This document shows positions 1-44,271 of a stretch of DNA of 44,271 bases, piece after piece. The translations under genes and the position numbers were made by a program. The notes below the pieces were generated by a model. The model did not search any database and was not told where the DNA came from. It was given only the letters and a program-made list of their open reading frames with translations. The DNA is from Solirubrobacterales bacterium (GTDB lineage Bacteria > Actinomycetota > Thermoleophilia > Solirubrobacterales > 70-9), in the NCBI GenBank assembly GCA_025936755.1, contig JAICSS010000003.1, forward strand, positions 1 through 44,271, written 5' to 3'. Numbering within the stretch: the first letter of the stretch is position 1; every line of letters begins with the position of its first letter.

Positions 1-983
1 ATGACGATCAGGCCGAGGTCGCGGACGGGGGCGAAGACGGCGGAGCGCGGGCCGACACAGACGCTCGCCTCGCCGCTGCGCAGCCGCCGCCACTCGTCGT
101 AGCGCTCGCCGGCGGAGAGGGCCGAGTGCAGCACGGCGAAGCGGTCGCCGAGCCGGGCGCGGAAACGGGCGACCGCCTGCGGGGCGAGACCGATCTCGGG
201 GACGAGAACGATCGCCCCCTTCCCCCGCTCCAGTGCCGCCTCGACCGCAGCCAGGTAAACCTCGGTCTTGCCGGACCCGGTGACGCCGTGGAGGAGCAGC
301 CGGCGCTCGGAACCGGCCTCGCCGTCGAGGGCGGCGACGAGCGCCTCGACCGCCTCCCGCTGTTCGGGCAGCAGCTCGGGGGGTGCAACCGCAGCGCCCA
401 GTCCCGGCTCGCCGGGAATGCGACGGACGGCGAGGCTGCGGGTAGCGACCAGGCCGCGCTGCTCGAGGCGGCGCAGCGTCTGGCGGTCCGAGCCGATCGC
501 GGTGGCGAGCTCGCCCGCCGACATCTCGCCCGAGCGCAGCGCCTCCAGCACCGAGCGCTGCTTCGACCCCAGGCGCTCGCCCCCCTCCAGCGCCGCCTCG
601 CCGGCGGGCTGCAGCGCCGCTCGCACCTCGGTCTTCGTCCGCACGGTGCTGACGCCGGTGCCGGTGCCGGTGCCCGGTGGCAGGACCAGCTGCAGCCCGC
701 GCGAAGGCGTCGAGCAGTACTCGCGGGCGACCCAGAGGCCGAGACGGACCAGCTCCGGCGTCGCTCCGGCCTCCAGCGCCTCGAGCGGCTCCGCCAGTCG
801 CTCCGGCGGCAGCTCGGAGCCCTCGGCGACCTCGACGACGACGCCGAGGATCCGCCGCGGCCCGAACGGCACCCGGACGACGCTGCCGACGTCTACCTCC
901 GCCATCGCCTCCGGCCGGCGGTAGTCGAAGGGGCCGCGCAGGGCGCGGGCGGTGGTCAGCGGCTCGACGCGGAGGATCGCCAC
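1..983 (-). CDS. priA: Primosomal protein N' (PriA helicase), 5' part
   Basis: This is the N-terminal part (327 codons) of the replication-restart helicase PriA; the gene runs off the left edge. Reading back from a GTG at 981-983, the protein begins VAILRVEPLTTARALRGPFDYR. A DNA-binding region with VGSVVRVPFGPRRILGVV follows, then a Walker A segment HGVTGSGKTEVYL, then LVPEIGLAPQ and VGPRSAVFAP, all typical of PriA. The sequence stops just before the expected DEEH box, so the helicase C-terminus and zinc-binding cysteines are outside the window. The start is inferred: the GTG has only a weak ribosome site, but the family N-terminus begins here. It diverges from the PH-domain gene, with 89 bases between the two starts. 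Confidence 0.9.
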   Translation of the reverse strand, partial: MAILRVEPLTTARALRGPFDYRRPEAMAEVDVGSVVRVPFGPRRILGVVVEVAEGSELPPERLAEPLEALEAGATPELVRLGLWVAREYCSTPSRGLQLVLPPGTGTGTGVSTVRTKTEVRAALQPAGEAALEGGERLGSKQRSVLEALRSGEMSAGELATAIGSDRQTLRRLEQRGLVATRSLAVRRIPGEPGLGAAVAPPELLPEQREAVEALVAALDGEAGSERRLLLHGVTGSGKTEVYLAAVEAALERGKGAIVLVPEIGLAPQAVARFRARLGDRFAVLHSALSAGERYDEWRRLRSGEASVCVGPRSAVFAPVRDLGLIV

Positions 984-1072
984 CGGACCGAGGTTATGGG
1001 GGGCGGAAGATGGCCCCGATCCAGTTCCCGCACCTTCGGGGTTTCCGCTGCCCCTCCGCCAGACCAGGTCAT

Positions 1073-1588
1073 ATGCTGGCCGCGATGAGCCTCAACCTCA
1101 GCCCTGGCGAGCAGGTGATCTTTGAGGGCCACCCCTCATGGCGGGCGATCCTCGGCTTCTACCTCAAAGGCGTCCTGGTCGCGATCATCCTCGGCGTCAT
1201 CGCCAAGCTCGCCGCCGGCAACGGCACCGCCTTCCTGGTAATCCTCGTCGTCCTCGCCCTCACCCTGGTGATCGGCTTCGTCAAGCGGGTGGCGACGACC
1301 TACACGATCACCAATCGCCGCCTCAACATCAAACGCGGCATCGTCTCCCGGGAGATCCAGGAGACCCGCCTCGAGCGCGTCCAGAACGTCAACTACCGCC
1401 AGAGCGTCTACCAGCGCCTGATGCAGATCGGCGACGTCGACTTCGACACCGCCGCCAGCGGCGACTACAACTTCATCTTCGCCGGAGTGGCCGACCCAGG
1501 CGATGTGGTTCATGCGGTAGATCAGGCGACCGGTGTCAACGCCGCCGGTACCCACGGGCTAGGCGAGGCCCAGCCGCCGGCGAGCTGA
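1073..1588 (+). CDS. PH-domain (bPH2/DUF304-like) membrane protein
   Basis: A 171-residue protein with the pattern LSPGEQVIFEGHPSW near its start. Two hydrophobic segments follow (roughly residues 26-45 and 50-68), then TYTITNRRLNIKRGI, which is the usual opening of a bacterial PH-like (YdbT/DUF304) domain. The family sits in the membrane with its PH fold on the cytoplasmic side; its biochemical role is mostly unknown. The ATG at 1073 has AGG four bases upstream. A second ATG at 1085 gives a 167-residue version that starts MSLNLSPGEQ and may be the true start. The gene ends 11 bases before the left copy of the 40-bp palindrome. Confidence 0.8.
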   Translation: MLAAMSLNLSPGEQVIFEGHPSWRAILGFYLKGVLVAIILGVIAKLAAGNGTAFLVILVVLALTLVIGFVKRVATTYTITNRRLNIKRGIVSREIQETRLERVQNVNYRQSVYQRLMQIGDVDFDTAASGDYNFIFAGVADPGDVVHAVDQATGVNAAGTHGLGEAQPPAS

Positions 1589-1599
1589 GCCACTCACGA

Positions 1600-1639
1600 C
1601 TCCGAACTTAAGTCCCCCATAGGGGCCCCAACCTCGGAG
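1600..1639. repeat. Left copy of the 40-bp imperfect palindrome
   Basis: The left arm CTCCGAACTTAAGTCCCC (1600-1617) and right arm (1622-1639) flank a CATA centre; 13 of 18 positions pair. The whole 40-mer matches the copy at 2595-2634 at 35 of 40 positions, in the same orientation. It lies between the convergent stops of the PH-domain gene and the AbiEi/DUF559 gene. It could act as a terminator, but it has no T-tract, and the match to the copy over the start codon suggests a protein-binding or recombination site instead. Confidence 0.85.
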
Positions 1640-1662
1640 AGGCGCACTTCGGGCGTCTCCGG

Positions 1663-1713
1663 GCGCGGCTCCCTGCGCCCTTACCTGCTTAGTGAGGGTG
1701 CAGGGAGCCGCGC
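1663..1713. terminator. Long hairpin over the 3' end of the AbiEi/DUF559 gene
   Basis: Arms 1663-1681 (GCGCGGCTCCCTGCGCCCT) and 1695-1713 pair at 18 of 19 positions around a 13-base loop. The right arm encodes the last residues (RGSLHP) of the minus-strand gene, and its stop codon lies in the loop. There is no clear T-tract, so a factor-assisted terminator or a processing/stability hairpin is possible. Confidence 0.6.
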
Positions 1714-2615
1714 AGGTGCGTCACGGTCTTCCGGAGGATGTCGAGGACGTGGTCGGGTTCGTACTTGACCTGCCGGTGCGAGAAGCGGAGCGGGGTGAGA
1801 CCGGCGGCGGTATGGGCCTGGAAGCGCAGGGCGTCTCGGGTCTGGGTTGCGGGCGTGCGGTGGTAACGCCAGCCATCCGTCTCGACGACTAGACCCAGAT
1901 CAGGCCAGAAGAAGTCGACCTCGAATTCGTTGACCTCGACTTTGGTGAAAGGCGTCGGCAAGCCGGCCGCAGCGGCAAGCGGGCGGAAGAGAAGTTCGAG
2001 TTCGTCGTCTGAGAGACGGAACGTGTGCTTGTCGAGGATCCGTCGGAGGCACCGTACGCCCGGGTCGCCAGCATGGGCGTCGAGGGCCTTCCGCAACGTG
2101 TCGGGATCGATTACGTTTCGCTTGTCCGCCTCATTGATCGCGCGCTCGAGGCCTTTCGGCCCCGTGACCGTCGCGAGATCCAGGAACGTCTGAACTGGCC
2201 GGGTGAGGGGGATGTTCAGGCGCGTGGTGATGGCGCTCGGCGGCAGGGTGGGACGGCGGTGACAGCGGAGACCGCGCAGCCGCGCTTCCGAGGCCCGCGT
2301 AACCGAGACGTCGATGTAGTCCTCGTGCTCCTTCCCGAACTTCCAGAACGCGGCAGCGCTGCGGTGGCTCAGCGCCGCGCCAGGTCCGCAAGCGAGGACC
2401 GCTGCCATCCAGCGTCCCTCGCGGCTCAAGCGTGGTCGCCCCACCACATAGACGCCTCGAACTACGGGATGCAACCGTCCAACCTGAACCCGATGCTTGA
2501 TCGCCTTTGAGCTGAAACCGAGCCCGATCAAATCACCGTGGGTGAGCACTCCATGCTGCCGCCGAGCCAGCGCCCACGCTCGGCGACTTCGCGTCTCCGC
2601 ACTTGAGTCCCCCAT
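1689..2615 (-). CDS. AbiEi-like winged-helix / DUF559 nuclease-domain protein (copy A)
   Basis: A 308-residue two-part protein. Residues 10-75 (ARRQHGVLTHGDLIGLGFSSKAI, then GRLHPVVRGVYVVG) match the N-terminal winged-helix of AbiEi-type antitoxins. ALSHRSAA and TRPVQTFLDLA follow the same middle-region pattern. The C-terminus has VNEFEVDFFWPDLGLVVETDGWRYH in two overlapping pieces: EVDFFWPDLGLVVETDGW holds the Asp and Glu of a DUF559/Vsr-like PD-(D/E)XK fold. No AbiEii nucleotidyltransferase toxin lies beside it, so it is not a standard two-gene type IV toxin-antitoxin pair. DNA binding is inferred from family knowledge; the target is unknown. The ATG (2613-2615) sits in the centre of a palindrome repeated beyond the stop codon. 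A paralogue lies at 11398-12366. Confidence 0.8.
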   Translation of the reverse strand: MGDSSAETRSRRAWALARRQHGVLTHGDLIGLGFSSKAIKHRVQVGRLHPVVRGVYVVGRPRLSREGRWMAAVLACGPGAALSHRSAAAFWKFGKEHEDYIDVSVTRASEARLRGLRCHRRPTLPPSAITTRLNIPLTRPVQTFLDLATVTGPKGLERAINEADKRNVIDPDTLRKALDAHAGDPGVRCLRRILDKHTFRLSDDELELLFRPLAAAAGLPTPFTKVEVNEFEVDFFWPDLGLVVETDGWRYHRTPATQTRDALRFQAHTAAGLTPLRFSHRQVKYEPDHVLDILRKTVTHLRGSLHPH

Positions 2616-2634
2616 AGGGGCCCTAAGTTCGGAG
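2595..2634. promoter_or_regulatory. Right copy of the 40-bp palindrome, over the start codon of copy A
   Basis: Arms 2595-2612 (CTCCGCACTTGAGTCCCC) and 2617-2634 pair at 14 of 18 positions around a CATA centre. Read on the minus strand, the centre holds the ATG of the AbiEi/DUF559 gene. AbiEi-family proteins are known to repress their own operons through inverted repeats, so an autoregulatory operator is the simplest reading. Little Shine-Dalgarno signal is present, so leaderless translation is possible. Confidence 0.7.
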
Positions 2635-2685
2635 CGGCTCTCTTCTCGCCCCTACCCAGCCCGGTTTTTGTGCTCGTTACGGCTC

Positions 2686-3936
2686 TTACGCCGCTGCGGC
2701 CTCGGCGCCCGCGGCGCTCCGCAGGGCCTCGGCGCGGTCCGTCCGCTCCCAGGTGAAGTCGTCGTCGCCGCGGCCGAAGTGGCCGTAGGCGGCGGTCTTC
2801 TGGAAGATCGGGCGGTGTAGGTCCAGGTACTCGCGGAAGGCGCCGGGGCGCATGTCGAACTCCGCCTCGACCAGCTGGGAGATGCGCGTATCGGGGAGCT
2901 TTCCGGTGCCGAAGGTCTCGACCATCAGGCTGACCGGGTGGGCGACGCCGATCGCGTAGGCGACCTGGACCTCGCAGCGCTGCGCCAGGCCGGCGGCGAC
3001 GACGTTCTTCGCCACGTAGCGGGCGGCGTAGGCGGCCGAGCGGTCGACCTTGGAGGGGTCCTTGCCGGAGAAGGCGCCGCCGCCGTGACGGGCCATGCCG
3101 CCATAGGTGTCGACGATGATCTTGCGGCCGGTGAGGCCGGCGTCGCCGACCGGGCCGCCGATCACGAACTTGCCGGTCGGGTTGACGAGGAACTCGCCCA
3201 GGAGATCGGACTCGTCGAAGCGGTCGGGGACCTCCTCGCGGAGGACCGGGAGGACGACGCTCTCCCACAGCTCCGGCTTGATCTGGCTCTGCGAGTCGAC
3301 GCCCTCGTCGTGCTGGGTGGAGATCAGGAGCTTTTCGACGGCGACCGGGCGGCCGTCGGCGTAGCGGACGGTGACCTGGGTCTTGCCGTCGGGGCCGAGG
3401 TAGCCGAGCGAGCCGTCCTTGCGCACCGCCGCCAGCCGTTCGGCCAGCCGGTGGGCGAGGTGGATCGGCATCGGCATCAGCGCCTCGGTCTCGTCGGAGG
3501 CGTAGCCGAACATCATCCCCTGGTCGCCCGCCCCGGCGACGTCGAGCTCGTCGTCGTCACTCGGGTCGACTTTGGTCTCGTAGGCCCGGTCGACGCCCTG
3601 GGCGATGTCCGGGGACTGTTCGTCGATCGAGACGATCACCGAGATGTGGTCGCAGTCGTAGCCGTAGCCGCCGCCCTGATAGCCGATGTCCCGCACCGTG
3701 TCGCGGACGATTTCCGGGATGTTGAGGTGGACGCCGGTGGAGATCTCCCCCGAGACCACGGCCATGCCGGTGTTGACGAGCGTCTCGCAGGCGACGCGGC
3801 CACCCGGGTCCTCGCGCATGATCGCGTCGAGGACGCCGTCGGAGATCTGGTCGGCGACCTTGTCCGGATGGCCCTCGGTGACTGACTCCGACGTGAAGAG
3901 ATACTCGCCCTCGGCGAGTGGCTTGGAAGTAGGCAT
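2686..3936 (-). CDS. metK: S-adenosylmethionine synthetase
   Basis: Makes S-adenosylmethionine from methionine and ATP in the cytoplasm. The 416-residue length is normal. Family signatures are present in order: [20 protein letters not shown] at the N-terminus, [12 protein letters not shown] (the methionine/ATP loop) near residue 135, and [18 protein letters not shown] near residue 290. The start at 3936 is the first ATG and fits the family. The last residues (GAEAAAA) are a low-complexity tail. It follows der with a 38-base gap on the same strand, so it is probably the distal gene of the aromatic/cmk/der transcript. The gap is too short for a SAM riboswitch, and none is visible. Confidence 0.97.
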
Positions 3937-3974
3937 GCGGGGAATCCTAGAGGAAGTTCGACTGGCGGCCGGGG

Positions 3975-5294
3975 TCAGTCGCCGTACCGTCTACGCCCCG
4001 ACGAGGGGACGAAATCGATCACGAGCGGGACCCCCTCCAGCTCGTACGTCTCCCGCATCCGGTTCTCCAGGTGGTAGGCCCAGTCGCGGACGATCAGGCG
4101 GCGGTCGTTGACCTGGATCGCGACCCGCGGCGGGCTCTCCCCCACCTGGGCGGCGTAATAGAGGCGCAGGCGCTTGCCGCGGCGGGACGGCGGCGGGTGC
4201 TTGGCGACGACGTCGCCGACGAACCGGTTCAGCTCCGGGGTGGGAATCCGCTCCGCGGCCTTGTCGGCCAGCCGCAGCGCCCGCGGCAGCAGGGCGGCGA
4301 CGTTGCGACCGCGCTGCGCCGAGACCGTGATCACCGCCGGCCGCAGCCGCAGCTTGCGCTCGACCCGCGCCCGGGCGTCGTCGATGTCGGCCTCGGCGAT
4401 GTCCCACTTGTTGAGGCAGAGGAGGGTGGCGCAGCCGGCTTTCATCGCCATCTCGGCGACCCGCAGGTCCTCGGCGGTGACGCCCTCGGAGGCGTCGCAG
4501 ACGACGATCGCGACGTCGGCCCGCTCGACCGCCCGTTCCGAGCGCAGCTGCGCGTAGTAGTCGACGGTCCCGGCGACCTTGGAGCGGCGCCGCAGCCCGG
4601 CGGTGTCGACGAGGACGACCGGCCGGCCGTCGACCTCGAGCCGGGTGTCGATCGCGTCGCGGGTGGTGCCGGCGAGGTCGGAGACGATCACCCGGTCGGA
4701 GCCGAGGAAGGCGTTGACGAGCGAGGACTTGCCGACGTTGGGACGGCCGATCACCGCCACCCGCGTAGCCCCGTCGTCCTCGCCCTGCGGCTCCCGCTCG
4801 CCGAGCGCGGCGACGATCGCGTCGAGCAGGTCGCCGGTGCCGAGGCCGTGGGTGGCGGAGACCGAAAGCGGCTCGCCGAGACCGAGGGCGTGGAACTCGG
4901 CGGTGATCCCGAAGTCGTCGGCGCGGTCGGCTTTGTTGACCACCGCGAGGACCGGCACTTCGCCGCCCCGCAGCGTCCTCGCCAGCTCGGCGTCGCCGGC
5001 GCGAAGGCCGGCGCGGCCGTCGACGACGAGCAGGATCGCGTCGGCTTCGGCGATCGCCACCCGCGCCTGCGCCTGCACGTCGCGCGCCAGCTCCGCCTCG
5101 TCGCCGAGGTCGATGCCGCCGGTGTCAACCAGCTCGAAGGCGACGCCGTTCCACTCGGTGGCGAGCCGCTTGCGGTCGCGGGTGACGCCCGGCTCGGGCG
5201 AGGTGACGGCCTCGGCGCCGCCGACCAGGCGATTGACGAGGGTGCTCTTGCCGACGTTGGGGAAGCCGACGACGGCGACGGTGGGAATCGGCAT
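3975..5294 (-). CDS. der: Ribosome-assembly GTPase Der (EngA)
   Basis: An essential GTPase that acts in maturation of the 50S ribosomal subunit. Two tandem G domains are visible. The first has GFPNVGKS at residues 10-17, DTGG and NKAD; the second has GRPNVGKSS near residue 180, DTAGLRR and NKWD. A KH-like C-terminal domain ends the protein. From the ATG at 5294 the product is 439 residues, the usual size. An in-frame start at 5339 is possible, but it would overlap cmk by 40 bases and precede the conserved N-terminus. The ATG lies 5 bases after the cmk stop, so translation is probably coupled. Confidence 0.96.
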
Positions 5295-5299
5295 CGGCG

Positions 5300-5938
5300 C
5301 TACACCAAGCCTCTCTGGCGGGCCAGGTTCACGATCCACGCGACCACCTCTTCCAAGCTCAACGATGAGGTGTCGAGCTCGACCGCGTCGGCGGCGGAGC
5401 GCAGAGCCCCGTGCTCGCGCTCGGTGTCGCTGGCGTCACGGCTCCGCTGCGCCTCGAGCACCGCCTCGACGGCCTCGCCGGTCTCGGCGGCACGGCGCCG
5501 CGCCCGCTCCTCGTCGGAGGCGGTGAGGAAGACCTTCAGCGGCGAGTCGGGGCTGACGACGGTGCCGATGTCGCGGCCCTCGGCGACGTAGCTCCCGGTG
5601 CCGATCAGGTGCTGCTGGCGGCCGACCATCGCGGCGCGGACGCGGGGGTGGACGGAGACGCGGGAGGCGGCGGCGGTGACGGCGGGGCTGCGGATCTCGC
5701 GGCTGACGTCCCGCTCTCCGAGCAGCACCCGCGGCCCATCGAAGCCGATCTCCAGGCCCTCGGCCAGCACACCCAGCCCGTCGCCGTCCGCCAGCGACTG
5801 CCCCCGCTCCAGCGCGGCCAGCGCCACGCAGCGGTACATCGCCCCCGAGTCGAGGTAGGTGAACCCGATCTCGCCCGCCACCGCGCGCGCGACCGTGGAC
5901 TTGCCGGCCCCGGCGGGCCCGTCGATCGCGATCACCAT
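5300..5938 (-). CDS. cmk: Cytidylate kinase
   Basis: Phosphorylates CMP and dCMP to their diphosphates using ATP. The N-terminus [21 protein letters not shown] is the family P-loop; DSGAMYR and EGRDIGTVV (the substrate-binding and RDIGT motifs) follow. The ATG at 5938 gives 212 residues, normal for a single-domain Cmk. An in-frame ATG further upstream (about 5983, within a longer open frame reaching 5992) would add a non-conserved tail and fall in a short palindrome. It lies between aroA (71-base gap) and der (5-base gap). Pairing of cmk with aroA and der is a common bacterial arrangement. Confidence 0.95.
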
Positions 5939-5973
5939 GGCGGGGAGCGTATTGACCGTCGTTTCCAGAATCG

Positions 5974-5991
5974 TGGTTCCCATAGGAACCA
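5974..5991. repeat. Solo palindrome upstream of cmk
   Basis: TGGTTCC (5974-5980) and GGAACCA (5985-5991) are perfect 7-base arms around CATA. The plus strand continues CCAAAAGG, as does the palindrome over the start of the second AbiEi/DUF559 gene (11402-11412). The centre, CCCATAGG, matches the copy A palindromes. It lies between aroA and cmk. It may be a cmk operator or a relic of an AbiEi/DUF559 locus. Confidence 0.6.
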
Positions 5992-6009
5992 AAAGGCGGG
6001 AAACGATGT

Positions 6010-7308
6010 TCAGGAAGCGAGCAAAGAGCCGAGATCCGCTTCGAAGCCGGGGTAGCTGACCGCGGCGGCGTCCATACCGAGGACCTCGACGCCCTGCTTC
6101 GAGGCGAGGCCGGCGACGGCGCCGAGCATCGCGATCCGGTGGTCGCCGTGGGAGTCGATCGCGCCGCCGCGGAGGCCGCCGGTGCCCTCGATCGCCATCC
6201 CGTCCGCCGTCGGCTCGACGTTGCCGCCGAGCGCCCGCAGCGTCGCGGTCACGGTCTCGATCCGGTCGGACTCCTTGCGCCGCAGCTCCTCCGCGTCGCG
6301 GATGAACGTCGTCCCCTCGGCGAAGCAGGCGGCGAGGGCGACCAGCGGCAGCTCGTCGATAGCGAGCGGGATCTCGGCGCCGCCGACCTCGGTGGCCCGG
6401 AGGGGGGCGGAGCGGACGCGGAGGCTCGCGATCGGCTCGCCGCCGACCTCGCGCTCGTCCTCGCGCTCAATCGCGGCGCCCATCCGCTCGAGGATGGTCA
6501 GCAGCCCGGTGCGCGTCGGGTTGGTGCCGACCTCTTCCAGTGCGATCTCACTCCCCGGGACCAGAACGGCGGCAGCGAGGAAGAAGGCGGCCGAGGAGAT
6601 ATCGGCGGGTATGTCGATCGATTGCGGTTCCAGGCTCTCCGCGGGCCGGATCACGATCGCGTCGCCTTCGCGGCGGACGTCGGCGCCCGCGGCAGCCAGC
6701 ATCCGCTCAGTGTGGTCGCGACTCGGCAGCGGCTCGATCACCCGCGTCTCGCCCTCGGCCAGCAGGCCGGCGAAGAGCAGGCAGGACTTGACCTGGGCGC
6801 TGGCGATCGGCATCTCGTAGGCGATGCCGTGGAGCGCCGCGCCCTCGATCTCCAGCGGCGGCAGGCGATCGCCGCTTGCCCTGAGCCGTGCCCCCATCTC
6901 ACGCAGGGGAACGGCGATCCGGTCGACCGGCCGGCGGCGGATCGACTCGTCGCCGTCGAGCGTCCAGTGACCCTCGCCCTGCCCCGCGAGCCAGCCGGGG
7001 AGAAGCCTCAGCAGCGTCCCCGCATTGCCGACGTCGACCCTGGCGCTGGTGGGCTCGCGCAGGCCGGTCCCCTCGATTCGAATCGCCGGCGCGACGCCAG
7101 AGGGACCGCCTCCGCTCAACCCTGCACCGATTTCCTCGACCGCATGGAGCGTCGAGCGCGTGTCGGCGGCGTCCAGGTAGCCGCGGACCTCCGTCTCTCC
7201 CTCGCCCATCGCCGCGATCAGCGCCGCGCGGTGTGAGATCGACTTGTCGGACGGCGGGCGCAGGGAGCCGCGCAGGGGCCCTGATGGTGCGAAACGGGTG
7301 CCGCTCAT
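6010..7308 (-). CDS. aroA: 3-phosphoshikimate 1-carboxyvinyltransferase (EPSP synthase)
   Basis: Catalyses the sixth shikimate step, joining phosphoenolpyruvate to shikimate-3-phosphate. The 432 residues carry the family signatures: PPSDKSISHRAAL at the N-terminus, VGNAGTLLRLL (the GNAGT phosphoenolpyruvate loop) near residue 92, and LRRKESDRI near residue 345. The ATG at 7308 fits the usual N-terminal length. It starts 9 bases after the tyrA stop on the same strand, so it belongs to the aromatic operon. Confidence 0.97.
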   Translation of the reverse strand: MSGTRFAPSGPLRGSLRPPSDKSISHRAALIAAMGEGETEVRGYLDAADTRSTLHAVEEIGAGLSGGGPSGVAPAIRIEGTGLREPTSARVDVGNAGTLLRLLPGWLAGQGEGHWTLDGDESIRRRPVDRIAVPLREMGARLRASGDRLPPLEIEGAALHGIAYEMPIASAQVKSCLLFAGLLAEGETRVIEPLPSRDHTERMLAAAGADVRREGDAIVIRPAESLEPQSIDIPADISSAAFFLAAAVLVPGSEIALEEVGTNPTRTGLLTILERMGAAIEREDEREVGGEPIASLRVRSAPLRATEVGGAEIPLAIDELPLVALAACFAEGTTFIRDAEELRRKESDRIETVTATLRALGGNVEPTADGMAIEGTGGLRGGAIDSHGDHRIAMLGAVAGLASKQGVEVLGMDAAAVSYPGFEADLGSLLAS

Positions 7309-7317
7309 GGCGCGACC

Positions 7318-8406
7318 CTATGCGTCGGGCGCGTCGAGGACGCTGGCGGTGTGGCCGAGCTCGCGGACCAGGTCAGCCGCCCTGCCCGCCTGCTCGTCGC
7401 CGGCGACCCAGAGGGAGACCGCGCCGGAGGTCATGTCGGGCGCCGGGTGCAGCGCCATGTCCTCGATGTTGACCCCGGCCTCGCCCAGCGCCAGCGCCAG
7501 CTCGGCGATCGTGCCGGGCCTGTTGGCGACGACGATCCGCAGCTCGCGCAGCGGCCCGGTCGCCGATTCGGATTCGAGCAGGCAGCTGCGGTCCGTCCCG
7601 GCGGCGGCGTGCCAGGCGGCAAGGGCCTCGCGGTCGCCGCTGCGAATCAGCTCCGCCGCCTCGCGCAGGCGCTCGGCGACCGAGTCGACCGAGGCGGCGA
7701 CGGCCTCGCGGTTGGCGGCGTAGATGTCGCCCCAGATCGCCGGGTTGGAGCCGGCGACGCGGGTGGCGTCGCGGAAGCTCGGGCCGACGTCGGGGAGCCG
7801 CTCGGAGTCGCGGGTCAGCGATTCCGCCGCCTCTGAGGCGAGCGCGTTGGCGAGCACGTGGGGGAGGTGGCTGACGGTCGCCATCAGGCGGTCGTGGCCC
7901 TGCGGGTCGATCGCCTGCGGCCGCGCCCCCAGCGCCCCCAGCGCCCGCTGCAGGCGGTCGTAGAGGAGGCCGCTGGAGCGGTCTGTCGGGGTCAGGTACC
8001 AGCGGGCGCCCTCGAAGAGGTCCTCGCGGGCATTCTCGACCCCGGCCGTCTCCGCCCCGGCGAGCGGGTGGCCGCCGATGAAGCGCTCGTCCCCGCCGAC
8101 CGCCGCGACCAGCTCGCCCTTGGTCGAGCCGACGTCGGTGACGGCGGTCTCCGGCCCGGCCGCGGCCAGGGCCTCGCGCGCCTGCTCGGGCAGCGCCGCC
8201 ACCGGCGCGCAGCAGAAGACGATCTCGGCCTCCTCGCAGGCCCCGGCGAGCGAGCCGGCGGCGCGGTCGATCGCCCCCAGCTCGACCGCCCGCTGCAGCC
8301 GCTCGGGGCTGCGCCCCCAGCCGACCACCTCGGCGTCCAGCCGCCGCCGCGCGGCGAGCCCGATCGAGCCTCCGATCAGGCCCACCCCGAGAACGGCGAT
8401 CTTCAT
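7318..8406 (-). CDS. tyrA: Prephenate dehydrogenase with C-terminal ACT domain
   Basis: Oxidatively decarboxylates prephenate (or arogenate) on the tyrosine branch. MKIAVLGVGLIGGSIG is the Rossmann dinucleotide motif, and GGHPLAGAETAG plus RWYLTP are the substrate-site segments of the TyrA family. From about residue 285, RELRIVVANRPGTIAELALA begins an ACT regulatory domain, which suggests feedback control by an aromatic amino acid, probably tyrosine. The 362-residue length is normal for the ACT-bearing form. It lies 16 bases after the DAHP synthase stop and 9 bases before aroA. Confidence 0.94.
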   Translation of the reverse strand: MKIAVLGVGLIGGSIGLAARRRLDAEVVGWGRSPERLQRAVELGAIDRAAGSLAGACEEAEIVFCCAPVAALPEQAREALAAAGPETAVTDVGSTKGELVAAVGGDERFIGGHPLAGAETAGVENAREDLFEGARWYLTPTDRSSGLLYDRLQRALGALGARPQAIDPQGHDRLMATVSHLPHVLANALASEAAESLTRDSERLPDVGPSFRDATRVAGSNPAIWGDIYAANREAVAASVDSVAERLREAAELIRSGDREALAAWHAAAGTDRSCLLESESATGPLRELRIVVANRPGTIAELALALGEAGVNIEDMALHPAPDMTSGAVSLWVAGDEQAGRAADLVRELGHTASVLDAPDA

Positions 8407-8422
8407 ACGGGAGCGAGCGCCT

Positions 8423-9505
8423 TCACGAGCCGCGCCGCGCCTCCACGGCCGAGGCGAAACGCTCCAGGGCCGAGGCGGTGTCCTCCCAGTCGATGCAGGC
8501 GTCGGTGATCGACTGCCCGTAGGTCAGCTCCTCGCCCGGGACCAGGTTCTGCCTGCCCTCGACCAGGAACGACTCCAGCATCACCCCGACGATCGCCTTG
8601 TTGCCGTCGGCGACCTGGTCGGCGATGTCGCCGGCGGCGAGGAACTGCTTCTCGGGGTCCTTGCCGCTGTTGTCGTGGGAGGCGTCGATCACGAGCCGCT
8701 CCGCCAGCCCGGCCACCCCCAGCGTCACCAGCGCGTCTTCGACCTCGGGCGGGTGGTAGTTCGGGACCCCGTGGCCGCCACGCAGGATCAGGTGGCAGTC
8801 GGGGTTGCCGGTCGTGTGCAGGATCGCCGGCATGCCGGCGTCGTCGATCCCGGCGAAGGCGTGGGCCGCCGCCGCCGCCCGCACCGCGTCGACCGCGACC
8901 TGGATGTTGCCGTCGGTGCGGTTCTTGAACCCGATCGGCATCGAGAGGCCGGAGGCGAGCTGGCGGTGGGTCTGGCTCTCCGAGGTGCGTGCCCCGATCG
9001 CCCCCCAGGCGACGCAGTCGGCGATGTACTGCGGCGTGATCGGGTCGAGGAACTCGCAGCCGATCGGCAGCCCGGCGTCGACCACCTCCAGCAGCAGCTT
9101 CCGCGCGATCCGCAGGCCGGCGTTGACGTCGCCGCTTTCGTCCAGGTGCGGGTCGTTGATCAGGCCCTTCCAGCCGGTCGTCGTCCGCGGCTTCTCGAAG
9201 TAGACCCGCATCACCACCAGAAGGTCGTCGCGCAGCGCCCGCGCCGTCGCGCTCAGGCGCGTCGCGTACTCCATCGCCGCTTTCGGGTCGTGGACGCTGC
9301 ACGGCCCGACGACGACCATCAGCCGCGGGTCCTTCCCCTGCAGCACGGCGCGGACTTCCTCGCGGCCGCCGATCACCGCCTTCGCCCGCTCCTCCGTCAG
9401 CGGCAGCTCCGCGAGCAGCCGTTCCGGCGGCGCCAGCTCGACGACTTTCGCGATCCGCTGGTCGCGGACGCCGTCTCTTTTCGCCCCCTCCATTCCGATG
9501 AACAT
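8423..9505 (-). CDS. aroF: 3-deoxy-7-phosphoheptulonate (DAHP) synthase, AroF/G/H type
   Basis: First committed step of the shikimate pathway: phosphoenolpyruvate plus erythrose-4-phosphate gives DAHP. It is the class I alpha type, shown by VVVGPCSVHDPKAAMEYA, RVYFEKPRTTTGWKGLINDP, IGARTSESQTHR and DASHDNSGKDP. I chose the ATG at 9505 (360 residues, MFIGMEGAK), which has GAAGG five bases upstream. A TTG at 9526 would add seven residues. Type I alpha enzymes are classically feedback-inhibited by Phe, Tyr or Trp; which one applies here cannot be read from the sequence. The gene has its own promoter and a leader with an aromatic-rich mini-ORF. Confidence 0.95.
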   Translation of the reverse strand: MFIGMEGAKRDGVRDQRIAKVVELAPPERLLAELPLTEERAKAVIGGREEVRAVLQGKDPRLMVVVGPCSVHDPKAAMEYATRLSATARALRDDLLVVMRVYFEKPRTTTGWKGLINDPHLDESGDVNAGLRIARKLLLEVVDAGLPIGCEFLDPITPQYIADCVAWGAIGARTSESQTHRQLASGLSMPIGFKNRTDGNIQVAVDAVRAAAAAHAFAGIDDAGMPAILHTTGNPDCHLILRGGHGVPNYHPPEVEDALVTLGVAGLAERLVIDASHDNSGKDPEKQFLAAGDIADQVADGNKAIVGVMLESFLVEGRQNLVPGEELTYGQSITDACIDWEDTASALERFASAVEARRGS

Positions 9506-9526
9506 TTTGCCTTCGCCTTTCTCCAA

Positions 9527-9661
9527 ACCAGGGAAATCGTACTTTCTGGTCGCCCGCTGCCGGTCTGGGTCGGCGCGCGCGACGGGGAACCTGAGGTCGG
9601 CGCCCGGCCGGAAGATCTGAGTCTTCGGGCGGCACGCAGAGGCGGCCGCCGGGCCAGACGC
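9527..9661 (-). promoter_or_regulatory. Leader RNA between the aromatic mini-ORF and DAHP synthase
   Basis: About 135 bases of untranslated leader. GCCCGGC just after the mini-ORF stop can pair with GCCGGGC further on, and GAAGA/TCTTC forms a competing stem between them. A third weak stem, ACCAG/CTGGT, lies shortly before the ribosome site. Mutually exclusive stems fit an attenuator, but there is no clean T-tract, so control could act on translation or through Rho. Confidence 0.4.
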
Positions 9662-9754
9662 CTAGCTAAATCGCCAATACCGGTGGGCGAGGCGGCCGCG
9701 CGCGACGGCGCTGGCTGGGGTGCCGGTCGCAATGTGGGCGTCGTTCAACCTCAC
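9662..9754 (-). CDS. Putative aromatic leader peptide of the DAHP synthase gene
   Basis: A 30-codon reading frame from GTG (9752-9754) to TAG (9662-9664). It ends RLAHRYWRFS before the stop, giving Tyr, Trp and Phe within four codons. Tyr and Phe use TAT and TTT, which are rare in this GC-rich genome. The GTG lies about three bases after the transcription start predicted from the promoter at 9764-9791, so translation could start almost leaderless. Position and content match leader peptides used for ribosome-mediated attenuation of aromatic genes (as in the E. coli trp and pheA leaders). The function is inferred. Confidence 0.55.
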   Translation of the reverse strand: MRLNDAHIATGTPASAVARGRLAHRYWRFS

Positions 9755-9766
9755 GGTCCTGAGGTT
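9747..9766. promoter_or_regulatory. Inverted repeat overlapping the DAHP synthase promoter
   Basis: AACCTCA (9747-9753) and TGAGGTT (9760-9766) are perfect 7-base arms with a 6-base spacer. The repeat overlaps the last three bases of the -10 box and covers the expected transcription start and the GTG of the leader peptide. A repressor bound here would block initiation; a short stem at the RNA 5' end is the alternative. Confidence 0.5.
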
Positions 9767-9791
9767 GTACCACGGGCGCGTCTTTAGTCAA
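9764..9791 (-). promoter_or_regulatory. Promoter of the DAHP synthase-tyrA-aroA unit
   Basis: On the minus strand the -35 box TTGACT (9786-9791) and -10 box TACAAC (9764-9769) are separated by 16 bases. The -35 overlaps the stop codon of hisC by one base. The boxes resemble a housekeeping sigma promoter, and the start is predicted near 9757. Confidence 0.6.
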
Positions 9792-10878
9792 GTAATTCAG
9801 AGAGGACGCGGAGGAAGCGCTCGTTCTCCTCGGCGGTGCCATAGCTGACCCGGATGTGCCCAGGGCCGCCGAGGGCCCGGCCGGGGCGGACGGCGATCTC
9901 GCGCTCGGCGAGGCCGGCGACCACCGCGCCCTCGTCGGCGTCGCCGAGGTCGATCCAGGAGAAGTTGGCGTGGGAGTCGGAGGTCCGCAGGCCGATCTCG
10001 CCCAGCGCCTCCTCGACGGTGAGCCGCGCGGCGATCGTGCTCTCGACCCGGCGCAGAACGTCGTCCTGGTGGCGGATCGCCTCCGCCCCGGCCGCCTGGG
10101 CGAGGGCGTTGACGCTGAAGGGCTGGCGGACGGCGTCGATGGCGGCGCGGAACTTCGGCGAGCCGATCGCGTACCCGACCCGCAGCCCGGCGAGGCCGTA
10201 GCACTTGCTGAAGGTGCGGAGGACGACGAGGTTGGGGAAATCGGCGAGCAGGTCGAGGGTGGCGTCGGGGTCGTCGTGGGTCTGGAACTCGACGTAGGCC
10301 TCGTCGAGGATCACCGTCACGTGCGAGGGGACCCGCTCGCAGAAGGCGGCGATCTCGGCCGCGGGGACGTGCGTCGCGGTCGGGTTGTTCGGGTTGCAGA
10401 CGATCAGCAGCTGCGTCGCGGCGGTCACCTCGGCCGCCATCGCGTCGAGGTCGTGGACCTCGCCCTCGGCCAGCGGCACCCGGACCTCGCGGGCGCCGGT
10501 CAGCGCCGGCAGGTACGGGTACATCGAGAAGGCCGGCCAGGCGTAGACGATCTCGTCGCCCGGCTCGCAGAGCGCCTCGGCGGCGGCGAGGAGGATCTCG
10601 CAGGAGCCGTTGCCGACGGCGACCCGGCCCGGCTCCGTCTCGTAGCGCTCGGCGAGGCGCCGGCGCAGCAGCGTCGCGTCCGGGTCGGGGTAGCGGTTCA
10701 TCGAGCCGGCCGCCGCGGCGACCGCCTCGACCACCTTCGGGTGCGGCGGCGCCGGCGACTCGTTGGAGGCGAGCTGGGCGATGTTCCCCGCGGCGATCGC
10801 CTCAGGGGCCTGCCCGGTCGGGACCCCGGCCTGGTAGCCCGGCATGCGGGCGAGCTTCTCGGCGAAGGTGACGGTCAT
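9784..10878 (-). CDS. hisC: Histidinol-phosphate/aromatic aminotransferase (HisC family)
   Basis: A class I/II PLP-dependent aminotransferase of 364 residues. LASNESPAPPHPKVVEAV, NRYPDPDATLLRRRLA and VGNGSCEILL mark the HisC family. CNPNNPT and LDEAYVEF bind the cofactor, and the PLP lysine lies in LRTFSKCYGLAGLRVGY. HisC enzymes convert imidazole acetol phosphate to histidinol phosphate, and many also transaminate aromatic keto acids. Its place between aroH and the DAHP synthase/tyrA genes, with no his genes nearby, suggests a role in phenylalanine and tyrosine formation. That is inference; sequence alone does not settle the substrate. Confidence 0.9.
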   Translation of the reverse strand: MTVTFAEKLARMPGYQAGVPTGQAPEAIAAGNIAQLASNESPAPPHPKVVEAVAAAAGSMNRYPDPDATLLRRRLAERYETEPGRVAVGNGSCEILLAAAEALCEPGDEIVYAWPAFSMYPYLPALTGAREVRVPLAEGEVHDLDAMAAEVTAATQLLIVCNPNNPTATHVPAAEIAAFCERVPSHVTVILDEAYVEFQTHDDPDATLDLLADFPNLVVLRTFSKCYGLAGLRVGYAIGSPKFRAAIDAVRQPFSVNALAQAAGAEAIRHQDDVLRRVESTIAARLTVEEALGEIGLRTSDSHANFSWIDLGDADEGAVVAGLAEREIAVRPGRALGGPGHIRVSYGTAEENERFLRVLSELLD

Positions 10879-10923
10879 CGCGAGCGATTGTGACGCACAG
10901 GCGGCGGCTCGGCGCGCTTGCGC

Positions 10924-11319
10924 CTACTGCGCCGCTTCGAGGTCGACCCGCAGCTTCTGCGCCTCGCCGACGTAGACGTGGACGGACTCGTGCCCCGCCG
11001 GCGCGTAGAAGTGCAGCATCACCCGGATCACCCGCGGCATCGAGCCGGGGACCGGGATCTCGCGGCAGCACATCAGCGGCACCATTGTCAGCCCCAGGTC
11101 CCGCGCCGCCACCGCCGGGAACTCGGCGTCGAGGTCGTCCGTGGTCGTGAACAGGCAGCTGACCATCGCCTCGGGCTCCAGCCCGTTGCGCTCGATCAGC
11201 TCCCGCATCAACTCCCCGGTCGCCGCGAGGATCGCCTCGCTCTCGTTCGCCTCGGCCTGCACGGCGCCGCGCACCGCGAAGAGGCGCTGCCCCGGCCCCT
11301 CGTAACGCCCGTGCTGCAT
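10924..11319 (-). CDS. aroH: Chorismate mutase, AroH type
   Basis: Rearranges chorismate to prephenate, the branch point toward Phe and Tyr. The 131 residues match the trimeric Bacillus-type AroH fold: FAVRGAVQAEANESEAI at the N-terminus, SCLFTTTDDLDAEFPAVAAR in the middle, VPLMCCREIPVPGSMPRVIRV, then HVYVGEAQKLRVDL at the end, all characteristic. The ATG at 11319 (MQHGRYEGPG) gives the normal length; upstream in-frame codons are not conserved. It is the first gene of the aromatic cluster and lies 45 bases before hisC. Confidence 0.94.
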   Translation of the reverse strand: MQHGRYEGPGQRLFAVRGAVQAEANESEAILAATGELMRELIERNGLEPEAMVSCLFTTTDDLDAEFPAVAARDLGLTMVPLMCCREIPVPGSMPRVIRVMLHFYAPAGHESVHVYVGEAQKLRVDLEAAQ

Positions 11320-11376
11320 GTCGCCGTTTTGCCCCACGGAGCGCATCTTTCCAGACGGCCAGGGGGCGAGTTCTCC

Positions 11377-11421
11377 AGCGGTGTGCCTTATGGACCCATG
11401 CGGTCCAAAAGGAACACCGCT
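11377..11421. promoter_or_regulatory. 20-bp-arm palindrome over the start codon of copy B
   Basis: Left arm AGCGGTGTGCCTTATGGACC (11377-11396) and right arm (11402-11421) pair at 18 of 20 positions. The five-base loop, CATGC, holds the ATG of the second AbiEi/DUF559 gene (11398-11400). The arms differ from those of copy A, but the CCCAT centre and position are the same. There is no Shine-Dalgarno sequence; a weak TTATGG box lies in the left arm. The site also lies in the upstream region of divergent aroH. Confidence 0.8.
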
Positions 11422-12366
11422 CGTCACCTTCTGGCCGAGGTTGCGGCTCGGCAGCATGGAGTTGTTTCGCGACAGCAGCTGCGGGGCGCAGATATGACCG
11501 ATCGGGAAGTTGCCCGGGCCGTTCAGGCGGGCCGGCTGCACAGGGTGTATCGCGGGGCCTATGCGCTTGGCCACCCGAAGGTGAACGAGAAGGGACGACT
11601 CCTGGCCGCGACCCTGGCGTGCGGGATGGGTTCCGTCGTCTCCCACCGGAGCGCCGCGGCGCTCCTCGGGCTCCTGGATAAGGGGCCGGTGGCGATTGAC
11701 GTGATCGCGCCTCCCGAGCGTGGACGCAAGATCGACGGGATCCGGTTCCACCGCGTACGACCGCCACGGCTGCAGGAGACGGGCAGCGTGGACGGGATCC
11801 CTTGCACCAGCCCGGCGCGGACCTTCGTGGACCTCGCCGGCACCGTCGGCGACCGGACGCTGCGGAGCTGCTTCGAGCGGGCGGCGCAGCGGAAGCTGCT
11901 CGACGTCCCGGCGATCGAGGCGTCGATGGACCCGGGGCGCCGCGGGATGTCCTCGCTGCGAAAGCTGGTTGACGAATGGCGCCAGGCGGCGCCCGTGGCG
12001 AAGAAGGGCAAGCTCAAGAGCCCGCTGGAGGCCAAGGTGCTGCCGCTCCTATTGCGACGTGACCTCCCCACCCCACTTCTCAACGCCCCGGTCCAGATCG
12101 CCGACGGGCGCATCGAGGTCGACTTCCTCTGGCCCGAGGCCAAGTTCGTCGTCGAGGCCGACAGCCGCGACTTCCACGGCACCCGCGCCGCCTTCGAGCG
12201 CGACCGCTGGCGCGACCGGGAACTGATGCGCGCGGGCTACGCCACCCTGCGGGTCACCCACCACCAGGCCGAGCGAGAAACGAAAGCCGTCGCGGACACC
12301 ATCGCCTCTGCCCTCTCCGCTCGTCTCTCACCGGCGCCTCCGCACTCCCCGAGCGGCGCGGGGTGA
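11398..12366 (+). CDS. AbiEi-like winged-helix / DUF559 nuclease-domain protein (copy B)
   Basis: A 322-residue paralogue of the gene at 1689-2615. The winged-helix region reads AARQHGVVSRQQLRGADMTD, then AGRLHRVYRGAYALGHP. VVSHRSAAALLG and CTSPARTFVDLAGT follow the AbiEi-type middle region. The C-terminal DUF559 segment has IEVDFLWPEAKFVVEADSRD, with the Asp and Glu of a PD-(D/E)XK-like fold. The position matching GW in copy A is SR here, so the active site may differ. No toxin gene is next to it. The ATG is enclosed by its own palindrome, and the stop codon is the first part of a bidirectional hairpin. It lies on the opposite strand to both neighbours, which suggests separate acquisition. 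Confidence 0.8.
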   Translation: MRSKRNTARHLLAEVAARQHGVVSRQQLRGADMTDREVARAVQAGRLHRVYRGAYALGHPKVNEKGRLLAATLACGMGSVVSHRSAAALLGLLDKGPVAIDVIAPPERGRKIDGIRFHRVRPPRLQETGSVDGIPCTSPARTFVDLAGTVGDRTLRSCFERAAQRKLLDVPAIEASMDPGRRGMSSLRKLVDEWRQAAPVAKKGKLKSPLEAKVLPLLLRRDLPTPLLNAPVQIADGRIEVDFLWPEAKFVVEADSRDFHGTRAAFERDRWRDRELMRAGYATLRVTHHQAERETKAVADTIASALSARLSPAPPHSPSGAG

Positions 12367-12422
12367 GGAGCAGAGTCCCCCTCCCCACCTGCAAGTAGGA
12401 GGGGGCTCTGCTCCTCACCCCG
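12359..12422. terminator. Bidirectional terminator shared by copy B and rluB
   Basis: CGGGGTGAGGAGCAGAG (12359-12375) is repeated perfectly inverted at 12406-12422. CCCCCTCC (12377-12384) pairs with 12398-12405 after a one-base bulge, giving 25 pairs around a 13-base loop. Each outer arm contains the TGA stop of its own gene, so the convergent genes end symmetrically in one hairpin. It has no T-tract. Confidence 0.75.
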
Positions 12423-13110
12423 CAGCCGCCTCGCGCAACCGGGCGATCTCGTCCTCCGAGAGGCGACGCGCGTCTCCCACCTTCAGACCACCGAGCCGCA
12501 GCGGGCCGAAGGAGACCCGCCGCAGCGCCACCACCTCGTTCCCCACCGCTTCCAGCATCCGCCGCACCTGGCGGTTGCGGCCTTCGCGCAGCGTGATCTC
12601 GATCTCGCGTTCAGCGAGACGCCGCACCTTCGCCGGCGCGGTCGGGCCGTCCTCCAGCTCGACGCCCGCACGCAGCCGCTCGAGGTCCCGATCCGCGATC
12701 GACGCCCGCAGCCGCGCCCGGTAGGTCTTCGGCACCTCGTAGCGAGGGTGCGTCAGGCGATTCGCCAGCTCGCCGTCGTTCGTCAGCAGCAATAGCCCGG
12801 TCGAATCCGCGTCGAGCCGCCCCACCGGATACAGCCGCGCCTCCGTCTCCACCAGCTCAACCACCGCCGGCCGATCCCCTGGCTCCCGCGCCGTCGAGAC
12901 CACTCCCTCCGGCTTGTTCACCGCCCAGACCTCGCGCGCCTCAGCCGCCACCGGGGCCCCGTTGACCCGCACGTCGTCCCCCACCTCGACGTCCCGCGCC
13001 GGGTCCGTCACCACCTCTCCGCCGACGGTCACCACCCCCTTGGCAACGATCTCCTCCGCCCTCCTCCTCGAAGCGACGCCCCCATGGGCGAGAAATTTGG
13101 CGAGCCTCAT
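12415..13110 (-). CDS. rluB: Pseudouridine synthase, RluB/RsuA family
   Basis: Converts a uridine of ribosomal RNA to pseudouridine. MRLAKFLAHGGVASRRRAEE is an S4 RNA-binding domain. NKPEGVVSTA, then YPVGRLDADSTGLLLLTNDG with the catalytic Asp, and GRNRQVRRMLEAVGNEV are RsuA/RluB/RluE motifs. Because it is encoded beside scpA and scpB, RluB (23S rRNA) is the likely subtype. The ATG at 13110 gives 231 residues and the family N-terminus. An in-frame TTG at 13134 has a better ribosome site (GGGGAGGG) and is an alternative start. Confidence 0.93.
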   Translation of the reverse strand: MRLAKFLAHGGVASRRRAEEIVAKGVVTVGGEVVTDPARDVEVGDDVRVNGAPVAAEAREVWAVNKPEGVVSTAREPGDRPAVVELVETEARLYPVGRLDADSTGLLLLTNDGELANRLTHPRYEVPKTYRARLRASIADRDLERLRAGVELEDGPTAPAKVRRLAEREIEITLREGRNRQVRRMLEAVGNEVVALRRVSFGPLRLGGLKVGDARRLSEDEIARLREAAAG

Positions 13111-13112
13111 GA

Positions 13113-13179
13113 GGAGGGTCGGGGGAGGGGCCAACGGACCCTCCCCATCTTTGTCCGGAGGGCCCTTCCCCGACCCTCC
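13113..13179. repeat. Long hairpin between scpB and rluB
   Basis: GGAGGGTCGGGGGAGGGGCC (13113-13132) pairs with 13160-13179 at 18 of 20 positions around a 27-base loop. It lies after the scpB stop and right before the rluB ATG. It could attenuate or stabilise rluB mRNA. If rluB starts at the TTG at 13134, the ribosome site lies in the loop. Confidence 0.6.
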
Positions 13180-13183
13180 CCCA

Positions 13184-13756
13184 CTACGGCTCCGCTCTCT
13201 GTTCCCCCGCCTTCAGCAGGCGCTCGCGCAGGTCGCGCTCGTCCTCGGGGCTGGGGTCGAAGCGGGAGGGGTCCGGCAGCTGGTCGAGGCCGCTGAGGCC
13301 GAAGAGGCGCTCGAACAGCTCCGAGGTCTTGAAGATCGCGGCGCCGAACTGGGAGCGGCCGGACTCTTCGATCAGGCCGCGCTCGGCGAGGCTGGCGACA
13401 GCCGACTCGGAGGTGACGCCGCGGATGCGGGCGATCTCCGGCCGCGTCACCGGCTGCAGGTAGGCGACGATCGCGAGGGTCTCGGCCTGGGCCTGGGTCA
13501 GCGGCGGGGTGCGCGGCTTCGCCAGCAGGCGCCGCGCCGCCTCCTCGCTGGCCGGGTCGCTGGCGAGGCCGAAGCCGCCGCCGACCTCGCGCAACACAAC
13601 CCCCCGCTTGCCCTCGGCGAGGTCCTCGCGCAGCAGCTCGATCGCCTCTTCGACCTGGCCCTCGGTCGCCTGCGCCGCCTCGGCCAGGTCCTTGACCGAG
13701 ACCGGCTGCGGCGCGAGGAAGAGCAGCGACTCGACGGTGCGGGAGAGGTCGCTCAT
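13184..13756 (-). CDS. scpB: Segregation and condensation protein B
   Basis: A kite-type subunit that, with ScpA, joins the SMC ATPase to form the bacterial condensin for chromosome segregation. The 190 residues form two winged-helix domains. VESLLFLAPQPVSVKDLAEA, PPLTQAQAETLAIVAYLQPV and TRPEIARIRGV are typical ScpB segments. The start overlaps the scpA stop by four bases (ATGA), so translation is coupled. Confidence 0.95.
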   Translation of the reverse strand: MSDLSRTVESLLFLAPQPVSVKDLAEAAQATEGQVEEAIELLREDLAEGKRGVVLREVGGGFGLASDPASEEAARRLLAKPRTPPLTQAQAETLAIVAYLQPVTRPEIARIRGVTSESAVASLAERGLIEESGRSQFGAAIFKTSELFERLFGLSGLDQLPDPSRFDPSPEDERDLRERLLKAGEQRAEP

Positions 13757-14505
13757 CCCTGCTTGTGGATCGCGTCGGGAATTGCTTTCTTGACCCGGAT
13801 CGGGCCGAAGGCGCGGTCCTGCTCCCAGGTGATCTCGCCTTTGCGGTAGAGCTCCAGCAGGCCGAAGACGGTCACCGCCTGGGTCAGCCGGTCCTCGTTC
13901 CCGAACTCCTCGTCGAAGTCGAAGCTGGAGCGGCTGCGGAGGACGTCGCGCAGCGCCCGCAGACGCCGTTCCAGCGAGACGGTCGGGCGGATGTGGCTGA
14001 TGTCGACGTCGGGCGGCTCGGTCAGCAGGTCGCCGAGGGCGGCGCCGAGGGCGTCGGGGTCGTAGACGGCGGTCGCGGCCTCGACCGCGACCCGCCGCAG
14101 CTCCGGCGGCAGCGGCGCCGAGCGGTAGAGGTAGCCGCGCTGGGACTCGAAGCGGTCGGCGAGGACCTTGGCGGCGTCGCGGTAGCGCCGGTACTCGAGC
14201 ATCCGCGCCAGCAGCTCCTCGACCGCCTCCTCCGGTTTCAGCTCGTCCAGCTCTTCCTCGGGGCTCGGCAGCATCAGCCGCGACTTCAGCTCCAGCAGGG
14301 CGGCGATGAGGACGAGGAACTCGGTCGCCACCTCCAGCTCCAGCTCGCCCTCGCGCTCCAGGTGCTCGACGTAGGCGACGACGACCTCGCCCAGCTGCAG
14401 GTCGAGCAGGCTGATCTCCTCGCGCAGGACGACCGCCATCAGCAGGTCGAACGGCCCGGCGAAGACGTCGAGGTCGAGATCGAGGTCGAGGTCGGCTACG
14501 GCCAT
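13753..14505 (-). CDS. scpA: Segregation and condensation protein A
   Basis: The kleisin subunit of the SMC-ScpAB condensin. The N-terminal FAGPFDLLMAVVLREEISLLD and the middle ATEFLVLIAALLELKSRLMLP are strong ScpA signatures. The C-terminal winged helix ends FGLLELYRKGEITWEQ, the part expected to bind the SMC head. The first ATG (14505) gives 250 residues and includes a DLDLDLDLD stretch made by a tandem hexamer. It lies 81 bases after the trpS stop, so it may be in the same transcript. Confidence 0.95.
   Translation of the reverse strand: MAVADLDLDLDLDVFAGPFDLLMAVVLREEISLLDLQLGEVVVAYVEHLEREGELELEVATEFLVLIAALLELKSRLMLPSPEEELDELKPEEAVEELLARMLEYRRYRDAAKVLADRFESQRGYLYRSAPLPPELRRVAVEAATAVYDPDALGAALGDLLTEPPDVDISHIRPTVSLERRLRALRDVLRSRSSFDFDEEFGNEDRLTQAVTVFGLLELYRKGEITWEQDRAFGPIRVKKAIPDAIHKQG
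14466..14494. repeat. Tandem hexamer in the scpA 5' end
   Basis: Nearly five units of a GAGGTC-like hexamer (one GAGATC variant) encode alternating Asp-Leu residues before the conserved FAGPFDLL motif. Unit gain or loss would keep the frame, so it may vary in length between strains. Confidence 0.6.
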
Positions 14506-14586
14506 TGGACGAAGACTAGCCTCGGGCCGAGACAGCGACGGCAGCGGACGCGAGGCGGAGCAGGCCGTCGCCTTATCCGGGCTCGG

Positions 14587-15591
14587 CTATTTGGGGGATC
14601 CGGCGCCGTAGCCCATGCGCTCGCGCACGACGGCGAGAACCGGGGCGGCGAGCGCCTGCGCCTTCTCGGCGCCGAGGCCGAAGATGCGGTCCAGCCCGGC
14701 CTCGTCGGGGCGCAGCTCGGCGTAGCGCTCGCGGACCGGGGCCAGGTACTCGACGACCGCCTCGGCGACCGCCTTCTTGAAGTCGCCGTAGCCGGAGCCG
14801 TCGAACTCGCCCTCGACCTGGGCCTGGTCGGTATTGCGGGCGACAGCGAGGATGTCGATCAGGTTGGCGATCCCGGGCTTCTCCGGCGAGCGGACGATCT
14901 CCCGGCCCGAATCGGTGACCGCCGAGCCGAACTTCTTGCGGACCAGATCGGGCTCGTCGAGGACGAGCACCGTCCCCTGCTCGGTCCCCCCCGTCGTCGA
15001 CATCTTCCGCTCCGGCTCCTGCAGGTCCATGATCCGGGCGCCGACCTCGGGGATCACCAGCTCCGGGACGACCAGGGTCTCGCCGAAGCGGGCGTTGAAG
15101 CGGCGGGCGATCTCCCGCATCAGCTCGACGTGCTGGCGCTGGTCGTCGCCGACCGGCACCTCGGTCGCCCGGTAGGCGAGGACGTCGGCGGCCATCAGCA
15201 CCGGGTAATAGAAGAGCGCCGCCGAGGCCAGTTCCCGGTCCTTGCCGACCTTTTCCTTGAACTGGTGCATGCGGTTGAGGTCGCCGTGGGCGGTCACCGC
15301 GGAGAGCAGCCAGGTCAGTTCGCTGTGCTCGGGGACGTCGGACTGGCGGAAGAGGATGCAGCGCTCCGGGTCGAGGCCGGCGGCGAGCAGGATCGCGGCG
15401 GTGTCGTAGACGCGCTCGCGCAGTTCGACCGGGTCGTAGGGGACCGAGATCGCGTGCAGGTCGACGATGCAGAAGATCGCCGGCTCGCCGCGCTCCTGGC
15501 CCTCTACGTACTGGCGGATGGCGCCGATGTAGTTGCCCAGGTGCTTGCGGCCGGTCGGCTGGATGCCGCTGAAGATGATGGGTTTTGGCAT
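14587..15591 (-). CDS. trpS: Tryptophanyl-tRNA synthetase
   Basis: Charges tRNA-Trp with tryptophan. It is a class Ic synthetase of 334 residues, the usual bacterial length. The HIGH-like motif lies in FSGIQPTGRKHLGNYIGAI, YPVLMAADVLAYRATEVPVG lines the Trp site, and ERKMSTT is the KMSKS-type loop near residue 192. The ATG at 15591 starts MPKPIIFSG, matching the family. No T-box is visible upstream, only the start of the nested inverted repeat at 15650. It is the probable first gene of the trpS-scpA-scpB-rluB group. Confidence 0.96.
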   Translation of the reverse strand: MPKPIIFSGIQPTGRKHLGNYIGAIRQYVEGQERGEPAIFCIVDLHAISVPYDPVELRERVYDTAAILLAAGLDPERCILFRQSDVPEHSELTWLLSAVTAHGDLNRMHQFKEKVGKDRELASAALFYYPVLMAADVLAYRATEVPVGDDQRQHVELMREIARRFNARFGETLVVPELVIPEVGARIMDLQEPERKMSTTGGTEQGTVLVLDEPDLVRKKFGSAVTDSGREIVRSPEKPGIANLIDILAVARNTDQAQVEGEFDGSGYGDFKKAVAEAVVEYLAPVRERYAELRPDEAGLDRIFGLGAEKAQALAAPVLAVVRERMGYGAGSPK

Positions 15592-15649
15592 GGACGGGGC
15601 AGCCTAGTCGGGGGTTGGGATGAGTGCCGGTTAGTGGTGGGTGGGGACG

Positions 15650-15740
15650 CCCGGGGTGGGGCACCCTCGCCCGAACAAACGGCGACCTAATTAGGCCGCC
15701 GTTTTGAGTATCCGCCCGTTCGAGGGTGCCCCACCCCGGG
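15650..15740. repeat. 91-bp nested inverted repeat between trpS and the MFS gene
   Basis: The outer arms CCCGGGGTGGGGCACCCTCG (15650-15669) and 15721-15740 are a perfect 20-base inverted pair. Inside is a second palindrome, 15677-15704 (AAACGGCG ... CGCCGTTT around CCTAATTAGG), pairing at 13 of 14 positions with almost no loop. The inner part, followed on the minus strand by GTTTGTT, could terminate MFS transcription. The outer arms are reminiscent of a small terminal-inverted-repeat element. Confidence 0.7.
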
Positions 15741-15770
15741 CTTCAAGCCGTACTGGCTGAGACCGGCAGC

Positions 15771-17291
15771 TCAGGCGGGGTCGGTTGCCGGCGCGGGTTT
15801 TTCTTGCTGCTGAGGGGAGTCGCCGTCGCTGGCGTGGCCGCACTCGCCGGCTTGGGCGGAGCCGCGGCTGGGGACAGCTGCGGTTCTTCGTTTGGGGTTC
15901 TCGATGCCAAGGCCCGAGGCGATGCCGCCGGCGATCATCAGGACGGCGGCGATGAGGATGCCTAGGTGGAAGGCGGAGGTGGAGGCGCTGGCGGCGGCGT
16001 CGGTGAGCGGGCCGCCGGTGACGTTGCCGGCGATCGCGTCGAAGCGGGCCGAGATGACGGCGCCGAGGACGGCGATCGCGAGCAGGCCGGCGACGCGGGA
16101 GACGCCGTTGTTGATCCCGGAGGCGATGCCGACGTGGCGTTCCTCGACCGAGTCGAGGACGGTCGCGGTCAGCGGCGCCACCGTCGCCGAGAGCCCGAGG
16201 CCGAAGACGAGGACCGCCGGCAGCACCTCGGCGAGGTAGTCGGCGCCGGCGTCGACGCGCAGCATCGCCAGCAGGCCGATGCCGCCGACGATCGGCCCGG
16301 CGGTCATCGGCAGCCGCGGCCCGGTGCCGGAGGCGAGCCGGCCGAAGCGCGGCGAGAGGACGAAGAGCAGGACCGAGATCGGCGTCGTCGCCAGCCCCGC
16401 CTCCAGGGCCGAGTAGCCAGCCACCTGCTGGAGGAAGAGGCCGACGAAGAAGAGGCCGCCGATCAGCCCGGCGTAGGCGGAGAGCGTGGTCAGGTTGGCG
16501 ACGGCGAAGTTGCGGATGCGGAAGAGGCCGAGGTCCATCATCGGGTGGCGGGCGCGCGCCTCGTGGAGGACGAAGAGGGCGAAGCAGAGGACGCCGCCGA
16601 GGAGCGGGATCCAGACCAGCGGGTCGCTCCAGCCGTGGTCGGGCTGCTCGATCAGGGCGAAGACGGGGCCGCCGAGGCCCGCCGCCGAGAGCGCGATCCC
16701 GCCCCAGTCGATGCCGCGGAAGGCGTCGGGGTCGCGGCTCTCCTCGACCGCGTGCAGGGTCAGCATCACCGTCGCCGCGATCAGCGGCAGGTTGATCCAG
16801 AAGATCGCCCGCCAGGAGATCAGGCCGATCAGGGCGCCGCCGCCGGCCGGCCCGATCACGGTCGCGATCCCGGTCCAGGCGGTCCAGGTGCCGACCGCCT
16901 TCCCGCGCGCCTCGCCGGCGAAGGTGGCGGCGACGATCGCCAGCGACCCCGGGACCAGGAGGGCGCCGGTGACCCCCTGCAGCGCCCGGGCGCCGACGAG
17001 GAATCCGACCGAGGGGGCGACCGCGCAGAGCGCCGAGGTGACGCCGAAGCCGATCAGGCCGACGACGAACATCCGCCGGCGCCCGAACTGGTCGCCGAGC
17101 GAGCCGCCGACGAGGAGCAGCGAGACCAGGGTCAGCATGTAGGCCTCGACCACCCACTGCTGCCCCGCCAGGCCGGCGTCGAGCCCTTCGCCGATCGCCG
17201 GCAGGGCGACGTTGACGACGGTGCTGTCGAGGAAGACGACGGTGGAGCCGAGGATCGTCGCGATCAGCGTCAGTCGCTGCGAGCGGGACAC
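15771..17291 (-). CDS. MFS drug/proton antiporter, DHA2 (14-TM) family
   Basis: A 506-residue inner-membrane transporter. LGSTVVFLDSTVVNVALPAI is the DHA2 motif D1. GGSLGDQFGRRRMFVVG is motif A, GARALQGVTGALLVPGSLAI covers motifs B and C, and fourteen hydrophobic segments can be counted. The family exports drugs, dyes or metabolites by proton antiport; the substrate cannot be predicted. The C-terminal 50 residues are hydrophilic. The start is a GTG (17289-17291), because no upstream in-frame start exists before the conserved VFLDSTVV. A 10-codon reading frame with a better ribosome site overlaps this start. It diverges from the peptidase gene, with 48 bases between them. Confidence 0.88.
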   Translation of the reverse strand: MSRSQRLTLIATILGSTVVFLDSTVVNVALPAIGEGLDAGLAGQQWVVEAYMLTLVSLLLVGGSLGDQFGRRRMFVVGLIGFGVTSALCAVAPSVGFLVGARALQGVTGALLVPGSLAIVAATFAGEARGKAVGTWTAWTGIATVIGPAGGGALIGLISWRAIFWINLPLIAATVMLTLHAVEESRDPDAFRGIDWGGIALSAAGLGGPVFALIEQPDHGWSDPLVWIPLLGGVLCFALFVLHEARARHPMMDLGLFRIRNFAVANLTTLSAYAGLIGGLFFVGLFLQQVAGYSALEAGLATTPISVLLFVLSPRFGRLASGTGPRLPMTAGPIVGGIGLLAMLRVDAGADYLAEVLPAVLVFGLGLSATVAPLTATVLDSVEERHVGIASGINNGVSRVAGLLAIAVLGAVISARFDAIAGNVTGGPLTDAAASASTSAFHLGILIAAVLMIAGGIASGLGIENPKRRTAAVPSRGSAQAGECGHASDGDSPQQQEKPAPATDPA

Positions 17292-17302
17292 GGGCCGAGC
17301 AT
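17270..17302 (-). CDS. Ten-codon upstream ORF overlapping the MFS start
   Basis: ATG (17300-17302) to TGA (17270-17272) encodes MLGPCPARSD. A perfect GGAGG (17308-17312) lies five bases upstream, the ideal spacing, while the MFS GTG is sixteen bases from the same site and in another frame. The short frame ends 20 bases inside the MFS gene. It may control efflux-gene translation, or mark a frame error at the MFS 5' end. Confidence 0.45.
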   Translation of the reverse strand: MLGPCPARSD

Positions 17303-17339
17303 AGGGACCTCCGGGGGCGGCCCAGACGTATCCCCTGTG

Positions 17340-18104
17340 ATGCTCGCCCTGCTCGCCGCCCTCGCCCTCCTCGTGCCTGCACCGCAGCGGCCGGACACCG
17401 ACGGAGATTTCCTCGCCTTCGCGCAGACGCCGCGGCGGCCCGGCAACCTGGTGGCGCGCACCGGGGTCGTCGGCCGCTCCGCGGAAGGGCGGCCGATCGA
17501 GGGGCGCCAGCTCGGCGATCCGAAATGGCCCGGCGAGCTGCTCGTCTTCGGCTGCATCCACGGTGACGAGTGCGGCGCCAGCGCGATCGAGCCGACGATC
17601 GGCGGCTGCCCCGACCCGAGCGCCGACATCTTCATCGTCCCCGACCTGGACCCGGACGGCTCCGCGGCCCGCTCGCGGCTGAATGCCCACGGCGTCGACC
17701 TCAACCGCAACTTCAACGCCGGCTGGCGACCGGCCGGCGAGGCCGGCAGCGCCGAATACCCCGGCCCGCGTCCGTTCTCCGAGCCGGAAACGCGCCTCGC
17801 CGCCCGCATCGTCCACGCTCTCGAACCGGCGGCGACGATCTGGTTCCACCAGTACCGGGGCGAGCGCCCGTTCGTCCGCGCCTGGGGCCAGAGCGTCGCG
17901 GCCGGGCGCCGCTTCGCGACCCTGGCGCGGATGCCGTTTCGCCTCATACGCTGGCCGGCGGGCACGGGACCGAACTGGCAGAACCATCGCTTCGCGGCGC
18001 CGGCCTTCGTCGTCGAGCTGCCGCAGGGGCGGCTGGAGCCGGAGATGCGCGGACGACTGAGCGAGGCGCTGGTGCGGATGGGGCGCTGGGTGAGAGAAGA
18101 TTGA
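17340..18104 (+). CDS. Secreted M14-family zinc carboxypeptidase-like protein
   Basis: A 254-residue protein with an N-terminal hydrophobic segment (residues 1-13) that looks like a short signal peptide. The M14 catalytic set is complete: GCIHGDE with zinc ligands His74 and Glu77, LNRNFN with Arg123, FHQY with His170, and VVELPQG with the catalytic Glu near 226. Such enzymes cleave C-terminal residues or peptidoglycan peptides. The small size resembles the murein-peptide amidase/carboxypeptidase group, but the substrate is inferred. The ATG at 17340 follows the divergent MFS promoter region. The sigma-factor gene starts 21 bases after it on the same strand. Confidence 0.82.
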   Translation: MLALLAALALLVPAPQRPDTDGDFLAFAQTPRRPGNLVARTGVVGRSAEGRPIEGRQLGDPKWPGELLVFGCIHGDECGASAIEPTIGGCPDPSADIFIVPDLDPDGSAARSRLNAHGVDLNRNFNAGWRPAGEAGSAEYPGPRPFSEPETRLAARIVHALEPAATIWFHQYRGERPFVRAWGQSVAAGRRFATLARMPFRLIRWPAGTGPNWQNHRFAAPAFVVELPQGRLEPEMRGRLSEALVRMGRWVRED

Positions 18105-18125
18105 GATGTCGGAAGGGAGCCGGGA

Positions 18126-18674
18126 TTGCGAGTTGAGAGCGATGCGGATGAGCGGCGACTCGTGCGCGAGGCGCAGGAGGGCTCCGGCACCGCGATGGCG
18201 CGGCTCTACTCGCTGCACTGGCGCGGCGCCTACCGCGCCGCCTATCTCGTCGCCCACGACGCCGCGGCGGCGGAGGACATCGCCCAGGACGCCTTCCTCG
18301 CCGCCGTCGACGCGCTCGACCGCTTCGATCGCCGCCGTCCCTTCCGGCCCTGGCTGCACCGGATCGTCGTCAACCGCGCCCTCGACTGGGCGCGGCGTGA
18401 GGCGCTGCGGCGGCGCGTCGACGGCGCCGAGTCGGTCTTCGAGCCGCTGCCGCCGCCCGAGGAGATCGGCGGCGAGATGATCGCGGCGCTGAAGGAGCTG
18501 CCGGCCGAGCAGCGGGCGGTGGTGGTGCTGCGGCACCTGCTCGAGTACACGCCGGGCGAGATCGCGCGGATGCTGGAGCTGCCTCGCGGGACGGTCAACT
18601 CGCGGCTGCGGCGCGGGCTCGACCGCCTGCGCGCGGCGGCGGAGGCGGAGCGGCTCGCGGGGGAAAGACGATGA
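18126..18674 (+). CDS. ECF-type RNA polymerase sigma factor
   Basis: A 182-residue sigma-70 family protein with regions 2 and 4 only. Region 2 covers about residues 22-85 (AEDIAQDAFLAAVDALDRF, then RPWLHRIVVNRALDWAR). Region 4 covers about 120-165 (LPAEQRAVVVLRHLLEYTPG, then EIARMLELPRGTVNSRLRRG, the helix-turn-helix). It directs RNA polymerase to a small regulon under extracytoplasmic stress. I accept a TTG start at 18126 because GGAAGGGAG lies just upstream. The stop overlaps the next ATG by four bases (ATGA), the usual layout for a sigma/anti-sigma pair. Confidence 0.9.
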   Translation: MRVESDADERRLVREAQEGSGTAMARLYSLHWRGAYRAAYLVAHDAAAAEDIAQDAFLAAVDALDRFDRRRPFRPWLHRIVVNRALDWARREALRRRVDGAESVFEPLPPPEEIGGEMIAALKELPAEQRAVVVLRHLLEYTPGEIARMLELPRGTVNSRLRRGLDRLRAAAEAERLAGERR

Positions 18675-19966
18675 GCGACGACCGGGTCCGCCGCGCCCTC
18701 CGGGACACCGCGATCCCCGAGCCGCCCGGGGCCGCGGAGCGCGGCCGGCGGATCGTCGCGGCCGCCTTCGCGGAGCGGAGGAGCGGCGATCGGGACGGCT
18801 GCTCCGAACCGCGGGGGGCCATGACCCCCACGACCTCGGAGGGGCGAGGGAGGCGGCCGGTCCCGCGCCTCGCGCTCGGGCTTTCGCTGGCCGCGCTGCT
18901 GGCGGTCCTGCTGCTCTCGCCGGCGGGAGCGGCGGTGCGCGACTGGGTCGACGAGGCCCTCACCGCCTCCACCCCGAAGCCGGAACCGACGCTGGCGAAG
19001 GTCCCCGGGGGTGGGAAGCTGCTCGTGCAGACCGGGGAAGGCCCGGTGGTCGTGCGGCCGGACGGCTCGAAGCGGCTGCTAGGCGGCTACGAAGCGGCGA
19101 GTTGGTCGCCGCACGGCCTCTTCGTCGCTGCGGTCGAGAAACGGAAGTTGAGCGCGCTGGAGCCCGACGGAACCGTGCGCTGGTCGATCACCGCAGCGCA
19201 GCGGGTGGCCGTCCCCAGGTGGTCGCCCTCCGGCGAACGGATCGCCTACCGCTCGGGGTTCGACCTGCGGGTGATCGCCGGCGACGGCAGCGAAGACCGC
19301 CTGCTGGCCGGCTCGACCGCCGCCGGCACCTCGCCCGACGCGCGGATCTCCCCCGCCTACGTCCCCCCCGCCTGGTCTCCCACCGGCGAGAACGCGCTGG
19401 CCTACGTCACCGGCGCCGGCCGCCTGCGGATCCTCGACAGCGAGACCGGCGCCGTTCTCGCCGGCGCCCCCGCCCTGCGCCGCATCACCTGGATGGACTG
19501 GGCCGACCGCGGCCGCAAGATCCTCGAAGCCGCGCCCGCGACCATCAGGCTGCGGGCGGTACTGCCGGCCGGGCACCCCTCCCGGCCTGCTCTCGGCAAG
19601 GCGCGTCGCCTGCACCTGCCGCCGCGGGCGACCGTCAACGACGCCGCCCTCGCACCGCAGACCCCGCTCGTCGCCGCCTCGATCACCCACTGGCGCAAGC
19701 ACGGCACCTACAGCGAGGTGATCGTCTTCGAGCCGGGCCATGGCACGCGGACCCTCCTCAGCGTCCCCGGCAGCCTGGGACAGGTCGAATGGTCGCCGGA
19801 CGGCAAGCGCCTCCTGATCGCCTGGCCGGGCGCCGACCAGTGGCTCTTCCTGCCGCTCGGCCGGGGCAGAGGCCGCGCCATCGCCGACATCTCCAGGGCG
19901 ATCGCGCCCAGCGGTAGGCCCACCAGCTTCCCCGAGCTCGAGGGCTGGTGCTGCCCAAGCCCCTGA
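18671..19966 (+). CDS. Membrane-anchored beta-propeller protein, probable anti-sigma factor
   Basis: A 431-residue protein. Residues 1-65 form a charged cytoplasmic segment starting MSDDRVRRALRDTAIPEPPG, residues 66-88 are one transmembrane helix, and the rest lies outside. The outer part has repeated WSPxGxxxA/L units (SWSPHGLFVAAV, RWSPSGERIAYRS, AWSPTGENALAYV, EWSPDGKRLLIAW), typical of TolB/WD40-like propellers. Co-translation with the sigma factor makes an anti-sigma role likely. However, no zinc-binding HxxxCxxC motif is present, so this would be a non-ZAS type. The propeller may sense an external ligand. Function is inferred from context. Confidence 0.75.
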   Translation: MSDDRVRRALRDTAIPEPPGAAERGRRIVAAAFAERRSGDRDGCSEPRGAMTPTTSEGRGRRPVPRLALGLSLAALLAVLLLSPAGAAVRDWVDEALTASTPKPEPTLAKVPGGGKLLVQTGEGPVVVRPDGSKRLLGGYEAASWSPHGLFVAAVEKRKLSALEPDGTVRWSITAAQRVAVPRWSPSGERIAYRSGFDLRVIAGDGSEDRLLAGSTAAGTSPDARISPAYVPPAWSPTGENALAYVTGAGRLRILDSETGAVLAGAPALRRITWMDWADRGRKILEAAPATIRLRAVLPAGHPSRPALGKARRLHLPPRATVNDAALAPQTPLVAASITHWRKHGTYSEVIVFEPGHGTRTLLSVPGSLGQVEWSPDGKRLLIAWPGADQWLFLPLGRGRGRAIADISRAIAPSGRPTSFPELEGWCCPSP

Positions 19967-19981
19967 GACTGCGCCGCTCGG

Positions 19982-20755
19982 TCAGGAGCCCGGGTCTCGA
20001 AGCTGGGCCGCCTGGGTGAAGAAGTGGCGGTAGGCGAGCAAGGTCGCGGTGAGGGCGGAGATCGAGACGCTGCCGAGCAGGGTGTAGAGGAGGATCAGCT
20101 GCAGGCGGACGGCGTCGGTCGGGCTGGCGCCGGCGAGGAGCATCCCCACCATCGTCCCCGGGAAGAAGATCAGGCCGGTGGTCTTGGTCGAGTCGACGAG
20201 GGCGATCATCCCCGAGCGCAGGGCGCGGCGGACGGTCGGGGCGGCGGCTTCGCGGGCGGTGGCGCCGAGCGCCAGCGTCGCCTCGATCCGCGAGCGGGCG
20301 TCGGCCATCTCGTCGCCGAGGCGGTTGAGGGCGACGGCGCTGGCGGTCATCGCGTTGCCGATCACCATGCCGCCGACCGGGACCAGGTAGCGCGGGGTCG
20401 GTTCGAAGATCCCGAGGGCGACGACGAGGCCGAGGGTGCTGGCCCCGGCCAGCGCCAGCGCGATCAGCAGCGGCCCGAAGGAATCCGGGACCTTGGCGGC
20501 GCGGTGGCGGGCGGTGATCGCCCCGAAGAAGACCATCGCCGCCAGCAGCAGGAGGACGAGCCAGATCGTGTCGGCGTCGAAGATCAGCTTGATCGCATAG
20601 CCGACCAGGGTCAGCTGGACGATCGAGCGGCCGGTGGCGACGAGGATGTCGCGCTCGAGGTCGGCGCGCTGCCAGAAGGAGATCGCCGCCGCCAGGCCGA
20701 CCAGGACCAGCGAGGCGGCGACCTGCCAGGGGGCGATGTGGATCGAGGTGCTCAC
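19982..20755 (-). CDS. fetB: UPF0014/FetB-type ABC transporter permease
   Basis: A 257-residue integral membrane protein with about seven hydrophobic segments. RSIVQLTLVGYAIKLIF, VGGMVIGNAMTASAVALNRL and LVDSTKTTGLIFFPGTMVGM are UPF0014 (YbbM/FetB) signatures. In E. coli FetAB exports iron and helps resist oxidative stress; the substrate here is inferred from that homology. The start overlaps the ATPase stop by four bases. It converges on the propeller gene, with 15 bases between the two stops. Confidence 0.88.
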   Translation of the reverse strand: MSTSIHIAPWQVAASLVLVGLAAAISFWQRADLERDILVATGRSIVQLTLVGYAIKLIFDADTIWLVLLLLAAMVFFGAITARHRAAKVPDSFGPLLIALALAGASTLGLVVALGIFEPTPRYLVPVGGMVIGNAMTASAVALNRLGDEMADARSRIEATLALGATAREAAAPTVRRALRSGMIALVDSTKTTGLIFFPGTMVGMLLAGASPTDAVRLQLILLYTLLGSVSISALTATLLAYRHFFTQAAQLRDPGS

Positions 20756-21366
20756 GCCGGCATCTCCAGTATTTGGTCACCGAGACGGCGCGCCTGCTCG
20801 GGATCGTGGCTGACGAGGACGATCGAGACCTCATGCTCGCGCCGCAGCTCGGCCAGCGCCGCCTCGATCCGGTCGCGGGCGGCGTGGTCGAGGGCCGAGG
20901 TCGGCTCGTCGAGCAGCAGCACCCGGGGCCGCTGGGCGAGCGCCCGCGCCAGCATCGCCCGCTGCTGCTCGCCAACGGAGAGACGGCTGACGTCGCGCGC
21001 GGCGAAGGAGGGGTCGAGGCCGGCGCGGGCGAGGGTCGCCTCGGCGTCGAGCTCCTCGCCGGCCAGCTCGGCCGCGTAGCGCAGGTTCGACTCGACGGTT
21101 CCCTCGAGCAGGGCCGGCAGCTGGGGCACCAGGGCGACCTCCCGGCGCAGCGCCAGAGGCTCGTACTCGGTTAGCGGCCGGCCGCGGTAGGCGATCTCGC
21201 CGCGGTCGGGGTCGGCGAGCCGGTTCAGCAGCCGCAGCAGCGTCGACTTGCCGACGCCGGAGGGACCGACGATCGCGGTCGAGCCGTCGGGGACCGAGGC
21301 GCCGAAGGAATCGAGGACGGCACGGCCCCCGCGGTCCACCCCCACCTCTCGCAGCTCGAAGAGCAC
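20752..21366 (-). CDS. fetA: FetA-type ABC transporter ATPase
   Basis: A compact 204-residue ABC ATPase. GPSGVGKSTLLRLLNRLADP is Walker A, VALVPQLP is the Q-loop, LSVGEQQRAMLARALAQRP is the signature motif, and VLLLDEPTSALD is Walker B. The SHD of VLVSHDPEQARR is the switch His. It energises the FetB permease encoded directly after it with a four-base overlap. The ATG at 21366 fits. It diverges from ku across a 138-base gap that holds an inverted repeat. Confidence 0.9.
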   Translation of the reverse strand: MLFELREVGVDRGGRAVLDSFGASVPDGSTAIVGPSGVGKSTLLRLLNRLADPDRGEIAYRGRPLTEYEPLALRREVALVPQLPALLEGTVESNLRYAAELAGEELDAEATLARAGLDPSFAARDVSRLSVGEQQRAMLARALAQRPRVLLLDEPTSALDHAARDRIEAALAELRREHEVSIVLVSHDPEQARRLGDQILEMPA

Positions 21367-21381
21367 CGGCGGATGATCCCA

Positions 21382-21419
21382 TCCGAGTTAGCCCACAGCC
21401 CGCTGGTGCCCAACTCGGA
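21382..21419. promoter_or_regulatory. Inverted repeat between fetA and ku
   Basis: TCCGAGTT (21382-21389) and AACTCGGA (21412-21419) are perfect 8-base arms spaced by 22 bases. They lie 16 bases from the fetA start. It may be an operator in the divergent control region. Apart from this and the ku ribosome site AAGGAG near 21490, the 138-base gap shows nothing clear. Confidence 0.4.
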
Positions 21420-21504
21420 CGCGCGCAAGATGGCTGCCGCTGCGCTCGCCTCTATCGCCTCGGCCGCATTGGGTTGGAACAATCGGGGTAAGGAGATTTG
21501 ACGA

Positions 21505-22392
21505 ATGGCTAGAGCGATTTGGAGCGGAACGATCAGCTTCGGGCTGCTGAACGTGCCCGTGCGCATGTTCAGCGCCGTGGCCCGGCGCAACATCGCCCTG
21601 CGCGAGATCCGCGAGTCCGACAGCGCCCGGATCAAACACCGCCGCGTCGCCGAAGGGACCGACGAGGAGGTCCCCTACGAGAACATCGTCAAGGCCTACG
21701 AGCTGTCCCCCGGCCAGTACGTGCCGTTGAGCAAAGACGAGATGGCCGCGCTGGCGCCGGAGAAGACGCGGGCGATCGACGTCCAGGACTTCGTCGACAT
21801 CGAGGAAATCGACCCGATGTACTTCGACAGCCCCTACTACCTCGGCCCCGCCGACGGCGCCGAGAAGGCCTACTCGCTGCTGGCCAGCGCGATGGAGAGC
21901 TCCGGCAAGGCGGCGATCGCCCGCTTCGTCTTCCGCAACAAAGAGCACCTTTCGGCGATCCGCGCCTCCGACGGCGTCCTCACCCTGACGACGATGCGCT
22001 TCCACGACGAGGTGGTGCCGCCGTCGGACCTCGACGACGCCCTCCCCGACAAGAAGCCGAAGGTCGCGAAGAAAGAGCAGCAGATGGCGGAACAGCTGAT
22101 CGACTCCCTCAGCACCGAATTCGAACCGAACGGCTACCGCGACGAGTACCGCGAGCAGCTCCTTTCGCTGATCGAACGCAAGGCCGAAGGCAAGGAGATC
22201 GTCGCGCCCCAAGCCGAGGCGCCGAAGGCGACCAAAGCTCCGGACCTGATGGCGGCGCTGGAGGAAAGCATCGCCGCGGTCAAAGACAAAGGCGCCGGCG
22301 GCGGCAGGAAAGCCTCGAAGCCCAAAGGCAAAGCCGCCAGAGGGAAAGCGAAAGCCAAGAGCTCTTCCCGCTCCAAAGCCAAAGCCAAATAG
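21505..22392 (+). CDS. ku: Ku DNA end-binding protein
   Basis: A 295-residue bacterial Ku, the ring-shaped homodimer that binds double-strand DNA ends and recruits LigD. MARAIWSGTISFGLLNVPVR, YELSPGQYVPLSKDEMAALA and PYYLGPADGAEKAYSLLASA are standard Ku segments. From about residue 262 there is a Lys/Ala/Ser-rich tail with KAK repeats, like the DNA-binding extensions of mycobacterial-type Ku. The ATG has AAGGAG nine bases upstream. The LigD polymerase gene starts ten bases after the stop. Confidence 0.96.
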   Translation: MARAIWSGTISFGLLNVPVRMFSAVARRNIALREIRESDSARIKHRRVAEGTDEEVPYENIVKAYELSPGQYVPLSKDEMAALAPEKTRAIDVQDFVDIEEIDPMYFDSPYYLGPADGAEKAYSLLASAMESSGKAAIARFVFRNKEHLSAIRASDGVLTLTTMRFHDEVVPPSDLDDALPDKKPKVAKKEQQMAEQLIDSLSTEFEPNGYRDEYREQLLSLIERKAEGKEIVAPQAEAPKATKAPDLMAALEESIAAVKDKGAGGGRKASKPKGKAARGKAKAKSSSRSKAKAK

Positions 22393-22401
22393 GCGCTGGC
22401 C

Positions 22402-23319
22402 GTGGGCGAGACGCGGCAGGTCGAGGTCGAGGGCAAGGAGCTGCGGCTCTCCAACCTCGACAAGGTGCTCTACCCGGCGACCGGGTTCACCAAGGGCGAG
22501 ATGGTCGACTACTACGCCAAGGTGGCGCCGGCGATCGTCCCCCACCTGAGCGGCCGCGCGGTGACGCTGCGCCGCTTCCCGGAAGGGGTCGACGACCTCG
22601 ACGCCGCCTTCTTCGAGAAGCGCTGCCCGAAGCACCGGCCGAAATGGGTGAAGACGGCGAAGGTGCAGGCTGGCCCGCGGGCGGGCGTGATCGAGTTCTG
22701 CGTCTGCGACAGCCTGCCGACGCTGGTCTGGATGGCGCAGCTGGCGGCGCTCGAGCTGCACCCCTCGCTCTCGCGCAGCCGGGCGCCGAAACGGCCGACC
22801 GTGGTCGCCTTCGACCTCGACCCGGGGCCGCCGGCCGACGTGGTCGACTGCTCGCGGGTGGCGCTGCGCCTGCGCGAGGTGCTCGACCGGCTCGACCTCG
22901 AGTGCTTCGTCAAGACCTCGGGCTCGAAGGGGATGCAGCTCTACGTCCCCCTCAACGCCAAGACCACCTACGAGGAGACCCGCCCCTTCGCCCAGGCGCT
23001 CGCCCAGCTGATCGCCAAGCAGGACCCCGAGAACGTCCTCGCCAAGATGGGCAAGAAGACCGACCGCAGCGGCAAGGTCTTCATCGACTGGTACCAGAAC
23101 AACGAACGCAAAACGACGATCTCCGTCTACTCCCTCCGCGCCCGCGAACGCCCCACCTGCTCGACCCCCGTGACCTGGGAGGAGGTCGAAGCCGTGGCCG
23201 AGTCAGGCGACGGCTCGGCGCTCGTCTTCGAGTCCGGCGACGTGCTGGAGCGGATCGAGGAGCACGGCGACCTCTTCGCGCCGGTCCTGGAGCTAGAACA
23301 GAAACTGCCGAAGCTTTGA
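22402..23319 (+). CDS. ligD: Stand-alone LigD polymerase (primase-like) domain
   Basis: The polymerase module that fills ends during non-homologous end joining, 305 residues from a GTG start. NLDKVLYPATGFTKGEMVDY opens the fold. The metal ligands are Asp138 and Asp140 in VVAFDLDPGP. TSGSKGMQLYVPL and VFIDWYQNNERKTTISVYSL complete the active site. There is no ATP-dependent ligase or 3'-phosphoesterase domain, so the ligase function must be encoded elsewhere. Separate polymerase and ligase genes are known in several actinobacteria. It is in an operon with ku (10-base spacing). Confidence 0.93.
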   Translation: MGETRQVEVEGKELRLSNLDKVLYPATGFTKGEMVDYYAKVAPAIVPHLSGRAVTLRRFPEGVDDLDAAFFEKRCPKHRPKWVKTAKVQAGPRAGVIEFCVCDSLPTLVWMAQLAALELHPSLSRSRAPKRPTVVAFDLDPGPPADVVDCSRVALRLREVLDRLDLECFVKTSGSKGMQLYVPLNAKTTYEETRPFAQALAQLIAKQDPENVLAKMGKKTDRSGKVFIDWYQNNERKTTISVYSLRARERPTCSTPVTWEEVEAVAESGDGSALVFESGDVLERIEEHGDLFAPVLELEQKLPKL

Positions 23320-23343
23320 CGCGGCGGCGGGGTTGATGAGGAG

Positions 23344-23802
23344 ATGCGGATCACGATCATCTCGATAGCGCTGCTCGCTTTGACGGCGCCGGCGCTCGCA
23401 AGCGCTTCGCCCGAACCGCCCGAACCCGGGACCCCGCCCTCCCTCACCGGCCTGGAACGGACGAGCGGGGCGATCCTTCCTTCCTACCTGCGCTGCAGGG
23501 CTTCCCGGCTGCCCCGCAAGACGATCTTCTCCTTCTTCGTCAACCAGAACGCCACCGTCACCGTGGTCTTCAAACGGATGACGGCGGGCGGCCTCTCCGG
23601 TCGCGGCCGGCTCGTCCGCGCCGCCACGACGGGCAGAAACCGCCTCCGCTTCGTCGGCGTCGTTCGCACCGCGCAAGGCGCGCACAGACGGCTCCCCCCG
23701 GGCCGCTACCGGGCCTTCTTCACCTCGAGCAACGAATTCGGCAGCTCGCCGACCTCGGCCGCCGGCATCCGGATCGCGCAGCGGCAGCGGCGCTGTCGCT
23801 AG
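23344..23802 (+). CDS. Small secreted protein of unknown function
   Basis: A 152-residue protein. Residues 1-22 (ITIISIALLALTAPALASAS) are a clear signal peptide. The mature part has TVTVVFKR, GRNRLRFVG and LPPGRYRAFFTSSNEFGSSP, a pattern of short beta strands like a fibronectin/bacterial Ig-type sandwich. I do not recognise the family. GAGGAG touches the ATG with no spacer, so the start is uncertain. The TAG stop interlocks with the TAG of convergent gcvPB in one CTAG. It may ride behind ku-ligD, 24 bases upstream, but no functional link is obvious. Confidence 0.65.
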   Translation: MRITIISIALLALTAPALASASPEPPEPGTPPSLTGLERTSGAILPSYLRCRASRLPRKTIFSFFVNQNATVTVVFKRMTAGGLSGRGRLVRAATTGRNRLRFVGVVRTAQGAHRRLPPGRYRAFFTSSNEFGSSPTSAAGIRIAQRQRRCR

Positions 23803-25321
23803 CCGAACTGCTGACGCACGACCGGCTGCCTGGTCGCCTTGACCTCGTCGAGGCGGCGGACGGGGGTCGTGTAGGGGGCGTTCCCGGCGAGGTCGGGGTC
23901 GGTCTCGGCCTCGGCGAGGATCTGCTCGATCGCCGCGGCGAAGGCGTCGAGGGACTCCTTGGTCTCGGTCTCGGTCGGCTCGACCATCAGCGCCTCCTCG
24001 ACCAGCAGCGGGAAGTAGACGGTCGGCGGGTGGAAGCCGAAGTCGAGCAGGCGCTTGGCGAGGTCGAGAGTGGCGAGGCCGAGCTCACGCTTCATCGGCT
24101 TGCCGGAGAGGACGAACTCGTGCATGCAGTGGCGGTCGAAGGCGATCGGCAGACGCTCGCCGGCGCGGCCCTCCGCCAGGCGCGCCTTCAGGTAGTTGGC
24201 GTTCAGTACGGCGGTCTCCGAGGCCTCGGAGAGGCCGTCGCCGCCGAGGCTGAGGATGTACGCGTAGGAGCGGACGAAGACGCCGAAGTTGCCCTGGAAG
24301 CCGCGCAGGCGACCGATCGACTTCGGCCGCTCGAAGTCGAGGTCGAAGCCGGGGCCGTGGCCGTTGGAGCCCTCGCGGCGGACCACCTGCGGCCGCGGCA
24401 GGTAGGGCTCGATCCGGTCGGAGACGGCGATCGGACCGGCGCCGGGGCCGCCGCCGCCGTGCGGCTGGCTGAAGGACTTGTGGAGGTTGACGTGGACGAT
24501 GTCGAAGCCCATGTCGCCGGGCCGCGAGTAGCCCATCACCGCGTTCAGGTTGGCGCCGTCGTAGTAGAGCGTCCCCCCGGCCTCGTGGATCAGCTTCGCG
24601 ATCTCGGCGATGTTTTCGTCGAAGACGCCGAGCGTGTTCGGGTTGGTCAGCATCAGGCAGGCGACCTCGCCCTCGTTCTCGGCCAGCTTCGCCCGCAGGT
24701 CGCCCATCTCGACCCCGCCCTGCTCGTCGGTGGCGACTTTGACCACCTCGTAGCCGGCCATCGTCACCGAGGCCGGGTTGGTCCCGTGCGAGGTGTCGGG
24801 CGCCAGCACCTTGGTCCGCACCTCATTGCGGTCGGCGTGGTAGGCGCGGGTCAGCAGCAGGCCGGCGAGCTCGCCGTGGGAGCCGGCGCTGGGCTGGAGG
24901 CTGACGTGCGGGAGGCCGCAGATCTCGCTCAGGCTTTCCTGCAGCAGCCACATCAGCTCCAGCGCCCCCTGGGCCCGGCGCGGGTCCTGGGCCGGGTGCA
25001 GGCGGGCGTGGCCGGGCAGCGCCGCCACCCGCTCGTTCAAACGCGGGTTGTGCTTCATCGTGCAGGAGCCGAGCGGGTAGAAGCCGCTGTCGAGGTCGAA
25101 GTTGCGGCGCGAGAGCCGGTTGTAGTGGCGGACGATCTCCGGCTCGGCGATCTCGGGCAGCCTTGGCGGCTCCGAGCGCAGCAGGTTCTCCGGGATCAGC
25201 TCCGCGAGCGGCTTCTCCGGGACTTCGGTCGCCGGCAGCGCCGCGGCGCGCCGGCCCGCCTTCGACTTCTCGTAGATCGTCTTCGCGCTTTCGGCCTGCA
25301 TCGGCGTCTCGGTCAGCGCCA

Positions 25322-25322
<1 letters not shown>
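23799..25322 (-). CDS. gcvPB: Glycine dehydrogenase (decarboxylating) subunit 2
   Basis: The PLP-binding half of the split P-protein of the glycine cleavage system. With subunit 1 it decarboxylates glycine and passes the aminomethyl group to GcvH. The cofactor lysine is in HVNLHKSFSQPHGGGGPG. YPLGSCTMKHNPRLNE and SLQPSAGSHGELAGLL are family signatures. From the ATG at 25322 it is 507 residues, a normal length. The start overlaps the gcvPA stop by one base (TGATG). It is the last gene of the ftsZ-gcv run. Confidence 0.96.
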
Positions 25323-26692
<1,370 letters not shown>

Positions 26693-26731
26693 GTAGTGAA
26701 GGCTAGGGAAGCAGGTGGCCGGGCTTCCGCG

Positions 26732-27121
26732 CTAGCGGTCCAGCATCTTGCGGTATTCCGCGCCGCCGAGCAGCGTCTCCGCCTCCTCCGGCGAGGTCAG
26801 CCGGATCTTGACCAGCCAGCCGTCCCCGTAGGGGTCCTCGTTGACCTTCTCGGGGTTGTCCTGCAGCGCGTCGTTGACCTCGACGATCTCTCCGGAGAGC
26901 GGCGCGATCACGTCGGAGACCGCCTTCACCGACTCGACCTCGGCGTAGGAGGAGTCTTTCTGGACCGTCGCCCCGACCTCGGGCGGGTCGAAGAAGACGA
27001 CCTCGCCGAGCGAGTCCTGGGCGAACCAGGTGATCCCGAGGGTCGCCTGATCCTCCTCGATCCGGGCCCAGTCGTGTTCCTCGTGGTAGCGGAGGTCGTC
27101 GGGGTAGGTGGCGTCGGCCAA
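26732..27121 (-). CDS. gcvH: Glycine cleavage system H protein
   Basis: The lipoyl carrier that shuttles the aminomethyl group from P to T protein. The 129 residues include LGEVVFFDPPEVG and SSYAEVESVKAVSD; Lys66 in ESVKA is the lipoylation site. LSGEIVEVNDALQDNPEKVN and DGWLVKI complete the family pattern. The start is a TTG (27119-27121) with GAGAAGGAG a few bases upstream, lying two bases after the gcvT stop. An ATG-only search would miss this start. Confidence 0.93.
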   Translation of the reverse strand: MADATYPDDLRYHEEHDWARIEEDQATLGITWFAQDSLGEVVFFDPPEVGATVQKDSSYAEVESVKAVSDVIAPLSGEIVEVNDALQDNPEKVNEDPYGDGWLVKIRLTSPEEAETLLGGAEYRKMLDR

Positions 27122-27123
27122 GG

Positions 27124-28206
27124 TCAGCTCCTTCTCTCGTACAGGGGCCTGGAAGCTATCCGGGCGGGGCGGCGCTTGCCGCGCACGTCGATCTCGATCT
27201 CGGTCCCGACCTCCGCCAGCTCGGATCTCACGTAGGCCATCCCGGCGCCGAGCTCGAGCGAGGGCGCGAAGGTGCCGCTGGTGACGACGCCGGCCGGCTC
27301 GCCGTCGTGGAGGACCGGGTTGCCTTCGCGCGGGATCCCCTGGCCCTCGATCCTGAAGGCGACGAGCGTCTCGGCGGTGCCCTCGGCACGGGCGCGGGCG
27401 ACCGCCTCGGCGCCGAGGAAGCCCGTCTGCTCCTTGCAGCACCAGCCGAGGCCGGCTTCGATCGGGTTGCGCTCCGGCGACAGCTCGTTGCCGTGCAGCG
27501 GGTAGCAGACCTCCAGCCGCAGGGTGTCGCGGGCGCCGAGGCCGCAGGGGACGACGCCGGCGTCGAGCAGCTCGGTCCAGATCGGCGCCGCGACCTCGGG
27601 GTCGATCAGCAGCTCGACCCCGTCCTCGCCGGTGTAGCCGGTGCCGCAGGCGAGCGCCGGGCGGCGGCCGACGCGGACGGGGTTGACGTGGAAGCGCGGC
27701 GGCAGCTCGATCCCCAGCGCCGAGCCGAGGACGGCGCGGGCATGCGGGCCCTGGACCGCGAGCATCGCGTAGCGGTCGGCGACGTCGCGGACGATGACGT
27801 CGAACTCGCGGCTCCGGCGGCCGAACCAGGCGAGGTCTCCCTCGTGGTTGGCGGCGTTGGTGACGATCAGGTAGCGGTCGCCGCCCAGCCGGTAGACGAA
27901 GAGGTCGTCGAGCACGCCGCCGTCCTCCCGGCAGAGGCATGAGTACTGGGCGCCGCCGATCTCGATCCCGGCGACGTCGTTCGAGAGCACCCGCTGCAGG
28001 AAGGCGAGCGCCCCGGGCCCCTCGACCTCGACCTCGCCCATGTGCGACACGTCGAACATCCCCACGTGCCGGCGCACCGCCGAGTGCTCCTCCCGGATCC
28101 CCTCGTACTGAACGGGCATCTCCCACCCGGCGAAGGGAACGACCTTGGCGCCCAGCTCCTGGTGCTGCTCGAACAGAGGAGTGCGCCGGGCGGCCGCGGT
28201 GGTCAC
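27124..28206 (-). CDS. gcvT: Aminomethyltransferase (glycine cleavage T protein)
   Basis: Releases ammonia from aminomethyl-lipoyl-GcvH and passes the one-carbon unit to tetrahydrofolate. The 360 residues contain AGWEMPVQYEGIREEHSAVR, VGMFDVSHMGEVEVEGPGAL and GYTGEDGVELL. The start is a GTG (28204-28206). It lies only 27 bases after the ftsZ stop, with no terminator or glycine riboswitch between, so it is probably read from the ftsZ promoter. Confidence 0.94.
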   Translation of the reverse strand: MTTAAARRTPLFEQHQELGAKVVPFAGWEMPVQYEGIREEHSAVRRHVGMFDVSHMGEVEVEGPGALAFLQRVLSNDVAGIEIGGAQYSCLCREDGGVLDDLFVYRLGGDRYLIVTNAANHEGDLAWFGRRSREFDVIVRDVADRYAMLAVQGPHARAVLGSALGIELPPRFHVNPVRVGRRPALACGTGYTGEDGVELLIDPEVAAPIWTELLDAGVVPCGLGARDTLRLEVCYPLHGNELSPERNPIEAGLGWCCKEQTGFLGAEAVARARAEGTAETLVAFRIEGQGIPREGNPVLHDGEPAGVVTSGTFAPSLELGAGMAYVRSELAEVGTEIEIDVRGKRRPARIASRPLYERRS

Positions 28207-28233
28207 CCAGCCAATCTATTGAACTGCTCGCGC

Positions 28234-29313
28234 CTACTCTTTGAGGAAGCCGGGCACGTCGATGTCGTCGTCGCTGACCCTGAGTTTCCTGATGTCGGTG
28301 TCCTCGGCGGACACCCGCGGCCGGCTCTCATAGCGCCGCCGAACCCGCTGCGGCGAGCGCGCCAGAAGCTCGAAGCCCTCGAAGCCGGTGGCGATCACCG
28401 TCACCCGGACCTCGTCCTTCATCGACTGGTCGACGACCGAGCCGAAGATGATGTTGGCGTTGTCGTCGGCCTCGGCCTGGACCAGCTGCGCCGCCTCGTT
28501 GACCTCGAAGAGGCCGAGGTCTTCGGGGCCGGTGATGTTCAGCAGCATCCCGGTCGCGCCTTTGATCGACTCCTCGATCAGCGGCGAGGTGATCGCCGCC
28601 TTGGCGGCGTCGAGGGCGCGGGCCTCGCCGGAGGCCGAGCCGACGCCCATCAGGGCCGAGCCGGCGTCGCGCATGATCGTCCGCACGTCGGCGAAGTCGA
28701 GGTTGATCAGGCCGGGGATCGTGATCAGGTCGGTGATGCCCTGGACGCCCTGGCGGAGGATGTCGTCCGCCTGGCGGAAGGCCTCGAGGACGCTGGTGCG
28801 CCGCTCGACCGCCTGCAGCAGCTTCTCGTTCGGGACGATGATCAGGGTGTCGACTTTGTTGCGCAGCTTCTCGATCCCCTCGAGCGCCTGCTGCATCCGC
28901 CGTTTGCCCTCGAACTCGAACGGTTTGGTCACCGCGCCGACGGTGAGCGCGCCGATCTCCTCCTTGGCGATCTCGGCGATCACCGGAGCCGAGCCGGTGC
29001 CGGTGCCGCCGCCCTCGCCGGCGGTGACGAAGACCATGTCGGCGCCCTTCAGCGCCTCCTTGATCTCGTCGCGGCTCTCGGCCGCGGCGCCGGCGCCGAC
29101 CTCGGGGTTGCCCCCGGCGCCGAGGCCGCGGGTCAGCTCCTGGCCGATCGAAAGCTTGATGTCGGCGTCGCAGGCCTGCAGGGCCTGGGCGTCGGTGTTT
29201 ACGGCGACGAACTCGACGCCCCGAATTCCGGCGTCGATCATCCGGCTGACGGCATTGGTGCCGCCGCCGCCCGCACCGACGACCTTGATCACTGCCAAGT
29301 AAGTGGATTCCAT
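28234..29313 (-). CDS. ftsZ: Cell division protein FtsZ
   Basis: The tubulin-like GTPase that forms the division ring. [20 protein letters not shown] opens the nucleotide site, GGGTGTG at residues 101-107 is the tubulin signature, and the T7 catalytic loop INLDFADVR lies near 205. A short linker leads to the C-terminal peptide [12 protein letters not shown], whose D-x-P-x-F-L core binds partners such as SepF or FtsA. The 359 residues are normal. A consensus promoter lies upstream, and the gcv genes follow. Confidence 0.98.
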
Positions 29314-29551
29314 ATTGAGTTGAGCCCTTGTTCCGTCCGAGCCTTCAGCAACACTCTAGGGTTCGAGTTGCCGCTTCAAGCACGGAAATTGCGCTCAACG
29401 TAGGGCATTCCTGCTCCTCTGTCAAACGCCCGGCAGCCATCGTGCAGCCTCCATATCTCGACCATTACTCGAGGGTTTGGCTACTCTCACCCTCAGGTCG
29501 AGACTTTTCGACGCCGCTCTGCAAAGCCCTTTATCGGGCCCATCGGAAGGT
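29314..29551 (-). promoter_or_regulatory. Intergenic region between ftsQ-like gene and ftsZ
   Basis: 238 bases without a gene. It holds the ftsZ promoter (29397-29425) and a leader of about 75 bases, with lower GC than its surroundings. I see no ftsA or sepF gene. A weak GCCC/GGGC stem followed by TTT lies just after the ftsQ-like stop and is a poor terminator candidate. Confidence 0.5.
29397..29425 (-). promoter_or_regulatory. Consensus housekeeping promoter of ftsZ
   Basis: On the minus strand TTGACA (29420-29425) is followed after exactly 17 bases by TACGTT (29397-29402). This is a near-perfect sigma-A promoter and the strongest one visible in the window. The start is expected near 29390, about 77 bases before the ftsZ ATG. 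Confidence 0.8.
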
Positions 29552-30085
29552 TCAGGGTGCGGCCGGAAGTTCGTGCCCGGAGCCCTCGTAGACGGGGCGG
29601 CTCGGCGCGATCACGTTTACATAATCGAGCGCGGTGACTTCGGGATCGGCGAGGATCGCCGCCGCCGCGAGCCACTTTCGCTGCGCCTGGGCGGCGTCGC
29701 CGAAGCGGATTTCGATCCCCGTCGTCAGTTCGACGTCCACCCCGTTCTCGCCGAAGGAGCTGCGGGCGAGGTAGGGACGCAGAGCGCCGGGGACGGCGGC
29801 GAGCACCCGCACCTGTTCCAGCGCCGGACCTTTGACAGCGCCGCCCTTGGGAACTTCGTCCAGGGGCAGGCGCGGCAGCGGCGGGTCTTCCGGCAGCGGC
29901 AGCCAGCGGACGACGGCGCCGTTGGCGGCGACGCCGACCGCGTCGGAGCCTTCGCCGATCGTCGCCGTCAGGTTGGGGACGAGGACGCGGGGATCGGCCG
30001 AACCTTCGCGGACGACGAACCAGTAGGCCGCGGCGACGAGAACGCAGGCCGCGGCGAGGCCGATCAGCAACCGGGGGCGGCTCAC
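29552..30085 (-). CDS. ftsQ: Short FtsQ/DivIB-like division protein
   Basis: A 177-residue single-pass protein at the ftsQ position between murB and ftsZ. The start is a GTG (30083-30085) that overlaps the murB stop by four bases. The helix LLIGLAAACVLVAAAYWFVV spans residues 6-25. The outer part ends GVDVELTTGIEIRFG, KWLAAAAILADPEV and LDYVNVIAPSRPV, which matches the C-terminal beta domain of FtsQ. What is missing is the POTRA domain (about 70 residues) that normally follows the helix. FtsQ scaffolds FtsL and FtsB at the septum. Assignment rests on position plus the C-terminal pattern. Confidence 0.65.
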   Translation of the reverse strand: MSRPRLLIGLAAACVLVAAAYWFVVREGSADPRVLVPNLTATIGEGSDAVGVAANGAVVRWLPLPEDPPLPRLPLDEVPKGGAVKGPALEQVRVLAAVPGALRPYLARSSFGENGVDVELTTGIEIRFGDAAQAQRKWLAAAAILADPEVTALDYVNVIAPSRPVYEGSGHELPAAP

Positions 30086-30996
30086 AGGTCCCAACCGTCC
30101 GGCCAGCGCACCTCGCCCAGCACCTGCACCTCCGGCTCGAGCGCGACGCCGAAGCGCTCGTGGACACGGCGGCGGCCCTCGGCCATCAGCTCGAGCACGT
30201 CGGCGGTGGTCGCCTCCCCCATGTTCTCGACGAAGTTGGCGTGCTTCTCGGAGAAGCGGGCGCCGCCGTGGCGGAGGCCGCGGCAGCCGGCGGCCTCGAG
30301 CAATTGGCCGGCCGAGCGGCCCTCCGCCCGCTCGTCCCCGGGGTTCTTGAAGGTCGAGCCGAAGGTCTTGATCCCCGAGGGCTGCGCCTCGCGGCGCCGG
30401 TCGCGCATGCTCGCCAGCGTCGCCTTGATCGCCTCGGGGTCGGCGGGCTCGAGGCGGAAGGAGGCGAGGGCGACGACTTCGCCCTCGCGCAGGTTCGAGC
30501 GCCGGTACTCGAAGCCGAGGTCGCCGGGGGCCCGCCTCTCGACCCCGGCGGCGGTTGCGACGTCGACCCACTCCAGGGCCCTCGCCAGCTGGCCGCCGTA
30601 GGCGTTGGCGTTCATCCGCACCGCGCCGCCGGCGGTGCCGGGGATGTTGACCCCGAACTCGAGCCCGGAGAGGCCCCAGCCCGCCGTCTTCGCGGCGGCC
30701 GAGGGGAGCCGGGCGCCGCCGCCGCAGAGGATCCGGTCCCCGTCGCGCTCGATCGTCGCCAGGGAGCCGCCGAGCTTGAGGGCGAGGCCGCGGAAGCCGG
30801 CGTCGGCGACGAGGAGGTTGGATCCGGAGCCGATCACGCCGACGGCGAGGTCCTCGGAGCCGGCCCAGCGCAGGACCGAGACCAGGCCCTCGACGTCGCG
30901 GGGATGGGCGAACCAGTCGGCGGCGCCACCGGTCCGCACGGTCGTGAACCGCGCCAGCGGGTGGCCCGCTTTCACTCCCTCAGGCGGCGCCGTCAT
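30082..30996 (-). CDS. murB: UDP-N-acetylenolpyruvoylglucosamine reductase
   Basis: Reduces the enolpyruvyl group to form UDP-MurNAc, using FAD and NADPH. The 304 residues carry TVRTGGAADWFAHP, GSGSNLLVADAGFRGL (FAD site), GIPGTAGG-like NIPGTAGGAVRMNANAYG, and SEKHANFVENMGEAT near the C-terminus. The start at 30996 overlaps the murC stop by 17 bases, so the two are translationally coupled. Confidence 0.96.
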   Translation of the reverse strand: MTAPPEGVKAGHPLARFTTVRTGGAADWFAHPRDVEGLVSVLRWAGSEDLAVGVIGSGSNLLVADAGFRGLALKLGGSLATIERDGDRILCGGGARLPSAAAKTAGWGLSGLEFGVNIPGTAGGAVRMNANAYGGQLARALEWVDVATAAGVERRAPGDLGFEYRRSNLREGEVVALASFRLEPADPEAIKATLASMRDRRREAQPSGIKTFGSTFKNPGDERAEGRSAGQLLEAAGCRGLRHGGARFSEKHANFVENMGEATTADVLELMAEGRRRVHERFGVALEPEVQVLGEVRWPDGWDL

Positions 30997-32341
30997 CGCC
31001 TTCCCTTCCAGCAGGGTCTTCGGCGACCAGGGCCTCGCCGAGCCTGAAGACGTCGCCGGCGCCGATCGTCACCAGCACGGTGCCCTCGCCGTAGCGGTGG
31101 GGCTCGCCGTCGAGGCGGTCGGCGAGGGCGCGCTGCGCCAGCCCGGCCGTCGGCAGCCACCAGACCGGCATCCCCCCTCCCCGCTCCGCCGCCGCCTGCG
31201 CGACCCGAAGGCCGCTGACGCCGGCCAGCTCGCCGACCGGGTCCTCGCGCGCCGGGTAGACGTCGAGGACGATCGCCTCGTCGGCGAGGGCGAGGGCGGC
31301 GCCGAACTCCTCGGCCAGGGCCTTGGTCCTCGAGTAGAGGTGCGGCTGGAAGACGGCGAGGAGCCGGGTCGGCTCCCCTTCGCGCAGGGCCGAGAGCGCC
31401 GCCCTGACCTCGGTCGGGTGGTGCGCGTAGTCGTCGTATATGGAGACCGGGCCGCGCCCCCCCTTGCGCTCCAGCCGGCGGCGGACGCCGCCGAAGCCGG
31501 CGAGGGCCGCGGCCACCTCGTCCGCGTCGAAGCCCGCCAGCTCCAGGGCGGCGATCGCGGCGCGGGCGTTGCGGCGGTTGTGCTCGCCGGGCACCGCCAG
31601 ACCCAGCTGCGGCGGACCTGGAGTGTCGCCGTCGAAGCTCGCGATCTCCTTCCCCGCCCCCTGCAGCCATCCCATCTCCTCGTCGCCTGGCACGACCAGC
31701 CCCCGCGCCGGCGCGGCGAAGGCGACGAAGGCCTCGTGCAGCTCGGCGAGCGAGCCCCAGCGCGCGTGGTGGTCCATCTCGACGTTGGTGACGACCGCGA
31801 CCTCCGGCTGCAACCGCAGGAAGCTGGCGTCGCTCTCGTCGGCCTCGGCGACGACCCACTCGCCCTCGCCCCAGCCGGCGTTCGCCGCCTCGCCGCCGGG
31901 CCCGAGACCGGGCACCTCGCCGCCGACGAAGAAGGCCGGGTCGGCGCCGAGCTGGCGCAGCGCCCAGGCCGTCATCGCCGTCGTCGTCGTCTTGCCGTGG
32001 GTGCCGGCGATCGCGATCAGCCGCTTCTCGGCGCAGAGCTCGGCCAGGAGCTGGCCGCGGTGGATCGGCTCGACGCCGCGTTCGCGGGCAAGCGCCAGCT
32101 CCGGGTTGTCGGCGGCGATCGCGGTCGAGACCACGACCTCGGCGCCCTCCGGCAGGTTGGCGCCGTCGTGGCCGACGGCCGGCTTCAGCCCCGCCCTGCG
32201 CAGCCGCTCCATATAAGAGGAGTCGGCGCGGTCGCTGCCGGTGACCTTCGCGCCGAGGCGCGCGCAGACGAGGGCGAGCCCGCTCATCCCGGCCCCGCCG
32301 ACGCCGACGAAGTGCAGCCGGCGCCCGCTCCACTCGCTCAC
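30980..32341 (-). CDS. murC: UDP-N-acetylmuramate--L-alanine ligase
   Basis: Adds the first residue, L-alanine, of the peptidoglycan stem peptide. HFVGVGGAGMSGLALVCARL is the N-terminal nucleotide-sugar site, AIAGTHGKTTTTAM is the P-loop, EADESDASFL and NVEMDHHARWG lie in the central domain, and IYDDYAHHPTEVRAAL is in the C-terminal domain. The start is a GTG at 32341 that overlaps the murG stop by four bases. The product is 453 residues, a normal size. Confidence 0.97.
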   Translation of the reverse strand: MSEWSGRRLHFVGVGGAGMSGLALVCARLGAKVTGSDRADSSYMERLRRAGLKPAVGHDGANLPEGAEVVVSTAIAADNPELALARERGVEPIHRGQLLAELCAEKRLIAIAGTHGKTTTTAMTAWALRQLGADPAFFVGGEVPGLGPGGEAANAGWGEGEWVVAEADESDASFLRLQPEVAVVTNVEMDHHARWGSLAELHEAFVAFAAPARGLVVPGDEEMGWLQGAGKEIASFDGDTPGPPQLGLAVPGEHNRRNARAAIAALELAGFDADEVAAALAGFGGVRRRLERKGGRGPVSIYDDYAHHPTEVRAALSALREGEPTRLLAVFQPHLYSRTKALAEEFGAALALADEAIVLDVYPAREDPVGELAGVSGLRVAQAAAERGGGMPVWWLPTAGLAQRALADRLDGEPHRYGEGTVLVTIGAGDVFRLGEALVAEDPAGREGDDGAA

Positions 32342-33423
32342 CCGATCGCCTCCAGGACCTCGGCGGCGATCCGGCGCGCGGCGTCGGGCTTGGCGAGCGC
32401 GCGCGCGGCGGCGGCCATCTCCTCCAGGCGGACGCCGTCGCCGAGGACCGCGCTCACCTCCGCGGTAAGCCTCTCCGCGTCCAGCTCGGCGTCCGGGATC
32501 ACGGTCGCGGCGCCGGCGGCGCGCATCCACTCGGCGTTGGCGGCCTGGTGGTCGGCGGTGGCGAAGGGATAGGGGACGAGGATCGCCGGCCGGCCGGCGG
32601 CGAGGGCCTCGAAGATCGAGCCGCCGGAGCGGGCGAGGACGAGATCGGCGGCGGCGAGGGCGTCGCCGAGGTTCGGCTCGTACTCGAGCAGCGTGTAGCG
32701 GTCGCGGTGGGACGCGGCGGCGAGCCGGCGCTCGAACTCCGCGAAGTCCCGCTTGCCGGCGATGTGGAGAACGTGGAAGGCGCGCGGCCTCTCGGAGAAG
32801 GCCTCGACCGCGGCGAGGTTGATCGACTTCGCCCCCTGGCTGCCGCCGAAGACGAGCAGGCAGCGGGCCTCGGGCGCGATCCCGAAGCGCTCGCGCGCCG
32901 CGCCGCGGTCGCCCTCCAGCACCGCCCGCGGGACCGGCCGCCCGGTGACCAGGTAGCGCTCCCCCTCCCTGCCGGCGATCGGGAAGGCGAGGCAGACGCG
33001 GCGGGCCCGGCCGGCGAGCAGGCGGTTGGCGAGGCCGAGGTGGCTGTCGGCCTCGGTCAGGACCAGCGGCGTCCGCGTCGCCGCCGCGGCGAGCCCGGCC
33101 GGGCCGGCGACGAAGCCGCCGCCGCCGAGGACCGCGTCGGCTCCGCGCCGGCGCAGGATCTTGCGCGCCGCTCCTACGGCGCCGAGCGCCTCGACGCCGG
33201 CCCGCGCCGCCCGCAGCGGGTTGCGGCGGTCGATGCCGCGCACCTCGACGAAGTCGATCTCGTAGCCCGCGGCCGGCGCCAGCTCGGCCTCGATCCGCTC
33301 GCGCGTGCCGAGGAAGCTGACCTCGGCGCCGCTAGCCCGAAGCTCGTCGGCGACCGCCATGGCGGGCACGACGTGCCCCGCGGTTCCCCCCGCCGCCACC
33401 ACCACCTTTGGCTTTCCTCGCAC
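32338..33423 (-). CDS. murG: UDP-GlcNAc transferase MurG (lipid II synthesis)
   Basis: Transfers GlcNAc to lipid I to make lipid II on the inner face of the membrane. VVVAAGGTAGHVVPAMAVAD is the N-terminal loop (GGTAGH variant, also seen in other actinobacteria). VLGGGGFVAGPAGLAA and LVFGGSQGAKSINLA follow, with LARSGGSIFEALAAGRPAIL as the UDP-GlcNAc site. The start is a GTG (33421-33423). The 361-residue size is normal. Its first 92 bases overlap the 3' end of ftsW in another frame. Confidence 0.96.
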   Translation of the reverse strand: MRGKPKVVVAAGGTAGHVVPAMAVADELRASGAEVSFLGTRERIEAELAPAAGYEIDFVEVRGIDRRNPLRAARAGVEALGAVGAARKILRRRGADAVLGGGGFVAGPAGLAAAATRTPLVLTEADSHLGLANRLLAGRARRVCLAFPIAGREGERYLVTGRPVPRAVLEGDRGAARERFGIAPEARCLLVFGGSQGAKSINLAAVEAFSERPRAFHVLHIAGKRDFAEFERRLAAASHRDRYTLLEYEPNLGDALAAADLVLARSGGSIFEALAAGRPAILVPYPFATADHQAANAEWMRAAGAATVIPDAELDAERLTAEVSAVLGDGVRLEEMAAAARALAKPDAARRIAAEVLEAIG

Positions 33424-34684
33424 CGTCAGCTCGATTCCTTCCTTGGCGCGCGGGCGAGCGCCCGCCGTCGATGGCGCGCAGTTTGCCAGCGCGGGTGGGC
33501 GTCGAAGCGCGCGCCGCCTTCGCGGTACCGCCGCGGGCGACGTTGAGGATCAGCCCGACCGCCAGCAGCGTCGCCATCAGGCTGCTGTTGCCGTAGGAGA
33601 CGAAGGGCAGCGGCACGCCGGTCAGCGGCGCCATCCCCATCACCGCGAAGAGGTTGATCGTCGCCTGCACGAGGACGAGCGAGGTGAGGCCGGCGACGAG
33701 GATCTTCGCGTAGGAGTCCTTCGCCTTCTGCGCCGTTTTCAGCCCCGCGTAGCCGAACATCGCGAAGAGGCCGACGACGCCGGCGATGCCGACGAAGCCG
33801 AGCTCCTCGCCGATCACCGCGGTGATCATGTCGGTGTGGGCCTCGGGCAGGTAGAAGGCCTTCTGCACGCCGTTGCCGAGCCCGTCGCCGAAGATGCCGC
33901 CGGAGCCGAGGGCGATCTTCGCCTGCGCCGCCTGGAAGCCGGTCCCCGAGGCATCGGCGGCGGGATTGAGGAAGGAGGTGAGCCGCGCCATCCGGTAGGG
34001 CTCGACGACCGCCATCAGCAGCGCCAGGCCGCCGATCACCAACGCGATCTTGCCGAGGTCGACGGGACGGGCGCCGGCGGCGACGAGGGTGGCGGCGACC
34101 GAGAAGCAGATCACCATCGTCGTCCCCATGTCCGGCTGCAGCATGATCAGCAGACAGGAGGCGCCGACGACGAGGAGGAAGGGCATCATCCCCTCCAGCG
34201 AGCGCGCCCGCTTCGGCTTCCGCGCCAGGAGGTCGGCGCCGTAGAGGATCAGCGCCACCTTGGTCAGCTCCGAGGGCTGGATCTGGAGGAAGCCGCCGCC
34301 GAGCCAGCGGGTGGCGCCGTTGACTTCGGTCCCCGCCACCAGCACCGCCATCAGGAGGAAGATCGAGGCGCCGAGCAGGAGCGGCGTCAGCTCGCGGATC
34401 ACCCGCAGCCCGTGGCGTGAGGCGAACCACATGATCGTCAGGCCGACGGCGCCGAAGAGCAGCGTCCGCTTCAGGTAGAAGGCGCTGTCGGAGAGGCCGC
34501 CGTTCTGGAGGATGCGGGTGGTCGAGCTGGCGGAGAAGACCATCACCGCACCCAGCGCCAGCAGGCAGAGGGTCGCGGTGAGGAGGATGTTGTACTCGGG
34601 GGGGAGCGGCCGCGACCGCTTCTTCGGCTTCGCGCGCTTGCCGCGGGCGGGCGCCTTCGGCCTCCTTGCCTTCTTCGCGCTCAT
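33332..34684 (-). CDS. ftsW: Septal peptidoglycan polymerase FtsW
   Basis: A SEDS-family glycosyltransferase that works with FtsI at the septum. From the ATG at 34684 it has 450 residues, a basic N-terminus (SAKKARRPKAPARGKR) and about ten membrane segments. MVFSASSTTR, QIQPSELTKVALILYGADLL, LQPDMGTTMV, and PLTGVPLPFVSYGNSSLMAT are SEDS motifs. The C-terminal tail is basic and Gly-rich and runs 92 bases into murG. In the neighbouring frame the tail would end RAPRKESS with a stop two bases before the murG GTG, so a recent frameshift is possible. The start overlaps the murD stop by four bases. Confidence 0.93.
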   Translation of the reverse strand: MSAKKARRPKAPARGKRAKPKKRSRPLPPEYNILLTATLCLLALGAVMVFSASSTTRILQNGGLSDSAFYLKRTLLFGAVGLTIMWFASRHGLRVIRELTPLLLGASIFLLMAVLVAGTEVNGATRWLGGGFLQIQPSELTKVALILYGADLLARKPKRARSLEGMMPFLLVVGASCLLIMLQPDMGTTMVICFSVAATLVAAGARPVDLGKIALVIGGLALLMAVVEPYRMARLTSFLNPAADASGTGFQAAQAKIALGSGGIFGDGLGNGVQKAFYLPEAHTDMITAVIGEELGFVGIAGVVGLFAMFGYAGLKTAQKAKDSYAKILVAGLTSLVLVQATINLFAVMGMAPLTGVPLPFVSYGNSSLMATLLAVGLILNVARGGTAKAARASTPTRAGKLRAIDGGRSPARQGRNRADGARKAKGGGGGGGNRGARRARHGGRRRASG

Positions 34685-36051
34685 CCCAGCTCCGCGACGA
34701 TCTCGCGGAAGCGGTCGCCGCGCCGTTCGTAGCTCTCGAAGGCGTCGAAGCTGGCGCAGGCCGGCGAGAGGAGGACCACCTCGCCGGGACGGGCGGCGGC
34801 GGCGGCGCTGCGCACCGCGTCCTCGAGCCCGGCGCAGCGGTGCAGCTCGACCCCGGCCTCGACCACCGGCGCCAGCTCCCGCGCCATCCGCTCGCTCGTC
34901 GCCCCGACCAGCCAGCAGGCCACGGCGCACTCCTCGATCGGGTCGACGAGAGGAGCGAACGGCTCGTCCTTCTCGCTGCCGCCGAGGATCGCGTGGACGC
35001 CGCCCTCGAAGGCGCGGATCCCGACCGTGGCGGAAGCGACGTTGGTCGCCTTCGAGTCGTTGACGAAGCGGACCCCCTCCCGCTCGGCGACCGGCTCGAG
35101 CCGGTGCGGGACCCCGGCGAAGCTGCGCAGCCCGGCGCGAACCGCGTCGCGGTCGATCCCCATCGCCAGCGCCGCGGCCGCGGCCGCCATCGCGTTGGCG
35201 ACGTTGTGCTCGCCGAAGAGGCCGAGCTCGGAGACCGCCAGCAGCGGCTCGCCGTCGTAGAAGACCGTCCCCTCGGCGACCGCGACCTCGCAGTCGGGGG
35301 CGGCGCCGGCGCAGAAGGCGACCCGCCGGGCGCAGCCGCCGAGGTCGGCGCCGGCGGCGAAGGGGTCGTCGGCGTTGTAGACGGCGACGTCGTCGTTGCC
35401 CTGGTTGGCGAAGATCCGCAGCTTCGCCGCCAGGTAGTGCTCGAGGTCGCCGTGGCGGTCGAGGTGGTCGGGGGCGAGATTGAGGAAGACCGCGCACTCG
35501 GGGGCGAAGGCGACCGTGTCCTCGAGCTGGAAGCTCGAGGTCTCGCAGACGACGGTGGTGTCGGGCTCGACCTCACCGACCAGCTCGGAGAGCGCGGTGC
35601 CGACGTTGCCGGCGACCGCGACCGGCTCCCCCGCCGTCCGGTACAAGTGGCCGAGCAGCTCGACCGTCGTCGTCTTGCCGTTGGTGCCGGTGACGGCGAC
35701 GAAGCGGTTCGGCAGCGCCCGCCAGGCCAGCTCCATCTCCCCCGTCACCTCGATCCCCCGCTCCAGCGCCGCTGCGATCACCGCCGCCTCCCGGGGAACA
35801 CCCGGGCTCTTGACGACGGTCCGCGTCCCCTCGAGCTGTGCCAGTCCATCCGTATCCAGGAAGACTTCGACGCCGACCCCCTCCAGCCCTGCCGCCCCGT
35901 CGGGATGACCCGAATCGACCGCCCGCACATGCTCCCCCCGCGCCGCCAGCAGCCGCGCGGCAGCCTGACCGGAGCGCGCAAGTCCCACGATGAGGAAAGG
36001 CCCTTTGGGCAGGGGGGGGCGAACTTCCTTGGCCTGAACCCTTAACGACAC
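34681..36051 (-). CDS. murD: UDP-N-acetylmuramoylalanine--D-glutamate ligase
   Basis: Adds D-glutamate to UDP-MurNAc-L-Ala. PFLIVGLARSGQAAARLLAA, AVTGTNGKTTTVELLGHLYR, NVGTALSELV, LNLAPDHLDRHG and FVNDSKATN are family motifs in order. The GTG at 36051 gives 456 residues and is my choice, but no good ribosome site precedes it. Other in-frame starts lie further upstream in non-conserved sequence. A run of eight C lies just inside the 5' end. It is separated from mraY by an alpha/beta-hydrolase gene and a small opposite-strand ORF, so it may have its own promoter in 36052-36124. Confidence 0.93.
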   Translation of the reverse strand: MSLRVQAKEVRPPLPKGPFLIVGLARSGQAAARLLAARGEHVRAVDSGHPDGAAGLEGVGVEVFLDTDGLAQLEGTRTVVKSPGVPREAAVIAAALERGIEVTGEMELAWRALPNRFVAVTGTNGKTTTVELLGHLYRTAGEPVAVAGNVGTALSELVGEVEPDTTVVCETSSFQLEDTVAFAPECAVFLNLAPDHLDRHGDLEHYLAAKLRIFANQGNDDVAVYNADDPFAAGADLGGCARRVAFCAGAAPDCEVAVAEGTVFYDGEPLLAVSELGLFGEHNVANAMAAAAAALAMGIDRDAVRAGLRSFAGVPHRLEPVAEREGVRFVNDSKATNVASATVGIRAFEGGVHAILGGSEKDEPFAPLVDPIEECAVACWLVGATSERMARELAPVVEAGVELHRCAGLEDAVRSAAAAARPGEVVLLSPACASFDAFESYERRGDRFREIVAELG

Positions 36052-36124
36052 ATGCCCAAGCTTCGCGAGCGCCTCGGATACCCCTCCGTGCAGACATAAC
36101 AATTCCTGATTTACGGTTATCTCA
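36052..36124. promoter_or_regulatory. Lower-GC gap upstream of murD
   Basis: This short stretch and the ORF next to it have lower GC than their surroundings. On the minus strand TTGAGA (partly inside the neighbouring ORF) and TGTTAT, 18 bases apart, resemble a promoter toward murD, and GGAGGGG follows. The plus strand is also AT-rich before the small ORF at 36125. The assignment is tentative. Confidence 0.35.
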
Positions 36125-36322
36125 ATGAGCCGAAGGCAGATCCACTTAGGTAACGCGCAAGCGGCAAAGCTCGACCTGCCGAAGGAGTTGCAGGACGTCG
36201 CAACGTGGCGCAAGGCCTGGCGAGAAGCGGTTGCGGAAACCGAAGGTATAGCTCCTCATCTGGAAGACGGTGCGGAGTACGTCGACAACCTCCGCCGCTC
36301 AGAAGCCGACCGGCGCAGGTAG
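36125..36322 (+). CDS. Small hypothetical protein on the opposite strand of the dcw cluster
   Basis: A 65-codon frame starting MSRRQIHLGNAQAAKLDLP and rich in charged residues, with no membrane helix and no recognised domain. Third codon positions are less GC-rich than in the neighbours (TTA, GGT, GTT, ATA, CCT). It has no Shine-Dalgarno sequence but follows an AT-rich stretch. It converges on the hydrolase gene with three bases between stops and diverges from murD. It may be a recent arrival, a relic, or not a gene at all. Confidence 0.4.
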   Translation: MSRRQIHLGNAQAAKLDLPKELQDVATWRKAWREAVAETEGIAPHLEDGAEYVDNLRRSEADRRR

Positions 36323-36325
36323 CCC

Positions 36326-37159
36326 CTACTGAGCGGCGAACTGCCGGATCTCGCGAGCCAGAGCCTGGGGCTGGTCGATCGGGATCAGGGTGTAGCAGTC
36401 GGGCAGCTCGACGTAGGTCGAGTTGGGGAAGGACTCGGCCAGGCGGCGGCCCTCGGCGTTGGGCATCATCGTCCCCTCCTCGTCCCAGACGACCAGCACC
36501 GGCCGCTCGAAGGAGCGGAGCTTCGGCGTCGCGGCGCGGATCTCGCGCTTGCCGCGGCGGACGTCGCGGACGTAGCGGCGCGTGTCACGGCGGATCTCCG
36601 GCCGCTTCAGCGGCTGCAGCCAGCGGCGCATCAGCTCGTCGGGGACGCCGCGCTTGCTCATCCGCCCGTAGGTGAAGGGCATCCTCCGCAGCATCGGCGA
36701 GGAGAGGGCGAAGCGCATCACCCCGAAGCCGCCGGGCATGAAGCCGGAGAGCGCCGCGATCTGACCGGCGACCCCGGGCGGGTAGTTGCGGTCGGTCTCG
36801 CAGGAGACGAGGACGAAGGCGCCGACGCGGTCGACCCCGCCGTGGGAGACCATCGTCTGGGCGCCGCCCCAGTCGTTGAAGCAGACGACGGCGTCGACGA
36901 GGCCGAGGCGCTCGAGGAACTCGGTGACGATCCGGCTCAGGCCCGGCAGCGAGAGGTCGGCGTCCGGGCGCAAGGGTTTGCGCTGGGCCCCCAGCGGCAG
37001 CACCGGCGTCAGGCAGCGGAACTGCGGCGACAGCTCGGCGACCACCCCGTCCCAGAGGCTCTCGTCGTGCGGCAGCCCGCCGATGAAGACGAGCGGCCTG
37101 CCCTCGCCGCCGGAGTCGCCGTAGTCGATCGGACCGGCGCCGACCTCTACCTCGGGCAT
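36326..37159 (-). CDS. Alpha/beta-fold hydrolase inserted in the dcw cluster
   Basis: A 277-residue alpha/beta-hydrolase. The oxyanion region reads PLVFIGGLPHDESLWDGVV. The nucleophile elbow is VCFNDWGGAQTM, with Asp96 in place of the usual Ser, as in haloalkane dehalogenases and epoxide hydrolases. The acid is probably Asp226 (VLVVWDEEGTMM). Where the catalytic His is expected, the sequence is LPDCYTLIPIDQP, with no His. So the triad is incomplete and activity is uncertain. The ATG overlaps the mraY stop by one base (TGATG), so it is co-translated with the cell wall genes. The substrate is unknown. Confidence 0.82.
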   Translation of the reverse strand: MPEVEVGAGPIDYGDSGGEGRPLVFIGGLPHDESLWDGVVAELSPQFRCLTPVLPLGAQRKPLRPDADLSLPGLSRIVTEFLERLGLVDAVVCFNDWGGAQTMVSHGGVDRVGAFVLVSCETDRNYPPGVAGQIAALSGFMPGGFGVMRFALSSPMLRRMPFTYGRMSKRGVPDELMRRWLQPLKRPEIRRDTRRYVRDVRRGKREIRAATPKLRSFERPVLVVWDEEGTMMPNAEGRRLAESFPNSTYVELPDCYTLIPIDQPQALAREIRQFAAQ

Positions 37160-38133
37160 CAGGAACCGATCGACTGCTGGTAGAGGGTGAAGCCGATGCC
37201 GCTGCAAACCGCGGCGATGATCCAGAAGCGGAGCATGATCTTCGTCTCCGACCAGGCCATCATCTCGAAGTGGTGGTGCAGCGGGGCCATCAGCAGGACG
37301 CGGCGGCGGAAGGTCTTGAAGGCGAAGACCTGGAGCAGGACCGAGAGCGCCTCGATCACGAAGATGCCGCCGATGATGATCAGCAGGACCTCGGTCTGGG
37401 TCATCACCGCCAGCGCCCCGATCGCGCCGCCGAGGCCGAGCGAGCCGGTGTCGCCCATGAAGATCGAGGCCGGGAAGGCGTTGAACCAGAGGAAGCCGAT
37501 GCAGGCGCCGACCAGGCAGGCGGAGAGCAGCGCCAGGTTCTGCTGCTCGTTGGCAACGAAGGCGATCGCCGTGTAGGCGAGGAGGACGATCGCGCAGGAG
37601 CCGGCGGCGAGGCCGTCGAGGCCGTCGGTGAGGTTGACCCCGTTGGAGGTGCCGGCGATCACGAGGAAGACGAGGACGAAATAGAGGGCCGGGCCGAGGT
37701 CGATGCTGCCGTCGCCGATCCGGAAGTAGAGCGTCGGCTCGAGGCCGACCTCGTGGCGGGCGACCCACCACAGCGCCAGGGCGAGGCCGAGCTGGCCGAG
37801 CAGCTTCCAGCGTCCGGCGAGGCCGAGCGAGCGGCGTTTGACGATCTTGATGTAGTCGTCGGCGAAGCCGAGCAGCGCGCACCCCATCGCCACCCCGAAG
37901 ACGGCCATGCTCTGGGCGTCGCGGTCGGAGAGGACGAGGAAGGGGACGCAGATCGAGGCGAAGACGATCAGGCCGCCCATCGTCGGCGTCCCGGCCTTGG
38001 TGTGGTGCTCCTGCGGCCCGTCCTCGCGGATGTGCTGCCCGAACTCCTTCACCCGCAGGTATTCGATGAATTTGGGGCCGAGGAAGATGCAGATCAGCAT
38101 CGCCGCCATCCCCGCGATCAGCACTTCGCCCAT
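37159..38133 (-). CDS. mraY: Phospho-N-acetylmuramoyl-pentapeptide transferase
   Basis: Makes lipid I by moving phospho-MurNAc-pentapeptide to undecaprenyl phosphate at the membrane. The 324 residues contain about ten hydrophobic segments. GTPTMGGLIV, LLGFADDYIKIVKRRSLGL (catalytic Asp pair), GTSNGVNLTDGLDGLAAG, FMGDTGSLGLGG and APLHHHFEMM are the MraY signatures. The start overlaps the murF stop by one base. Confidence 0.97.
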   Translation of the reverse strand: MGEVLIAGMAAMLICIFLGPKFIEYLRVKEFGQHIREDGPQEHHTKAGTPTMGGLIVFASICVPFLVLSDRDAQSMAVFGVAMGCALLGFADDYIKIVKRRSLGLAGRWKLLGQLGLALALWWVARHEVGLEPTLYFRIGDGSIDLGPALYFVLVFLVIAGTSNGVNLTDGLDGLAAGSCAIVLLAYTAIAFVANEQQNLALLSACLVGACIGFLWFNAFPASIFMGDTGSLGLGGAIGALAVMTQTEVLLIIIGGIFVIEALSVLLQVFAFKTFRRRVLLMAPLHHHFEMMAWSETKIMLRFWIIAAVCSGIGFTLYQQSIGS

Positions 38134-39500
38134 CAGCCCTCCTCCGCCGGGACCATGTCGACGAGCTGATCGGCGACGCTCTCGAGGCCGGCCGAGCGCG
38201 AGCCCTTGACCAGGACCGCGTCGCCGGGTTCGAGCTGCTGGGAGAGGAATTCCGCCGCCTCTCCCGGGTCGGCGACGAGCTCGTCGGGGTCGTAGTCGCG
38301 GGCGGGCAGACCGACGCCGACGAGGAAGTCGATCCCGCGGGAACGCGCGTGCTCGCCGACCTCGCGGTGGTAGCCGGGGGAGCCGGCGCCGAGCTCCCCC
38401 ATCTCGCCCAGCACCGCGACCGTGCGCGTCGCCTCCAGGCTCGCGAGGTGGTCGAGCGCCGCGCGCATCGACACCGGGTTGGCGTTGTAGCAGTCGTTCA
38501 CGAGGACGATGCCCCCCGGGAGCTGCAGGCGCTCGCCGCGGAAGCGGGAGAATCCTATGCCCGCGGCGCGGTCGGCCATCCCGGCGAGCTCGGCGCCGAG
38601 GGCGACGCCGGCGGCGATCGCCGCCAGGGCGTTGGTGAGGTTGTGCGCCTCGGTGAACGGGAAGTGGAAGCGCTGGCTGCCGACGGGGGTCGTGACTTGG
38701 GCCTCGGTCACCCCGTCCTCGACCTTGACCTCGGTCGCTTCGACGTCGCCGCCGGGCCCGAAGCGCAGCAGCCGCGGCGCCCGCGCCAGGTGCGGCTCCA
38801 ACTCGCCGGCTTCGACCGGCGCCACCGCGGTCCCGCCGGGCGGCAGCCCGTCGAGGATCTCGGCCTTCGCCGACGCGATCGCCGCGACCGAGCCGAGCAG
38901 CTCGACGTGGACGGGGCCGACGTTGGTGATCACCGCCACCTCGGGCTCGGCGATCGCCGCCAGCTCGGCGATCTGCCCTTCGCCGCGCATCGCCATCTCC
39001 AGGACCAGGGCCTCGGCGTCCTCGGGCGCCTCGAGGATCGTCAGCGGCAGCCCGATCTCGGTGTTGAGGTTCTCGCGGTTGGCGTGGACCCGCCCCGGCA
39101 GCAGCGCCCGGGCGATGTCCTTGACCGAGGTCTTCCCGACCGAGCCGGTGACCCCGACCACCCTCGCCCCCAGCGCCCGTCGCCAGGCCCGGGCCAGGCC
39201 CTGCATCGCCGCCAGCGGCTCGTCGGCGACGAGGACCCAGGCGCGGCGTTCGTCCTCGTTAGCCCTCTCGGCGAAGGACGAACGCCAATCGGGTGAGACG
39301 ACCACGCCCCAGGCGCCGGCTTCGATCGCCCTGGGGGCGAACCTGCCGCCGTCGTGGCGGCTGCCGCGGAGGCCGAAGAAGAGGTCGCCGGGACCGGCCT
39401 CGGCGGAGTCGATGACGGCGCGGCGGGGCGAGCCCGGCTCGCCCGCGGCGACGATCTCCGCGCCCAGCGCGGCCGCGATCTCCTGGGGGGAGAGTCTCAT
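38133..39500 (-). CDS. murF: UDP-MurNAc-tripeptide--D-Ala-D-Ala ligase
   Basis: Adds D-Ala-D-Ala to complete the UDP-MurNAc pentapeptide. GDLFFGLRGSRHDGGRFA, GVTGSVGKTSVKDIARALL (P-loop), ENLNTEIGLPLTIL, MAMRGEGQIAELAAIAEPEV and LVNDCYNANPVSMRAALDHL are MurF motifs. At 455 residues it is normal. The start overlaps the murE stop by four bases. Confidence 0.96.
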   Translation of the reverse strand: MRLSPQEIAAALGAEIVAAGEPGSPRRAVIDSAEAGPGDLFFGLRGSRHDGGRFAPRAIEAGAWGVVVSPDWRSSFAERANEDERRAWVLVADEPLAAMQGLARAWRRALGARVVGVTGSVGKTSVKDIARALLPGRVHANRENLNTEIGLPLTILEAPEDAEALVLEMAMRGEGQIAELAAIAEPEVAVITNVGPVHVELLGSVAAIASAKAEILDGLPPGGTAVAPVEAGELEPHLARAPRLLRFGPGGDVEATEVKVEDGVTEAQVTTPVGSQRFHFPFTEAHNLTNALAAIAAGVALGAELAGMADRAAGIGFSRFRGERLQLPGGIVLVNDCYNANPVSMRAALDHLASLEATRTVAVLGEMGELGAGSPGYHREVGEHARSRGIDFLVGVGLPARDYDPDELVADPGEAAEFLSQQLEPGDAVLVKGSRSAGLESVADQLVDMVPAEEG

Positions 39501-40939
39501 GCCGGGCTTCCCAGCTTCCAGAGCTCCTCGCGGGCGACCTCGCGGTCGTCGAAGGGGATCTTCCGCCCTTCCTCGAACTCCTGGCCCTGCTCATGGCCCT
39601 TGCCGGCGATGACGACGGTGTCGCCGGGCTCGGCGCGGCCCAGCGCCAGCGCGATCGCCTCGCGGCGGTCGACGACGACCTCGACGCCGCCGGCATCCTC
39701 CGCCCCGGAGACGACTTCGGCGACGATCGCCTCCGGGTCCTCCGAGCGCGGGTTGTCGGAGGTGATCACGGCCAGGTCGGAGAGCTCGGCCCCGGCCCGT
39801 CCCATCTTCGGCCGCTTGTCGCGGTCGCGGTCGCCGCCGGCGCCGAAGACGCTGATCAGCTTGCCGCCGGTCAGCCGCCGCGCCGCCCGCAGCACGTTCT
39901 CCAGCGAGTCGGGCGTGTGGGCGTAGTCGACCAGGACCGAGAACCCCTGGCCCTCGTCGATCGGCTCGAACCGGCCCGGGACCCGCGCCGCCCGCGCCAG
40001 CCCGGCGACGGCGATCTCCGGGCCCACCCCCATCGCCTCGGCGGCGGCGAAGGCGCCGAGGGCGTTGGCGACGTTGAAGTGACCGGGCAGGCCGGTCCGC
40101 AGCTGCAGCTCGCCGACGCCGAAGCTGGCGCCGGAGGCGTCGAAGGAGACGTCGCGGGCGCTGTAGTCGGCCTCGGCGCCCTCGGCGGAGAAGGTGAGGC
40201 ACTCGAATTCCCCGGCGAGCCGGCGTCCGTAGGGGTCGTCGACGTTGACGATCGCCGTCTTCGGGCCGGCCTCGAAGAGCTTGCGCTTGGCGAGGAAGTA
40301 GTCCTCCATGTCGGCGTGGAAGTCGAGGTGGTCCTGGGTCAGGTTGGTGAAGATCGCCACCTCGAAGTGGATCGCGTCGGCCCGGTGCAAGGTCAGCGCG
40401 TGCGAGGAGACCTCCATCGCGCAGGCTTCGTCGCCGCCCTCGAGCATCTGCCGGAAGGTCCTCTGCAGCTCGATCGCCTCCGGCGTCGTCCGCACCACTT
40501 CCTTCTCCACCCCGCCGACGACCTGCTTCACCGTCCCCAGCAGCCCGCAGGTGAAGTCCGCCGCCTTGAGGATCTCCCGCACCAGGAACGCCGTAGTCGT
40601 CTTCCCGTTCGTCCCGGTGACGCCGGCCATCCGCAGCGCGGCGGTCGGATCCCCCCAGAACCGCGCCGCCGCCGGCGCCATCGCCGCCCGCGAGTCCCCC
40701 ACCACCACCTGGGTCACATCCAGTTCCGTCAGCTCCCGCTCGACGAGGAGCGCCGCCGCCCCTTCCTCCACCGCCCGCGCCCCGAACTCGTGCCCGTCCA
40801 CCTTCTCCCCCACCACGCAGAAGAAGAGCGTCCCCGGCTCCACCTTGCGGCTGTCGTAGGCGAGATCCCGAACCTCGAGGGCCCCGTCGCCGACGATCCG
40901 CGCCCCCGGCAGCCCCGCGACAAGCTCGGCCAGTCTCAT
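39497..40939 (-). CDS. murE: UDP-MurNAc-L-Ala-D-Glu--meso-DAP ligase
   Basis: Adds the third residue of the stem peptide. GVTGTNGKTTTAFLVREIL is the P-loop, AMEVSSHALTLHRAD and NLTQDHLDFHADMEDYFLAK lie in the central domain, and LVDYAHTPDSLENVL opens the C-terminal domain. VITSDNPRSEDPEAIV contains DNPR, the motif that selects meso-diaminopimelate over lysine. Of 480 residues, the first 100 form the UMPcore domain. It starts 22 bases after the ftsI stop. Confidence 0.96.
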   Translation of the reverse strand: MRLAELVAGLPGARIVGDGALEVRDLAYDSRKVEPGTLFFCVVGEKVDGHEFGARAVEEGAAALLVERELTELDVTQVVVGDSRAAMAPAAARFWGDPTAALRMAGVTGTNGKTTTAFLVREILKAADFTCGLLGTVKQVVGGVEKEVVRTTPEAIELQRTFRQMLEGGDEACAMEVSSHALTLHRADAIHFEVAIFTNLTQDHLDFHADMEDYFLAKRKLFEAGPKTAIVNVDDPYGRRLAGEFECLTFSAEGAEADYSARDVSFDASGASFGVGELQLRTGLPGHFNVANALGAFAAAEAMGVGPEIAVAGLARAARVPGRFEPIDEGQGFSVLVDYAHTPDSLENVLRAARRLTGGKLISVFGAGGDRDRDKRPKMGRAGAELSDLAVITSDNPRSEDPEAIVAEVVSGAEDAGGVEVVVDRREAIALALGRAEPGDTVVIAGKGHEQGQEFEEGRKIPFDDREVAREELWKLGSPA

Positions 40940-40961
40940 CGGCGCGATTCTAGGAAGGGGG

Positions 40962-42614
40962 TCATTCCTGCGGAACGCCCAGGTAGGGCAGCGCGAATTC
41001 CGCGATCCGCCCGAACGCAGGCGCGGCCACCGAGCCGCCGTAGATTTCCCCCTGCGGCTCGTCGACGATCACCGCCGCCAGCAGCCGCGGGTTCTGCGCC
41101 GGCGCGAAGCCGATGAAGGAGGCGACGTATTTGGTGTCCGAATAGGTCCCGTTTTCGGCGACCTGCGCCGTCCCGGTCTTGCCGGCCAGCGTGTACCCCG
41201 GCACGCTCACCTCCGACGCCGTCCCGCCCGGAGCCAGAACCCCCTCCAGCATTTCCCGCAGCTCCGAGGAGACCTCGGGCGAGATCACCCGCCTGCCCTT
41301 CGGCTCGTGCACCGGTTCTTCGCCGATCTTCTTCACCAGCTGCGGCGGCCGCAGGATGCCGCCGTTGGCGATCGCCGTGTAGCCGGCGACCATCTGGATC
41401 GGGGTGACCGAGAGGCCCTGGCCCATCGACTCGTTGCCGAGGGTCGAGCCCGAGTATTCGTCGAGGTTGAGGAGGATCCCCTTTTCCTCGCCCGGGTACT
41501 GGATCCCGGTCGGCCGGCCGAAGCCGAAGCGGCGGACCCACTTGTCGAAGCTCTTTTCGCCGACGAGGCCGCCGATCGTCGCCGCACCGACGTTGGAGGA
41601 GTGGGCGAGGATCGTTTCCACGCTCATCGTCTCGGTCCCCCGCGGCTCGGCGTCTTCGATCGTGCGGTCGGCGACATGGAGGACCGGCGGCAGGACGAAT
41701 TCGCTGCTCGGCGTCACCAGCTTTTCTTCCAGCGCCGCCGCGATCGTGAACGACTTGAAGGTCGACCCCGGCTCGTAGTTGAACGCCGTTGCCTTGTTCA
41801 GCAGGTCTTCGTTGCTGACTTCGGAGAGGTCGCCGGGGTCGACCGGCGGCCAGTTCGCCATCGCCAGCACTTCCGAGGTCCGGGGATCGACGACGATCGC
41901 CGTCGCCCCCTTCGGCGAGTACGTTTCGCCGATGCCGTTCAGCGCCGCTTCGGTTTCGCGCTGGATCACCGGGTCGAGGGTCAGCTGTACGTCTTCCCCG
42001 TCCTCGGCTTCGTGCACCGTTTCGGTCCGGATCGGTTCGCCGAGGGCGTCGTTGACGATCCGCCGTTCGCCGTCGCTGCCGCCGAGCGCTTCTTCCTCGC
42101 CTTCCTCGAGCCCGGTCAGCCCCTCGTTTTCGGAGCCGACGGCGCCGATCACCTGCCCCGCCATCTCCCCCTGCGGGTAGGTGCGGCGGCTGTCGGGAAG
42201 CTGGCCGATCCCTTCGATGCCGAGCGCTTCCACCTTGGCGGCGGTGCCGAGGTCGACTTTCTGGGCGACGTAGGAGAAGCCGCCTTCGGCCGTCAGCGCT
42301 TCCAGCACTTCGTCCTTCGGCTCTTTCAGGACCGGCGCCAGGCGCTTCGCGGCGGCCGGCGGGTTCTTCACCTGGTAGGGGGTGGCGTAGATCGTCGCCG
42401 CGTCTTCGGAGGCGGCGAGCTTGTTGCCGCGGCGGTCGAGCAGGTCGCCGCGCAGGCCGGGGACGTCGACGACCTCGGTCTGCTGGTAGCTCGCCTGCGA
42501 GGCGAGGCTGGCGCCCTGCACCCCCTGCAGCCAGAAGGCGCGGCCGACGATGAGGAGGAGGCAGAGGAGGAAGCCGCCGAAGAGGAGCCCGATCCGGCGC
42601 TCGATCAGGCGCAT
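40962..42614 (-). CDS. ftsI: Septal penicillin-binding protein (FtsI/PBP2x-like transpeptidase)
   Basis: A class B penicillin-binding protein that crosslinks septal peptidoglycan. The N-terminal helix is residues 7-27, followed by a pedestal domain starting GLRGDLLDRRGNKLA. The transpeptidase motifs are complete: STFK at 284-287, SSN at 339-341 and KTG at 479-481. No PASTA repeats follow; the protein ends at residue 550. The start at 42614 is 12 bases after the FtsL-like stop. Confidence 0.96.
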   Translation of the reverse strand: MRLIERRIGLLFGGFLLCLLLIVGRAFWLQGVQGASLASQASYQQTEVVDVPGLRGDLLDRRGNKLAASEDAATIYATPYQVKNPPAAAKRLAPVLKEPKDEVLEALTAEGGFSYVAQKVDLGTAAKVEALGIEGIGQLPDSRRTYPQGEMAGQVIGAVGSENEGLTGLEEGEEEALGGSDGERRIVNDALGEPIRTETVHEAEDGEDVQLTLDPVIQRETEAALNGIGETYSPKGATAIVVDPRTSEVLAMANWPPVDPGDLSEVSNEDLLNKATAFNYEPGSTFKSFTIAAALEEKLVTPSSEFVLPPVLHVADRTIEDAEPRGTETMSVETILAHSSNVGAATIGGLVGEKSFDKWVRRFGFGRPTGIQYPGEEKGILLNLDEYSGSTLGNESMGQGLSVTPIQMVAGYTAIANGGILRPPQLVKKIGEEPVHEPKGRRVISPEVSSELREMLEGVLAPGGTASEVSVPGYTLAGKTGTAQVAENGTYSDTKYVASFIGFAPAQNPRLLAAVIVDEPQGEIYGGSVAAPAFGRIAEFALPYLGVPQE

Positions 42615-42626
42615 CGGCGGCGGCCC

Positions 42627-43208
42627 CTAACCGCCCGCGGCCGCGAGGCGGCTGGCGGCGGTGGCGACGTCGGCGGGTTCGAATTCGACCAGCCGCGGGT
42701 CTTCGGCGGTCGGCATCGCCAGGCCCGCCGCGGCGCCTTCGTTGCGGATGCGGGCGGTGCTGAAGTCCTTGGCCTCGCGGCTTTCGAGCATCGTGTTCTC
42801 TTGTTCCAGGGAGGTGATCTGCTCGTCGATCTTCCCAGCCGAGGCGGCGAAACTGAGGGTGGCGACGTTGAGGGCGACGATGCCGACGAGGAGGACGCCG
42901 AGGACCGCGATCCAGGCGCGGCCGCGGGTCATCCGCACGACCAGGCTCGAGTCGGGCAGCTGGCCGACGGCGACGGCGGTGCGGCCGGCAACGACCGCGA
43001 GCTTGGGGCGGGTGGTCGCGGGCGCGCGTTTGGGAGCCGGCCGGCGGGCGGGGGCGCGACGGGACGGCGCCCTGGCGGGGGCCGGGGCGGGGACGGCGCG
43101 GGCGCGCTGCGGTTTGCGCGCCGGGGCTTTGCGTTTCGGCGGCTTGGTCCGCGACGGCGCGGGTGCCGGCGCGGCGGTGCTGCGGCGGGCGGGAGCGGCG
43201 ACGGCCAT
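42627..43208 (-). CDS. ftsL: FtsL-like division protein
   Basis: A 193-residue bitopic protein at the ftsL position between rsmH and ftsI. Residues 1-70 are an Ala/Pro/Arg/Lys-rich cytoplasmic segment with a composition like a disordered, nucleic acid-binding tail. The helix is residues 98-120 (AWIAVLGVLLVGIVALNVAT). A short coiled coil follows (IDEQITSLEQENTMLESREA), as in FtsL/DivIC proteins. FtsL links FtsB and FtsQ to FtsW-FtsI. Sequence identity in this family is very low, so the call relies on position and topology. The ATG overlaps the rsmH stop by one base. Confidence 0.8.
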   Translation of the reverse strand: MAVAAPARRSTAAPAPAPSRTKPPKRKAPARKPQRARAVPAPAPARAPSRRAPARRPAPKRAPATTRPKLAVVAGRTAVAVGQLPDSSLVVRMTRGRAWIAVLGVLLVGIVALNVATLSFAASAGKIDEQITSLEQENTMLESREAKDFSTARIRNEGAAAGLAMPTAEDPRLVEFEPADVATAASRLAAAGG

Positions 43209-44158
43209 CAGCTCTTCTCCCCCGCCGGTTGCCCGGCGGCGATCTTCCGGGCCGCCCGCAGATGGGCCGAGCGCGAGCGCGGGTTGCGCTCCGTCTCCTC
43301 CGCGCCCGGGGAGACGGCGCGGCGGGTCAGCAGCTCGGCCTCCGGCTCGTGGCCGCAGACGCAGACGGGAAGCTCGGGCGGGCAGACGCAGCCGCGCGCC
43401 TTGGCGGCGAGGAACTGCTTCACCGGCCGGTCCTCGAGCGAGTGGAAGGAGATCGCGGCGAAGCGTCCGCCGGGCTTCAGCTGCGACCAGGCCAGCGGCA
43501 GCGCCTCGTTCAGCGCCTCGAGCTCGCCGTTGACGGCGATCCGGATCGCCTGGAAGCTGCGCTTGGCCGGGTGGCCGCCGCCGAAGCGGGCCGAGGCCGG
43601 CACCCCCGCCTTGATCGCGGCGACCAGCTCGCCGGTGGACGCGAGCGGCCGGCGGGAGACGATCTCGCGGGCGATCCCGCCGGCGTGGCGCTCCTCGCCG
43701 AAGCGGCGCAGGACCTGGGCGATCCGCGACTCGGGCCACTCGTTGACGAGGTCGGCGGCGGTGAAGTCCTGGCGCGTGTCCATCCGCATGTCGAGCGGCG
43801 CGTCGTAGGAGTAGGAGAAGCCGCGCTCGTAGGCGTCGACCTGCATCGATGACATCCCCAGATCTACATAAACCATGTCTGGGCGGATTCCTTCGCCCTG
43901 CAGGGCGCGAAGTCCTGCTGCGAAGTCGCTGCTGACGAAGAGGGTCCGGCAGGGGGCCTCGGCGGCGAAGCGGTTGAAGCGCTCCTGCGCGGCGGGGTCG
44001 CGGTCGATCCCGATCAGCGTCCCCTCCGGGCCGATCAGCTCGGCGACGCGGCGGGCGTGGCCGCCGCCGCCGAAGGTGCAGTCGACCGCCGTCTGTCCCG
44101 GCTCCGGCGCCAGCAGCGAGACCAGCTCCTCGACGAGAACGGGGTCGTGCTCGCTCAT
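43208..44158 (-). CDS. rsmH: 16S rRNA m4C1402 methyltransferase RsmH (MraW)
   Basis: Methylates cytidine 1402 of 16S rRNA using S-adenosylmethionine. HDPVLVEELVSLL opens the protein, VDCTFGGGGHARRVAEL is the SAM-binding loop, VYVDLGMSSMQVD and FSYSYDAPLDMRMD surround the active site, and FHSLEDRPVKQFL lies near the C-terminus. The ATG at 44158 gives 316 residues and has GAGGCGG just upstream. An in-frame start at 44245 would add 29 non-conserved residues. A stretch near 43845-43930 uses codons with unusually low third-position GC. It is the first visible gene of the dcw cluster. Confidence 0.95.
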   Translation of the reverse strand: MSEHDPVLVEELVSLLAPEPGQTAVDCTFGGGGHARRVAELIGPEGTLIGIDRDPAAQERFNRFAAEAPCRTLFVSSDFAAGLRALQGEGIRPDMVYVDLGMSSMQVDAYERGFSYSYDAPLDMRMDTRQDFTAADLVNEWPESRIAQVLRRFGEERHAGGIAREIVSRRPLASTGELVAAIKAGVPASARFGGGHPAKRSFQAIRIAVNGELEALNEALPLAWSQLKPGGRFAAISFHSLEDRPVKQFLAAKARGCVCPPELPVCVCGHEPEAELLTRRAVSPGAEETERNPRSRSAHLRAARKIAAGQPAGEKS

Positions 44159-44271
44159 GACCGCCTCGAGGGGACTGAGGGCCCGCCCATTCGTGGCGAC
44201 GGGCCGATTGCGGTCCATATAGGGCCGTCTTCGTCCGGACGGCACCGGAGCGGGCGGGTAGGTGTGGGCTG
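44159..44271 (-). promoter_or_regulatory. Region upstream of rsmH
   Basis: 113 bases to the window edge with no complete gene. On the minus strand there is CCCTATATGGACC, which could hold a -10-like TATATG, but no convincing -35 box. mraZ, which often precedes rsmH, is not visible here and may lie outside. Confidence 0.3.

What the first reader, a model, noticed from the sequence alone, without database searches (positions are those of the whole stretch)
1600..2634. AbiEi/DUF559 gene bracketed by direct copies of a 40-bp palindrome, one containing its start codon
Two palindromes (1600-1639 and 2595-2634) match at 35 of 40 positions, in the same orientation, and enclose one gene. The right copy centres on the gene's ATG. 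An ideal palindrome with arms CTCCGAACTTAAGTCCCC explains both, each having decayed in a different arm. A DNA-binding winged helix fused to a PD-(D/E)XK-like nuclease, carried between copies of its own palindrome, looks like a self-regulated or site-specifically mobile nuclease cassette: excision between the copies would leave one solo palindrome. This is not the standard two-gene AbiE toxin-antitoxin layout.
Basis: partly seen in the sequence, partly recalled or inferred. Interest (0 to 1): 0.75.

Follow-up and report, generated by a model that had tools for sequence, protein, structure and literature searches.

The report
Nuclease genes coupled to private palindromes
The gene belongs to a large, unstudied family of soil-bacterium nucleases, each of which carries its own long DNA palindrome, usually laid over its start codon and evidently read by the protein itself, and for some members copies of that palindrome have spread through the genome.

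Summary
The two palindromes and the gene are real, and they are the tip of a family-wide system. The window's genome (Solirubrobacterales) has 13 AbiEi_4+DUF559 genes; 45 of 50 genomes of its family carry 1-19. Most members in this genus have a private 40-50 bp palindrome near the start, usually centred on the ATG; letters differ even between orthologues. Mutual information between protein and palindrome peaks at recognition-helix residues 37 and 40 against two bases of the half-site, giving a simple code. For residue 40 it holds in a held-out set with another palindrome layout (21/26, p=5e-5). So each protein's winged helix very probably reads its own palindrome as double-stranded DNA. The fold is an AbiEi antitoxin joined to a Vsr/I-Bth0305I-like nuclease with 99-100% conserved catalytic residues. 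The bracket recurs: 19/132 members have their own palindrome at the stop codon too (0/1045 controls). Palindromes of two other member groups are dispersed (12-67 copies per genome; 7-11 including the window's genome), matching the resident gene and present or absent at orthologous sites. This resembles REP/RAYT, with an unrelated enzyme. The gene itself is an old resident beside metK, not an excisable cassette. Nuclease activity and the spreading mechanism remain inferred.

The parts
1689..2615 (-). AbiEi-type winged-helix + Vsr-like nuclease gene (308 aa), ATG at 2613-2615
   Evidence: Pfam AbiEi_4 and DUF559; AF2 pLDDT 90.7; fold matches 6y8q, 3r3p
2595..2634 (-). start palindrome (putative operator) centred on the ATG
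   Evidence: 82 start-centred members among 160 unique ones
1600..1639 (-). second copy of the palindrome, about 50 bp past the stop codon; equivalent copies lie downstream of orthologues L002 and L014
   Evidence: 35/40 identity
2644..2652 (-). GGGGCGAGA element about 30-38 nt before the ATG, -35-like or operator-linked
   Evidence: aligned consensus GGGGG-N-GA at -38..-30; GGGGNGA..CTT..ATG occurs at 10 places in the genome, 9 of them family members, control 0; coordinates
2625..2627 (-). conserved CTT at -12..-10, -10-like element, mirrored by AA/AAG in the other arm
2619..2621 (-). half-site bases of pair 5 (C, 2619) and pair 7 (G, 2621) predicted to be read by K37 and K40
2484..2510 (-). 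recognition helix, residues 36-44 (K37 and K40)
   Evidence: secondary structure of the model; coevolution peak
2022..2606 (-). AbiEi-antitoxin fold, residues 4-198
   Evidence: 6y8q Z 12.5 over 182 residues
1707..2012 (-). Vsr/EDxHD-type nuclease domain, residues 202-303; catalytic E207, D234, E245, D247, H252
   Evidence: 3r3p Z 13.0, 1cw0 Z 10.5; conservation 99-100% in 225 members
1663..1713 (-). long hairpin overlapping the stop codon, probable terminator
11398..12366 (+). second family member in the window (322 aa)
11377..11421 (+). start-centred palindrome of the second member, unrelated in letters

Best explanation
Each gene of this family encodes an AbiEi-type DNA-binding protein joined in one chain to a Vsr-like (homing-endonuclease-type) nuclease. 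Two protomers bind the two arms of the gene's private palindrome. The N-terminal winged helix reads the inner half of each arm, with residue 37 specifying base pair 5 from the dyad and residue 40 specifying pair 7. Because the palindrome covers the promoter and start codon, binding represses the gene, as AbiEi does. The same palindrome is also the unit that duplicates: copies sit at the 3' end of some genes and, for some members, disperse as solo copies at mostly intergenic places in the same genome, REP-like, probably helped by cutting or nicking by the nuclease. The window shows a start operator plus one nearby copy, in a member that has stayed beside metK since before the genus radiated and whose palindrome is not dispersed. 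Shown by computation: palindromes, code, conserved active site, recurring bracket, dispersal, presence/absence polymorphism. Inferred: physical binding, repression, cleavage, and that the nuclease drives the spreading.
For: Family-wide start palindromes. Coevolution peaks at residue 37-pair 5 (Z 7.85) and residue 40-pair 7 (Z 7.11) among about 6,000 residue-base cells; palindrome permutations gave a mean maximum of 5.67, and 6 of 200 reached 7.11. Rule correct in 41/50 and 50/64 against permuted means of 17.3 and 22.1. Held-out members with other palindrome layouts: residue 40 correct in 21/26, p=5e-5. Disjoint close pairs: 17/24 and 18/32 follow the code, none reversed. In other actinobacterial classes all 6 assignable predictions were right. 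Mismatches in the arms show no excess of G-U over A-C (40 vs 59), against selection on an RNA hairpin. AbiEi binds two 23-bp repeats 3 bp apart overlapping its promoter (PMC7319586), the same size. Catalytic residues 99-100% conserved. Own palindrome at the stop in 19/132 members against 0/1045 for other members' palindromes. Dispersal with genome-specific inner arms matching the resident gene and presence/absence at orthologous sites.
Against: No biochemical evidence of any kind. The window's own palindrome is imperfect and not dispersed. In orthologues L002 and L014 the downstream copy does not fit the local protein's code, so that copy may be a relic. For residue 37 the held-out support is weak: 7/13 in the B layout (p=0.05) and 4/8 in the A layout. 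A linked nuclease does not prove that it moves the palindromes. An active nuclease bound to an intact site in its own gene would have to be restrained somehow.
Confidence: 0.72

Rival explanations
1. Pure autoregulator: the palindrome is only an AbiEi-style operator. The nuclease acts elsewhere, for example as a toxin or on invading DNA, and the dispersed palindromes are an unrelated regulon or terminators that coevolve with the protein.
For: AbiEi precedent; code; start-codon placement; solo R1 copies in G006 often lie at gene ends.
Against: Dozens of near-identical copies with genome-specific inner arms and presence/absence at orthologous sites look like amplification. Absolute conservation of the nuclease site must then be explained separately.
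Confidence: 0.35
2. Mobile nuclease cassette: the gene between two palindromes excises or homes, leaving one solo palindrome.
For: Recurring palindrome-gene-palindrome bracket; homing-endonuclease-type fold; solo copies exist for sister members.
Against: Fixed synteny at metK in 9 genomes and at other loci in the genus; the empty site in G005 has no palindrome; the recognition site is intact in the gene-bearing allele, unlike classical homing.
Confidence: 0.12
3. RNA hairpin controlling translation initiation at the ATG, without DNA recognition.
For: The ATG lies in the loop of a strong potential hairpin.
Against: No G-U excess (40 vs 59 A-C); specific residue-base code in the recognition helix; layouts where the palindrome lies inside the ORF keep the same code.
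Confidence: 0.05
4. Solo palindromes spread by a different enzyme, or by recombination, and merely carry these proteins' binding sites.
For: No test of the nuclease; another hairpin family with a conserved CAGGCTGTG loop is dispersed in the same genomes without a known partner.
Against: Dispersed copies match the palindrome of the same genome's member, e.g. G006 inner arms 0.86 similar to L053 against 0.22-0.41 in other genomes.
Confidence: 0.25

Closest known systems
AbiEi antitoxin / Rv2827c (type IV toxin-antitoxin)
   Same: Fold of residues 4-198 (6y8q Z 12.5, 1zel Z 8.6). Operator made of long inverted repeats over the promoter (PMC7319586).
   Different: No AbiEii toxin gene next to it (metK and bPH_2). 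Fused to a nuclease; many paralogues, each with a private palindrome; dispersal of palindromes.
I-Bth0305I and Vsr nucleases (EDxHD / PD-(D/E)XK)
   Same: Fold of residues 202-303 (Z 13.0 and 10.5) and conserved acidic and histidine residues.
   Different: Fused to AbiEi instead of other DNA-binding parts; target site stays intact beside the gene; no intron.
REP/RAYT systems (REPtrons, REPINs)
   Same: An enzyme gene flanked by palindromes whose relatives are dispersed, mainly intergenically, in the same genome, with enzyme-palindrome coevolution (PMC8266576, PMC3733652).
   Different: RAYT is an HUH tyrosine transposase acting on single-stranded hairpins with GTAG tags. Here a winged helix reads the duplex, the enzyme is Vsr-like, and the palindrome covers the start codon.
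WhiA
   Same: Homing-endonuclease-related protein fused to a helix-turn-helix and used as a transcription factor in actinobacteria (PMC3781837 and PMC11701221 abstracts).
   Different: Unrelated nuclease fold (LAGLIDADG, from general knowledge), single copy; here the catalytic residues are strictly conserved.

Membership tests
Type IV toxin-antitoxin AbiE | AbiEi fold with N-terminal winged helix | tested here: met
Type IV toxin-antitoxin AbiE | adjacent DUF1814 (AbiEii) toxin gene | tested here: not met
   neighbours are metK and a bPH_2 gene; the same two flank the gene at the orthologous loci
Type IV toxin-antitoxin AbiE | protein binds inverted repeats in its own promoter and represses | tested here: inconclusive
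   strong coevolution code but no binding assay
REP/RAYT (REPtron) | HUH tyrosine transposase | tested here: not met
   enzyme is AbiEi + Vsr-like nuclease
REP/RAYT (REPtron) | gene flanked by palindromes that are also dispersed in the genome | tested here: inconclusive
   met for groups L053/L063/L069 and L006/L011/L059; bracket in 19/132 members; the window's own palindrome is not dispersed
REP/RAYT (REPtron) | GTAG tetranucleotide at the palindrome end | tested here: not met
   R1 copies read GTTGATGGGCC..GGCCCATCAAC; GTAG rule from PMC3733652
Free-standing homing endonuclease | nuclease fold with catalytic residues | tested here: met
Free-standing homing endonuclease | insertion disrupts the cleavage site; relatives have an intact empty site | tested here: not met
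   site intact at the gene; the empty locus in G005 lacks the palindrome
Vsr mismatch endonuclease | nicks T:G mismatches in a Dcm context | not testable with these tools
   fold only
Pfam AbiEi_4 + DUF559 proteins | both domains above gathering score | tested here: met

The most novel reading that the evidence does not exclude
A self-targeting nuclease family that uses one palindrome as promoter-operator, recognition site and replicating unit: the nuclease cuts or nicks palindromes so that copies are planted or converted across the genome, while rapid changes of two recognition-helix residues repeatedly found new, insulated palindrome-nuclease lineages. It would be a second, evolutionarily independent invention of the REP/transposase partnership, on double-stranded DNA.
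Probability: 0.4. Interest if true: 0.92.

Novelty: new variant of a known kind. Interest (0 to 1): 0.82.

Why it matters
A readable residue-to-base code for a large winged-helix nuclease family gives a natural series of long, programmable-looking DNA sites. It offers an explanation of what the widespread AbiEi_4+DUF559 genes of actinobacteria recognise (76 of 198 sampled genomes of the phylum carry them), a question on which the library searched held no paper. It also suggests that dispersed palindromes arose more than once with unrelated enzymes, and it turns the open question of how REP-like palindromes spread into a testable system with a defined enzyme and site.

Tried and rejected
RNA hairpin reading: no G-U excess. 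Excision scar at metK: none. The tenth genomic hit of the promoter-like pattern (G000:C16, L186) precedes a different, non-family ORF and is taken as chance. First sliding-window Mantel tests gave only marginal peaks; site-wise mutual information and matched pairs were clearer. Pair-1 and pair-12 couplings with scattered residues reflect subfamilies and were not interpreted. One alignment was too diverse for the search for related loci. Paper searches found nothing on DUF559/AbiEi_4 palindromes. NCBIfam gives nothing above its cut-off and PHROGs has no match. My crude ORF caller put 9 of 39 solo copies 'inside' ORFs; I do not trust that figure. Outer-half recognition (aa 117-150, 225-234, 255-264) is suggestive only.

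Full report
1. The observation. They match at 35/40 in direct orientation, and nothing else in the 44-kb window matches above 25/40. The gene (1689-2615, minus) is AbiEi_4 + DUF559 and its ATG lies at the centre of the right copy. On its own the start palindrome is not remarkable for this GC-rich window (89th percentile of tiles); the repeat and the family context are what matter.

2. A family, not a singleton. The window's genome has 13 such genes, every genome of the genus has 7-18, 45 of 50 genomes of the family and 147 of 201 of the order have members; named relatives are Solirubrobacterales/Thermoleophilia. In the genus, 60% of 80 members have a strong palindrome in the start region against 0.9% of 1368 control windows. 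Layout A centres it within about a nucleotide of the start codon; layout B places it just inside the ORF, about 29 nt after the ATG. Aligned on the ATG, members share GGGGG-N-GA at -38..-30 and CTT at -12..-10. GGGGNGA-N17..20-CTT-N9..11-ATG occurs at ten places in the 2.4-Mb genome, nine of them family members, with no hit for the reversed control. This geometry suggests a promoter with a leaderless start (inference).

3. The palindrome is private. The orthologues beside metK (9 genomes, protein identity to the window gene 56-69%) have start palindromes with mostly unrelated letters. Inner and outer halves vary almost independently (correlation 0.07).

4. The protein reads it. Using only the upstream, non-coding arm, mutual information between 84 proteins and their palindromes has its two highest cells at residue 37-pair 5 and residue 40-pair 7, both in the recognition helix and one turn apart (helix 36-44 in the model). 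K/R at 37 goes with C, D/E with G, M with T; D/E at 40 goes with C, K/R with G, S/T with T: 41/50 and 50/64 correct against permuted means of 17 and 22. Disjoint close pairs that changed residue class follow the code in 17/24 and 18/32 cases, never in reverse. Members whose palindrome is not start-centred, never used to derive the rule, obey the residue-40 rule in 21/26 (p=5e-5); residue 37 gives 7/13 (p=0.05). Held-out start-centred members give 8/11 for residue 40 and 4/8 for residue 37. In more distant actinobacteria the six assignable predictions were all right. G-U mismatches are not more frequent than A-C (40 vs 59), so the symmetry is kept at the DNA level. The window protein has K37 and K40, and its site has C and G, as the code demands.

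5. What the protein is. AlphaFold gives pLDDT 90.7. Residues 4-198 are an AbiEi antitoxin fold, residues 202-303 a nuclease domain closest to the homing endonuclease I-Bth0305I and Vsr. E207, D234, E245, D247 and H252 are 99-100% conserved in 225 members, so catalysis is almost certainly used. AbiEi itself binds two 23-bp repeats 3 bp apart overlapping its promoter (PMC7319586), the same size as these palindromes.

6. Bracket and dispersal. The palindrome of members L053/L063/L069 occurs 67, 47, 43, 27, 13 and 12 times in six genomes, and 0 times in the 44 others and in the reversed control. Inner arms are genome-specific: those in G006 resemble L053 at 0.86 and in other genomes at 0.22-0.41. 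A second group (L006/L011 in the window's own genome, L059 in G002) has 7 and 11 copies, mostly solo, again with inner arms like the local member. At orthologous sites palindromes are present or absent: L381:4475 in G001 against 10 nt in G010 and G007, and L382:18171 in G010 against 15 nt in G008. One site carries a palindrome in both G001 and G006 but with each genome's own inner arm. Solo copies of other members (L172, L189, possibly L030) also occur in the same genome.

7. The window locus. The gene is an old resident: metK-gene-bPH is conserved in 9 genomes. G005 lacks the gene and has no palindrome there. The downstream copy is shared by L001, L002 and L014 only, and in the latter two it no longer fits the local protein, so it is best seen as a nearby, perhaps relic, copy. 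The window palindrome is not dispersed.

8. Reading. Shown: private palindromes, a protein-palindrome code, conserved catalysis, recurrent bracket, dispersal that follows the resident gene, presence/absence between species. Inferred: dimer binding, autorepression, nicking or cutting, and nuclease-driven spreading. It works like a REPtron but is not one, since the enzyme is unrelated and GTAG ends are absent. It is AbiEi by fold but not an AbiE system.

9. Limits. Genomes are mostly MAGs; G000 has 4% contamination, and contig C8 may come from another strain. Counts of dispersed copies are exact-pattern lower bounds. The code was derived on one data set and its held-out tests are modest in size. 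No experiment exists.

Noticed in passing
window 11377-12366: A second AbiEi_4+DUF559-type gene with its own start-centred palindrome (AGCGGTGTGCCTTATGGACCCATGCGG..), unrelated in letters to the first.
   Followed up: yes
L375, L376, L377, L379, L380, L382, L383, L386 (e.g. L377:12404-12465): Another dispersed family of near-perfect 50-62 nt hairpins with a conserved CAGGCTGTG/CACAGCCTG loop and variable stems; no partner gene identified.
   Followed up: no
G000:C8:1-2973 (L002): A second version of the metK locus in the same assembly (metK end 95%, gene 67% identical): a contaminating relative or a strain variant.
   Followed up: partly
window 1663-1713 and 3' ends of L007, L008, L011, L045, L058: Long hairpins overlapping or just after stop codons of family genes, some sharing a loop like CACCTGCAAGTAGG, different from the start palindromes; terminator or a second kind of site.
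   Followed up: partly
L067 (G007:C98:8337-12200): Third copy of the member's palindrome 825 nt past its stop, beyond a neighbouring opposite-strand thioredoxin-like ORF.
   Followed up: partly
L382:18171 and the same site in G006, G007, G011: One intergenic site carries different palindromic inserts in different species and none in G008: a hot spot.
   Followed up: no
window 13113-13179: Strong palindrome (score 18) of unknown type shortly downstream of the second member.
   Followed up: no
G006:C100, G010:C95, G011:C102: Members with highly dispersed palindromes lie on very short contigs or at contig ends, as if the repeats break assemblies; the matching gene of G001 was not found.
   Followed up: no
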